Shown piece by piece: positions 1 to 64,000 of a DNA stretch of 64,000 nt; the stretch's first letter is position 1, and the number at the start of each line of letters is the position of its first letter. The notes under the pieces are model-generated. The model was not told the DNA's origin. It did not search any database and saw nothing but the letters and a program-made list of their open reading frames with translations. This stretch comes from Hexactinellida sp. DTS-2022 (Eukaryota > Porifera > Hexactinellida). The DNA is taken from contig JAPNXP010000006.1 in the NCBI GenBank assembly GCA_028753945.1, positions 2,790,001 to 2,854,000 of the forward strand, given 5' to 3'. The position numbers and the translations under genes are program-made.

Positions 1-177
1 CAGTGGTTCTGAACCTTTTCAAATTAACGGACCCCTGGTTGTATTAAAAAATATCTTGAGACCCAAAACATATACTAAGCGACCCAAAACATGTACACAT
101 AATATGATACTATTATCGAGTAGGTACCTCGGCGGACCCCTTAAAATATTTCGCGGACCCCTGGTTGAGAACCACTG
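1..177. mobile_element. hAT-like non-autonomous element
   Basis: The element begins CAGTGGTTCTGAACC and ends GGTTGAGAACCACTG; the ends are inverted copies with one mismatch. CAGTGG...CCACTG ends are typical of hAT transposons. It lies at the window edge, so only the right flank (acctacac) is visible and the target duplication cannot be checked. The element at 7926-8127 has related ends. Confidence 0.7.
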
Positions 178-221
178 ACCTACACAGACCATAGACTCCT
201 TCTAAAGGAGTCTATGACACA

Positions 222-1568
222 GACAGATAATGAAAGTCCATTTTCTTCACCTTATTCTGCTAACAATTCAGGTATTCATGACTCACCACCAGAGTTGCAG
301 GATTCTCCGGACTCCTATATGAGGGACCATGGCCTACTTAATATACGGCTATATATGTCGCCGAGAAGGCCATAAAACAAAGAGGCCAGTTTCTAATTTT
401 CAAAATGGAGAATTAATACATTTATATAGTCATTACCTAATAATGAATTAAGTGTTAATTATCTCAAAGATTATTGAAGTTAGGCATATAAAATGTATTA
501 TCGATGAATAGGAAGTTACCTATTCCGGACAGATCAGTACCAGTCTAGTTTACATAACATTCATAGTTTTTGAGTTATGGCACATTTTAGGAAATATACA
601 TTTTCCATGGCAACCGAGGAATGTGTCAACATTCCATTTATAATTTCGATATATTTATTTTACTACTTCTGGGTATAACCATGTTCCAATTTTGAACATT
701 TATAACGCGTTTAACTATGTTAAAAGTATGCTAGAAAAACAAGATAATTCGCAACCAAAATAACCATAACGTCATCAGATGATGACATATCACAATTCTG
801 GAGGGTGCTATGTATACCTGGATACCATATTCCTATATAGTTATAATACACTTTTCAGCTCTATCATTGCTAATTATTCGAATAAAGATCAATTCTCCAT
901 TTTGAAAATTAGAAATTGGCCTCTTTGTTTTATGGCCTTCTCGGCGACATATATAGCCGTATATTAAGTAGGCCATGGAGGGACATCAGTAAAACGTGTA
1001 TTATTGCACAAGAGTCTGAGCTTGGCGCTGTTAATTATGACATACCTTTTAACCTTTACCTTGTTCTTCAGGATACGTTCATAACAGCGAGTATAACCCT
1101 TTCCAATACATTTCATCCATTCTAGCAGAAACTCCATATACCTGCCGCTGTTATCTAATCCACCACCTATGAGTTTCAAATCAATACCAAACTACATGAT
1201 GGGATGACATTGTCTTAAATATACCCGAAGTCGACAAGAGATCACCTTTCGACCCACCAAATATTCTTGGTGTTATCCTTAATCGTTCACAAGAGGGGTT
1301 TTATCGCATCGGTACAAATTCAGGAAGAATAAATCGACTTTACATTGGATCGGAATTCGATCTGACACACGGTCACTTTCTTTCGTCAGATGATGTACCT
1401 GACATAGAAGTCTCATTTAGAACTGCCGTATTTCGGGAATCGTTGAGCAATCGCAGACAATTTTGCAACTGCACTAGTGGCTGCCGTACCAATCGGTGCA
1501 GATGCAAAAGTGCTAATATTAAGCACAACTCTAAATGTCATAAGCAGTTAGCATGCCAAAATAAATAA
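222..1568 (+). pseudogene. Relic integrase-type mobile-element gene, C-terminal part with cysteine-rich tail
   Basis: An uninterrupted frame runs from 1200 to a TAA at 1566-1568 (about 122 residues, no ATG). It contains a segment reading GFYRIGTNSGRINRLY and ends in a dense cysteine motif, FCNCTSGCRTNRCRC, followed by NSKCH. This order, an SH3-like patch then CxC..CxTNRCxC..CNxxCH, is what I know from the C-terminus of KRBA2-like and Ginger-like integrase proteins. Upstream, frames at 222-327 and 985-1125 appear to belong to the same decayed gene; the fold-back element at 328-977 interrupts it, and removing the element and one 7-bp duplication leaves the frame open across the junction. Stops between 1125 and 1200 show decay. 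The catalytic core is not in the window. Class assignment is inference from family patterns. Confidence 0.5.
328..977. mobile_element. Non-autonomous DNA element with 7-bp target duplication
   Basis: Inverted ends starting CATGGCCTACTTAATATACG are flanked on both sides by GAGGGAC (321-327 and 978-984). The inverted homology continues inward (for example GGCCATAAAACAAAGAGGCC against its complement near 930). The middle is homologous to the centre of the fold-back element at 36270-37135. A second element with the same ends and a 7-bp duplication lies at 40726-41783. No coding capacity is seen. Superfamily is unresolved: 7 bp is compatible with Dada or an atypical hAT. Confidence 0.75.
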
Positions 1569-1836
1569 CAAACGAAACCAGGTAAAATAGTTGCACACCT
1601 GATTTGTATTTCATTCTTTCAGGCTTCTATTTAATCTTGAATCTAGTTAGAAATATATTTAGAACACTGTATAAACTGCGGGAACTTCGGAGGGATATTA
1701 ATTATATGGACAGTTCGTTACCTGTCTGTAACTACTAAATCTTAGCAATAACTGTAGTAGATATCAATTTATTGATAAAAACCACCTGGCTTCATTGAAA
1801 ATACTAGTAAACATATCATGTCCATGTACCATGTAA

Positions 1837-2317
1837 TGAGGGCCGCATACTTTCCGCAAACTTTTATTTATATCAGGCCACATAATCTTAACAAAATTTT
1901 CCTCAGGCCGCAAACAATATCGAGAATTTTTCGAAATTTATAACAAAACTATTATGTTGTTGTAATGCAGTAAATGTCGGATATAAGCACACCGGTTATA
2001 AGAACATATCGGATATAAGCACACTATGTTGGAAAACGTTGCCATATACCCTGTATAATTTATGTCGGTTATAAGAACATGCCGGTTATAAGCACCTTAA
2101 GTGCAGTTCCCGACGATGTGCTTATAACCGGCATCCACTGTACTAGAACTATACTAATTTCTAAGCAAAAAGTGCATAAAGGACTCTAGTGAAAGGTAAT
2201 ACAGTTAGAAATGTCTCTCAGGCCACACATGATGCAAATTTCCATTGGGCTATCAAGCCATACATAAGGTTGTTTCAGGCCGCATGCGGCCTGAAAAACC
2301 TGGTTTGCGAAACCCTG
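1837..2317. repeat. Degenerate repeat rich in GGCCGCA motifs
   Basis: The segment has scattered GCCGCA/TGCGGC words near both ends (from about 1849 and at 2278-2294) and finishes in CCTGGTTTGCGAAACCCTG, suggesting an eroded hAT-like element. The pogo-like element at 1968-2140 is inserted in it. The left border is uncertain. Confidence 0.3.
1968..2140. mobile_element. pogo/mariner-like MITE
   Basis: Left end CAGTAAATGTCGGATATAAG and right end complement CAGTGGATGCCGGTTATAAG are imperfect inverted repeats. Internal words (GGTTATAAGAACAT, GGATATAAGCACA) recur as short direct repeats. The right flank is TA. No open reading frame of note. Confidence 0.6.
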
Positions 2318-2607
2318 GCATAATGGATAATTATGAAGTCCGTTATTTGCAACAGGTAAGAAGGATTTGTCTGGGGTCTTTGTAAAGTTTTTATAGATTT
2401 ATTGTTATATATAAGTAACATATTTTGGAAAATGGTACTAAACATAACGCGACGCTTTTGAAATTAGTAATTTACAGCCAAATAATATAGATTGAAAGTT
2501 GTAAAAGGCTAAAAGCATGTAGTAATTTTAGACTTGCTATATAGTAAAGTTCCCGACTTGCTGTTAATTAATTAGAATTGTATGTATTCAAAACATAGAC
2601 TCCTTAA

Positions 2608-3645
2608 GTAAAGGACTGGAACGTCGCGATCTCGGGGGTTTTAACTTGAGTCTGAGAGGCTCCAATTATAAAAATTGATAAAGCATTAAGTTTCCGGTCT
2701 CCAAATGTGATTTTTGGCATATAGGGTAACTTTTGGCACCCGTCAATAATTTGAGGTTTTCACTAAAAATTTATCACACCTCGACAAGTTATGACGTCAT
2801 TGTCACATTTCGAGAACCCTGAAAAGTCACTTAATCGCACATAATTCGCGCACTCTATGAGATAAAAATCTGAAAATTTAATAGAACATGCACATTAATG
2901 ATGCGGACACTTTGGTCACACCAGATTGCCAATATGCTTACTCATATCACATGATGACGTAATCACTAAAATTTCACATTTTTAAATTTGACTATTTAGG
3001 CCTATTTACGCTTTATAATCAATGTTAGAAGTGTATAAACCATACACCAACCACGAAGCGGTTGGTGTGTGGTTGAGTTCTGCCGCAAAGCGACCTAGCA
3101 AGCGAAGCGCACTAGTATATATAGATATACTGTAGCATCAATCTATATAGATATTAGCGTGCTTCGCGGCAGAACCCAACCACACACCAACCGCTTCGTG
3201 GTTGGTGTATGGTTTATACACTTCTAACATTGATAATAAAGCGTAAATAGGCCTAAATAGTCAAATTTAAAAATGTGAAATTTTAGTGATTACGTCATCA
3301 TGTGATATGAGTAAGCATATTGGCAATCTGGTGTGACCAAAGTGTCCGCATCATTAATGTGCATGTTCTATTAAATTTTCAGATTTTTATCTCTTAGAGT
3401 GCGCGAATTATGTGCGTTTAAGTGACTTTTCAGGGTTCTCGAAATGTGACAATGACGTCATAACTTGTCGAGGTGTGATAAATTTTGATTGAAAACCTCA
3501 AATTGTTGACGGGTGCCAAAAGTTACCCATATATGCCAAAAATCACATTTGGAAACAGGAAACTTAATGCTTTATCAATTTTTATAATTGGAGCCTCTCA
3601 GACTCAAGTTAAAACCCCCGAGATCGCGACGTTCCAGTCCTTTAC
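2608..3645. mobile_element. 1-kb palindromic fold-back element with TTAA ends
   Basis: Two arms of about 500 bp are near-perfect inverted copies meeting near 3120. The outer ends are GTAAAGGACTGGAACGTCGC and its complement, and both are flanked by TTAA (2604-2607 and 3646-3649), the target of piggyBac and Kolobok transposons. The centre (about 3040-3200) is GC-richer and contains the ACCAACCACGAAGCGG and TTCTGCCGC motifs, the latter also found near 53310. No protein is encoded. A structure like this would extrude a cruciform and is hard to assemble. Confidence 0.75.
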
Positions 3646-3649
3646 TTAA

Positions 3650-4234
3650 TTAATTATGTGGATTTTCTTGGCATCAAACAGTAAGTATTTGGGTACAACT
3701 ATAGTATTGTACCAGTATTTGATTTGTATATTGAGCACATTTAATTAATTGATTTATAGTTTTGAATCATAGACTCCTTAACTGCGAAGAATAATAAGAT
3801 CAAAACTATCAAACAAATATTAGTATAGGATGGTTATAAACAAAACACTGCCATTAGAGAAGGATAATTATGCATACATCCTGTTTGAAGGTAACCATGA
3901 CAATATAAATGTATACATATTTCGTTGACTAAGTTGGGTTCTTACAAAATAGTGAATCAAGATATACTACAACAAACATATTATGTAGTATTTTAATATT
4001 TTAGAATAACATTATAATGTATTGGAGGGGATTTATAACTTTCATAATTATTAATTTATTTTAATTAAAAATGGTGAGAAAATGGATAAACGTTAATCTG
4101 TAGATTATTATTAAAACTTCATTGTTGTGAGAGGCTCTTATATTCTTATAACTTCTGAAGCTATTAAAATAATGTTACATAACTATCCAAACATGCCTTA
4201 ATTTAAACAAAATAATAATAGAAATTATTTCAAA
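3650..4234. other. AT-rich stretch, no gene seen
   Basis: I see no convincing reading frame, splice-bounded exon or terminal repeat here. The phrase ATAGACTCCTTAA occurs at both 2595 and 3770, so the TTAA element may lie within a larger decayed repeat. Confidence 0.4.
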
Positions 4235-4372
4235 GCAAACGCACTTTGACTGAAATTTCAGTCCAAACGTGTTTTGACTGACTTTTCAATCAAAACGCGT
4301 TTTTGACTAGTCAGTTCGCGTTTTGACTAGTCAGTTCGCGTTTTGACTGAAAACGCACTTTGACTGCAACAT
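4235..4372. repeat. Minisatellite of TTTTGACTG-type units
   Basis: Variants of TTTTGACTRGTCAGTTCGCG follow each other, including two exact 20-bp copies near 4311-4350, flanked by related ACGCACTTTGACTG words at both ends. Confidence 0.7.
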
Positions 4373-4424
4373 AAATACTCCCTAAGTAGTTAGATGGCGG
4401 TGATTGTATCACTTCACCTATACT

Positions 4425-4632
4425 CAGTGATGTTTTGGGGGGGGTGGCTCGGGGGGGCGCGCCCCCCCACTTATTTCGCTAGGGGGGCGCTTTTATCCCA
4501 GGGGGGGCGCTCCTTCCTATCAGTTATCTGTAGATTCATTATTGGGGGCCGTTTTCACCTGGGTTTTCTAAGAAAATGCTAAATTTGAAAAGGGAGCGCC
4601 CACCCACTTCTTTTTTTGGCAAAACACCACTG
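4425..4632. mobile_element. hAT MITE, 208 bp
   Basis: Ends CAGTGATGTTTTG and CAAAACACCACTG are inverted copies. A perfect 8-bp duplication, CCTATACT, lies at 4417-4424 and 4633-4640. The interior is G- and C-run rich. Confidence 0.85.
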
Positions 4633-4717
4633 CCTATACTTTTCCCTGACCCTGTCCCTGAGAATATTTCCCATTTATTTCCAACTGAATAGACCCAAAT
4701 ATCAGTTTGGAAATTAA

Positions 4718-5043
4718 TGTTGCAGTGTATACCCGCACATGGTGTGTGCGGGCACACACTGGTGTATATCCGCACACACTATATGACGTTGGTTTTATTA
4801 ATATAAGTTTATTAGCGAGATTAGTTATTTATTATTATTGCAAATTATTACGTTGGAAGGTTCGGTGTTTTATTGTTGCTTTTCTTTTCTGCACATTTTA
4901 ATCCATTATAGTCCCTTTCACAAGTGTAGGAGTTTTATTTTCATCATCTAACAACATATTTTAGCCAGACTAATTCATTGATTGTGTGCGGATATACACC
5001 AGTGTGTGCCCGCACACACCATGTGCGGGTATACACTGCAACA
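4718..5043. mobile_element. TTAA-flanked MITE, 326 bp
   Basis: About 60 bp of perfect inverted ends start TGTTGCAGTGTATACCCGCA. TTAA flanks both sides (4714-4717 and 5044-5047). This fits a piggyBac or Kolobok derivative. No coding capacity. Confidence 0.8.
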
Positions 5044-5052
5044 TTAATACTA

Positions 5053-5139
5053 GATGACTATCTAGGCGTACAAAATGAAAACTGAACGAGCTCTAACAAA
5101 ATCTAGGAGCAGGGTGATTTTTTCCTGGATGAAAGCCTG
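5053..5139. repeat. End fragment of the CAGGCTTTCATCC hAT family
   Basis: The segment, read on the minus strand, starts CAGGCTTTCATCCAGGAAAA and continues through AGAGCTCGTTCAGTTTT, matching the left end of the element at 38872-39748. Confidence 0.6.
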
Positions 5140-5142
5140 CGA

Positions 5143-5890
5143 GCGAGTACCAGACAATTATTGGTTACTTCCAGACGCAAGAGATTCCTAGTGAAATCAA
5201 GAAAGATCGCTATAAGAGGAAGAAATTTATCAGGAAGTGCAAGGGGATTTGCGTTCAATACAAAAAAACTGATGAAGGTAATAATTTTGCAAATTATTCT
5301 AAGATTGGTATTTCTATTTTATTTATTGTCTAGGAAGGAGAATGGAACCTTGAAATACCTCGAGATTCCAATTGACACAGAAACCAATGAAATTATTGAC
5401 TTCTTGACGGGATTCGATACAAATACGATTGAAGTGGTATTTGCAACGACCTCGGAGAATTTGTTAGCTATCTTTTTGAATTAATTTCTATAGAATTCTT
5501 TTTTAATTAGTTGTCGTCATTTAGATCAAAACTTGCCACACCTGCCAGACTTCTGCCGCTCTGTTACCACATCCTCAGCGTATGAAAGTTTTTTAAATTA
5601 TGAACTAAAATAGTGTTTTGAACTAACTACAGTTAGGTCTGCTCGAACTCTACCTATCGTCCCGCCAGAAGAACCATGGTATGATCATTGTGGCATAGAT
5701 CTTGTCTGAAATATGTCCCGCACAGCATATATTGGTAATCGTATGCTACTTGAGCAAATTTCGAGTCGCACGACCCCTCAAAATCAAGAGATCAAGGGAA
5801 TTTTTGGAATGTCTACAGGATATTTATCTATCACTTGGTGTACCCAAAATCCTCCAACATGATCAAGGAACCCCTCAAAATCCCTTCTCT
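5143..5890 (+). pseudogene. Relic of a Ginger-type integrase gene
   Basis: Three exon-like blocks match the intact Ginger gene at 22419-26811. At 5160-5276 an N-terminal block with EIKKDRYKRKKFIRKCKG ends at a GTAATA donor. Near 5535-5583 is CHTCQTSAALLPHPQR, the CxxC half of an H2C2 zinc finger, followed by a GTATGA donor and an acceptor CTACAG at about 5632. At 5730-5876 is VIVCYLSKF...QDIYLSLGVPKILQHDQG, the integrase core strand with the second catalytic aspartate. Frameshifts and stops (for example at 5706-5708) make it non-functional. The C-terminal half is absent here; a possible C-terminal block lies far away at 50260-50430. Confidence 0.65.
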
Positions 5891-6852
5891 CCTATCTCAA
5901 CTCTTCTGCCCTTTCGCAATTTGTAACCTGTCCAGACAGATGTGAAGTCTGCCAATCTCACCACCTTTTCTTTGAGACCACCCTTAACCACGCAATAATT
6001 CCCAATCTTCTGCTATCTTATGTACAAATGCTTCTACGCCGTTTTCGCCCCGCAACACCTCACTGTTTATATCGGCCAAACTGGCGCTACAGCTCGTACT
6101 CTCAATCAAAGGACGCACAACCACCAGGTTTTCTGCCAACACCCTAATCTGTCCTGGCAAATTATCCAATTATTATTCCCTCATTTCACCACTTCCCGAA
6201 CCTCCACAGAACCCGAAACCCGTGTCATAGTTCGGTTCTCTAAGAAATATCCCAATGTCAAGTTCACTCTGGATACTGACCACTTTACGCCTCCTTTACA
6301 GCCGCGAAGTTTGCGCGCGCAGACACCGCTTCTCTACCATAGAGTCAGCTCCGAACTAATTAATATACAGTAAAACCTCGTTAATCAATTCCCAGTTTAC
6401 AAAGAATTAAGTATATGCATTTATCTGTAATACCCATTCCCCTCCATGTACATATATATATATATTTTCATCCATTTCTATGACTTTCTATGAACAACAA
6501 TAATATATATTCACATCATATATCCGTACACAATAAATTTGTTCTCAGCATACTTGTTTACCCATTATAACAATCGTAAGATAGTAAAATAGATTCATCC
6601 TGAATCATACCAATTGGATATGGATTACCTATTTGTAAACGTCAGCTATATGTGAACATAATAGTTTCGTTTATTCGAAATCAGCATACTTATTACTTGA
6701 ATGACAAAAGAGATTAAGTTTATGTTTCCAATATAAATGCGTTTTATTTCACCCCTACCACTCTAATACATTTTGGGAACCAAACAGACTCACAGACGAA
6801 TATTTATGTAGATAGATATTCCGTCTCATTATCCATTGTTTGGATATCAGAA
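5891..6852. other. Region without a supported gene
   Basis: A frame of 117 codons at 6020-6373 includes VYIGQTGATARTLNQRTH, faintly like the GIY-YIG fold, but other signature residues are lacking. The remainder is AT-rich with no terminal repeats I can pair. Confidence 0.3.
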
Positions 6853-7010
6853 CAGAGGCGGCGCCAGGATTTTCAGGTAGGGGAGCTTTGGGGGGGGGCA
6901 GGGAGGATTTTGGGGGGGCCACACTGAACAATATTGTTATTCTAGGGGGGGCCAGCCTCAAAAAGGTGGGGCCATGGCCCCCCCTGGTCCCCTCCTGGTT
7001 CCGCCACTGT
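6853..7010. mobile_element. hAT MITE, 158 bp
   Basis: Ends CAGAGGCGGCGCCAGGA and TCCTGGTTCCGCCACTG are inverted copies. A perfect 8-bp duplication TATCAGAA lies at 6845-6852 and 7011-7018. The interior is poly-G rich. Confidence 0.85.
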
Positions 7011-7147
7011 ATCAGAATCGTGTGTGAGTGAAATTGATTTTCATATAGAAAAAACTTAAATGCAACTAAGTATTAGAATTCGATTTATATAGTAGCAAGC
7101 TATTGAATCAAAAAATTAATTATCCATAGCCAACTATACATAAGGCC

Positions 7148-7486
7148 TGTTGTATCGTATATTGAGGCACTATCGTATATTGAGGCGCTGTATGATACTC
7201 TAGTATAAACCATGGAAATGCTATTACAAATTATGCTGTGGTATTTTGAGGCGCGTGGTAAACAATTTTCCTTTTTCCAGAATTAAATTATTTAATGTAA
7301 AATTGATTAGTTATCTCTAAATTTGCGTATTAACTACGATAAATTATCTCGTTAAATGATAGGAAATCACATTTATAGTAGCGTCTCAATCTACTAGAGC
7401 GCCTCAAAATACCACAGTATAATTTGTGATAGCATATCCATGGTTTATACTAGTGTATCATACAGGCCTCAATATACGATACAAAA
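7148..7486. mobile_element. Ginger-like MITE
   Basis: The ends TGTTGTATCGTATATTGAGG and its complement (one mismatch) resemble the TGTTGCATGATATTCTGAGA end of the full Ginger transposon at 20317-27234. The inner segment ACCATGGAAATGCTATTACA also parallels the Ginger end. Flanks are GGCC (left) and GACC (right), consistent with a mutated 4-bp duplication. Confidence 0.65.
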
Positions 7487-7730
7487 GACCTACTCAATCA
7501 CTAAAACCAGGGATAACAGGAAGGCGATTTTATTATATCCCATAATAAAAATTCTACAATTACCAACAACAAATCAACAATAACAACCATTTACCTATTA
7601 TACGTATATTACTTGTGTACCTACTTATATTAAGATTTTGGTTTTATTTCTCACTTTCCTTCTTCAAGTATAGTCTCTTCTAACTTTTAACTAATTTCCT
7701 TATGATTATTTTTCAATTTACGTACTAAGT

Positions 7731-9598
7731 ATGCCAAATTCTTGTTCTGCACCAGGATGTCAAACTGGTTACTACAATGACCACAGTGGTATACCAGTCT
7801 TCCAGATGCTGTCTAACTCTCCAGATATTGTGCAGATGTGGAGACTTTTTTTGCACCGAGATGGTAAGTTATTTATTCACCAATATACAAATTCATTTCT
7901 GTAAATTTGTTGATATTCCTCAGGGCAGTGGTACTCAACCTTTTTATACTAGGGTACCCTTTGTATAACATGATGCCTTTATTTGTTAACACGATAACAG
8001 CATTGAATAATATCATAACTATTACGTATAAATAATACTTGCTAGTTTATTACAGAAGTTATATTCGCGTACCCTCTAGAGAGCCTATGCGTACCCCAGG
8101 GCACGCAGATCCCCGTTTGAGAACCAACCTTAGGGTATTCGTTAATATAAAATTGTTTAACTTCAGATGCTGATCAAAACATAAAATAGTATACTTATAT
8201 GCCAAGCATTTCTATACCCAGGACATAGCCAACACCAAACATATTTATACGTTGATGCCTTGATGGCATCAGGGTTTCATTTAGGGGCGGGCGATGGGGG
8301 CATTTTCCCCCCCTTGGGATTTGAAAAAATACATTGATCAAAGCTGATTTCGCCCCCCACCCTCACATTCCCAAAACTCTACTTTCCCCCCCTTGCCTAA
8401 ATGTCTGGATGAAACACTGGGCATATATAAAACTTAAAGTATACAAGCTTGATTGAATAATGTCGCATTACTTAAATATCTTCCTAACTGCCCTACTTAC
8501 TTTATGATATTTCTATAAAACTACAGCGCCTTGACAGGGCTATCTAGAAGGGAATCAGAGCTACAGATTCAGGTATGTAGAGAAAAATAATTTCGTTATT
8601 ATGGCTAACAGAAATTTATTTATCTTCTATTTAAACTTTAGGCAATAAATTTAAGTAATGAGTGTTTTGAAGTGGAACAGAGAAAGTTTGCAATAGGAAG
8701 TTTTGATGAACTAACTATCAGATTATCTCATATACATGATCCCTCTGGAATAGTCTGGATGGATCATTTGGCAACCTGATTCTAGTACATTGAATTTTGC
8801 TAATCCACTCATCCACTCATCCGATTATACTTCAAAATCATCTTGCAATTGACCATACTCTACAAGTCAGATGTTGTCACCATTGAACTCAGGTTTATTT
8901 TAATATTCCAATAATTAATGACATTCGTAAAATCAGTACTTTGATCGATCTACTGAGAAATTACAGTGTTGATCAAGTATTAATCGGTAAGTAAGTTATA
9001 AATATTCATTTTGTAATTTGGTGGTTCATTAGAGCTAATCAAATGTCCTTTAGAGGTACAAAAGAGCAAGACATCTGTAAAATAAGTAATTGCACTCAGG
9101 CCTTCATCTAACCCTAAGAGTTCCGCGCACCCTATGTGATGTTGATTTTACAATCGCGCACCCAAATTTACCAAAAATAGTACATTTACCAGAAAGAGAC
9201 CAAAATTAGTATAAAAATACTCTGGGTAGTGGGTACGTATGGCACACCCAAATTAATTCCAATCTCACGCACCCTTCCAGGATTTTTCCTTAGAATCACG
9301 CACCTTTTGGTGCGCACTGCGTTCCCAGATGAAAGCCTGATTGCACTACTTGAAGATACAGTACACGAGCCAGTAACTACTAATAATTAAATACACACTA
9401 CTTTGAATCTCGCTCAATTTTACAGATCTGTTACCTCAATTGCACTTTATTTTGGGTCAACCTAGGCGGCGCTATTACATGATTACAATGATTCTTCACA
9501 TAAGTTTCATTTGTAATCCCATGCTTGATATAAACAACTACTCAATATGGACTGTATCTCCTGCCGCACGAGTCATCATTACGACGTTTATAGTCTAG
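7731..9598 (+). CDS. Putative multi-exon gene with THAP-like zinc-finger start
   Basis: Five exon-like blocks with splice-like borders. (1) ATG at 7731 to 7863, donor GTAAGT: MPNSCSAPGCQTGY, then a W at the expected place; C-x4-C and PGC.GY are THAP hallmarks. (2) 8527-8572 between CTACAG and GTATGT. (3) 8642-8776 after TTTTAG, in phase with block 2. (4) 8893-8986 between ACTCAG and GTAAGT. (5) 9426-9598 after TTACAG, in phase with block 4, ending in TAG. Joins 2-3 and 4-5 keep frame; join 1-2 does not, and block 3 meets a stop at 8777-8779, so either exons are missing or the gene is decaying. The CxxH half of the THAP finger is not seen. It may be a host gene or a P-element-like relic. Three MITEs lie in its introns. 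Confidence 0.4.
7926..8127. mobile_element. hAT MITE, degenerate
   Basis: Left end CAGTGGTACTCAACC pairs with GTTTGAGAACCAA at the right. Flanks CCTCAGGG and CCTTAGGG are an 8-bp duplication with one change. It is related to the element at 1-177. Confidence 0.65.
8270..8419. mobile_element. hAT-like MITE, G/C-run rich
   Basis: Ends CAGGGTTTCATTTAGG and a right end whose complement is CAGTGTTTCATCCAGA are inverted copies. No clean target duplication was found (only GGCAT is shared). Confidence 0.55.
9097..9339. mobile_element. hAT MITE of the CAGGCTTTCATC family
   Basis: Ends CAGGCCTTCATCTAACC and CCCAGATGAAAGCCTG are inverted copies. Perfect 8-bp duplication ATTGCACT at 9089-9096 and 9340-9347. 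A diverged copy of the interior lies at 57146-57310. Confidence 0.85.
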
Positions 9599-9629
9599 TG
9601 TTAGTCTCAACACAGAGTTTTTAACATTT

Positions 9630-9820
9630 TTGCTGTGCCGACTCTACTATAGTATAGTAGCCCAGTTCTAATCTCACTACCTTTATTTTACTGTGCCGAC
9701 TATACTAGTATAGTGGCCCAGTTCAAATCTTACTGCTTTGGTTACCGATTATTATATATATTACTGTGCCGACTATAGTATAGTATAGTGGCCCAGTATT
9801 GAAATGACTGCCTTGGATAG
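9630..9820. repeat. Tandem array of palindrome-bearing units, left part
   Basis: Units of about 60-65 bp each contain CTGTGCCGACTATACTATAG followed by TATAGTGGCCCAGTTC and a linker ending CTTGGTTAGTTATT. The central word CTATACTATAGTATAG is self-complementary. Three units precede the MULE at 9829, and the array resumes at 17233. In inverted orientation the unit recurs at 37570-37630 and 39830-40020. Helentron-associated elements have such arrays; that link is inference. Confidence 0.7.
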
Positions 9821-10475
9821 TTATTACTAGTGTTGTAAAATTTCCAAAAAATTTGTTTTCCATGGAAATTTCCGGAAATTTCTGGGAAGATTACATTATT
9901 GGATTTGGATAAAAATTACACATATTAAAGAGGAGATACGGACGTTTATTATTTTGGATTTAAAAAATATTTTTTATATTTTTTTCTATTTATATTTTTA
10001 CATTATGAGTGAGCATTAATTTTTTATTATTTTTGACAACATTTTTTGGAAATTGAATTTAAAACTTTGCATACATCTTTGTGACTATGGGACGTTTCTT
10101 ATGCCAAAATATTTCAAAAAAATATCAACATTCCTATGAGATATAGCTTGGCAAAGCTGAACATGTGTTTACTTCAGATTATATACTATTTCTTTTATTA
10201 TCGAGTGAACAGCCCAGAGTTTAACACAATACAATTGCTAGATTACAACCACCAGATTGTGTGTTTATGTCACAGCTTATATATAACAGCCACAACCAAT
10301 TACAATTGGATGAAACCTGAAACGTAGACTAAATAAATATCACACACTATTCTTGTTGAAATTTCTTCTATAAAACCTTGCGAAGATTTACTAATATTAT
10401 TATAAATTGATTCTGCTCCACTATTAAACCAACGAATATTATATTCATTCCCTATTGAAACGATTCAGAGATCCA

Positions 10476-11389
10476 ATGGATAAAGATTATCAAGGTAAAT
10501 TCGATTTTCAACTTTAATATCTATTTTAATATTGAGAATTCTATCTTTAATCAATTATATGTATTCAATAGCTTTACCCATCGATTTAGCGATGTTTCTC
10601 GATTTTTGTAAAGCCAGAAACTTAAGCCCTGAAGTTTTAACAGCCAGCTGTTCCGTCTCAAATTCGGTTTCGGGAAATTTATCAGTACACATTTTCGGAA
10701 GGAATAGGGCCAATTTAAGGAAAAGCTTATACCTCAAATGGAAGAATAATTCCCATAACATTTACAATAAGGTCAAAGAGTATGATCTCAACTCAACTGT
10801 TTCCAACAATTTCCAGGTACGTATTGGCTTAGATTTACTTTCCATTGAATGTAGAACTTCCTTAATAGAGGAAACGATACTGAGAGATATTAGTGCTAGA
10901 TTACAAGGAGATAACTTAACTAACAATTTCCCAACCATGCAATTTGATTTAGCAAAATTTGAGTCAGATTTATTACATTGTGATAATATTCTAATTATCT
11001 GCTCTTCAGTTTCCTCTGAATTAGAATTATATGATAAATTCAAAAATAAATACTCAAAGATTCCCCTAGATTGTTACAATAACCTGAGACAGCCATTAAT
11101 TCACTCATTTATTAACTATGAATCAATATTATTGCTCGATGGCTATAATTTTTATGGGTTTAAAGGGCCGAAGGTTATTCCTGGGTTCTTACAGTTTTTT
11201 GAACTTAGTCAATTTGAAGCATGTAAAGGATTTGGAGATTCGTTCAAGTTTACTGATAATCTCATTGAACAATGTACGTTAATACTCGTATGGTTAGCAT
11301 CCGCACCAGAGCTATTTAGTGACTTAAATAATATATCAGTAAATAACTTATTCAACAAAAATTATGTACTATTAACTAGTAAATGCTAA
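10476..11389 (+). CDS. Accessory protein of the MULE-like element, unknown function
   Basis: A long open frame of about 270 codons runs to TAA/TAG-bounded 11389. No ATG suits its left edge, but a 19-nt first exon at 10476-10494 (ATGGATAAAGATTATCAAG) followed by a GTAAAT donor joins an acceptor TTCAATAG at 10564-10571 in perfect phase, giving MDKDYQALPIDLAMFLDFC. The protein has no membrane segment or motif I recognise; it is rich in N, S, L and I as expected from base composition. Its last bases overlap the start of the transposase frame by 7 nt, so it is either a separate upstream cistron or the N-terminal part of the transposase joined by a frameshift or intron. The frame is intact despite decay downstream. 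Confidence 0.5.
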
Positions 11390-13707
11390 CAGATTTTGTT
11401 GTTTGGGTAGAGAAGTTAAACATTGATTTTGAAGAAAATGGTATAGAGGTTTTGGAATCAATTTACACAGTTTATAACAGTAGACTAGAAAATAAGGCAC
11501 AAAATTTAGCTTTAGAGGCAGCAAATGAAGTCGGTGAAAATGAAAATAGTGATAGTGGTCATATAGAATGTCCAATTTATAGAGCAAACGAAAACAGCAC
11601 TTATGATGCAATTTATTTTCAAACATTTGGCGAGTTTGATCTAGATAAGGCTGAATGGAATGCTATAAGTTATTTAGATAAGGATGATATAGATCATATG
11701 AAAATAGGTTGGACTAATGTAATAGCTGATAAGTTCTCTAAAATAAATTCGATTTGCGTACTGAAGTTTAAACATTTTTGGTTTAAGAAAAGGGATAGTA
11801 GGAAATTGAACTCTCCTTTTTTTCAAGCTTGGGCTGTGTGTAAGTTTTCTAACTGCTGCTCAGTTACCTTTTCAATTAATAAAGATATTGCCTCATTTGC
11901 TGATGATCTAATAGCTGTGCACTATAAATGTAACGGTGAATTTTCATCTGAACACAAAGATGATAAAACCATCCATGCACGTCACATTACTTCGAAAAAA
12001 ATGGAAAACATGGGTGCAAAATTGATTCAAAACGCAGCAGGTAACATAGTTCATCAGCAGTTTAGAAATGAGAACAATGTAGAGGCATTCAATAGAGGGA
12101 ATTTCACTAATTTAATATCACAGCAAACTTTAAGACGAATTAAGTCAGACGTTAAATCTAGAGAGAGATTTTCCAATGGTGATTCTGTGGATATTTGGGA
12201 AACTCAACAGTATTTCCGTTCGGTATTACCAGATAATCTGATACCTGGTTATGTCCAATATATTGCACAAGATCCATTTATAATCCATTTATATACAAAA
12301 AAGCAGATTGAAATATTCAAATTATTCAAAAATGACAACACCGTTATTAATATAGATGCAACTGGTTCCATTATTAAAAGGCCACCAATGTGTAAAAAGT
12401 CGATTTATTACTATGCTCTTACACTACAACACCCTGTATACTGCACTAATCCTCTTCCTGTTGCAGAAATGATCAGTAGTGATCATGGAACTGCAGAGAT
12501 CACCCATTTTTTGAATAAATGGGTATTAACTTGTAAGGCAATTCTACATAAGGGTTTAAATATAAACCAAGTTGAAATGGACTATAGTTGGGCCATAATG
12601 CACATCACATGTTTAGCATTTAATAAGCTGAGTATAGCACTATATTTGTGTAAATGTTGGGATATTGTAAGCGACAAAACTAGCACCAAATTAACCATTC
12701 CAACTGTTTTGCATCTTTGTTCGGCACATATTATGCATCAAATAAGCTACAAATTGGATAAGAAGTATAAAATAGACAAAAAGGTAAAATGCTTAGTGCT
12801 ACATGCATTTGGTGCTATGGTAAAAAGTAGCAATATGGAAGAAATAAATCTTGTTTTTGAATCTTTGTGTATTGTTCTGAACACTTAATTAATGTTGCCT
12901 CGGGTTACTAAGAGCTTATTAGACTTAGAAGAATTAGTTAAGGGAGATCTCAAAATCTATAGTTCAGAATGCTATTTTATTGATGATTACCCTGAAAATA
13001 TTGAAAGTGATACTTATAGAAAAACGTCTCCTTTTGGTAAATACTTTGAAGCATTGCACTTAAAAGCCACCTTCAAATTTCTAGGACATAAAGTACTTGC
13101 AAATGATAAAAATGTATGCTATTATCCCAAAAATACTTGAATATTTGTTAACTTATTATATACCATTGCTTCCTCTTTGGAGTGGGATTATACTAAGCAA
13201 AGTAAAAGTCAATGCTGTTTCAACTGATAACAATGCACAAATTAAGAATTGGTTTAAAATAGTAAAACACTCCATATTTAAATCTCAAGTTAATATCAGA
13301 GTTGGTGATTTTGTACGTCACATTTTTGGACATATAGAAGATAGATTGGCTTCCTTTAAATTGCATTTCAACCAATGGTTCATAGAGTATTTAAGGCTAA
13401 GAAAAAAGTTAGAGAGGTTAGTAACGAGGAAGAATCTATAGAAATTTGGCGAAGGAGGAAAAATAAGAAAAATAGTTACATTAATCCGAACAAAAGTAAA
13501 GTAGCTAAAGTATTTGAGAAATTACAGGATTCAAATTTTGAGATCTCCACAATAAGGAATCCTTTAATTCCTAGACCAAAGAGAGTTAAGTTGGAAGAAC
13601 CACTACCGATAAAAGCAAAGGAGATTGAGATTATAAGTGATTTTGATATAATTCGCTTGGTACACTTGACATTATCTTACCACCTTTTAATCATCTCTCA
13701 CTCTTAG
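11383..13707 (+). pseudogene. MULE-like transposase, frameshifted
   Basis: The first 501 codons (11383-12888) carry a Cys/His region (FSNCCSVTF...AVHYKCNGEF, then HARHITSKK) and a DDE-type core: VINIDATGSIIKRPP, YYYALTLQHPVYCTNP, PVAEMISSDHGTAEI, FLNKWV and VEMDYSWAIMH, with aspartates in the places where Mutator-like transposases of cnidarians have them. A stop at 12886-12888 and a shift near 13120 separate later blocks; 13097-13440 includes LPLWSGIIL and NAQIKNWFKIVKHSI, the usual C-terminal part. A basic tail frame follows to 13707. At least two lesions make this copy inactive. Family assignment is by motif memory. Confidence 0.6.
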
Positions 13708-13839
13708 GTCAGATTAATATTTGTAATATGTTAGAATTGCCTGTTGTAAATCCAATATCTTGTAAGATTAATTTGGCTAGTAGCTGTAGTAGGAAAGATA
13801 TCCATTTAAATCAATTGTTCCATCTTTAACATTCAATAT

Positions 13840-14300
13840 TTCAGATGATGGAAATTGTTTATCTCAACTCTCTCATATATAATTACATGAAGCACTAGTT
13901 ACAACTATAGAATGCGCAAGATAATAACTGACAACATAATGGAAAAATTAAGCCAAATTTGTTTGAAGTTCATACAGAATAAATTCCCACTTAATGGCAC
14001 TTATATATCGCAGCACAAGGGAGTATATAAGTAAATCAAAAATGCATATTGACAAAACCTGGGGTGGGATATTGAATTATTTTCGATGGCTTTATTAATA
14101 AATACATATATGGGTAAATACTACAGAAATGAAAATTAAATGGATGTTATGTTCTGGAAAAGGTGCTAGTTTGGAGCAAATAATGGATGCCCCTCCAGCT
14201 AATGATGCTGGATCATACTATATAAAACATACAGTGGACCATTATGAACCGATATTGGAATTAAATCATCATATTACATCTGATAATTTATTAAATTAAT
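13840..14300 (+). pseudogene. Decayed OTU cysteine protease domain
   Basis: At 13843-13869 the frame reads SDDGNCLSQ, the catalytic D-G-N-C box of OTU proteases. At about 14206-14265 another frame reads SYYIKHTVDHYEPILEL, matching the OTU end where the catalytic histidine lies (HYEPIL). Between them are stops and shifts. It sits directly after the transposase on the same strand. OTU domains occur in several MULE and Ginger proteins, so this was probably part of the same element. Compare the intact OTU at 22597-23280. Confidence 0.55.
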
Positions 14301-14609
14301 AGTATAAAATAAAAATACCACAAAAAATTAAAAAAATAGAAATGTATCTATAAAAAGTACAAAAAGAAAAAAGTTACAAAAATTATATATAAGTTTTATC
14401 CATTAGACATGGTATTTATTATATTTGTTATCTACTTATATTATGCACTAATATACTCTATAATATACGCCACTGATTTTTTGGCATGACGTCAGATAGG
14501 CATCAATTAAATTAGCTATGTATCCTCTCTCAGTATTAAAGATTAAGGAAGTTTATTTAATTGGAATGTAATACTGATCTAATCCTACCTGAAGGATTTC
14601 AGCCGGCTT

Positions 14610-15130
14610 TCATCTTATCAAAAACCCTTTCCATCAATCGCCAATTCTTTTAAATCCAGAAAATATTAGTTATCTTACTGTTAAACGCATCCCCATCTTA
14701 TACGTAGTCCATTACTACAAAAAGATTGATTATTCTTCAAACTATTCATCTTATCAAAAACCCATTTCATAAATCAACAATTCCCTTCAATCTTTAATAT
14801 AATAGTTCTCTTTCTGTTAAACACCTGCCCAGGTTAAATTTTATTTACTATAAACAACATCGATTTCTTATAACTGTTCAGCTCATGCAAACCCATTTCA
14901 TCAATCAACAATTCTCCTTAATCCTTAATATAATAGTTCTCTTTCTGTTAAACACCTGCGAAGCTTATAGTGCATCTACTACAAAAGATGGATTATTCTT
15001 CAAACTATTCATCTCATCAAAACCCCTTTCAATTAATCAACAATTTTTCTCAATCTTAAATTTACAAGTAATACTTCTCTTCATGTTAAATACCATTCAA
15101 GCTTCAAACGCAAAAAAGATATCTTCATAA
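14610..15130 (+). repeat. Four imperfect tandem copies of a 126-137 bp unit
   Basis: Copies begin at 14610, 14746, 14883 and 15009. Each carries TCATCTTATCAAAAACCC, then ATCAACAATT and CTTTCTGTTAAACACC. From 14885 two copies stay open in one frame (81 codons) with the repeated peptide INQQFS.ILN..V.LF.LNT. It lies inside the MULE, downstream of the OTU remnant. Coding use is unproven. Confidence 0.6.
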
Positions 15131-15733
15131 CTATTTACATTAATAATATTGTATAATGCACGACCTTAAAATCATTAATCTTCAGACTGGAATATTTATG
15201 GAAACAAGACACACTGAAGCATTATCATTAACATCCATAGACAACATTAACAGATAGCCATCCTATGATTATCTGCTCAAACAATGAGACTTGGTATAGA
15301 TTGATAAATTTCCCCCCAAACAAGACACTAAATCCTCAAATCTACACTAGTCCTCAGCGCGGGTCGTATGCGGTTTCTGCCCCGCAAAACACAGTGCAAT
15401 AACCAAATCAACCCGCATCTAGCTCACAATAACCTATCCGCAAGCGCAGGTATTACGTTGAGTATAATAGTAATTCAAAACCTAGATGGTGCACGATTAA
15501 AATAGTAATATTCTTGATTCAGTGACTCCAAATTCCTCTGAAGTAATTATCTTGCAACTAATCCACGCTAACCCACACCAACCTGCAAAAGTTCTCGTGA
15601 CCCGAACCCGCAAGTCCCAAAATATTCAGATCCTTTGACCCGCAAGAACCCGCGGGTTCTACGCCTATGACGTAGAGGTCTAATCTACGCCAACCAAATT
15701 CGCGATATACATCTTCAAAAAGAGAATCATAAA

Positions 15734-15755
15734 CTCTCTCTCTCTCTCTCTCTCC
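15734..15755. repeat. CT microsatellite
   Basis: A run of eleven CT dinucleotides. Confidence 0.8.
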
Positions 15756-15922
15756 ACTTCTGTCATCAAATATACCTATCTTACATACCAAAGTTAATAT
15801 TCTAAGTTTATTCTGTATAAAGTATTGTCTGTGAGGTATTGTGTATTAAAACATCAGTTGTCTTTGTATGAAATAGCAGTAAATAATAATTTGGAGTTTT
15901 GAATGCAGTATACATGTTGATC

Positions 15923-16094
15923 CAGTAGCGTAGCCATCTTTTTTATTCGGGGGGGGCCAAGGTAGTTCCAAACCCATAGTCCCTTGGGTTTTCCACTGAT
16001 TTGGATATATATATATATAATTGTAACTAATGAGGAAATATTTCGGGGGGGGCCATGGCCCCCTTGGCCCCCCCCCCCCCTGGCTACGCCACTG
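15923..16094. mobile_element. hAT MITE, 172 bp
   Basis: Ends CAGTAGCGTAGCCA and TGGCTACGCCACTG are inverted copies, with a perfect 8-bp duplication TGTTGATC at 15915-15922 and 16095-16102. It contains G-runs and a C13-like run. Confidence 0.85.
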
Positions 16095-16203
16095 TGTTGA
16101 TCATAAAATACGAGAACTAGCCTGTATAAGTATAAATGATAACCGTGAAGACACATCGGAAAGGCAAAACTATAATAAACCATTATTGAATTATCACCAA
16201 ATA

Positions 16204-16436
16204 CAGTAGAAGCTCGCAAACCGGGGCAGTTACTTCCGAATTTGGTTTTATCATATATAAATTCCGCTCTCGAACCGGGGCAAAGCTCGCAAACCGGGGC
16301 ACGCTTTTTCATTGATTTGTTACTTTGTTTTCATATTTGTATATTTAGCTTTGTAGATAAGCTCGCAAACCGGGCTCTCCCAAAGTGGGGCATATTTCAG
16401 AAACGCCAAGGTGCCCCGGTTTGCGAGCTACTACTG
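16204..16436. mobile_element. pogo-like MITE
   Basis: Ends CAGTAGAAGCTCGCAAACCG and its near-complement at the right are flanked by TA on both sides. The AGCTCGCAAACCGGGGC word recurs three times inside. Confidence 0.75.
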
Positions 16437-16958
16437 TAGATGAATATAGTTAGTTAAACACTTGTGCTGTTCACTCGATAATAAAAGAAATAGTATATAA
16501 TCTGATGTAAACACATGTTCAACTTTGCCAAGCTATATCTCATAGGAATGTTGATATTTTTTTGAAATATTTTGGCATAAGAAACGTCCCATAGTCACAA
16601 AGATGTATGCAAAGTTTTAAATTCAATTTCCAAAAAATGTTGTCAAAAATAAATAAAAATTATTGCCCACTCATAATGTAAAAACATAAATAGAAAAAAA
16701 TAAAAAACATATTTTTTAAATCCAAAATCATAAACGTCCATATCTCCTCTTTAATATGTGTAATTTTATCCAAATCCAATAATGGGAAGGGCCTCAACTT
16801 TCATTTTGATCTGTGCTCAGTTGAATACTGCGCCAACTTCACACTCGTCTCTACATTATAGATATGGTTTATCAAGAAAATTTCCTAGGAAATATCCGGA
16901 AATTTCCAAAAAATAGCTAAATTTCCGGAAATTTTACAAGGAAAAATTATTATATATA

Positions 16959-17145
16959 CAGTAGAACCTCTGAACAACGGACACCTTGGGACCGGAACCG
17001 TTGTCCGTTATTTAGAGGTTGTCCGCTATTTAGAGGTTGCTTTTCTAATAGACATATGCTAAATAAATAAATCCGTGCCACGAGGGTTGTCCGTTATTTA
17101 GAGGTTGTCCGCTATTTGGAGTGTCCGTTATGGGAGGCTCCACTG
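16959..17145. mobile_element. pogo-like MITE, recent copy A
   Basis: 187 bp with CAGTAGAACCTCTGAACAAC and CAGTGGAGCCTCCCATAACG as inverted-related ends, flanked by TA. It sits exactly in the loop of an inverted repeat (16870-16958 and 17146-17232). An inverted copy with only one difference is at 23327-23513. Confidence 0.85.
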
Positions 17146-17390
17146 TATATATAATAATTTTTCCTTGTAAAATTTCCGGAAATTTAGCTATTTTTTGGAA
17201 ATTTCCGGATATTTCCTAGGAAATTTTCCGACGTTATTACTGTGCCGAATATACTATAGTATAGTGGCCCAGTTCTAATCTTAGTGCTTTTGTTTGTTAT
17301 TATTATTACTGTGCCGACTATACTACAGTATAGTGGCCCAGTTCTAATCTTACTACCTTAGTTAGTTATTAATGTGCCGACTATACTATA

Positions 17391-17856
17391 CAGTCCCCTA
17401 CCAAAAGTATTCGTAATCCAAAAAATTCCCATAGAAAATAGCAATATAGTATGTCTAGAAAAATGTACATTGTATTCGTAATAATTTTGATGCCAGATTC
17501 TTATTCTACGCATTCGATATATCCATTTCAGATGCCTTCACCTCTGAAAGCTACTGATTAGGTTGCAAATTACCATCCTTTTCCACTATGTGCCACTTGT
17601 TCCCACCTTATACCATGTTGGCAATTGGAAGAATGGTACATGGTGCCACCGGATGATAATTTCCAAACTATTCAATATGTTATTCAGATGAAAGCTTCTA
17701 CAAAGGTTAATTCGGTTCGTTGTATATGATTCTGCAATTAAAATGACCACATCTCATATGATTTGAATGCATTAGCACATAATATTAGACTTATATAGTA
17801 CTATACTATTTCCAATGGGAATTTTTGGGTGTACGAATACTTTTGGTAGGGGACTG
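17391..17856. mobile_element. Tc1/mariner-like non-autonomous element
   Basis: Perfect inverted ends CAGTCCCCTACCAAAAGTAT, each flanked by TA. A TGTGCCACTTGT word inside is shared with the elements at 42243 and 25840. No transposase frame remains. Confidence 0.8.
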
Positions 17857-17859
17857 TAG

Positions 17860-18354
17860 CAGGCCTGGGGTCAATTACTCTAAAATGTAATATATTACTT
17901 TACTATTACATATATTTCTTCCTATTACTATTACTATTACTTTACTATTACTTTTAATATTACTATTACAATTACTAGAAATTTACTAAGACTCTGCAAT
18001 GATTAAGAATGTCTGAAATTTATTATTTTAATTGATATCCCACACAAACAAAACCATATTATCTAACCTAAGCAAACAACTAATTTCAATAAGGTGACAA
18101 ATTCAAAACGATATTCATCTTGCCTTAAATTCATTTTAACAACTTCCTATTTCTTCACGAAAAATCAAATATGCCAGTCCGAAGTTATAGAATTGTAATA
18201 GGTAAATCCTATTACAATAGGTTCTATTACTATTACTATTACTATTCATCCTATTTGAAACACTATTACTTATTGCTATTACTATTACTTCTAAAATGTA
18301 ATCGTTACTAATACAATTACTATTACGGTACATATTACTATTACCCCAGCCCTG
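17860..18354. mobile_element. hAT-like element filled with TTACTA repeats
   Basis: Ends CAGGCCTGGGGTCAATTAC and TATTACCCCAGCCCTG are inverted copies; flanks GACTGTAG and TACTGTAG are an 8-bp duplication with one change. The interior is a simple-sequence-like ATTACTATTACT array. It abuts the mariner element at its left. Confidence 0.7.
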
Positions 18355-18410
18355 TACTGTAGTATAGTGCCCCAGTTCTAATCTCAGTGCCTTGGTTAGT
18401 TATCCTTCCG

Positions 18411-20000
18411 TACCCTCTCCACAGAATAGAGTTTTGTTAACTTAGAGCCCAAATTTTCAGGACAGGTGTCTTATGGGTTACAGATGTGCACCTGGGATCA
18501 CGATTTTTTATCACATTTTTTTGGACACATTTTTGCACCTGTTTAATATTAAGACAGGAACAATAAATAGTGCGAAAATTCAATTTATATGCATTCGATA
18601 GAGAATCTAATTCTACACCCTTTCACAGTGCACGAATTTCAAATTGGCTTAGTTAGTGTCACAATTGTGTTGCAAATTTCCTTTTTACTAACAATTGAAA
18701 GTGTTAAATCTAATTCTATTGTTTCAACTCGTTATTATTATATTGATTCAACTTGTGAGATCAAGTAGGCTTCTATTTTCTAATTAAAAACTAAGATTTT
18801 ACATTCCATCACAACGACAGATTATGGGATTATATTACTTCTGCGAGAATATTCTTGCACAATGGATACATGACTTATTAAATTCAAATTAATTCGCTCT
18901 GTGTTTAACTTATAGAGACGGTTCCGATTAGATTATTAGGGTTATCGAGTCCGCTGAATTCAAATATTATAGTAAAATTCAATTTAGAATAATAATTATT
19001 GCAAATAATCATTTATTCTGCTGTACATAATATTGGTGTTAAATTATCAATGAATTAATTAAGAGATATCTTATATGTAGACCGTCTAGAAATAGACCAG
19101 GTTTTATTCCCTATACATTAGTATTACCCATAAAAAGCAGGGCAAGTGGTCTACAGAATTTATAGACGGTCTACAAATTTTTAGGCTTATTTGTATGGGC
19201 TTTTATAGACCGTCTATTTCTAGACGGTCTACATATAAGGATGCTCATTAATTTAATATTTTACTAATTAGCTAAATTTCAATAATCTTAGAAATGATAT
19301 AAGATAGAAACAAACTTCCAATTTATCAATTGATCCTTATGCCACGTAACACCTCTACAAATGGGTCTTGATACCTTGAGGTGATGATGACATCGTTAAA
19401 AAAATGAGTTTTACAATTTTGTGAATTTTTTATTCCGATAGGGTTGTTTGTAGTTGGGTAAACACTCAACACGCACATAAAAAATGCTACCTCATTACCT
19501 ATTACATTTTACTGAAACTTGAATAACTCTGAAATGAAGTGAGCTAAAACGAAACTTCCAACTCACTAAGGGTCGTTGCCTTCTGAAACACCTTTCTGAA
19601 ATAATTTAACACCTTCATAGTGATGATGACATGGCGAAAAATTCAAAATAGCAGCTGTGCGACAGCTTTTTCCTTGGAGGCACTATCAATTAATTACACA
19701 ACCTGTAGCCACCAAAAGATAGTGCCACCAAAGGGAAATGCGTCGGCCCAGCTGCAATTTGGATTTTTCAACTTGCGATAATTATATTGATTTAACTTGT
19801 GAATTCGAGCTGGCTTCTATGTAATTGTAGTATATTACTATATAATGGATTTAATAAAATAGAATAAAATAAGGAATTTGTGGACTTAACTCAACTCACT
19901 GTGCATAACATTGCTAAAATAATTAGGTATTTGTATAATTTATTATCTATGCATAATTAATGACAGGCATTTCACTACGTGGTTCCGCCAGACAATGACG
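18411..20000. repeat. Left arm of a composite inverted repeat
   Basis: Blocks here recur in inverted order at 35690-37560: GTTACAGATGTGCACC (18479) against 37475; GCGAGAATATTCTTGC (18842) against 36207-36225; GGTTATCGAGT (18949) against 36113; AACAAACTTCCAATTTATCA (19310) against 35835; and the AATGAGTTTTACAATTTTGT block (19401) against 35738. Blocks at 19600-19980 recur in direct orientation at 37830-37740. No gene is seen. The arm is cut by the element at 19070-19239. Confidence 0.6.
19070..19239. mobile_element. MITE with 28-bp perfect inverted ends
   Basis: Ends CTTATATGTAGACCGTCTAG and the exact complement enclose 170 bp; GACGGTCTAC words recur inside. The target duplication is ambiguous because the borders are TA-rich. 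Confidence 0.65.
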
Positions 20001-20152
20001 TATCTTTGGATAGTGCTTGCATACCGGAATTTTAACACTCTATATTTTTAATACTTTCGATGCGTGTGGAAAACACACACATCGGTTAACAATCGTATAT
20101 AGAGTACCCTTATCCAGCTTCCACCGTAATTGAATTACACTCTACTCGAATC

Positions 20153-20316
20153 ATGAATGAACCCTACGACCCAGATTCCCCGATCTCAGCCTATTCTGAG
20201 TGCGGAGATCACTTCTCTTATCGCGACGAAGACGCTTACGACGACCTCTTCTCTCCACTACGGCCTCATACCCAGACTTTATCTACCGAAGTAGAAACGC
20301 TAAAGTTGATTAGGCC
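20153..20316 (+). pseudogene. Gag-like retroelement frame, 5' piece
   Basis: An ATG at 20153 opens a frame starting MNEPYDPDSPISAYSECGD, acidic and with base composition clearly richer in GC than its surroundings. It is cut by the Ginger transposon at GGCC. Removing the transposon and one GGCC lets the frame continue (ATT AGG CCT ATG GGC) into 27239. I do not recognise the family with confidence; the 3' piece suggests a Gag, perhaps of DIRS type. Confidence 0.4.
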
Positions 20317-21059
20317 TGTTGCATGATATTCTGAGACGCGTGAGATTTTGAGACGCCTATGTGATACACTAAATACACCATGGATGTGCTATTACAAATT
20401 ATACAGTGATATTTTGAGACGCTATAAAAGGAAATTTTTGGCTTATTTTTACTTTTTAATATGAATTTAAGAATAAGATAATTTTGAAACGCGTGAGATT
20501 TTGAGACATTGTATTACCAAACCATGGATGTGCTATTAGAAATTATACAGTGATATTTTGAGACGCTTGAGATTTTGAGACATTGTATTAGCAAACCATG
20601 GATGTGCTATTAGAATTTATACAGTGATATTTTGAGACACTACTATAAAATTAATTTTTGGCTTATTTTTACTTTTTATTATGAATTAAAGATTCTAACA
20701 ATTTTGAGACGATAGTAAAGATAAACCAGATACATAGATGTGCTATTATATATTCTTTTGAGGCGCTGGTATATAACAATTTCTGAGTGATTACCTGTTT
20801 TGGACGTCTCACTATATGTTATATTCTATCTGCAATAAGTATCCCTTTTAAATTAATTTAAATTACTGATAATTATAGCAACTTAAAAACGCCCAATTTC
20901 CAATGTATATCTGATTTGACTAGTTTTCCTAATCTACTAATTTCCCAATTCACTATATGGTTATAATATTAACAATTGAAGAGACACAAAACAAAAACAA
21001 CTATTACAAACAAACAGATTAAACATACTAAATTAATATAAATGAAACCTAATAATAAA

Positions 21060-21300
21060 TACATAAACTAAATAAAAAAACACAACATTAAATAAATTAT
21101 TATAATACCCCCAACAAAACCCCCCTCCTTCGCCACAGCCTCCTCCTCCTGTCCTCCCTCCTCCTCCTCCTCCGGCTCATTCCCTCCCTCAGCAGTCCCC
21201 TCAGGGTAAGAATTTCCCCCTCCTTCCAAAAGGATATCTCCCGCCATTTTCTTTTCTCCCCTTCCCAATCCCTCCTCTCCCCTTCCCACTTTCTTAAATA
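21060..21300. other. Polypyrimidine/polypurine tract inside the Ginger element
   Basis: A strongly C/T-biased plus strand (CCTCCTCCTCC, CCCTTCCC) lies between the gene's 3' end and the left terminal repeat. The minus strand can be read as a Glu/Gly-rich frame of 73 codons, but this is composition-driven. It could form triplex or unusual DNA structures. Confidence 0.5.
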
Positions 21301-22019
21301 GAAGATTAATAAATATAATAGTAACATTTAAATTATGTAGCTTTGTTAGCTATTACTTATAGTTATTAAATGTTCACAGACAACCTACGAAATTCTAATA
21401 CACAGTGTCAATTACTTCAATTGCCAGCACTTAACTTATCTGATTACGATTAACAAAATAATACAAACAAAATATTTCTAACAAACTATGTTGTTACGAA
21501 ATAAAACGATTTTTTAAAAATGTTTAAACCTTTTTATTTCTCCTGAATTTATATAATATATAAATTGATTTCAGACGACTTATGGTTACTAGCCTACCAA
21601 TATAATAGCTAAAAGAAATAATCACAACGATTAACTTATTTCTAAACTATCAAAGTTAAACTTGGAGAATGTCTAGAAAGAGATATACATATATTTATAA
21701 GATCAGTAAAAGGTAAACTGTTTTTTCAATCAATTTTGATTGTATTAACCAATTATTATTTTTGGGGGCCTCCTCCTTTTCCCCACACAGCCGCCCTATC
21801 CTCTCCATTCATACAGAGGAAACCGCATATCTATATCCATTCAATCGGCCGCAATTTTTAAGTTAATTAGCCTTCGTTCGTATGTGTGTAACGACATAAC
21901 AGAATGAGCATCGCATTGATGCGCCCTGATAATGCGGTTCCCAGTGTACAAAAAAAACTCTCAAAGGAAATAGGTTACGGTACAGTAAATTACTCAAACT
22001 ATGAAATTAAACACTATTA

Positions 22020-22251
22020 CAGTGAACTCCAAGTCTGCTATAAATCGGCTTATCACAAAGTTCAATGGTCCGGACATCCTTATATTTGACTATACTATAA
22101 TCAAATAAATTGATATATGTAATCTCTTTTTAACGAAGATATTTCTTACCCCATAAATTTCTGAATAATTAATTTTAATCAGCTTATAATAAATTCGGTG
22201 TATACAAATATTAAATCGATGTACGCAATTCGTTATAACGGGAGTTCACTG
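22020..22251. mobile_element. pogo-like MITE
   Basis: CAGTGAACTCCAAGTC and the right end GGGAGTTCACTG are inverted copies, flanked by TA on both sides. It lies within the Ginger element, 3' of its gene. Confidence 0.65.
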
Positions 22252-22418
22252 TACTTAATAATATACGATGTAACAAAGTTACATCGTGTATGGTGGACTT
22301 ACTAACTAGAAACTAATTAATTACTTAGTATAAAGTATATTAGTAGATAATTAAAAATGTTAACTCACTTGATTCCACAGATAATTTACCTACATACATG
22401 TCGTCAGTCATTTGCAAC

Positions 22419-25400
22419 CTAGATCGTAGATAACAGCTCGTCTTTCGCCACTGGGGATGTGCCGTTGCAGGTCACGTTTCCATAATCTGGGCTCACCATG
22501 ATTGGGATTGCGTTGCCTGAATAACCTCGAGCAGAGGTCCCCACAAAGTTCGATGTACATTGCCTTTGAGCGCTTTCGATAGAGTGTTGTGAGCTGTTAT
22601 TCAATCGTTTGGACATCATCTGAAATAGTTCCATATGTCTTGTAATTCGTGATCAGCATTGATACAACAGGTTGATAGTGGTCGAAGTAGTTTTGGATAT
22701 AAAGGATGGCTGTAGGCTTATCTGTGGCTCTGTGTAAACTCCAACGCACCTCGCGAATTAATGAGTCTTTCGGTGTGTAGAAGTTATTGGCAATGTAGAC
22801 ATCGGCATCAAGAATAGCAGAAGCAGCATAAATTTCCACATCTGTTCCCCAAATGGATTCACGATTCATAAGTCTTTGTGTGCTAAGGTATTCACACGGT
22901 GTCATTCGTTTGGTTTTAAAATACCATCCTAGTTTCCTTGTTCCTTCACTGGCGATAAAGCGAGAGATGATGGAACGAAGATGTAGGTGGCTGTTTTCAC
23001 TCCCAGTAATTAATTTGGATATGCATCGAAATAGACAATTACCATCTCCTTCGATATGTTCCGCATCGCAAGGTTCAAAATCGCTAAGTAACTTCCCAAC
23101 GCTATTAAATGGTTGTCTAGAAACTGATTCAAATAATATCCCCAACATATCGCATTTACTTCGCTGCCAATTTTCATCTATCACTGTGATCCTTGGGTCC
23201 ATCGGTGTGTCGTAGGGATTACGAAGCGGAACTGCGTCGTGAAATGATTCCCATAGCATTGTGTTTAGATACTGCATTCCCTAAAATATTAATTTGTTTA
23301 CCATTTAATAAATATAAGAATTATTACAGTGGAGCCTCCCATAACGGACACTCCAAATAGCGGACAACCTCTAAATAACGGACAACCCTCGTGGCACGGA
23401 TTTATTTATTTAGCATATGTCTAATAGAAAAGCAACCTCTAAATAGCGGACAACCTCTAAATAACGGACAACGGTTCCGGTCCCAAGGTGTCCGTTGTTC
23501 AGAGGTTCTACTGTATAATGTAACAACTTGCTTTGATATACTAAACAAATATATACTAATTAAAATTGAATTGAGTTGTATGAGTGTATTGGTAGATAGT
23601 TTTGACTTACCAGGAAATACAGTACTTTGTGTGTGTATCTAGCACGTTGGGTATCTGTATAGCTGGGGTAGAGTTCTGATGTCCATCCGAGTATAATCTC
23701 CATAATATCTCTCTTCTACAATAAATGGGTAAAATGGTAATTTGTAGTTATCGTATGAATCATTGTTAATTAACTTACAACTTCCTCTTCTTTTCCACCA
23801 TCCAAATAACATCGTGTTGGGAGTGTAGCTGTGCGCTTTGTATAGCAAGTGGTCCAGCTCTTCATGTAGAGGAGTCATGAAGGTCTGCCCACGTATATTC
23901 TGCTTTAGGATTTCCTACAAATGACAACATTGTAATAAGAAAAATATTATGGAATGTTACAAATATTCTGGATTGACGTCAAGAGAAGGTGTAAAGCGAA
24001 AATAACAATGAGTGTCAATAAAGATTACACTAAATAAATTAGACTATAGATGTGAAACGGGAAGCTTACTTTTAAGTTATTAAGGTGTTGAAATATAGAT
24101 TCCGTAGAAAATCCGAAGAGATTCTGGTACATCTAAAAAAGGAATATTTTACTATTAACACTATTTTATCTTTTAAATAACAACTCAATCACAATGAATT
24201 TACCTGTGAGGTGTTGATTCCGATGCTAGTATCGAGGCTTACTTTCTTCTTAGTATTCTTGGGACTAGAGGATCTTTCGAAGTAAGCTCTTGTGATATGG
24301 ATTGGAATCTTTTTGTCCTTCTTCGTTCCTAATTCTGTTTGAGAAATTATAACATGGCTTTCTGTTGATTTCGACACCGTGTAAGGCCCGAGATGTTTCG
24401 TTTGCTTCTTTGTTTTGGGCATGTGTTTTATTTTGGGCATGTTGGTATAGATGATCTTATCACCCTTCTTTAGAGGTGTACTAATTACAGAGATAATAAT
24501 TATGGAAATAATTATTATCGAAGGAATGAATCGAACTTTAGTAACAAGATAGACTGTGTGTTATGTATGAATTAAATATCGTCAGCAGTTCAACTAACCG
24601 ACTAGTGTTAACTTTCTTATCATATTGTATCTTCTGCTTGAGTTGTTCAAAACTGATGCAGTCCATAGCTGATTGCTGTGTAGAAGTTCGAGATTCATCG
24701 ATGTTGCTAACTTCTTCGAGGGGATTTTCAGGAGGTGGGCAAAAGATGTCGTTTATACCTTCGGTATCATCGAGTGGATCTGTGAGTTCTGAGAAAATCG
24801 ATTCTTCCAAATCAAAGTCTTCCTCATCGTTGGTATGCAGGTCGTTAATGGTGGACAAGAGGTCTTGATGCCGGGACTCTCTTCCCCACATGACCTTGAA
24901 TGGAGTTTGTCCGAGGGATCTTTTCTTGCAGGAGTTCATTGCAAGCACAGCCTGTTTGAGCAGTTTGGACCAATGATCCCCTATCTGACTCTCCATTTTA
25001 ATCAGTTTTCTATATGGATAATACGTAAATTGGTCTTAAAATTATATTACAAAATACTAACTGTTTCAGAATCTTGTTGTGCGCTTCGACTACGCCGTTA
25101 GCCATGGGGTGGTAAGCACGAGTGCTACGATTGTCGATACCCAATTTCTGGTTGAATTCCTTAAATATCTGTTAAATACAATAAATAAAAATACAATAAA
25201 TAAATACAATAAATAAAAATACAATAAATAAATACAAATAACAATACATACTATAATATAATTATAGTATGTTAGTGTGTAAAATTAGCTAATTATGATG
25301 ATTATATAAGTTATTTAATTTTAATGAATTAATATGAATGAATTACAGGGGCGGCATACCCGGTACGGCGAGGTACGGCGAGCCGTACCTCGCCGTACCT

Positions 25401-26811
25401 GCCGCCGCCTTACCTGCCGTACCTTTTAATATCCCGCCGTACCACTTTTCGAAAGGGTGTGCCGCGCCTGAATTACAGTATTACATTATACTACTCACAT
25501 TGCTTGTGAACTCTTTGCCCTGGTCGTGCTGGATAATATCAGGTAATCCCATATCCAGATAGATGTCCTTCAGATTCTGAATAACTTCTTGTGAAGTCTT
25601 AGTCTTGAGAGGGCGTACTGCAACATATTTGCTCAGGTAGCATACAGTGACTAGAACGTGTTTGTAGCCGTCTTCACTCTCAGGGAGGTCGCATATAAGG
25701 TCCATTCCTATATGTCTCCACGTTTTAGAAGGAGGTGGTATTGGTTGGAGTTTCTTTTGCGGTTGAGGTGGCAAGGCCGCTGTCATCTGACATGTATGGC
25801 ACGTCTTTACCTTAATAATATAAGAAAGCCATTACTATTGTATGATTTAATATGTACAAAGCTAAGTGAATACGTAGTTTCTAATCATTATGAATTTAGG
25901 ATTATTTTCGAACGAGATACAGCCACATTTCCTTATGTGCCACTTGTCCCACAAGTAGCACGTGACATAGACACAGATGCCACTTCATGGATAATTATTG
26001 GATAAACATGACTGAAAATCATAATGTTATGATATTTATAATTATATTACAAGATTAATTAAGTCATTTGAGAGTAGTTTAATCCAGCAGAATTTATTAC
26101 GCAAACGAGAAGTATATTGTAATTCAGAAAAAAAATTCAGTTCTTCAAATAGTTTTCGTGGGTTAGTATACATTTAGTTAGAATGCATCACAACATTTAA
26201 AATGATTCAAAATTAAATAGCCCATTTGAATAATAAAAATAATTATGGTTCAAATGAAACGAGATAGGTAGGAAAATTTGATTAACTATGAACAAATAGA
26301 GAAGTGGTCCGAACAAAGATGGATTATCCTTTATAATAATGTCACTGTAAATGGCAAGTGGTCCGGCCATGACCGAACCACGTACTACCTAGGAAAGTAT
26401 GCCGAATAATTAAACTCACATATTCTTTAACGTCTTGGGAAACGCCTGTCCATGTGTATCTTTGCTGAACTGAATGTAGGGTCGTATTTATTCCGGGATG
26501 ACCGACTTCGTCATGGAACTTCTCATAGATGCTGTCCAACTCAGACTGCAATGGAACTGCCAAATCTGCTTCTGTGCCTTCCAGTTTTACTCTCTAAAGG
26601 GAGAATTCAATTAAACCATGGAATATATAAAAATGGTCTAGGGGAATAAGGAAGTCAATATTACCTTGTAAAGTCTGTTGGTATCTCCAATAAAATAGGA
26701 AGACACTCTTCTTTTGTAGTTCCATTTTGTCTGTCGTGAAGCTTGAGATGCTTCAGGATATTTTTCTTCACGAAGAAAGTGAATGATTTCGTCATATTCA
26801 TTTGGATTCAT
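22419..26811 (-). CDS. Ginger transposase: H2C2-integrase-GPY/OTU protein, about 10 exons
   Basis: Exons read on the minus strand: 26811-26665 (ATG start, MNPNEYDEIIHFLRE), 26593-26420 (H..H half of the zinc finger, FHDEVGHPG), 25810-25499 (CHTCQ, then GMDLICD and HDQGKEF), 25168-25062 (HPMANGVVEAHN), 25009-24599, 24480-24204 (KHLGPYTVSKS, GPY/F-like), 24132-24070, about 23914-23611, and 23280-22597. All borders are GT/AG and phases agree for the first seven. Splicing places exactly 35 residues between the second catalytic Asp and the Glu, i.e. DD35E. The last large exon is an OTU protease: DGNCLFRCIS (catalytic Asp/Cys), WGTDVEI, and FDHYQPV (catalytic His). Between 23914 and 23611 the border is uncertain: a direct reading meets a stop at 23639, while an internal 57-80 nt intron would lead to the GTAAGT donor. 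A further frame (22634-22419) encodes a peptide conserved at 50260. Probably near-intact. Confidence 0.8.
23327..23513. mobile_element. pogo-like MITE, recent copy B
   Basis: 187 bp, TA-flanked, inverted copy of 16959-17145. Reading both by eye I find one difference (CTAATAGAC against CTATTAGAC). It lies in the intron before the OTU exon of the Ginger gene. Confidence 0.85.
25346..25470. mobile_element. hAT-like MITE in a Ginger intron
   Basis: CAGGGGCGGCATACCC and GGGTGTGCCGCGCCTG are inverted copies. The interior repeats GGTACGGCGAG and its complement. Flanks share only AATTA, so the duplication is short or eroded. Confidence 0.65.
25840..26170. repeat. Diverged Tc1/mariner-like relic
   Basis: GAGATACAGCCACATTTC, TGTGCCACTTGT and CCACTTCATG appear in the same order as in the element at 42243-42807. 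Terminal repeats are eroded. Confidence 0.55.
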
Positions 26812-27234
26812 TTCGAAATAAGAATAGATTTGTTTGCTTGTTTGTTTGTTGTAAATGAATAAGACAATTAATGCATATATTAAATGTCTGATATAGTAAA
26901 TTTGATAGTATAGGGTTTATCTATATTATGATATGAAAATCATAGTATTTTTAATTAAATTCATAATAAAAAGTAAAAATAAGCCAAAATTTCCTTTTAT
27001 AGTGTCTCAAAATATCACTGTTTAATTTCTAATAGCACATCCAGGGTTTGCTAATACAATGTCTCAAAATCTCACGCATCTCAAACTTAAATTAAATTCA
27101 TAATAAAAAGTAAAAATAAGCCAAAATTTCCTTTTATAGCGTCTCAGAATATACTGTATAATTTGTAATAGCACATCCATGGTTTGGTAATACAATGTCT
27201 CAGAATCTCACGCGTCTCAGAATATCATGCAACA

Positions 27235-27770
27235 GGCCTATGGGCAGGTCAGCACAGACTGACCCGGTAATCCCAGACTTGACGCGGCAACTCCGCTTGC
27301 ATTTGAAGCGCCACGAACCACCTCTCCAGAGGAACAAGGTGCAATAGTACCTCCGGGTACTCCTGGCCCAGTGCCTGTTCATATAATGACTGCCTCACGG
27401 CAGCACGCTAACCCAATTACTACGCTACACTCACTGCTCACTGAGACGCTTTCTGAGTTACGTTACCTGATACCACAGAGCACCAGTCAGGAAATTCCTG
27501 TTGCCTAGAATGCTCTAACTGTGGCTCCTACCACCGACTAAAATCCCTATTCGGGACACGCTCTCTTTGACCCGTCCAATTTAGTGGAGCGAAAGTTTTT
27601 CGCTGGGTCCTCGAAAGAGATCTGCTCTTACCTTAGTAAGTACTTCACATCCGGCTTCGAGCCGGAACAGAGGCTGAAGATGATCAAGTGTTACAACGTC
27701 CGGATTTCCCTTCAATGAGGGTACAAAAGCTGGTCAACCTATTCCAGCGTCCAGACCTCTATACATTATA
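27235..27770 (+). pseudogene. Gag-like retroelement frame, 3' piece
   Basis: It continues the 20153 frame past the GGCC junction, then stops and shifts. Blocks include VPPGTPGPVPVHIMTASRQ and DPSNLVERKFF followed by YLSKYFTSGFEPEQRLKMIK. The last block resembles the DP..L....+....YL.+YF...L...ER pattern of DIRS-type Gag proteins, which is an inference. Several stops (27507, 27538 region, 27717) show it is dead. The next element starts at 27774. Confidence 0.4.
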
Positions 27771-30700
27771 AGTAGTGCAGCCGCTAAGTGCAACATTTTG
27801 GTCAAATTGTGCTTTTGATGATAAAATCGTGAAACTTGGCACTAAGTAAGAGCACATCATACCAAACGTTTTTGGATATAAGGGCATCTTGGATTTTTTC
27901 CATGGTAAAAATATTGGGGGTCAAAAAATTGACCCCTAAAAAAAATCGCCGTTTTTAAAAATCAAGGTTATATTATCCAGACGCATTCTAAACAACTTTT
28001 TATTCTCAGATTCGTGCTCAGCACTTAATTTCCCACATTTTAATGTGTATGTAGACCGTATTTGGAGAAATTTTGATGTTCACTACTGAATCACTAGCAA
28101 CGGCCTGAAATTTCACAGAATTGCATATTTACTCTAGCTTTATTGAGTGACCCCTTTTATTTTATTATGTCCACTATGTACGAATCAACTAATATGGATA
28201 CTAACCAATCGTAAAAATTATTGAAAGCTAGACAAGTGTAGTGATGAGAAAATACAGAAATAACAATATTGTTGATTCTTTTTTTAGTTCTCAGTGCACA
28301 GTCCACCACAGTGGCAAAGTGCAGTACACTGGAGTGCTGCCTTTAGGCAGTTGCACTGTTTTCTGCAACCTTTCTTGCAACCACACCGCAGCAGTTCTCT
28401 ACAAACCTTCGTAGCTTCCGGAAGAGTTGTCCAGCATATTTCCAAGCCGCCTGATTCCTTACTTTTCCAACCCCATTCACTCGGAGATGGAATCTTTGGG
28501 TCTGCAACCATTGCTTGGGCCCAAGAGTAACTGGCTTGATAAGCTGCACGCTTTGTGTGCTGTATGAGAGCTTCTTTTGTCGTGGGAAGCCCTTCTATTG
28601 CTCTGCCTTTCTGTGTGTAGAGCTGCTTTCGTACCTGATTGATACATTGCAGGCTGCTGGTGCGGTCGTAAATTAATACTACGAATCGCTCCAATGGCTT
28701 CATAACACTCTCTATGGATTCTGGGTTAGCAATCAACTAACATAATGCTGGTGTGACATCGTCGTAGACTTTCCATGTGTCTCACGCTGTCCTTTTCCCC
28801 TACCTGCAAAACATGACACTGTATCGCAGCCTGTGAACGCATGGAACATTGGCAGAGCCATACACCGATCAGGCCCCAAAGCTCTAGCCATCTCATGAGC
28901 TGCTAAGTAACGAAAGCTTTTTCCAGCACCAAAAGCGATCCATATTTCAGCTTTCTTGAGACGCTGGGCTGATGTCACTGCCAATACTACCACATCTGTG
29001 TCAACTGTGCGTATTGATACTTTGGTATTCCCTTCTTTCATAGCATCTTCCAGATGTAGAATGATCCTTGTGTCTGCCTCTTCATGTGTGCATGGAGCTA
29101 GCCTTGAGATATCTTTTGGAAGATTACAAAGTACCTCTATGTGATGTGTGCTGATTATCTGTTTATCGCTGTCAATGGATGCTATAGAAGTTGCGAGGAA
29201 AGAGAAAAGCTCAACTTTATCTTCATCAATGCGCAGAAACTCTTGCCAGTTTATAGGAACTAAACTTGAAGGCTCCACACGTCTCCGAACACCATTCCCC
29301 CTCTTTCTTCGTGTTTCGGCCTTCAAGCTGTCGGGTTTGTACTCGTCCCAAACAATGTCGACTCGGCTTGCATATTGCAACTGGGACTCAATGTATGGCA
29401 GGAAAACTTGTTTTGCGTAATCCGAGAAAGTCTGCAGAAGCAGGACGTAGCATATTCACAATACCAGATCCATCAAGAATAATAACTTGTACACTGGGAT
29501 TCGTGGCGTCCTCTTAGCAGACCACCAAGTCCTCCAAGCATCTAACTAGATCGGACTTTGTACCCAATCTCAGTTTACCATTTTGTGATAACGCTGGTGG
29601 ATATGCATGATTTTCATGCTCAAAAAAATCATCTAGGTTACCGCCACGTACTTGTGATGCAACATACAGCCGAGAAAATAGGGAACAATCATTCTTCAGA
29701 GAAGAATGACTTAGTCTTCTCTCGGACAGGAAGCCGGTTAAACAGAGGAAGATTGTTCTTCTTGATGGGAGCTGAAATGGGTTTTGTTTGATTGACAAGC
29801 CGATCAATAACATAGGTGTCATACTGCTCTTCTCCTAATTTCTCAATTTTACGCACAGTGTTAATAACGGCTGGATCAGCAAGGTCTCTACTATCCAGTA
29901 CAAGAAGATCGCTGCTGTTCTCAGTGAACGGGTTTCTCATTTCTTCTATGGTATTTGCTAGACTTTTCACATCTCGTGCAAACGCCAATTGTACATGTTT
30001 AGACTCCTCGTGATGTCTCATATCATGTGTTCTTCTAGTCTCAGTTGCTGCTTCAAACTCTCCAATAAGTCTGGACATCTCAGGTCCAGACACCATCCAG
30101 CGTCGAAGAGCAGCAGGGTTCTCAGTTAGGCCTACGGCTCCACCATCATCTTTCACAGAAGCATTGTTTTGCTCGTGGGCATGGTCAATGGCAATAGCGG
30201 AGAATCTGCGTATTGTCTTCTTCACAACAAAATCCCCTTTCAGAAACTCGGAAAACACAGTAGGCTGAAAGTCCTTTAGTGTAACCATGTCCCGAAGATG
30301 AACAGAGATCCATCTAGCGTAATGAGTATGGTCCAAGGCGAAAAACTAGGGAACGATCTTGATAAGAGCGTCTATGTATAGCTCGAAATCTGGCTCAATT
30401 ATGGATCTCACGTAGACCATCACTGCCAATTCCATCTGCAGGATTAACAACCAGAACTTGAACTGTGGATATAATTCGGCCCTATTTGAGCACCAACTAT
30501 TATCTTCCTCTCCCAAACTATTGCAATACTCTAAGTATGCTTCCTGCAGAAGTAGATACAGGCTGCAAGCTGTGATCTGGTGAGTTTGTCGTGTGCGTGA
30601 CACATGAACGACCCGAAGAAATGAATCAGCCGTACCAGGTGTAGCAACATTGCTTTGTACTAGTGCACCTGTCCAACTACTGCCATCTAGAAGATCGCCA

Positions 30701-32089
30701 ATTGTCTTGAAAGCTGCCATCTCTATACTACCTATGTAGTCCTCCAAAAAATATAATGAATTGATTTTCGCCGTGGCTTGTTGTCCAGTTCCACTGGATT
30801 TGTTTTGCGATTGCGTACAGAGGCTGATCCATAGTGATGACGGGCACCTGTCCATGATTTAAAATATCAACTGCCTTCTTCACTACATCCATTGAGTGGC
30901 GAATCATGGCTACGGAGTGAGCTTGATCGTAAAAAAGGGGCAGAAGAGAATTGTGTGTCACACAGCTATCTAATGCTTCATTGGGAGGTTGAAGGCTAGC
31001 ATGGTATGCAGACCAGGAAACTGCCTCATCTCCCTGGTTCTTTTCAGTCGACACCACTCGATTAACTTGTTTCAGCCACCTGTCAAGAAAAAAATATATA
31101 ATGATAATAAACTGGGTAGGGTAAGTTAAATTAGACTGTACCTATATTCCTTCTGTAAAGCTTGAGGCATGCGCTCGCAGTTTCCTCTGTTGGGACCATA
31201 TAGCTTTGGTACAGGTGGATCATGCCTATGCAAAATAATAGGAGGCACACTAGTGTAAGATTCTGGAAGGTTTAATTTCGTTTTCTTCGCATTAGTATCA
31301 TCCTGAATAGCGATAACAGCCCGTTGGACTCCATGGAAGTTCTGACTTTGGTGCTGAAATAGGGATATTCCAGTTCCATGAAATGAGTCATGAGCACTAG
31401 TTGAACTGGGGTTGTGCTCAATATTGTCTACTGCGGCAGTTGTGAAAAGTCCGCCTTTAAGTTGAAGGGGGCAAACAACTTTTTCCTGCTCATAGTGATA
31501 ACAAACTTTGTTACCCAGTTCAGTGGAGATGTTTAATACCCGGTCATACGATATGCACAGACCCAGGTTAAAAAGAGTGTCAACAAGTTTACGTTTCCGG
31601 GTATTTGTATGGATCATCACGCCTAAATAGATGGGCAGTGGTGTTTCTTGCTGTTGGATGTGCCTGACGTTATCTGTATCCTCCTTGGAACGCTTCGAGC
31701 TGTTGTAAAACAGAAGCTGAGATATAGTTAAAGCTGACTGAGAAATTGATGAGGAACCTGATTGTGATTTGATGTTAGGCCCTTTCAGCACCATATTAAC
31801 TAGTACTTTGAGTGAAAACGGCACAGATTGCTCCTGACACTGGGTGTCAAATGAACCATTGAATTTACTTTTCATTGCAAACATATCTCGTATAACTATC
31901 ATGGCTGCCTTTGCAAGATGAACTGCATCACTATCAGAGTCATGTTCACATGCTTTTCCCAGTGCAGCACCAACATCTTCATTGAAAACAAGAACAATTT
32001 CATGTCCTTGTATGTGAGCTTCCATATCTGGAAAATAACTTAATATCCTATTCTTGAGTTTGGTAGAGTGGACATGCCCTGACATTAAT

Positions 32090-33362
32090 TAGGGCTGTAC
32101 CGGATATCCGGTTCTAATCCGGTATCCGGTGTATCCGGCCAATTACCGGATATCCGGGCGGAACCGGATATGAACAACTATCCGGCCGGATAACGGTCCC
32201 AATTGTATTTGTGTATGAATTAAAGAATAACTATCTCTCCGAATATAAAGTGAATTTCCATAGCTCTAGGGTCATTAACTGTCCATTTTTTCTGTCGTTC
32301 TAATGTCTGGTACAGGTTATCTTGCATAGATATTCTTGGAGTAGAATTTAAATAGTGTGTAATAACAGAACTAGTTGATTGAAAAAATACTATGATCACC
32401 TTGTTGTGAATTTCTACAAGAGGATTTTCAATTATTGTTTTTTTTTGTAAATTTCTGGATGTGAATGTTTTATGTGGTTCCACAATGGTGACGTGCTATA
32501 TATTTTAGGATTTTTAGCACGTGATATATGTATTGGCATCACATTCATTACAGAGTGCTCTGAAAGAATCGTTCTTAGATAGTGAGAAAAATGCCAAATT
32601 TCACTCATGCTGGGATTGATAAAAAAATGCAACCTTTCAAGCTATAAAATATAGGAATCGAAAATAAATATGTTATTGAAAAGATCTTATTACCAAAGGT
32701 GAATGCGATTGAAAGTATATTCATATACTGTATCAATTGTGGAATCACATAAATTATTTTAGAAGCCTCCCTAAAAAACACAAGCTTAGTATATGTACAA
32801 ATTAATTATGAATAAGCAGAACTTGTTCTTGATGTGATATTATGGTTTCATTTGTCAAATACATATTTAGTCGCAAGGCTGGATTCGGTTAACCGGCTAA
32901 CCGGTTAACCGTTGCTGACATCGGTTAACGGTTAGAGATTTTATCAACCAGTTTGCCGGTCTGTTGAATATCAGCAGAGTTATTGGCAAATTAATGTATA
33001 AAGTATTAGATTTTTTGAATTTTATCAAAATATGTTAGTGCTAAATCCATTTCTCATCACCAATTAAGAAATTTTCTTAGACAACATTGATTTAAATTCA
33101 CCTAAAGCACGAAATGTATCAGTTAATATACTTATGCGGTTATACTTTATACAGCTGAGTCTTATTCTGTAGTATAATCAAATTTTTATAAAGGATTTAT
33201 TGTATTGAGTAGGATGGGCGGTTAACCGGTTAACCGTGGCCTCAGATCGGTTAACCAACCCCACCCTTGTAATAGCCGGATATCCGGCCGGATATCGGAT
33301 AATTGAGCACCGGATATCCGGATCCGGCCGGAGTAGAGAATCTCTAATCCGGTACAGCTCTA
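32090..33362. mobile_element. hAT derivative inserted in the nuclease-type gene
   Basis: Ends TAGGGCTGTACCGGAT and ATCCGGTACAGCTCTA (one mismatch as inverted repeats) are flanked by ACATTAAT at 32082-32089 and 33363-33370, a perfect 8-bp duplication. Both ends are dense in GGATATCCGG words. A further hAT-like repeat with GGTTAACCGG ends (about 32878-33276) is nested inside. It contains transposase fragments. Confidence 0.85.
32220..32632 (-). pseudogene. hAT transposase N-terminal fragments with BED finger half
   Basis: One minus-strand frame includes YSTSPLWNHIKHSHPEIY, the His-His end of a BED zinc finger. The next includes QKKWTVNDPRAMEIHF, like the segment after the finger in ZBED-type hAT transposases. 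The catalytic core is missing, so the host element is an internally deleted hAT. Confidence 0.6.
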
Positions 33363-34390
33363 ACATTAATGTTCCAAGTTGTTCTAGTCTGTTGCTGTAC
33401 AGATTTGTCAGATCAGACAGTTTGAAAATTGGTATGACAAGATCGTCGATTCGGGCTTCTTCAATAAAGGACACTAGTTCAGCAAATGCAACGCCGTGGT
33501 TAAGAGCATCTACATGAGATTCTGTGGTACAAGTTTTTGCTTCTCTTGTTCTATTGTATCGAGAAACTAGGCACTTGATATGATATTCAGCATCCAGAGC
33601 AACCATGTCTCCAGCACTCAGTTTAGCTAGTAGAAATTTGTCCTGCAAACGTAGAGCACAATGACGGACACGAACATCAGATGAAGTGTAGACGCTCTGT
33701 GCAAAGACTCACCAGCTTGAGCCTCCGTATCACAGAAGAAACAGTCATTGGCGGTGGAATGTAACCGTTTCTTACTTGCACGGGTGAACATGTTATCGAC
33801 GTTTGAAGGCGAACTGTTTTCGGGTGCGACGGGGGGCACTTTCCTCTTCTCTGCCCTTTGAAGTTCTGTTTTGTTAAACTTCAGTCTGCATGAATCATGC
33901 CATTTCGCTTTATGATGTTGGAAGCTTGCTTCAATACCCTCACCTTTATCTAATCGAGATAAACTTATTGTTCTTGGCAAGCAATCGAGTTTTTCGAAAG
34001 CCAGAAGATTTTCAGCAGTGGTCTTATAACCGGCTCCTTTTTTGTCATGTTTTGAATCAGCAGGACAAGAGAGGCTTTCATATGTGTCTGCCTGACACAA
34101 AACACATAAATTCCAGTCTATAGTGACATATTTTATTTCCGATGTTCCAGGTTGCAAGGAGCCTACTATTTTGTAGGCTTTGGACATAGTCTTTCACTGG
34201 TCTAGTACTTAGATAGGATAAGCTAAAAAGGACAACACGATATGGTTAAAGTAAAGTTGGAGATAGAATGTGTAACATTTAAGACCTTTACTAGTGAACA
34301 ACAAAAAAATCTCCAAATATGGTCTATATACACATAAAAATGCTGGAAATTAAGTGCTAAGTACGAATCTGAGAATAAAAGTTGTTTTAA

Positions 34391-35112
34391 GGTTAAATTA
34401 CGGCAGATTCACCCAAAAAAACACATTAATTTAGTTTTGAAGGTGGGAGTTAGAATTTCACATATATGATGGAAGACATTATAGCTATTTCCAAACTGAA
34501 AACAAAATCTAATTATCTTCTATAAATTCGAAATTTTTTGGCTTGCAGTATTATGCTAATACAAAAGTCCCATAGGGGGATTTTTTCAGATTACACCTGA
34601 TAAGTGTGTGGTTTGCAAGATCATTATTTGCTAAAGACCTGTACTGTGTGATCTATCAGATAGATCATCGTTATGGGCGGTTGGTGGGCGGTTTAGAATT
34701 TTGATTAGATCTAAATAAAAAATATTCCGACCTTTTGAAACCAAAAAATGAATAAAAAGGTCATCTTTTCATGCGAAATTTGATAAAATGCTTGATAAAA
34801 ACAATTCCAAGTCATAATTCAAAAATGTAAACCGTCTACCAACTCCTTACGCTTATAATCTTTGAATATTGAATCTGATAACAAACATTGATGGCCGCAT
34901 TGCCAAATTACCGCATAATATCTACCACCACTTTTGGAAATCGCCCTATGGGAGATTTGTATTAGCCAAATTTTGAAACCGACCAAAAAAATAAAAAGTA
35001 TAATAGATAGGGACATTTTCTTTCTGGTTTATTGATTTGTATCGTATAGGTATATATTTCTCACAATTACAGATTAATACAAGAACTTTCATTCACGTGG
35101 GGTAATTTAACC
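34391..35112. mobile_element. TTAA-flanked element in the right terminal repeat
   Basis: Ends GGTTAAATTAC and GTAATTTAACC are inverted copies, flanked by TTAA at 34387-34390 and 35113-35116. Removing it rejoins the two halves of the larger element's terminal repeat. No coding capacity is seen. Confidence 0.75.
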
Positions 35113-35297
35113 TTAAGAGCACTGGAAAAGATAATCTTGATTTTTTAAAACGGCTATTTTTTTTTCGGGGTTAATTATTTTGACCCTCAAAATGCCCCTA
35201 TATCCAAAAAGGTTTGGTATGATTTGGTCTTACTTTGTGCCAAGTTTCACGCTTTTATCATCAAAAGCACAATTTTTCCACTAAGCGGCTGCACTAA

Positions 35298-37640
35298 TGG
35301 AGACATACTACATAGCGAGTTAAAAGGTTATTGCATGTATAGGATAAGATATGCTTGAAATCCCTTAAAAATAGTTTTAAGAATGGACCTCCCATGGTGA
35401 CAAATGACGTAGGAATGTTCAAAAGTTATTACATTAAAAGTATAATCCCGATTGAGTTGAAATTTTCAGTGCAGCTAGTACTTATTGTATCTGTTCAAAA
35501 ACACTATAATCTCAATTTATGAATTGTTCAGAGAGGGGCCTTAATTTTTCAAAATGATTGCCGGAGGCCCTTTTGAATTTGTCGCTATAAAAATGATTTT
35601 CGAGACCGGCATGGGAGCTTAAATCGCGAGATTTACCCTTAAGTATCAGAATCAGGCATAAAACTTAACTTTCCAGAGGTTGGTCACGGAATCTTAGATT
35701 TTGCCCCCACTACATTCGAAATCTAAAATTCACAAAATTGTAAAAACTCATTTTTTTAACAATGTAATCATCACCTCAAGGTGTCATGACCCATTTGTAT
35801 AGGTTGTACGTGTCATAAGGTTCAATTGATAAATTGGAAGTTTGTTTCTATCTTGTATCATCTCTGAGATTAATCATATTTAGCTAATTAATATAAATAC
35901 AAGATAAAAATAAATAGAAATAGAAAATCCCATTAACTTTCAGTTTCAATTGAAATTGAATTTACTTTCAGTTTCAATTTAATTTACCTAACCGTCGAAG
36001 GATAACTTATATAATTATTAACACCAATTTAAGGTAACTAAATTTATAAAGTTTAATTATTTGTTATGAATATTAATTTAAAATTTATTTGGCTACCATT
36101 TTTTTTTCGCACACTCGATAACCCCTATAAACGAATTGGAAACACCTCTATATTTAAATACAAACTGAATTTATCATGATTTAATGTGTCAGTATATTAA
36201 TAAGTGCAAGAGTATTTCTTGCAGATGGAAATATACTCACATAATTTGTCGTTGTTATAGAATGTATATCCGTGACCTTCGTTATATAAGGCCTTACTAC
36301 TGGGTAGATTTTGCTGGACCATGGATTACTTAAAGGCCATTGATTATTGGCTAACATATCTTTATCTCAATAGCTAGTATTGACAGACCGGAGAAATGCA
36401 TTATAATTATATAGGAAGTTAGGAACATGATATCAAGGCATACAATACACCCTTTAGAATTGTGATATATCGCCATTTGATTACGTAATCACTACTTTTC
36501 GTGGGAAATATCGTGTTTTTATAGCCTGCTTTTGACATAGTTAAACTCGTTATAAATGTTCAAAATTGGAACATTAATGAGATTATTAGCACTTAATTCT
36601 TTATATGTAATACAATCATTATCTCAAAGATTATTGAAGTTAGGCCTAGAAAATGTATTATCAATGAATAGGAAGTTACCAATTTCGGATAGATCAGTAC
36701 TAGCATAGTTTACATAAAATAGATAGTTTTTGAGTTATGGCTCATTTTAGGGAATACGCATTTCCCTGGCAACCGAGGAATGTGTCAACATTCCATAATA
36801 AAATCAATATATTCCATTCAACTAGTTATGGACATCCTCATGTTCCAATTTTGAACATTTATAACGCGTTTAACTATGTTAAAAGCAGGCTATAAAAACA
36901 CGATAATTCCCACGAAAAGTAGCGATTACGTAATTAAATGGCGATATATCACAATTCTAAAGGGTGCATCGTATGCCTTGATATCATGTTCCTAACTTCC
37001 TATATAATTATAATGCATTTCTCAGGTCTGTCATTACTAGCTATTGAGATAAAGATATGTCAGCTAATAATCAATGTCCTTTAAGTAATCCATGGTTCGG
37101 AGTAGTAGTAAGGCCTTATATAACGAAGGTCACGGTATATCTTAATTTTCAATTAGAAAATAGAAGCGTACTCGATTTCACAAGTTGAATCAATATAATT
37201 ATTACAAGTTGAATAGAATTAGATTTAACAGTTTTACTGAAATTGAAGTGTGAGTAAACAAAGAAATTTCAACACCCATATATTTCATGGATTAATCGCT
37301 TTAATAAATTTCCTCTTCTCCCATCAGAAGCAAAAATTTATTGTGAATCCAATGGTGAAATAAAAATTGCGGGTTTAGTATAACATTTTTTGAGTTATGG
37401 ACAAGACAAATTTTCAAAAGTGTCAAAGTGGTATTGAAAAATGGATTATCAAAAATTTGGCTCGAGACGCACATCTGTAACATATGAGACACCGATGCTA
37501 AATTTTGAGCTCCGGGGCAATCTAACTCTGCCCTGTAGAGCGGACACGGACTAAAAAAACCTAAAAAAAACCAAGGCAGTAATATTAGAACTGGCCACTA
37601 TACTATAGTATATTCGGCACAGTAATAATATAAGGAATTT
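35298..37640. repeat. Right arm of the composite inverted repeat
   Basis: From about 35690 this matches the left arm (18411-19430) in inverted order, then ends in a palindrome unit, CTATACTATAGTATATTCGG, at about 37598. The stretch 35298-35690 has no gene that I can see. The fold-back element 36270-37135 is inserted. Confidence 0.6.
36270..37135. mobile_element. Fold-back element, 866 bp
   Basis: Arms of about 290 bp start CCGTGACCTTCGTTATATAA and are inverted copies. The middle (36600-36880) is homologous to the middle of the element at 328-977, although the outermost ends differ. Flanks share TATAT. Confidence 0.7.
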
Positions 37641-38871
37641 GTTGACTTACTCAACTTACCGTGGTTAATATTGCAAAACTAATTATCTAACTAATAATAT
37701 AATTTATTATCTATACATAATTAATGAATGGCATTAAACTCATGATGCTTTAAGATAGAAACAAACTTCTAATTTATCAATCGTTCCTTCTACTGTAACA
37801 TCTGGATATATGGGTCTAATCACACTGAGGCTTTCTGATGGCGAAAAAATCTAAAATTGCAGCTGTGCCAACAGCATTTTCCTTTGGAGGCACTATCCAT
37901 TACCAGCCAGTAGCCACCAAAAGATAGTGCCTACAAAGGGAAATGCGTCATTTTGGATTTTTTATATACTATATATAATATTATATATATAAATTAGTTT
38001 ATTCTTTCGGCAATATTATCTACAGTTAATTTAATTTCGTCTAAACATTTTGCTTTATTTAATTTTATCTAATTTACCCCATTTTATATTAATAATTAAT
38101 ATAATTAAATATAATTAATTCGAATTCACTAGTAGAATCAATTTATTTATCGCAAGTTGAAACAATAGAGTAAGAATTAACAAGTAGAATCAATATAATT
38201 AATACAAGTTGAAATAATAGAATTAGATTCAATATACCTTATTATAGGAAATTAACGCGCCCATGAAATTTACGCGAATTTCTCCAAATCGCGTTAATTT
38301 CCTTCGCGTTAATTTCATGGAGCGTTAATTTCCATTACCTTATTTTCTTGCTGTTTAGCAAAATTATACAATGGATGGACAAACTTCCGAGCTACATATT
38401 TTCAGATGTGCAACTAGTTTGAAAGGATATACCATGTCTATCAAGTAGATTGGAAGCCTATTTGGGCACAATAATAGTATTCAATCAGGAGATTAATAAT
38501 CCTTTTTATAAAAATTATTCGCGTTAATTTCATGTATTTGAAAATGTTCAGTTCCAATTCGCGTTAATTTCATGGAGCGTTAATTTCTTTCGCGTTATTT
38601 TCCATAATATGGTAATCATTACAAGTTGAAACAATAGAATTAGATTTAACACTAGTAGTAAAACTGAAGTATAAACCTAAATTGTGGCAAAAAATGTATG
38701 CACCTATCTGACGCAAAACTTTATGGTGAATCCAATGGTGTAAAAAAATAGGTCTTTAGTATCAATATTTTTGAGTTATGGCCCAGAAAAATTTTCAAAG
38801 GTGTCAAAGTGGTATTTAAAAAATGGTTATCAAAGGTTTGGCCCGAGTTGCACATCTGTAACATATGGGAC

Positions 38872-39748
38872 CAGGCTTTCATCCAGGAAAAAATTACCCC
38901 GCTCCTAGATTTTGTTAGAGCTCGTTCAGTTTAAATTTTGTACGCCTAGATCTATGGGAGCATCTCTCGATACTGTAGGTAGGGCTTACAATCCCGGACA
39001 TATTTTGCAATCCCGGGATTTCGCGATTGACTTTTTTCTAATCCCGGGATTCCGGGATTCCGGGATTAACATTTGTCTAATTCCGGGATCCCGGGATTTC
39101 GGGATTAGACAAAGAAACCCAAGGGTGCCTAATAAACCACCTTCACACTTTAATATTTTGTTACATGCTTTGCATTGAGCCAGCTTACCACGTACAGCTC
39201 TCAGAAAATATTTCCATATTTCTGCAACAGTAAAATTTTGAAATTAGTACTTTCAGCCTAGGTAGATAATTTAATATTTATAGAATTCTATAATATTAGT
39301 CATAATTTAATTAAATGGGAATCTTCGATTCATCGTTTGTTAAATTTTAACAACAATGACCACAAAGATTATCATTGAACACTGAATCCAAATAAGAGTT
39401 GATAAGAAATTATATGCATCCTACAAGTGGATGATTGTTTGTCTAGCTAGGGAATCTAATTAAATATGTTTGGATCATACAAGCAAACCTGTCCCATTCT
39501 TTGACTGCAATTAAAGCCATTAGATACCAAGTTCGGAATCCCGGGATTGAGAAATAATCCCGGGATTGGAAAACGGGATCGGGATTTAAAAAACAAATCC
39601 CGGGATATAATCCCGGAGGTGAAATGGATCGGGATCCCGGGATTGTAAGCCCTAACTGTAGGCCTAGAATCGATTTTTGTACGCCTAGATAAAATCCTTC
39701 CAAATTACGCTCCTTTAGGCGCGCCCAGCACGCCTGGATAACACCCTG
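38872..39748. mobile_element. hAT element of the CAGGCTTTCATCC family
   Basis: CAGGCTTTCATCCAGG and CCTGGATAACACCCTG are inverted-related ends, flanked by TATGGGAC at 38864-38871 and 39749-39756, a perfect 8-bp duplication. It is itself split by the element at 38980-39654. Its flank lies in the array-ended repeat. Confidence 0.85.
38980..39654. mobile_element. Nested hAT-like element with AATCCCGGG repeats
   Basis: TAGGGCTTACAATCCCGG and the exact complement form the ends; ACTGTAGG flanks both sides (38972-38979 and 39655-39662). Both ends carry runs of ATCCCGGGATT, each a small palindrome. No transposase remains. Confidence 0.85.
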
Positions 39749-40020
39749 TATGGGACACTTATGCTAAAAAATTGAGCTCCGGGGTAATCATACTCTGGCC
39801 TGTCGAGCGGATACGGACTTAAAAAAACCAAGGCTGTCATTTAAATACTGGTCCACTACGTAGTAGTCGGCACAGTGTTAATAAACCAAGGCAGTAAGAT
39901 TATAACGGCTTATATGCTATAGTATAGCCAGCACGGTAAGAAAAAACATCGAAGGCAGTGATTTTAATACTGGGCCACTATACTATATTATCCTATTAGT
40001 GTGTTCACTAGTGGGCACAG

Positions 40021-40725
40021 TAAAATAGTACCCTTAGGTTATTTGAATGTGTTATGTTAATGCGAAAGTTCTGTTTCAATTGCGCAATTTCCGTACTTCT
40101 CATTGTGCAATTCATTGAGTTACTGTTAGCTGTTATTGGTCAGAATTTGAAGAAGGATATCAGGTTGTTGTACACAATATCAAGAAAGTAAAGAGACTCC
40201 CAGGAACAAAAGAAGCAAAGAAATACTTAGACCGCACCGCCCCCCCCTCCCCCCACTATTTGGATTTATTTTCTCCAATATGTAGTAAAATATTAACATT
40301 TTCTATACATGTAGTGGTTAAGGACCAGATTCCGAGAAGCGGACATCACTATACAACGGACAAACGCCATGTCCCCAATGTGTCCGTTATTCGGAGATTC
40401 CACTGTAGGTATATAGTTCATTTACCCACATTACTAGAATAACTATTACTAGTTAGTACAATGTCGGAGTAGAGACCGCGAGATTAACAGACAGGTATTG
40501 GACTAATTCCTCTCCAAAAAGCATATTAATTCTTCTAATTTAGATGAACATTCTACTTCAGCCAAAATCTGGAAGTGGTCATTCTATCCAGAAACGTTGG
40601 TTTGAGGATTTTTCTAGGCTAAAACTTGCAGAAAACTTAAAATCTTTATAATTCATCAGTTTCAATTGGGCATTAGATCATTGTCGCCTAAAACCTGCTG
40701 ATATGAATTTGTGTGAGCATATGCC
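40021..40725. other. Region with no supported gene
   Basis: It contains a pogo-like fragment (about 40323-40408, ending TTATTCGGAGATTCCACTGTA-like) and AT-rich sequence. The last 250 bp may be the 5' side of the hAT transposase gene found after 41784, but I see no clear domain. Confidence 0.35.
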
Positions 40726-41783
40726 CATGTCCTACTTAATATACGGCCGTTTATGTCACAGAGAAGGCCAAAAAATAGAAGGCCAGTTTATAAATTTAAT
40801 TCTAGGATAAACTATGCCTCCTACTGTTATTATATGGGTTGTATAGGGGGTAATCAACCATTGAGCGTCCTATAGAACCGCAACCACTTTTGAGGATCTC
40901 AGATTTGTGGTTAAGCTGTTTAGGCGCCATTTAATGTTGACGCCTTGACGGTAGCAATTTATGGTAAAGTGAAAAATAATTCAAATATCCTAAATTTCAT
41001 TTTCTTCTTACTTTCTAATACTTTTACAGGAATACTAAAATAGGGATATATTTCATACCTCAAATGCTACTAAATCACAAAATGGCGACATTCTAAAAAT
41101 ATAAAATTTATAAGCAACCACATGCTAAAGTTCAAGTGGTAGCCGAGTGACAACTATCTATTTTCGTCCATAAAACGTATATAATTGCTGATTTATATAT
41201 ATACGTAGTATTCATTCTCATTATATATTCTGAAATGTTTACTAAGCATATTTGCAAAATATCTTCATTTTCTCGTAGTTATTTTAGACTCGAATTGTAT
41301 ACATAGTTATTTGTATTGTCATCATTAAATGGCGCCTAAACAGCTTAACCACAAAACTGAGATTCTCAAAAGTGGTTATAATTGACTCGCAATGGTTGAT
41401 TACCCCATATACAACCCAAATAATAATATGAGGCATACAGTATATACTCTAATTGTAGCCCCTATTCGAATAATCGCCTACCTCCAATAATAGCCCCCAA
41501 ATTAGCAAATATAAATTTACTACCGGTACCGTGAGTAAATTTATTTATCTAATATTAGTCGCAATACGATTATCAACTGAGTATACTAAATAAATTGTAT
41601 CAATATGTGATATTCTCGTAAAGTCACAAAAATTATTGGTCAGAAAATGGCCTAAAAACAATAATCGCCTAGGCTACTATTCGAGTAAATACGGTAGTTT
41701 AGCTTAGAATGAAATTTATAAACTGGCCTTCTATTTTTTGGCCTTCTCGGTAACCTACACGGCCGTTTATTAAGTAGGCCATG
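40726..41783. mobile_element. Non-autonomous DNA element with 7-bp target duplication, 1.06 kb
   Basis: Ends CATGTCCTACTTAATATACG and the near-complement GCCTACTTAATAAACGGCCG match the ends of 328-977. ATATGCC flanks both sides (40719-40725 and 41784-41790). A second inverted pair lies inside (AGCTGTTTAGGCGCCATTTA at 40916 and its complement at 41329). A pogo-like relic with TATTCGAATAATCGCC lies at 41460-41700. Confidence 0.75.
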
Positions 41784-41857
41784 ATATGCCCTTTCCTTGG
41801 AAAGATAAGTTTAATGGATGGAACAATTTCTAGACGGGTCGTGATGGAATCCAGAAG

Positions 41858-42121
41858 CAACGGCGGATTCCTGGGGGGGCATGGGGGGCAATAGCCCCTC
41901 CCCCCAGTATTTCAACTTTTGAATAACTGAAATTAATTAGTAAACAAGAAAGATTATATAATTTATTGGAAATTCTAATAGGATTAATGCGTATTAGCTA
42001 GCATGGACAAATTGTAGTTTTAGTATACGTATGTACTGTGTCGTATTCTATAACGAAATCAAAAATTAGCTCTGATAAGTCAAATTTCCCCCCCCCAGAA
42101 TTTTTAAAGGATCCGCCAATG
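41858..42121. mobile_element. hAT MITE, 264 bp
   Basis: CAACGGCGGATTC and a right end whose complement is CATTGGCGGATCC are inverted-related. TCCAGAAG flanks both sides (41850-41857 and 42122-42129). Confidence 0.8.
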
Positions 42122-42148
42122 TCCAGAAGCACAATTATATGTGGTATC

Positions 42149-42885
42149 TGTTAAAGATGTCAATGAATTGAACTGATGTTATTCGTTTAGATATATTTAG
42201 TCAGTATTGAATAGGACTAGAGATTTACTTATTATATATATACACTAACCGGCCAAAAGTATTTCAACAGTAATAGTTTGTATTCATACATTCAAGCTTC
42301 TTGAACATAATAACTTGTATAGATGCTTCCGCATCGAGTTTTATATAAGACGATATGTTAACTATAATAAAATAGCAAAAGTTTTGAATTTACATTTTTA
42401 TGGAGGTGTTAACCTCATTAACTATATAATGAACTAATTAAATGCATAATTTCTAATCATTCAGAGGTAATTAGAATATATAAATTCTGATTGCAAATTT
42501 GGATTCCAAATGGTCGATTTACTGTAGGTGCATAGTTTCAAATCATTACTATTATTTTCTAATGAGATACAGCCACATTTCAATTTGTGCCACTTGTGCC
42601 ACAAGTGGCACTGTGGCAGCGACACTTATGCCACTTCATGCATATTGGTTAAAAATTACTTAAAATCACAATTTTATGAAATTTATACCTATAGCAAGAT
42701 AGTTAAAGTCATTTTAGAGAAGTTTAAAAAGCCGTTAATAGGATACAAGAGAAACATTGGGTCTGGAATAAAATTGCTGTTGTTGAAATACTTTTGGTCG
42801 GTTAGTGTATAGTAGCTTTACGTTAGTTAGTTTTATTCTCTATTTTTAAAGTCTTCTCTGATCATCTATTTTATTATATTTTACA
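42149..42885 (+). repeat. Left LTR of the Copia element, split by a mariner MITE
   Basis: Excluding the element at 42243-42807, the LTR differs from the right LTR at two positions that I can see. Confidence 0.85.
42243..42807. mobile_element. Tc1/mariner-like non-autonomous element in the left LTR
   Basis: CACTAACCGGCCAAAAGTAT and CACTAACCGACCAAAAGTAT (complement of the right end) are inverted copies, with TA on both sides. The 94-codon frame inside has no transposase motif. Confidence 0.8.
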
Positions 42886-42909
42886 TGGTAGCAGAGAGTG
42901 GTTACAATA

Positions 42910-44627
42910 ATGGCTAATTCATTTAAGACACCACCAAATTTGAGAGAAGATATTTCATATGATCAATGGAAAAGCAAATTCAGCTTTGGAAAACCTTTAC
43001 TGATTTGCCAGATGCAAAACAGGGTCCAGCGATTTGTTTAGCTCTTACAGGTAAGGCACGAGAGGCAGTTTTAGAACTTGATATTGAAGCTATCAGTTGT
43101 GAGGATGGAGTTAAGTCATTACTTGAGAGATTAGATAAATTATATTTGAGAGATCGTGATCAAACTATATATGCAGCTTACGAAAAGTTTGAAAAATTTG
43201 TACGCCCGTTAGATATGGGGATGGCTGATTATCTGATTGAGTTTGATAGGTTATATGACAAAATTAAATTGTATAATATTAAACTCCCGGATCCAGTACT
43301 TGCTTACCGTGTATTAAAAAGCTCGAATATTACTGCAGAAAAAGAACAATTGGCTCGAGCTACTTTATCTGAACTTACCTATAGTAACATGCAAAGTCAA
43401 CTGAGGCGAATATTTGATGAAATAATAACATCTAAATCTACGGATTCCATAAAAGTTGAACCAATATATCAAGCATGGCAAGATGATAACTTGACCTATT
43501 ACAGTTCTCGAGGACGGAAAAACATAAATACTAATAATTATAATGGTAAATTTCAACAATTTAAGAGGCAAGAATATCCTAATAAATGGAACGTGCACAA
43601 ACAAAATTATTCTAAGAAAACGAATCCTTTAAACTTGCATGGAAAGCCAACAAAATGCCACATTTGTGATTCTATCTTTCATTGGGCTAATCTGTGTCCA
43701 CGACGACGCAACTTTGATAAGGATAATGTTAACTATATTTGTATTGGTTCAGATGTCATTAGTGACACAGCAGGGCAAGAGATAAATATAACTCTAATTA
43801 CTAAACATCAAACTGATTTGGAGTATGATATTAAAGAAGTCTTTAGTACTGCAATTCTAGACTCTGGATGCACCCGAACAGTTTGTGGGGAAACGTGGCT
43901 GCAATGCTATCTTGACACATTAGATGAAAATGACCTTGAATCAGTAAGGACACAACAAAGTCTTACCAAATTCAAATTCGGAGATGGAAAGGTATATCAT
44001 TCTGACAGAAGAGTATCATTTCCTGCTGAAATTGGTGGCTTAAATATATTTATTGAAACTGATGTAATTGACAATGATCTTCCGCTACTCTTAAGCCGAT
44101 CGTCAATGAAAAAGGCTGGTGCAAAGTTGGACTTCGAAAATGACAAAGTAGTCATGTTTGGGACTGCACAAGATTTATTGTTTACTTCCAATGGACATTA
44201 CTGCATACCATTAAACAGGCGAAGAAAAGTTATTGATGAAATAAGTTTTGATAAATTAACTACAAAAGTTTTGTTTGCTAACACTTTAGAAGGAAAATCA
44301 ATGAAAGAAAAAGAAGCTATTGCTCTTAAACTTCATAAACAATTTAGTCATCCAACAAGCAATAGACTCAAAAGACTACTATCAGATGGTGGAGTTAATG
44401 ACAAAGATCTTTTTCAAATGATTGAAGATGTTGAATTTAAGTGTGAAGTGTGTACAAAATACAAACGTCCTTCTCCAAAACCAATTGTCTCTTTTCCATT
44501 AGCAAAGGAATTCAATGAAACTATAGCTATGGATTTAAAAGTATATGTTGGACACTATATACTTCATTTAATTGACCATGCAACTCGATTCAGTGCGGCC
44601 ACTGTGATATCTTCTAAAACGAAATAA
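42910..44627 (+). pseudogene. Copia Gag, protease and N-terminal integrase
   Basis: ATG at 42910 opens MANSFKTPPNLREDISYDQW; a one-base shift near 42975 moves to the main frame, which is open for 553 codons. Gag helix region to about 43500; zinc knuckle CHICDSIFHWANLC (CX2CX4HX4C) at about 43656; protease AILDSGCTRTVCG at about 43850; pre-integrase finger with HKQFSH and CEVCTKY; then the first catalytic Asp in AMDLKVYVGHY at about 44530. A TAA at 44625 cuts it in mid-integrase. Not functional as a single polyprotein. Confidence 0.8.
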
Positions 44628-45460
44628 AATATTATTTCAAAAGTATTTCTAATTTGGATAAGTATTTTTGGTCCTCCCAAACAAATATTAACAGATAATG
44701 GTGGTGAGTTTAACAATGATACATTTAGAGAAATGGGAGAAAAGCTCAACACGAATATAAAACGACTGCCGCGGAAAGTCCTTGGTCAAACGGCATAAAT
44801 GAGAGACACAATGGCTTATTACAAAACATGATACATAAAACTATTAGTGACACAAAATGTTCTCTGGAAATAGCAGTAGCATGGAGTGTCTCGTCAAAAA
44901 ATGCGCTTGCAAATATTTATGGCTATAGCCCCAATCAATTAGTGTTTGGAAAGAATCCAAACTTTCCTTCTATTCTACATGATAAACTTCCTGCTTTGAA
45001 CGATAAGACCAGTTCTGATACAATGTGTGATAATCTAAATGCTATGCGGGTTTCAAAAATAGCTTTCTTTGAGGCTCAATCTGATGAAAAATTGAAAAGA
45101 GCAATACGACACCAGACGAGACAATCTACGTCTCTAATTTTTGAAAATGGTGACTCTGTATTTTATAAAAGAGATAAAACAGATGAATGGAAAGGACCTG
45201 GAAGAGTAATAGGCACGGATCATAAAGATGTATTGATTAAACATGGCTCTAATTACGTCCGCGTGCACCCATGCAGAGTGGTTCACGAATTTCCTAAAAC
45301 AAATGAAGTTGTAACTCAAATAAAATCTGCTAAATCAAGCGAACAACTTTCACAACTTAATAACACGGATAGTGAAAGTGAAATTGAGGAACAAATAAGT
45401 GATCTCAAAGACAAAGAGAGCAATTGCTGCCAAAAAACAAGTCGTATAATCCTAAGTTGA
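44628..45460 (+). pseudogene. Copia integrase, C-terminal half
   Basis: After the stop the frame reads ILTDNGGEFNN (second Asp), shifts within AAAACGACTGCCGCGG near 44765, and continues with SPWSNGINERHNG (catalytic Glu). The ATG-led frame from 44828 covers YGYSPNQLVFGKNP and the C-terminal DNA-binding part (VFYKRDKTDEWKGPGRVIG), typical of Copia. At least one stop and one frameshift. Confidence 0.75.
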
Positions 45461-47178
45461 CTTCCTCGGATCGAATTTCAACTCCTCCTTTGAAATCGAC
45501 TGTACTAATTAAACCTAAAGAATGTGATTCGTGGAGAACAGTTGAGATCATCAGTAGAGGCGGTAAGGTAACTGGTACTTACAAGAATTATCTTAACATT
45601 AGAGACAAGGAGAATGATACGATTAAATGTGTTGACTGGAAAAATGAAATCGATGATTGGAAAGTAGTTGATCCAGAAGAGGTTCTGATTAATGGGATTG
45701 ACAACAATCTAACACTAATTGATGCAAAATTAAATGAAATACAAAAAATGGAAAGACTATCATGTATTTGAAGAAGTTCCAGATAATGGACAAAGTACTA
45801 TATCAGTAAGATGGGTATGTACAGAAAAAAATATTGATAATCAAATAATAACCAAAGCAAGGCTAGTCGCAAGAGGATTCGAAGGAGAGAATAATTTTCG
45901 TAAGGATTCGCCTACATGTTCAAAGGAAAATATGAGATTAGCTTTTGTTATTTCAGTTACAAATCACTGGAGGATTAATAGCTTAGATATTCAACGAGAA
46001 TTTTTACAAGGAGATCATATTACTCGTGAGATTTACCTCATACCTCCAAAAGAGGCTAATACAGAGTGTCTTTGGAAACTTAAAAAGTGCATATATGGTC
46101 TTTGTGACGCTTCTAGAAGCTGGTACCTTAAACTTGAACAAGAATTATCTAATTTAGGGATGTCTAAATGTAAACTAGACAATGCATTATTTTATTGGTA
46201 CCATAGCAATGAATTACATGGGATAATGACAGTTCATTTAGATGATATTTATTGGGCAGTTTCAGAAATATTTCAAGAAACGGTAATCATAAAATTGAAA
46301 AATGTTTTCGAAATAAGCCGTGAAAAATAAGATAGTTTTATTTATCTAGGTTTGCAGGTTAATCATTTCTTTGACAAAATAACAATTGATCAAGATGCTT
46401 ACATCCAAAACATCAAAGAAATTGAAATTAATAGAGAAAGAAAGATTGATAAAGTTTCAGCAATCAATTTCGATGAAAAACAGCAATTACGCAGCACGAT
46501 TGGACAATTAAACTGGGTGTCTACGCAAACACGACCTGATATTACATTCGATACGTGTGAAGTTAGTGTTAGACTTAAAGATGCTACAATACGCGACATT
46601 ATCAAAGTCAACAAAATTATTAGGAAATTAAAGGCTGAAAAAGTTTCACTTAAGTTCTCAGATATGGAGAATTTTCACCAATCAAATTAGTTAGTTTCAG
46701 CGACGCATCCTTTTGTAATCTATCAGAACAAAGTTCACAAGGAGGATACATAATATTCTTAAGGAATATTCATTGCAAATCAGTTCCAATCGCTTGGCAA
46801 TCCAAGAAAATAAGACGAGTAGTCAAAAGTACTATGGCAGCTGAGTGTCTCTCGCTTTTAGAGGCCGCAGAAACTTGTTATTTGTTGAAATCAGTTTTGG
46901 TTGAAACTCTGAAGTGTAAACAAAGTGAAATAGCTATAGAATGCTATATAGATAATAAATCTTTGAAGGAAGCGATATACTCGACAAAGAGCCACACAGA
47001 TAAACGTTTAAAAATTGATTTAGCAGTTATTAAAGATATGGTTCTTCATCAGGAAATTGATGCAGTAATATGGATAGCTGCAGAAAACCAATTAGCTGAT
47101 TGCCTAACGAAAAGTGGATCATCAACAGCGAATCTACTTAACACTCTCAATACAGGTGATATTGAGATTCGGGCATAG
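45424..47178 (+). pseudogene. Copia reverse transcriptase and RNase H
   Basis: A linker frame (45424-45771) leads by a one-base shift into the RVT_2 domain: VFEEVP, VRWVCTEK, SLDIQREFLQG, YGLCDASRSWY and the active-site strand VHLDDIYWA, where the usual YVDD is HLDD. A TAA at 46328 follows, then frames at 46352-46690 (QTRPDITF) and 46834-47178 (RNase H: AAECLSLLEAAET, YIDNKSL, ENQLADCLTK). Multiple lesions. The replacement of Y by H in the active-site strand may be decay or a lineage feature. Confidence 0.75.
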
Positions 47179-47307
47179 GCGATATTGAGTTTCCCACAAA
47201 GATAATTTTAGATAATTTAGTTGATACTGAGATTTGGACATAGACAATATTTAGTTTCCCTTCAGAGATAACATTGAGATTCTTACAGAAAAAGAAAATT
47301 GCTGGAG

Positions 47308-47477
47308 TGTTAAAGATGTCAATGAATTGAACTGATGTTATTCGTTTAGATATATTTAGTCAGTATTGAATAGGACTAGAAATTTACTTATTATATATAT
47401 ATAGTAGCTTTACGTTAGTTAGTTTTATTCTCTATTATTAAAGTCTTCTCTGATCATCTATTTTATTATATTTTACA
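47308..47477 (+). repeat. Right LTR of the Copia element
   Basis: 170 bp, TGTTAAAG...TTTTACA, preceded by a short purine-rich tract (AAAAAGAAAA). Confidence 0.9.
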
Positions 47478-47834
47478 GTATCCACCGCAATGTTGAACAA
47501 ATAACATCGCCAAGAATGCAGCAAAACATAGAGTTTTCTTGCTCTCAGAAACGAATAGTCAGTTTCAGCTAAACAAAATGGGACTCAAGGCTGTGTTTGA
47601 AAGTGTGACATTGTGCAGACACCAAGGTCTTGCACTACTTGGACATCGAGACGAAAACTACACTGCCAATTAAAACTGCATTGTATATTTGATTGGAAAA
47701 TTCAATACAATGGTCAAGCAATATTTGCAGTCTGAGAGCAAAATGAAGTATCTATCTCCAGGAATTCAAAATGAAATCATGCGATCGCTTAGTCATTCAA
47801 TAAGCTGGTTTTAATTAATCGAATTCATATAGAA

Positions 47835-48030
47835 TCCGTCGGGACTACTGTTACGATATCCCTGGTCCTCAGAATGCCTAAGGGTTGGGAGCCCTGGTTA
47901 GAAGGCAGTACGGGCACCGTATCCATCGGAATGCCGGCAGTACGACGGGTAGCCCAATTGTCGGACTAAAAAGGACCCGAAGTGGTCGGGGGTACAATGG
48001 GACGAAACCACTCACATAACATCCCTATGA
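47835..48030. other. GC-rich insert of unknown origin in the hAT gene
   Basis: The segment stands out from its AT-rich host by composition (GGCAGTACGGGCACCGTATC, GAATGCCGGCAGTACGACGG) and does not encode the missing hAT residues. It could be a SINE or the end of a LINE. Borders are approximate. Confidence 0.35.
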
Positions 48031-48320
48031 GTTGGGGTCTGAAAGAGCGTCTAGTCTCCAGGACTTGGCCTCATCTCATAATTATCACTACAAAGGAACC
48101 AGTGTTTCTAGTATTTTGGACCAAACAACTGACATGAACAGAAATGAACAAGTCTCATTCTGTATTCTATTTTTCAAAATGAACATGCAGAGCGAAGAAG
48201 TTTTCCTTGGTTTTCACCTGACCAGCCGCATTAATGCAGATAGTCTACTCCATCTTGTAAAATCCTCACTGCTAAGCTTTGGTCTTCCATTTTCTGGGAT
48301 ACGGGGTCAAGGGTACGATG

Positions 48321-48444
48321 CAGGGCGGATTGGGCCGCCGGGACACCGGGATAATGCCCGGTGGATCGATGGCCCGGTGGATTCGGGTAGTGGGCCAGTT
48401 TTGGCGATTTGCCAGGGCCGCCTAATTAGCCCAATCCGCCCCTG
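48321..48444. mobile_element. hAT MITE, 124 bp
   Basis: CAGGGCGGATTGGGC and GCCCAATCCGCCCCTG are inverted copies; GTACGATG flanks both sides (48313-48320 and 48445-48452). It splits the conserved RGQGYDG box of the hAT transposase. Confidence 0.85.
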
Positions 48445-49782
48445 GTACGATGGTGCTTATAATATGTCTTGTAAGAAAAATGGTCTACTAGCAAAGATTT
48501 CTGCTGAAAGGTTTTGTATTTACATACTAAACTTGGTTGTTCAACATTCGCTTGCATCAAATCCTGAAGTGATGATTGCACTTGAACGAATGAACGCGGT
48601 CTTCCGCTTCATAAAAAATTCGCCGAGGAAGCTGGATCGGTTTCAGAATATTATGGACGAGATAGATAACGATCAGGATAAAGATTTACTACGCTCACTT
48701 TGCCCTACCCGCTGGGTTATGAGGTTGCCTGCCGTTGACAATATTCCTCAGTCATTATTCGTCAGTGCTCGAGTTTCTTGAGGCGATCATGAACGATCAG
48801 ACTGAGCCAGGAAAGACCAGGGGGCAGAAGCTGAGTCGTATTTGGGTGGTCTTTAAACTTTTGAGAATTACTTCAACCTGCGAGTGATTCAGTTCCTTTT
48901 GAAAGTTGTTCATCCGATTCATGTACTATGTCAAGGAAGAAAAGCGACAGTCGGTGAGTTCAGTTCGTGGGCAAACACATTAATCCTAACTCTGACAGCT
49001 GATGGGCATAATGCAGGAAATGCAGAGGCATTAAATGAAGCTGTCTATATTTTAGCAATTCAAGAACTTCGCTTGAATAGTCCTAAATTGCCTAGGTCAA
49101 AAAGCGCCGTTCGCTGTCGTTGTACAGATACTGCCGCACAGTTAATGAGGAACATATAAAGGCTAAATTCACGGATCTGTACTTGTTTGTATTAACTTTG
49201 TAATGGAAACAGGTGCAAAATCCCTTTTAAATAAATATTCTAAGAACGATCTTAATTAATGTAGTTGAATTATTGCGCCGATCTCTAATGGACGACCAAT
49301 GAGAGATCCAGATCTAAAGTCACTGGTTCATTTCTACAGTTGGGACATTAAGTTGGATAGCCTCCGTTTCGAACGGAACATTCGGTTTGCCCAATATGCA
49401 CATGCTTTGTGTGATATATGTCTGTCTTCCTGTGAAAAACCTGAGACGCCAAGAGAAGTTTTAGCGTTTTACATAGAATTCATAATTTCATACTTTCTTG
49501 AGAAATACCCAAACTCAAGAAAGGTTGAATTATTGCTCAGCGCTGGCCTTTCATAAGGATCTGGCACATACACTAGATGTTGATCCACTCATCGAGAAAT
49601 TTGTAGAATCAAATACTCATAGGCGGAACAAGTTTGGACCGACATTACAGAAAATAATTTCTTTTTACATATGTCTCATGATAATACTATTGTAGTATGA
49701 TAATATTATACTCATATTTCTTAAATTATTTTAGGATATTTTAGACAAAGATAAACCAATAATCTATTATTTATAATATATA

Positions 49783-49938
49783 CAGTGCAATCTCAATCAT
49801 CCGAGCAGCATCCTTGTCCTAGTTGCTATTCCGCTATGTATAAACAACCTCGATTATCTGGATTGTATATTTCCCGAACATTTTTAACCGGTCCCAACGA
49901 ATTCGGATAATCGATAGGTATCTCAGCTTTGTAGATAT
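49783..49938. mobile_element. pogo-like MITE, eroded right end
   Basis: CAGTGCAATCTCAATCATCC at the left, TA-flanked, with a GGATAATCGATAGGTATCTC region at the right as the weak inverted partner. Confidence 0.45.
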
Positions 49939-50019
49939 GAAATTAATGGAAAATCGTCATTAGAAATATCTTATCTCGCCCCAAGATTTAGCAATTTTAA
50001 GATAAATTCTACACCATGC

Positions 50020-50095
50020 GCACAGCGGCCGTTAACTTGAGGTGCATAGCACCCATCCGTCGCAATGCGACCGAGACCGAAAGGCTCGTTACATT
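50020..50095. repeat. GC-rich dispersed module (CCGTCGCAA...ACCGAGACCGAA)
   Basis: The words GCGGCCGTTAACTTGAGGTG, CCGTCGCAATGCGACCGAGA and CCGAAAGGCTCGT recur with variation at 53690-53765 and 63618-63675. CGCAATGCG and GTCGCAAAGCGAC are small hairpins. Confidence 0.55.
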
Positions 50096-50259
50096 ATAAA
50101 CTAGCTGGCTTTCCCATCTTCGTTTGCAACTACTTTACTCTATCCTATGTAACAACAACAATTTTATAATTATGCTGGTATGAGAAACCCTACTGTCGAA
50201 CTATGGCACTGTAAACACTTCATCGGATCACTCAATACTGCATCCTACCTCCTGCACTC

Positions 50260-50430
50260 TTGACTAATTCTTCTTCTTATTCACCAGCTCAAAGGCAAGG
50301 TACATCGAACCTTGTGGGGATCTCTGCTAGAGGCTATTGCGACAACGCAATCCCTATCATGGTAAGCCCAGATAATGGAAACGCGACCTACAACGGCATG
50401 TCCCCAGTGGCGACTGATACCGTAATGCTT
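50260..50430 (+). pseudogene. Relic of the Ginger C-terminal peptide
   Basis: The frame contains AQRQGTSNLVGISARGY and NAIPIMVSPDNGNATYNG, nearly the same peptide as at 22634-22419 in the Ginger element. Many of the nucleotide differences are synonymous. Confidence 0.6.
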
Positions 50431-50602
50431 CCAACACTCAACCATTCATTCATTAATTTTCCCATATTATAATTAACCTGTATTAGCCGTCATCTGTCAT
50501 AACAACCATTTTTGAACAGTCCCTTAGGTGGCCGTTATTAACAGCTTCTACTGATTAACATAGCAATGCGTCTGTTGATAGGACAGTGCGGTCTGTTATA
50601 AT

Positions 50603-50775
50603 ACTGTATAACTCGGTTAGTACGTACCCCTTCGGAGGAGAAAAATTAGTACGTATTATCTGAGTGTACGTGCTAACCGATTTGACACTACATAGAGATA
50701 CATATAAATTGACAAACTTTATTAATACAAGTTTGCACGTATTAAGCCGAAGTACGTACTAACCGAGTTCCACTG
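50603..50775. mobile_element. pogo-like MITE (ACTCGGTTAGTACGTA family)
   Basis: ACTCGGTTAGTACGTAC near the left and GTACGTACTAACCGAGTTCC at the right are inverted copies. A related copy is at 54349-54533. Confidence 0.65.
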
Positions 50776-50779
50776 TATA

Positions 50780-50926
50780 CAGTGCCGTAGCCACCAATTA
50801 AAAGTGGTCAGGTTAGACCGGGCTGGATACAGTACCAACAGGGCCAAGGGTTCAGGTTAACCTGTCCAACCAACTAAAAGTGGTCAGGTTGAAACCTGAC
50901 CAACCTGACCAGTGGCTACGGCCCTG
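50780..50926. mobile_element. hAT-like MITE
   Basis: CAGTGCCGTAGCCAC and GTGGCTACGGCCCTG are inverted copies. AAAGTGGTCAGGTT repeats inside. Flanks share only GTATA. Confidence 0.6.
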
Positions 50927-51357
50927 GTATATGAATGGTAAGGATTGAATTGTGGCTGTAGGAGAGTAGGAGGCCACACGTTACTTGTTTTCTTTCTAGA
51001 TTATGTCTTTTACATGGAGTTATTGGTAAAAATGGTATAAAGATTTAGCTAACAAAGTCATTAATCACTCACTTAGAGAGTTGGATGTACTTATGAATAT
51101 AGATTGTGGTTACAGAAACCTAAGGGACAAGCTTCTACTTTTACATCCTATTCGATACAGTTTAATAATTAATCCAACTTATATTATCTTTATTCTTAAT
51201 AAAGTAATGTATTTTGTACTATTTTCTTTGTCAATGAATTATTTATTTTTATTTTTTATTAGTTAAACTTTAGTCGAATCTGATTAACAATGCGAATTGA
51301 ATCACTACCTTTGTTAAGGCCTATCTTGGTATAAATTTTGCACTAAGATTTTTTGGA

Positions 51358-51429
51358 GTTACACCACGATCCGGGTCGGCCTGGGCCTGTGCAATGTTTG
51401 GTTACACCACGATCCGGGTCGGCCTGGGC
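51358..51429. repeat. 29-bp exact direct repeat upstream of cystinosin
   Basis: A unit beginning GTTACACCACGATCCGGGTC occurs at 51358-51386 and 51401-51429. It is GC-rich against AT-rich surroundings and about 420 bp before the cystinosin start. It may be a remnant duplication or a cis element; nothing in the sequence decides. Confidence 0.7.
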
Positions 51430-51845
51430 TATGGTATAGTGTTTATATGGAATTCAGCATATTAATTCGCTCTAACTTCGCACTTGCCTCTTAATACTAG
51501 TTCCAGATTATGGGACGAATATAAATTCAATTAGAAACATATTTGCTCTAGGGAATATATGTTGGGGTCACAGTATCTGTATCAGCTATATAAAGGTTCT
51601 AGGTTGTACGTATTACATGGAAATCCTAAAACTGCATAATTTAATACACAATAAAATTTGTCTTTATTCATTAAATAGGGTGAATTATTAGATTATACAA
51701 ATAACCATTATTTAATTGTTGAGATTGCTTTATATATGATCTACCCTGTAGGCACTTAGTATGTACAAGCAATGCATTGTCTAGTATATATATTAAATAA
51801 ACATTATTTTCTTTACTTTCCTGTGTAAGTCGCTTGTTTGTACTT

Positions 51846-51852
51846 AGTTTTC
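51846..51852 (+). promoter_or_regulatory. Splice-acceptor-like site just before the cystinosin ATG
   Basis: A pyrimidine-rich stretch (TTTTCTTTACTTTCCTG, then CGCTTGTTTGTACTTAG) ends in AG at 51846-51847, five bases before the ATG. It could accept a 5' UTR exon or a spliced leader. Confidence 0.4.
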
Positions 51853-52938
51853 ATGACATATCTAACGCTTCCTTCCATACCGCTCCTCGCAGTTGGAGAT
51901 AGTGGAAACCTCACAGTTCTCTACAATGTTTCTGCTGTCACGAATGTCAACATAACCCTTGTTCCTCCCAGAAATGATGTAATATATTTATCCAAAACGA
52001 ACTTAACTCTTCTTCCCTCTCTGAATTCTACTTTAATTGAATATTTCTCTGAAAATGCTGGATCTGCTACTTTCTCATTTGTTGACTCTTCATATGTGGT
52101 TACTGAATATCTACGGTTTTCAGTAGTGCATGTTCCTGCCTTACAGATACTCTCTTTAATAATAGGGTGGATTTATTTCTTCGCTTGGTCAATTTCATTT
52201 TATCCTCAAGTTTTCCTAAATTTCTATCGCAGGAGTGTAGTTGGACTTAATTTTGACTTCCTAGCTTATAATATAATTGGGTTTACATTTTACAGCATAT
52301 TCAATGTCTGTTTATTCTGGTCGCCTAGTATACAAGAGGACTATTTCTCCCAACACCCTGGGGGAGTTAACCCCGTTCAGTTGAATGATGTAATGTTCTC
52401 TCTACATGCAGTACTCATTACGTTTATTACCATTCTACAATGTTTTTGTTTTGAGAGAGAAGGACAAAGAATTTCTTATACTGCTATTGCATTTATTTGT
52501 ACTTTTTTTTTAACCGTAGTTATAGCAGGTGTACTTGGGCTTGCTAATGCCATTACCTGGTTGATATTCCTCTATGTTCTCTCTTACATCAAACTAGTTA
52601 TTACACTGATCAAATACGTACCACAGGCTTATATGAATTTCAAACGTAAATCTACTTCTGGGTGGAGCATAGGTAATGTCCTGTTAGACTTCACTGGAGG
52701 CATGTTCAGCATTATACAGATGTTGATTCTCTCATTCAACAATAATGACTGGGGATCTATTTTTGGAGACCCAACTAAATTTGGTTTAGGTCTGTTTTCT
52801 ATTCTATTTGATATCTTGTTTATGGTACAACATTATATTCTCTACAGAGTACCCGGAAAAACTTGTGTTTTTGGACAGACTGAAAACACTGAAAAGGAAT
52901 CATTAATTCCAACTGCAACAGAGAAGAGTGTTAAATAA
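51853..52938 (+). CDS. CTNS: Cystinosin, lysosomal cystine/proton symporter
   Basis: The 361-residue frame is intact and of family length (human 367). It exports cystine from lysosomes with protons. Residues 1 to about 95 form a lumenal domain with five N-glycosylation sequons (NLT, NVS, NIT, NLT, NST), followed by seven predicted membrane helices. The two PQ loops are present: SFYPQVFLNFYRRSVVGL at about 115-132 and KYVPQAYMNFKRKSTSGW at about 254-271. LNDVMFSLH and NVLLDFTGG hold the aspartates equivalent to human D205 and D305, the latter tied to proton coupling. The tail has EKESLI, an acidic dileucine-type lysosomal signal in place of the human GYDQLN. ATG 51853 is the first in-frame ATG. 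No intron interrupts the coding sequence, unlike the vertebrate gene. An ATTAAA at 53064-53069 could serve polyadenylation. Confidence 0.95.
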   Translation: MTYLTLPSIPLLAVGDSGNLTVLYNVSAVTNVNITLVPPRNDVIYLSKTNLTLLPSLNSTLIEYFSENAGSATFSFVDSSYVVTEYLRFSVVHVPALQILSLIIGWIYFFAWSISFYPQVFLNFYRRSVVGLNFDFLAYNIIGFTFYSIFNVCLFWSPSIQEDYFSQHPGGVNPVQLNDVMFSLHAVLITFITILQCFCFEREGQRISYTAIAFICTFFLTVVIAGVLGLANAITWLIFLYVLSYIKLVITLIKYVPQAYMNFKRKSTSGWSIGNVLLDFTGGMFSIIQMLILSFNNNDWGSIFGDPTKFGLGLFSILFDILFMVQHYILYRVPGKTCVFGQTENTEKESLIPTATEKSVK

Positions 52939-53063
52939 GGAGAATATTTCCTTATTAATTTTCTTATACTAGAAAAGCTCATTGAAAATATTTTCCATTT
53001 TACGCCATTGATGTTTACTTTGATTTATTGTTTGTGCTTTCGGGTTTGTAGAAATATTCCCAA

Positions 53064-53069
53064 ATTAAA
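53064..53069 (+). terminator. Possible polyadenylation signal of cystinosin
   Basis: ATTAAA about 125 bases after the stop codon, followed by T-rich sequence. Weak evidence by itself. Confidence 0.3.
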
Positions 53070-53259
53070 TATGACTTCTGTTCTTGATATTGCTATATAT
53101 TTTATTTAGGGAGACTAAATTGAACTCCTAATTAAAAATTGTACACCATTAACTTTTTGTATAGTATATGTATATTACTATATGTACCTTTTTTTTAGAA
53201 AGATGTTTTTAGAAAAGATATTTACTATCCTAATCACCTTGTAAACAGTAGTATCAATC

Positions 53260-53790
53260 CGCCATTAGTTCTAACTAGCGCGCTTCGCTAGCTAGATCGC
53301 CTCGCGGCAGAACACAACCACACACACCTTCTAACATCTATATTATTAAATCACGATTGTTGTTTGTTTGTGTGTGTGTGTATTTGTACGGATTATATTA
53401 AAGTGATGGGGGAATAGAAACCGCAATTAATATTGGGATATAAACTAACTTTCAAATGTTATAATAGGTAAACAAGTATGCTGAACACGAATTTCGCGTT
53501 TATAATTTTCTAATATTAATATTTGTTGTTGTTGTTTACACAAAATAGGTAAACAAATTAATGAAAATTCAAAATCACCTTAGAAGTTTGCTTTCAACGG
53601 GTATTATAGGTAAACAAGTTAAAAGTATGGAAATGGTAGGAAGGGATGCTTTACTAACTCTATCATGAATGGTTTAGTGAGGAGTAAGGCCGCATAGCGG
53701 CAGTTAACTTGAGATGCGTAGCACCGATCCGTCGCAAAGCTACCGAGACCGAAGGCTCCTATTTAATAAATAACGACTTAGAAGAGTTTA
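53260..53790. repeat. Dispersed repeat, possibly Helentron-derived
   Basis: It begins with GCGCTTCGCTAGC and GCGGCAGAACACAACCACAC, then TCTATATTATTAAATCACGA, TTGTTTGTTTGTGTGTG, then ATAGGTAAACAAATTAATGA, and ends with the CCGTCGCAAAGCTACCGAGA module. The same order (TTGTTTGTCC, AGGTAGACAAATTAATGA, module) occurs at 63177-63680. Helentron-associated elements have such short T/G-rich 5' ends and hairpins; this is inference. Confidence 0.45.
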
Positions 53791-54005
53791 TAACTGCAAC
53801 TATTAATAATCGATGATCACTGGGTAACTCGAATGGTAGGGGGAGTTAAGAGCCATTAACCTGGAGGATGTAGTCCTCAATCGGTGCAGACTTTTACAAT
53901 ATTTTTCTTAGAGTATAAGAGCCACTATTTTCAGGAAATAGAATACACAGTATTAATTTCTATTAAAACATGGATAAGATCTTTGCATGCATGCCTATCT
54001 ATATA

Positions 54006-54194
54006 CAGTAGAACCTCGTTAATACGAGCACCAAAGGACGATAAAATTTTGTTAGCTTTATCCGGAGTTCACATTAACCGGAGTAATACCCATTGAATAG
54101 CCATTGTAGCTTGTAGGGACCTGATTATGTTGAACTGTTTGTCGTCTTATCCGTAAATCGTATTAATCGTGTTCGTACTAATGAGATTCTACTG
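54006..54194. mobile_element. pogo-like MITE
   Basis: CAGTAGAACCTCGTTAATAC and CAGTAGAATCTCATTAGTAC (complement of right) are inverted copies with TA flanks. Confidence 0.75.
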
Positions 54195-54348
54195 TAATAT
54201 GGAAATATCCGTTGAATAAAAGATAAGTATTGGTATCGATTAAACGCAGTCGACTCTGCTTTATAGAGCCACCAGTTGATAGATTTCTCCGCTTAATCGA
54301 GTAAAGTTTCACAGTATTTTTAGGACGGAATGACATTTTGGCTTAAAA

Positions 54349-54533
54349 TACAACTCGGTTAGCATGTAACCCCTCGGGAGAGAAAATTTGTGGATATTAT
54401 CCAAGTGTACGTACTAACTGACTTTACATTATATTGAGATAGTACATATAAATTTACTAAATGGTTAAAAAAATTAGTACCTACTAAGCCGAAGTATTTA
54501 CTAACCCAGTTACGTACTAACCGAGTTAGACTG
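54349..54533. mobile_element. pogo-like MITE (ACTCGGTTAGTACGTA family)
   Basis: Related in order and sequence to 50603-50775; ACTCGGTTAGCATGTA at the left and ACGTACTAACCGAGTTAG at the right. Confidence 0.6.
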
Positions 54534-54639
54534 TTGTACATATATGTATACAAAAGCAATTAACTCTGTCAATTGAAGATTAATCAATGTTTAATGCTGA
54601 TATTCGTAATCAGCATAAGATTTCCCGTCATTATAGGGG

Positions 54640-54890
54640 TCACATGACCATGTTTGGGAGGGAGGACATTCCTTGACAACGCTGGAATGTGACACATTCC
54701 ATTCTCAAATATTGTTTCTACCCTATCGAGTGACCCCTCTTTCTTCACCGCACAGTCATTCGAGAATAACTATGCGCATATAAACACTCTACGAGGTCAT
54801 TTAACAAGTATTCGCGAGAGCGGGCTTTTGTCCGACACTTTCCGACAATTTTTGGCCGCCATCTCGAAAATATTAAAATTTCGTGATGCC
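54640..54890. repeat. Dispersed repeat shared with 62670-62810 (inverted)
   Basis: GCGAGAGCGGGCTTTTGTCC and TTTTTGGCCGCCATCTCG at 54814-54870 are the inverted counterparts of sequences at 62690-62745; GAGTGACCCCTCTTTCTTC matches AAGAAAGAGGGGTC at 62790. Confidence 0.65.
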
Positions 54891-55193
54891 TCCATATCCA
54901 TATCTTTTTATAATATATTTATCTATGTCCGTGCCAATTTTCATGCTTGTATCAAAAATTGAACAATTCACTCAAATATGGCTGTTATGCTGCCCCACTA
55001 TTAATATTAACTTTCCAAATTTCTGGGGTGGGGGGGGGAACCCGGGGCGCCTCCCCCACTGTAGAAACCCTGCTTTCTATTTAGTGGGTAATAGAACATT
55101 TAGTAAATTGTTCTCGCGCCACATGGAAATGTTCCGCGTGCCACAAATGGCGCGCGCGCCGCTATTTGGGAAGGCCTGCACTAGACACTAGAC

Positions 55194-55993
55194 CAAGGGT
55201 GCTCAAACCGTGGCCCGCGGATAATTCGCTTCTTTTCAATTATATATACTCCACAAATACATCAATGTTCCTAGTTTGAATACAGTATTTTGTAACTATA
55301 GTTTGCATTTACGAATTCTATCAATTATTAGATATTATTAGAAAACGTAGGAGGCAGAACCTAAATTGAAATGGCGAGTTCTAGCAGAAAACGAGGTTAC
55401 AGTTCAATCTCCTCCCAAAAATATCTCGCTCGCTTCGCTCGCTCGTCCAGGGAATTATTATACACTTGAATAAATATAGAAACAAAGTTGTGCCTTATGT
55501 AGTCAATGCAGAATGCATGGCAGAATTTACTATCACATCTGTAGACATTTTAGGCAATATTTACACATAATTAGTAATTAAAAATCCCTGTACGCCTGTA
55601 CAGAATGGCCAAAATGTTTAAAATTCTTTTACAGGACAGGGATCCCTGTACGATTGGCAGGTATGATGAAGTTTATCAAAAATATGTCAAGATCAGCATT
55701 GACAGATGAGTACATTTCTCAGCTTATGTGTATTGCTACTTCAGCAAGAGAACCAAATTTTGATAAGCTAATAAAAACGCAGGATTAACTGCACAACTCC
55801 CACTAGTTATTTATACTTCCTAATATGTGATTAGATTAGTTTATACTTCCTCAGTATCATCGTTTATTTCTCCATTAATGCTACTTGAAATAAAATATAA
55901 AATGTGTTAAATAAGAAATGTTCACTCTCAGGCCCGCAACACTATGACATTTATCCATTTTGGCCCGCGGCCTAAAAAGTTTGCCCACCCCTG
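55194..55993. mobile_element. hAT element, 800 bp, internally deleted
   Basis: CAAGGGTGCTCAAACCGTGG and a right end whose complement is CAGGGGTGGGCAAACTTTTT form the ends, with GGCCCGCGG on both sides. CACTAGAC flanks it at 55186-55193 and 55994-56001, a perfect 8-bp duplication. It retains the end of a transposase. Confidence 0.85.
55663..55788 (+). pseudogene. hAT transposase C-terminal remnant
   Basis: The short frame includes SALTDEYISQLMCIATS and PNFDKLIKTQD before a TAA. The pattern LTDEHL...LRIATS...PDFD.L is the end of the GTF2IRD2/ZBED-like hAT transposase, where the dimerisation region lies. Everything upstream has been lost, so it is only a tail. Confidence 0.6.
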
Positions 55994-56043
55994 CACTAGA
56001 CTATACAGTGGACACCCACTACACCCCCCACACCTCATAATAC

Positions 56044-56630
56044 GTGGCGCCGACAAAGGCCATAGAGAATAGCAAAAAGAATCTCGCGGAAGCCAGAATT
56101 CGCTACAATGCGAACGATAAGGAGAGCGACATCTGGAAGGGAGATAGAGTAATGTTGAGGAGAAGCGCCATACAGGATTCACTATCTCCCAGGTTCAGTG
56201 GGCCGTTCGAGGTGTTGGAAAGAAAAGGACCTGATGTCAAGTTACAGCTCAGATTGAGGAAGAAGTGGGTACACTTGGACAACGTAAAAAGTACATTGGA
56301 TCAGAGACCCCAATAGCGTCGTCGATTATTGCCCGGGATCCACAACCTTACACAGAGCCTCAGGCTGAGGGCAGTACAGAACTGCAAGAGGGGGGACCAT
56401 AATCAGAGGACGAATCCAGCATTGGCGCAGAAGAGGAGAGGCTGGAGAGCCCAACCAGTCCTCATCTGGAGACAGAGAGGAGGTATCCCCAGAGAATCAG
56501 GAGACCATCCAAGCACTTTGAGGACTTCATCAGCTGGGACGCGAGTTCGGAGGGACCAGAGAGTGGCACCCAAGCAAACCCGGGTCGTAGCAGCAAACAC
56601 TATTTAGTATTGACTACCACCCAGGGCGAT
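56044..56630 (+). pseudogene. End of a Gypsy-like pol (integrase C-terminus)
   Basis: A GC-richer island. The frame 56044-56316 reads KGDRVMLRRSAIQDSLSPRF then SGPFEVLERKG and KKWVHLDNVK, the post-integrase barrel of Gypsy-type elements. In another frame 56420-56570 holds RRYPQRIRRPSKHFEDF, a common last segment of such polyproteins. No ATG start is expected because this is the end of a longer polyprotein; the rest is missing, and a frameshift near 56320 separates the parts. Confidence 0.6.
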
Positions 56631-56884
56631 CTCTAGCAGTAGGCTTAATAGAATAGTTAGCAGGCTTGGGGCTGATTACGATTACAACTTTTCCTGTAAT
56701 CGTAATCATAATCAAGATTTAGCGCCTTGTACCTTAGGGCTAGCGCCTTGTACCTTAGGCGCTAACGCCTAGGCTTTTTTAATATATGTCAGAATAGCAT
56801 ATTTTCGGTCAATTGGGTTTTCCACTTAATCGGTCAATCTATCCTTGGACCAAGGTGACCCGAATAAGCGGAGTTCATCTAGCT

Positions 56885-57140
56885 CAGGGGTGGCCAACAT
56901 ACGGCCCGCGGGCCGGATCCGGCCCGCGTAAATTTAATCTGGTTAATACTTTTGATCATTTTATGTAGTCTGTAATAATTTTAGATGTGTTTCTTATCCT
57001 TTTCTGTTCCATTTCCGCTTGGATACCCCAACCTATCTCTCACTAATATATCTGAAGTTTATCAATTGGCCTTTATGGACCACCTAAATATTTGAGCAAA
57101 CCAATGTGGCCCGCAGTTAAAATTGAGTTGGGCACCCGTG
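56885..57140. mobile_element. hAT MITE, copy A
   Basis: CAGGGGTGGCCAACATACGG at the left and GTTGGGCACCCGTG at the right. It is the inverted-orientation sibling of 58793-59048 (ACACATCTAAAATTATTACA-like interior). No clean target duplication was found here. Confidence 0.7.
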
Positions 57141-57145
57141 AGATT

Positions 57146-57310
57146 CTAGCCCTAAGAGAGCCCCGCACCCTAGGGGATGTTGATTTTACAATCACTACCC
57201 AAATTTTTAGGATTAAAAATACTCTGGGTCGCACTGCGCACCCAAATTATTTCAAACTTCACGCATCCTTCCAGCATTTTTCTTTAAAATCACGCACCCC
57301 TGGGGCGCGC
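57146..57310. repeat. Relic related to the MITE at 9097-9339
   Basis: GGGATGTTGATTTTACAATC, AATACTCTGGGT, and CACGCATCCTTCCAGCATTT follow the same order as in 9097-9339. The ends are lost. Confidence 0.6.
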
Positions 57311-57743
57311 TGTCTGCTTATTGTGAACAATTTTTCGTCTGTTTAATATGAAAACTTTTATTATGGTCCCCAAATTTTTAGTCCCAAGTCCCAAATTAAC
57401 AATTATATAGGGTTTGTATCAAGGTTGAAACCTGTTCAACCAAATACCAATTTAACCGTATAATTTGGTTAACCAACCGAATAATTTGCTCAACTGAATA
57501 ATTTTGTTCACGGAATACATTTTGACATACCAGAATCAAAGGAAACAAATACATATAATTATAATCTGTGTCAAGTAAAATTATGCTTTTTGTTCATATC
57601 ACTCCATATGATAACATGTGATTGGTGGGAAGGGATGCTACTTTATTTGGTTATAGAATTTGTCAACTGAATAACTAATGATGATATTTGGTTACCTACC
57701 GAATATCAACTATTTGCCCAATATTATTTGGTTAAATCGAATA

Positions 57744-57926
57744 CAGTCAGGTCTGCTTATTATGAACAAGATTTCGTCTGCTTAATGTGAAGATTTTTTC
57801 TTATGAACAAGCCCTATGGTCCCAATTTTACAACTTACATAGGGTTTATATTAAATTGAAAACGCTTATCATGTTCTCTCTCTATTATGAACACGATTTG
57901 GGTCCCTTGAATGTTCAACCTGACTC
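57744..57926. mobile_element. pogo-like MITE
   Basis: CAGTCAGGTCTGCTTATTAT at the left and TTCAACCTGACTC at the right are inverted-related; TGCTTAATGTGAA and TATTATGAACA words repeat inside. A sibling fragment is at 57315-57440. Confidence 0.55.
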
Positions 57927-58196
57927 GATCATTTAAGACTTAGGCCACTATTTGTTGGAATCTTGTTTCAGCTCCACCGCTCGCGTCAGACTTCACTCCC
58001 GCACGAATGTTGTCGTTATTGTAATTATTTCCATTATTACACCTACATTTCAAAGTAAGGCCACTGTTCGTTGCCAATTTTATGGTAGGACACACTCTAA
58101 AATAGCCATAATTTGCTAGAAACAAAATCAAAACCTATAACAAGCATCATTACCCAACGCAGGCTTTGGGTCAAATACATTCAAATGTATTTAAAC

Positions 58197-58595
58197 CAAG
58201 GTTGCAACCGAATAGTTGGCCGAATAGTTGCTTGTCGATTAGCTAAGAATCGGTCGCTTAACGAAACCCAGTATTATTTGTCATTTTGGACAGCATATAT
58301 ATCCATGTCTACAAATACAAGTATTTGCTTCACCTAATAATGATATTTTGTTGAATATATGTTAGTATTCTCTTGACGAATTGTACTATTTGGTCAACCG
58401 AATAATACTATTTGGTCAACCGAATACTAATATCAGATCAGCAAAATAGTATCCTCAGGTAAGCCGAATGCTTGTATTTGATGAGCTAAATACATCAGGG
58501 TTCATAAAAAACCAATAAACCAAAATTTGGGTACCCGAACGATTCACAGCTAATCGACAAACAACTATTCGGTCAACTATTCGGTTGCAACCTTG
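58197..58595. mobile_element. hAT-like element nested in an ATTTAAATAC-rich repeat
   Basis: CAAGGTTGCAACCGAATAGT and the exact-type complement at the right; flanks ATTTAAAC and ATTTAAAT are an 8-bp duplication with one change. The words GGTCAACCGAATA repeat inside. The surrounding repeat (58157-58740) starts CAGGCTTTGGGTCAAATAC. Confidence 0.7.
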
Positions 58596-58792
58596 ATTTA
58601 AATACAATCAATACAAATACTTTTCAAAATGTATTTTAATACAATACAATTGCTTTGGTAATAATTACAAAAGTATTTAAATACTTAGAAATACTTTCCG
58701 AAAGTATTTAAATACTTTACAAATACTACTACAAACAATCAAGCTCTAAATGCAGTGAAAAATTAAATAAGGATAGTCTAGTTGACCTACAC

Positions 58793-59048
58793 CAGGCGTG
58801 CCCAAATCGATTTTAATTTCGGGCCACATTGGTTTCCTCAAATATTTAGGTGGTCCAAAAAGGCCAATTGCTAAATTTCAGATATATTTAGGGAGAGATA
58901 GTTTGGGGTATCCAACGAAAATGGAACAGAAATGGTTAAGAAACACATCTAAAATCATGACAGACTACATAAAATGATCAAAATATTAACCAGATTAAAT
59001 TTTACGCGGGGCGGATCCGGCCCGCGAGCCGTATGTTGGGCACCCCTG
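58793..59048. mobile_element. hAT MITE, copy B
   Basis: CAGGCGTGCCCAAATCGA and GTATGTTGGGCACCCCTG as ends; ACCTACAC flanks both sides (58785-58792 and 59049-59056). Inverted sibling of 56885-57140. Confidence 0.85.
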
Positions 59049-59129
59049 ACCTACACGGTAGAATAGATGGAAGTGAATATATTACAATAATTCGACACTA
59101 CTAGTAACTGATACAAGTTCAATATTATT

Positions 59130-59340
59130 CCCTAAAGTACTATGCCGACTGCCTAGTGTTGTTAAATATAAAGTATTTGAATGTATTTGAACAAAATAGA
59201 AATACATTTCAGAAGTATTTAATTACAATATAAATACTTTCACAAAAATATAAAAAGTATTTAAATACATCACAAAAATACATGGGAAATGTATTTATAT
59301 ACATCAAATCCAAAAACATTTGTATTTGACCCCAACCCTG
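59130..59340. repeat. GTATTTAAATAC-rich repeat ending in CCCCAACCCTG
   Basis: The segment ends TGTATTTGACCCCAACCCTG and is filled with GTATTT/AAATAC words like those at 58600-58740; probably one hAT-like end. Confidence 0.5.
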
Positions 59341-61140
59341 CCCAACGATTCCATATTTTATCAATAAGCACTCACAAATTAGAATATTTGCTTATATAAT
59401 TATTAACTATGTCGTCATCAAATAATGAGATAATGATAATGAAATGCCGCCCGCCCGCATCCTCAGATAGACTTCGTATGGAGCTGAAACAATATTATCA
59501 TTAATTAACGCTGGCCTTATCCTATAAAATTTAATTATGGAATGAATTTGAATTTGAACCCATCCAGATTCTCTGATTTCAATTGTTAAAATTTAATACA
59601 TTAATTAAACTTAACAAATTATTTTATTTAGCAAATACGGACTTATGAGTATTCAAGAATTCTAAACTTGTATGACAATGCTCAATGGCTGCTGTTTCTC
59701 AATAGGGAAATGTGTTTAAGTATCTACATTGAAACATTGTATTAACATGTGGTTGCATTATAAAACTTCACTATTACTTTTGTTATGGAATAATTTGAAT
59801 GAATCTGCTTGACTTCAAATTAAGGATTCTTTATGATTGTTCTTCAGAAAAATAGCGAATTCACTGATTCTCATTGCTCCGCTTATAACTATTCATTTTA
59901 ATTTATACTCAACTAAAAATAAACTTTCGTAAAACAGAACTTATTTTGATAATCAAGAAATACATTTTTATTCAATGAGATAATGTGTCTAGTAATTTGA
60001 TAGATTTAGTGATTCTTTAATTGTACTTATCTTTATATGGTAGTATAGAGCTGGCTCTTAAATATGCAGTTTTATCAACTAATGCATAGCTCCCAAGTCA
60101 CCCGCCCTGGGCGGGTTGGACCCACATTTGAGCATCTAAACCCGCTGATCCGCATTGATAGCGAAAAACCCGCATTGGAGAAATTATTTTCAGGAGCTCA
60201 ATTCTATAAAATCAGATCAGTAATAAGACTAAGCACGCTTAAAACACCCAAATAGTTCCCTTTTTCATTTTAGTTACACATATTCAGTAAATAGGTAGTA
60301 AGACTTGTCTTTTTCTATAGAAACTACCATGAATATGCCAAAATGGCTTTACTCCCTGAAATGTATGTAGCCAGGGGGGGTGAGTCCGGGTGACCCGCAT
60401 TGGACCATCTCAAACTTTGGAGGTATGTAATGGGGTCCCAAGTGATTTGTGTCTTATATTCGTTTGGAACGATCGATTATTAGTTTCGTTTCAGCTTTAC
60501 TAAAAATGATGGCCTGTCACACAATAGTAAATTAATAATTATCCCCCTTGGTAGCGTTAACTAATAAAAAATTAATTAATATCTATACAGACTATACTTG
60601 CATACTGATACTATAATGGCATAGTATGAATTATAATTAAATATCTACTGTATTTGGATCATAGTATAAATTATACTATGATTCAAATATAGAGAAACCT
60701 CTTTAATATGAAATGGTTAATACCAATTTCCGGTAATACGTACACTATTTCAGTTAACTGCATAGTCTTTCAATACAATTGACACCAGTTAATTACGTAA
60801 TACGAATTTCGCATTAGGAGTACACATTTGTCGGCCTCCTGGTTTACATTCGGATTAGCGAGGGTCTATTATTGAATTCATAAAACCATTGTAATTTGTA
60901 AGTGATACCGTATATACCTTATATACTAGTATTGTATTGTACATACCATCTCTATTATAAATTAAACAATACTACTTCATACAAGTTAGGGAATCAGATA
61001 ATTATCCACATTCTATATTATATTTATACAATATACACTGAGTTAAATTATATAGAATTCAATGCATAACTCCACTGTTGTAGTCTACGGATTCTAATGC
61101 AATTAATTAATTATTACTATCCTTCCATTGATATATACGG
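59341..61140. other. Intergenic stretch, no supported gene
   Basis: AT-rich. A GC-richer patch with CACCCGCCCTGGGCGGGTTGG lies at 60099-60120 and a related GGGTGACCCGCATTGGACC at 60387; a pogo-like relic may cover 60690-60870 (AGAAACCTCTTTAATATG against TTAGCGAGGGTCTATTA). I see no exon-like block. Confidence 0.35.
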
Positions 61141-61172
61141 CCTCGTGGATATAGGTTTTCAGCAAAAAAGTG

Positions 61173-61178
61173 TATAAA
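61173..61178 (+). promoter_or_regulatory. TATA box candidate
   Basis: TATAAA, 45 bases before the ATG at 61223, a spacing that would give a short 5' UTR of roughly 15-20 bases. Confidence 0.4.
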
Positions 61179-61222
61179 GCCTTACGTTAGGTTGTGTGTT
61201 CATTGCATTGTATCTTTGTTAA

Positions 61223-63157
61223 ATGGAGTTAGAAGGTATGGCTGAGTTTGTGTTCAAATGGATACAGGACCAGACTAGGTCGAATGAAGGAGATATTCTT
61301 GTGAATTCTGTTGAGGATTTGAGATCAGCTTGGTACTTCAACTTTATATTCTACAAACTTGATAAACTGTGAGTGTAAATTTCAATTATTTGAAGATACG
61401 TATATTGTGTTAGACTACAGTCATTTATTACAAATTATATTATAGTATCCTAATGTAACCTACTAAACTTTTAATCCAGAATTATTGCACATAACGTAAT
61501 TTTTTCCCAAGTTAATAAATAGTTGTTTTTAAATATTTTAATCACATTTTAACAATTGCTTAATTATTACATGATCAAAAAGTTTTTCTGCTTTTTCCTA
61601 AGCAGCTAGAAGATACAATAATGGAATTAGCAGATTTATTGAAAAAGTACTGCCATTTTCGCGCCGGAACTGATTTTACCATTGTATTTATACATACTTG
61701 TAATAGTTCCTTATAGCCTCCGGATTACCTGGGGTCAAAGGTATAAATATAAATCCCCATTTTCAATTTCAATTGAAATTCAATTAACTTTCACTTACAT
61801 TGCTGGGTATCCTAGAGATATCATATTTATATATATATATATCCGTATAACTATTAATTAATTAAGTTGTATAATATAAAGACAAATTAATGGTCATATT
61901 TCTATCCATAACAGTGGTGGTGCTTAGTAGCAGTCGCATTTTGCAAGAGAATTTGCTTACTAATATGATGACTTGCTATTAGAGGAACAAATTTTACATT
62001 AAATGATCGCTTGGGAACGTTAATAACTGGATATAGAGCAATACTGCTATTAGAGCAATTGCTATTAGGCAAACACCACCACTGTAGGTCTTATATTGTG
62101 ACACGTTTTGATTTTGTAATGTGATACCCTGTTATTCAGTGAATTATTTCAGAATATAAATACATTAACTCTTTAGTTCTCTATTATACGCATTTACGTA
62201 TTATACTTATGATCTAAGTTGATTAATACGCGTATTAGGTTTTATACGTAAATCTATGATCAACCAGGGGTGTTTTCGAAGTAAATTATATAGTATATAT
62301 TGAAATCGTTTGTAAATATAAGATGCTAGCACATAATCAAATTTGTACTACACAGACTATACTGTGAGTCGATTATAAATAAAAATAACGATTTACCCGA
62401 AACTTGTCCAAAGGAAATTCCATGAAAGCGATATTATAATAAGGTATACGTATTATTCGTATTCCATTATACGTAATACGTGGAGATCGGACACTTTGTC
62501 TCCGGACATTTCGTCGCCGGACATTTTGTCGTCAGACTTTTTCGTAGGATATTTAATTCATTGAGAGTAAGCCCATTTGTTAATTTGGTTGTTATTAATA
62601 GATCACATCGACCAGAAACCAAATTAATTCCATTTTGAATAACTGTTTTGAATTCACAATAACGAAATTTTTTATATTTTCAAGATGGCGGCCAAAAGTT
62701 GTCGGAAAGAGTCGGACAAAAGCCCGCTCTCGCGAATACTTGTTAGAGTGTTTATATACGCATATTTATTCTCAAATAACTGTGCGGTAAGAAAGAGGGG
62801 TCTCTCCTACTTAAGAGGGATAGCGTACAACTTTCAATTTTAAACTATTTATCTCTTTTAATAATACATCATATATTAAAATTTGTGCCGTATAGGTTTC
62901 CTTATTAATTAAAATTTCCGGGAAAATTCTTAACGATTAATATCCCGACAAAAGTCCGGCGACAAAGTGTCCGCCATTCGTAATACGTATCTAATAAAGA
63001 CGCATTAAACAACTAAGCTTATATTACGTGAACTAAATTTTACATATTTTTAAGCTTCCTTTGTTACACATTTTATCCAATCTATCTTTGAAATTTTAGA
63101 AAGAGGAAAGAGCTTGATGAATTAAAGAAACAGAATGAAATTGAGAATTGTAAAAAG
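61223..63157 (+). CDS. 5' part of an unrecognised host gene encoding a coiled-coil protein
   Basis: Exon 1 (61223-61368) starts MELEGMAEFVFKWIQDQ and ends LDKL before a GTGAGT donor. Exon 2 (63100-63157) follows a TTTTAG acceptor, encodes KRKELDELKKQNEIENCKK and ends at a GTATAA donor. Exon 1 leaves two bases of a codon, exon 2 supplies the third, and exon 2 then ends on a codon boundary, so the join is in frame. Exon 2 is a charged helix with coiled-coil character; exon 1 looks helical and is not obviously transposon-derived. The 1.7-kb intron holds two MITEs. A TATA box precedes the start. The gene continues beyond 64000. I do not recognise the family; a microtubule- or membrane-tethering coiled-coil protein would be a guess only. 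Confidence 0.5.
61912..62084. mobile_element. pogo-like MITE in intron 1
   Basis: CAGTGGTGGTGCTTAGTAGC and AACACCACCACTG are inverted-related; GCTATTAGA words repeat inside. Confidence 0.6.
62481..62979. mobile_element. Element with CGGACACTTTGTC ends in intron 1
   Basis: CGGACACTTTGTC near the left end pairs with GACAAAGTGTCCG near the right. GTAATACG flanks both sides (62473-62480 and 62980-62987), an 8-bp duplication as for hAT. TCGCCGGACATTTTGTCG repeats inside. The dispersed repeat shared with 54640-54890 is within it. Confidence 0.65.
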
Positions 63158-63176
63158 GTATAAATTGATCTTTCTA

Positions 63177-63690
63177 TAAATATAAATTTTGTTCGTGCGT
63201 TTGTTTGTCCAGAATTAATTGAAATACTATAAAGTTCCCCAGAAAGTTGAAATCTGTATTCAGGGGGAATTATCATAGGTAGACAAATTAATGAAAATTC
63301 AAAATCAAGTCGGTTGAAGACAAATTTCGCATTGACAAATTTTTTAGAACGATTATTTATTGTTGGTGTTTACAAAAAAAGTTGACTAGTTATTTAATAT
63401 GGGCAACAGCAGGGTTGGGTTCAAATATATTTTTCAATTACAATTACGCTATCCTTATAATTAAACTAAAATTACAATATTAGTGATTAGTGTTTTTCAA
63501 TTACAATTACAATTACAATTATGTCAAAAACATAATTAATTGTAATTGAAATAATTACAATTCTAATTGAACCCAACCCTGGGTAACAGGTTCTACTGTA
63601 TTTAATTGATGAAATTGAGACCGCATAGCGGTTAGTGATCTGTCGCAAAGCGACCAAGACCGAAGGGCTCGTCTATTATAATAATTATAT
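63177..63690. repeat. Dispersed repeat, possibly Helentron-derived, with hAT MITE inside
   Basis: Same order of blocks as 53340-53790 (TTTGTTTGTCC, GGTAGACAAATTAATGA, then ACCGCATAGCGG and GTCGCAAAGCGACCAAGACC). See that entry. Confidence 0.45.
63410..63581. mobile_element. hAT-like MITE filled with CAATTACAATTAC
   Basis: CAGGGTTGGGTTCAA and TTGAACCCAACCCTG are perfect inverted ends. Flanks GGCAACAG and GGTAACAG are an 8-bp duplication with one change. Confidence 0.8.
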
Positions 63691-63750
63691 ATTGGGAAAA
63701 TTCCAAAAATACTCAAGTTTTTCAAAATTTCCAAATATACTCAACTTCGT

Positions 63751-63921
63751 GCTGACTGAATAGTGGAATCCAGTGGAATCTTGTGGAACCTAGTGGAACC
63801 TAGGGTGACTGAATGGTGGAATCTAATGGAATCTAGTGGAATTACTAAATTTTAGTGGAATTGACTGAACGGTGGAATCGAGTGGAATCTTTGACTGAAT
63901 AGTGGAATCGAGTGGAATTTG
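63751..63921. repeat. Minisatellite of GACTGAATAGTGGAATC-type units
   Basis: TAGTGGAATC, GAGTGGAATC and TGACTGAATRGTGGAATC recur at least eight times in 170 bp. Confidence 0.7.
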
Positions 63922-64000
63922 ATTAAATTGTTGAACACTACGTATATGCTATAAGCTACGTGTGTATCATATTACGTTAATTTTCGCCCATGTAAAATTG

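Follow-up and report, generated by a model that had tools for sequence, protein, structure and literature searches.

A decayed transposon of probable AcademX affinity in a glass sponge joins a predicted DDE core to a FEN/XPG-like nuclease in a single protein

Introduction

Between inverted ends in the genome of a glass sponge lies a long minus-strand gene with the sequence blocks of flap endonucleases, which raises the question of what kind of element this is and whether a flap-endonuclease fold could be what moves it. We addressed this question in a stretch of 64,000 nucleotides (here, the window) and in searches of the genome from which it comes (112 Mb, 18 contigs).

Results

The locus is a mobile element that duplicates 3 bp of its target

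The inverted ends reported in the preliminary description are real, with three pairs of complementary arms aligned at 85 to 90%: positions 27773-27798 with 35271-35296 (26 nt, 85% complementarity), 27799-27891 with 35188-35280 (93 nt, 90%), and 27989-28074 with 34304-34389 (86 nt, 85%). The element had been placed at 27774..35297; its exact limits are 27773 and 35296, one base off. As delimited by arm alignment and end motifs, the left terminal inverted repeat (TIR; 27773..28074, plus strand) begins TAGTGCAGCCGCTAAGTG. The right TIR (minus strand) is separated by a nested insert into an inner part (34304..34390) and an outer part (35113..35296), the latter terminating in CGGCTGCACTA. The insert that splits it (34391..35112, no strand assigned) is flanked by TTAA and has the ends GGTTAAATTAC/GTAATTTAACC. 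A second insert, also unstranded, interrupts the gene at 32090..33362; it has the ends TAGGGCTGTACCGG, lies between 8-bp repeats ACATTAAT at 32082-32089 and 33363-33370, and is presumably hAT-like, given the length of this duplication. Copies that align across these two sites lack the inserts. Relatives of the TTAA-flanked insert were seen as a piece inside one copy of the element (L015) and as another piece beside an end motif (L041).

Across the genome, the end motif occurred 25 times when up to one mismatch was allowed, and a reversed control pattern did not occur. The inner sequence beside the motif was common to 24 of the 25 occurrences (exception, L043), and TA preceded the motif in 21. 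Nine end pairs, which take in 18 of the 25 motifs, were scored for target site duplications (TSDs); the seven unused motifs had no partner among the matches or, like L043, were without the inner sequence, and a copy with an altered left end (C16) was left out of the scoring. The three bases outside TAGTGCAG/CTGCACTA were identical in six of the nine pairs (GTA, CTT, TAG, TTA, AAT, and CCA), compared with 1 of 72 mispaired ends used as a control. They were unequal in the window copy (AAG/ATG) and in copies C5a (CTG/TTA) and C13 (CCT/AAA). At lengths of 2, 4, 5, 6, and 8 bp, an exact match was found in 0 of the 9 pairs.

Empty sites were recovered for at least four of the nine insertions by a joined-flank search in which the best 40 of 3106 candidates were scored. 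Six empty-site stretches of 91 bases each show the 3 bp once, and one of the two empty sites read for copy C1 has an additional 2-base difference. An initial reading of TA as the target duplication was rejected on this evidence, since the empty sites put TA inside the element and the duplicated 3 bp outside. TA is therefore the element end, with the TSD beyond it, and not a target duplication of the Tc1/mariner kind. In other copies of the window element, too, the inverted ends mark the borders, and target duplications are evident from end pairs and empty sites alike: the window family is mobile and duplicates 3 bp of its target.

There are also shorter copies between TIRs, about 2 to 3.3 kb long; in the stretches examined, their match to the window element is confined to the regions near the ends. 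One of them (contig C5:3556776-3558734) is inserted in a repeat that has dozens of close copies; several of the latter form arrays with a spacing of about 850 bases.

Long open frames among the relatives, such as the 1166-aa frame of L045, might instead suggest a domesticated host gene or a fusion. We regard the chance of this as negligible, given that the TIR ends of several copies coincide, that TSDs and empty sites accompany them, that there are nested inserts, and that short copies match only in their TIRs. For the window family, the empty sites of sister copies argue against domestication.

The genome holds many relatives of the element

The search for further copies that had been proposed earlier was productive, returning many that range from near-identical to divergent. 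With the nuclease DNA as the query, 21 rows were obtained, in which about a dozen loci belong to the same family, at 76-97% identity to the window copy (itself aside). The nuclease stretch is more than a chance pattern: at the protein level, it gave at least 155 tblastn matches at E values up to 0.01 (150 of 300 candidates scored), with identities from 100% down to about 30%. Recent copying is indicated by five pairs of relatives whose proteins are 97.3-99.6% identical. The 1166-aa frame of L045 is overlapped by a 335-aa frame; L046, L068, and L069 are more distant relatives.

A nuclease match is present in each of 21 long stretches, one of which is the window element, and 17 of them also match the transposase core described below. 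No core match was found in L014, L016, L070, or L071; L014 is a continuation of the L013 element. For the divergent families (L045, L046, L065-L069, and L071), no TIR pair at the gene borders and no TSD was found within the stretches examined. In L071 (656-1924, minus strand, contig C11), a 423-aa frame joins the cysteine-rich N-terminal part directly to the nuclease; we read this as an internal-deletion derivative, which could make a nuclease-only protein. In L070 (768-3392, plus strand, contig C17), a gene that we take from its motifs to be THAP/P-element-like is nested in a divergent nuclease gene copy, the first part of which is found upstream.

The window gene is broken and encodes a FEN/XPG-like nuclease domain

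The single long minus-strand gene noted previously does exist, but it is broken by the nested insert and by frame changes around the nuclease. The probable start, a cysteine-rich N-terminal part opening with MSKAYK, lies at 33627..34187 (minus strand), with the start motif at 34187. A probable intron (31082..31141, minus strand; GTACAG...TTGACAG) separates EYRY from RWLKQ; the open frame of L045 is uninterrupted at this position. Elsewhere in the window are an open reading frame with an OTU cysteine protease domain (22600-23280, minus strand; Pfam E value, 3.6e-10) and one with two PQ-loop repeats, probably a host gene (51829-52935, plus strand). Two retrotransposon-like frames (42963-45460, plus strand) have zinc knuckle, protease, and integrase-like stretches recognized by eye and no Pfam match at E values up to 0.01.

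The FEN/XPG-like nuclease domain, delimited by conserved acids and by the fold predicted for L045, spans 28733..29486 (minus strand). All five blocks of the preliminary description are located where it had put them: ILDGSG (29463-29480), VWDEYK (29336-29353), HEEADTR (29066-29086), TVDTDVVV (28985-29008), and FTGCDT (28820-28837). They fall in two reading frames in the window copy, the frame changing between ILDGSG and the rest of the domain. The proposed fold was likewise borne out by a confident structure prediction of the FEN1/EXO1/XPG type, which matches 5'-nucleases over about 260 residues at 10-15% identity. FEN-type acids are kept in the aligned nuclease rows, and between families the constraint on the nuclease resembles that on the upstream half of the protein. 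By its predicted fold and active-site acids, the domain belongs with the FEN/XPG 5'-nuclease superfamily.

None of the 17 members of the nuclease alignment listed an XPG family (XPG_N or XPG_I) at E values up to 10, a count limited by HMMER filters that drop most weak matches. Nine window pieces, seven pieces of L045, L046, and L009, and both alignments returned no XPG, DDE, or CXC (Tesmin/TSO1) family from Pfam, and the PDB, searched by sequence with the window domain and with each alignment, returned only chance matches or none. Behind the nuclease, the CXC tail described earlier is present as a CXC-like pattern of nine cysteines, CGCKKGCRKQCNCLKAALQCTALCHCGGLC (28296..28385, minus strand), which fits the cysteine consensus of CXC (Tesmin/TSO1) domains. 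Besides the window, 6 of 20 long loci have this pattern.

A predicted DDE core lies upstream of the nuclease

No DDE core had been recognized in this gene, yet a conserved one was found upstream of the nuclease at about 31431-30163. Placed by conserved residues and by the predicted fold of L045, it covers 30163..31431 (minus strand) and includes the blocks VDNIEHN (31411-31431), ITMDQPLYA (30812-30838), GGLH (30734-30745), ALDHTHYARW (30310-30339), and IDHAHEQNN (30163-30189). The closest folds to the L045 model are P element and hAT transposases, i.e., DDE transposases, and the core is predicted to have an RNase H fold in which a helical insertion separates the second D from the E. A Foldseek search with the transposase model gave nothing under 0.001. 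In distant members, the transposase core is matched by PF20231 (DUF6589), an unnamed Pfam family, and cores of this kind may be annotated under that name.

The D-D-E candidates (D104, D278, and E497 in the L045 model) are kept across families. Conservation was counted in 17 hand-picked rows per alignment, without decayed copies and near-duplicates, and only rows covering a column count. Decayed copies depart at conserved positions, among them L011 (HEDSDTR, VETD), L012 (HEEAGTR), L050 (GCD to RCD), L073, L074, and L085; in L061 and L075, decayed copies outside the conservation rows, the second D of the DTD block is replaced by N.

The window element is a broken copy of a transposon whose single protein joins a predicted DDE-type core to a flap-endonuclease-like domain. 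The preliminary description had proposed the FEN-like domain as the catalytic engine and had named a conserved DDE core in homologues as evidence to the contrary; D-D-E candidates are conserved across families in a region predicted to fold like DDE transposases. The domain might still be the main or only engine, with the upstream RNase H-like part structural or dead, and the acids retained in the nuclease, its confident predicted fold, and its constraint between families speak for this. Retention of the D-D-E candidates in the upstream core, and the fact that its closest folds are DDE transposases, argue against it, and the TIR/TSD cut-and-paste elements known to us use DDE cores. We consider this explanation very unlikely, and because a DDE core is present, the idea of a flap-nuclease engine is unsupported.

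Discussion

A possible two-nuclease mechanism

The models predict two folds in a single protein, a DDE core and a FEN/XPG 5'-nuclease. The chain would run from a cysteine-rich N terminus through the DDE core and the nuclease to a CXC-like tail, the last in the subgroup of the window. The DDE core would bind the TIRs, excise the element, and join it to a target cut with a stagger of 3 bp; the FEN-like domain may act at the ends of the element or at integration junctions, trimming 5' flaps or cutting the second strand; and the tail would bind DNA. We tentatively suggest that transposition needs a pair of unrelated nuclease sites within the same polypeptide: the DDE site would cut and join the transferred strand, and an obligatory structure-specific cut by the FEN-like site, at the second strand or a junction 5' flap, would fix the 3-bp duplication. 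Retroviral integration borrows host FEN1. If our suggestion is correct, this lineage carries its own version of a flap repair for which other transposons and retroviruses rely on the host. The earlier claim of a flap-nuclease-driven transposon gives way to a testable two-nuclease design and, with many divergent relatives, some of them in near-identical copies, the material for testing the role of the FEN-like domain in transposition exists.

Comparison with known systems

The FEN1/EXO1/XPG/GEN1/XRN 5'-nucleases resemble the window domain in its predicted fold, along some 260 residues, and in the conserved acids; the window domain differs in its low identity (10-15%), in its location inside a transposase polypeptide, and in escaping Pfam and PDB sequence searches.

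P element and hAT (Hermes) transposases have, like the window family, an RNase H-like DDE core that contains a large helical insertion, and the predicted core sets the group near them in fold. Their TSD is 8 bp, whereas that of the window family is 3 bp (8 bp in 0 of 9 pairs); the window family also has an added FEN-like nuclease and a core without a sequence match in the PDB search.

The AcademX lineage of the Academ superfamily reportedly goes back to Kapitonov and Jurka in 2010 and Kojima in 2020. The AcademX nuclease is of the XPG type, and a cysteine-rich motif has been described for Academ, to which the CXC-like tail of the window may correspond. One published account gives TSDs of 3 or 4 bp for AcademX and 9 or 10 bp for AcademH and ascribes the difference to nuclease versus helicase (PMC10045372); another counts Academ among the DDD/E superfamilies (PMC9587614). 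The window family departs from AcademH, with exact TSDs at 3 bp only (2 to 6 and 8 bp tested) and no Pfam helicase in seven proteins of relatives and nine of the window. It has TIRs, a 3-bp TSD (exact in six of nine pairs and seen in empty sites), a DDD/E transposase by predicted fold and conserved D-D-E candidates, and an encoded nuclease by predicted FEN/EXO1/XPG-type fold and acids; since this combination fits the description of AcademX, we file it as an AcademX family.

Alternatively, the element could belong to another or an unnamed superfamily of DDE transposons, P/hAT-like in fold, that acquired a FEN-like nuclease independently of AcademX. The best fold matches of the core, the likeness to Academ by description rather than by protein alignment, and the match of distant members only to the unnamed family DUF6589 are compatible with such an origin, which we nevertheless judge unlikely: the TSD is 3 bp and not 8 bp, and a nuclease with a 3- to 4-bp TSD is the AcademX package of the published description. 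That package also bears on the earlier statement that kin were known only as uncharacterized genes of cnidarians and fish, which does not hold.

The element at 27773..35296 is very probably an autonomous DNA transposon of the cut-and-paste type, now decayed, that belongs to the AcademX lineage of the Academ superfamily and represents a new family. In all likelihood, it is a new member of a described lineage and not a transposon that a flap nuclease drives by itself. Compared at the level of description, AcademX and the window family share TIRs, a 3-bp TSD (3 or 4 bp as published), a DDD/E transposase, and a nuclease; the window family differs in TIR sequence and in host, and contributes to an AcademX-type protein a predicted FEN/EXO1-fold model and a predicted P-element-like core.
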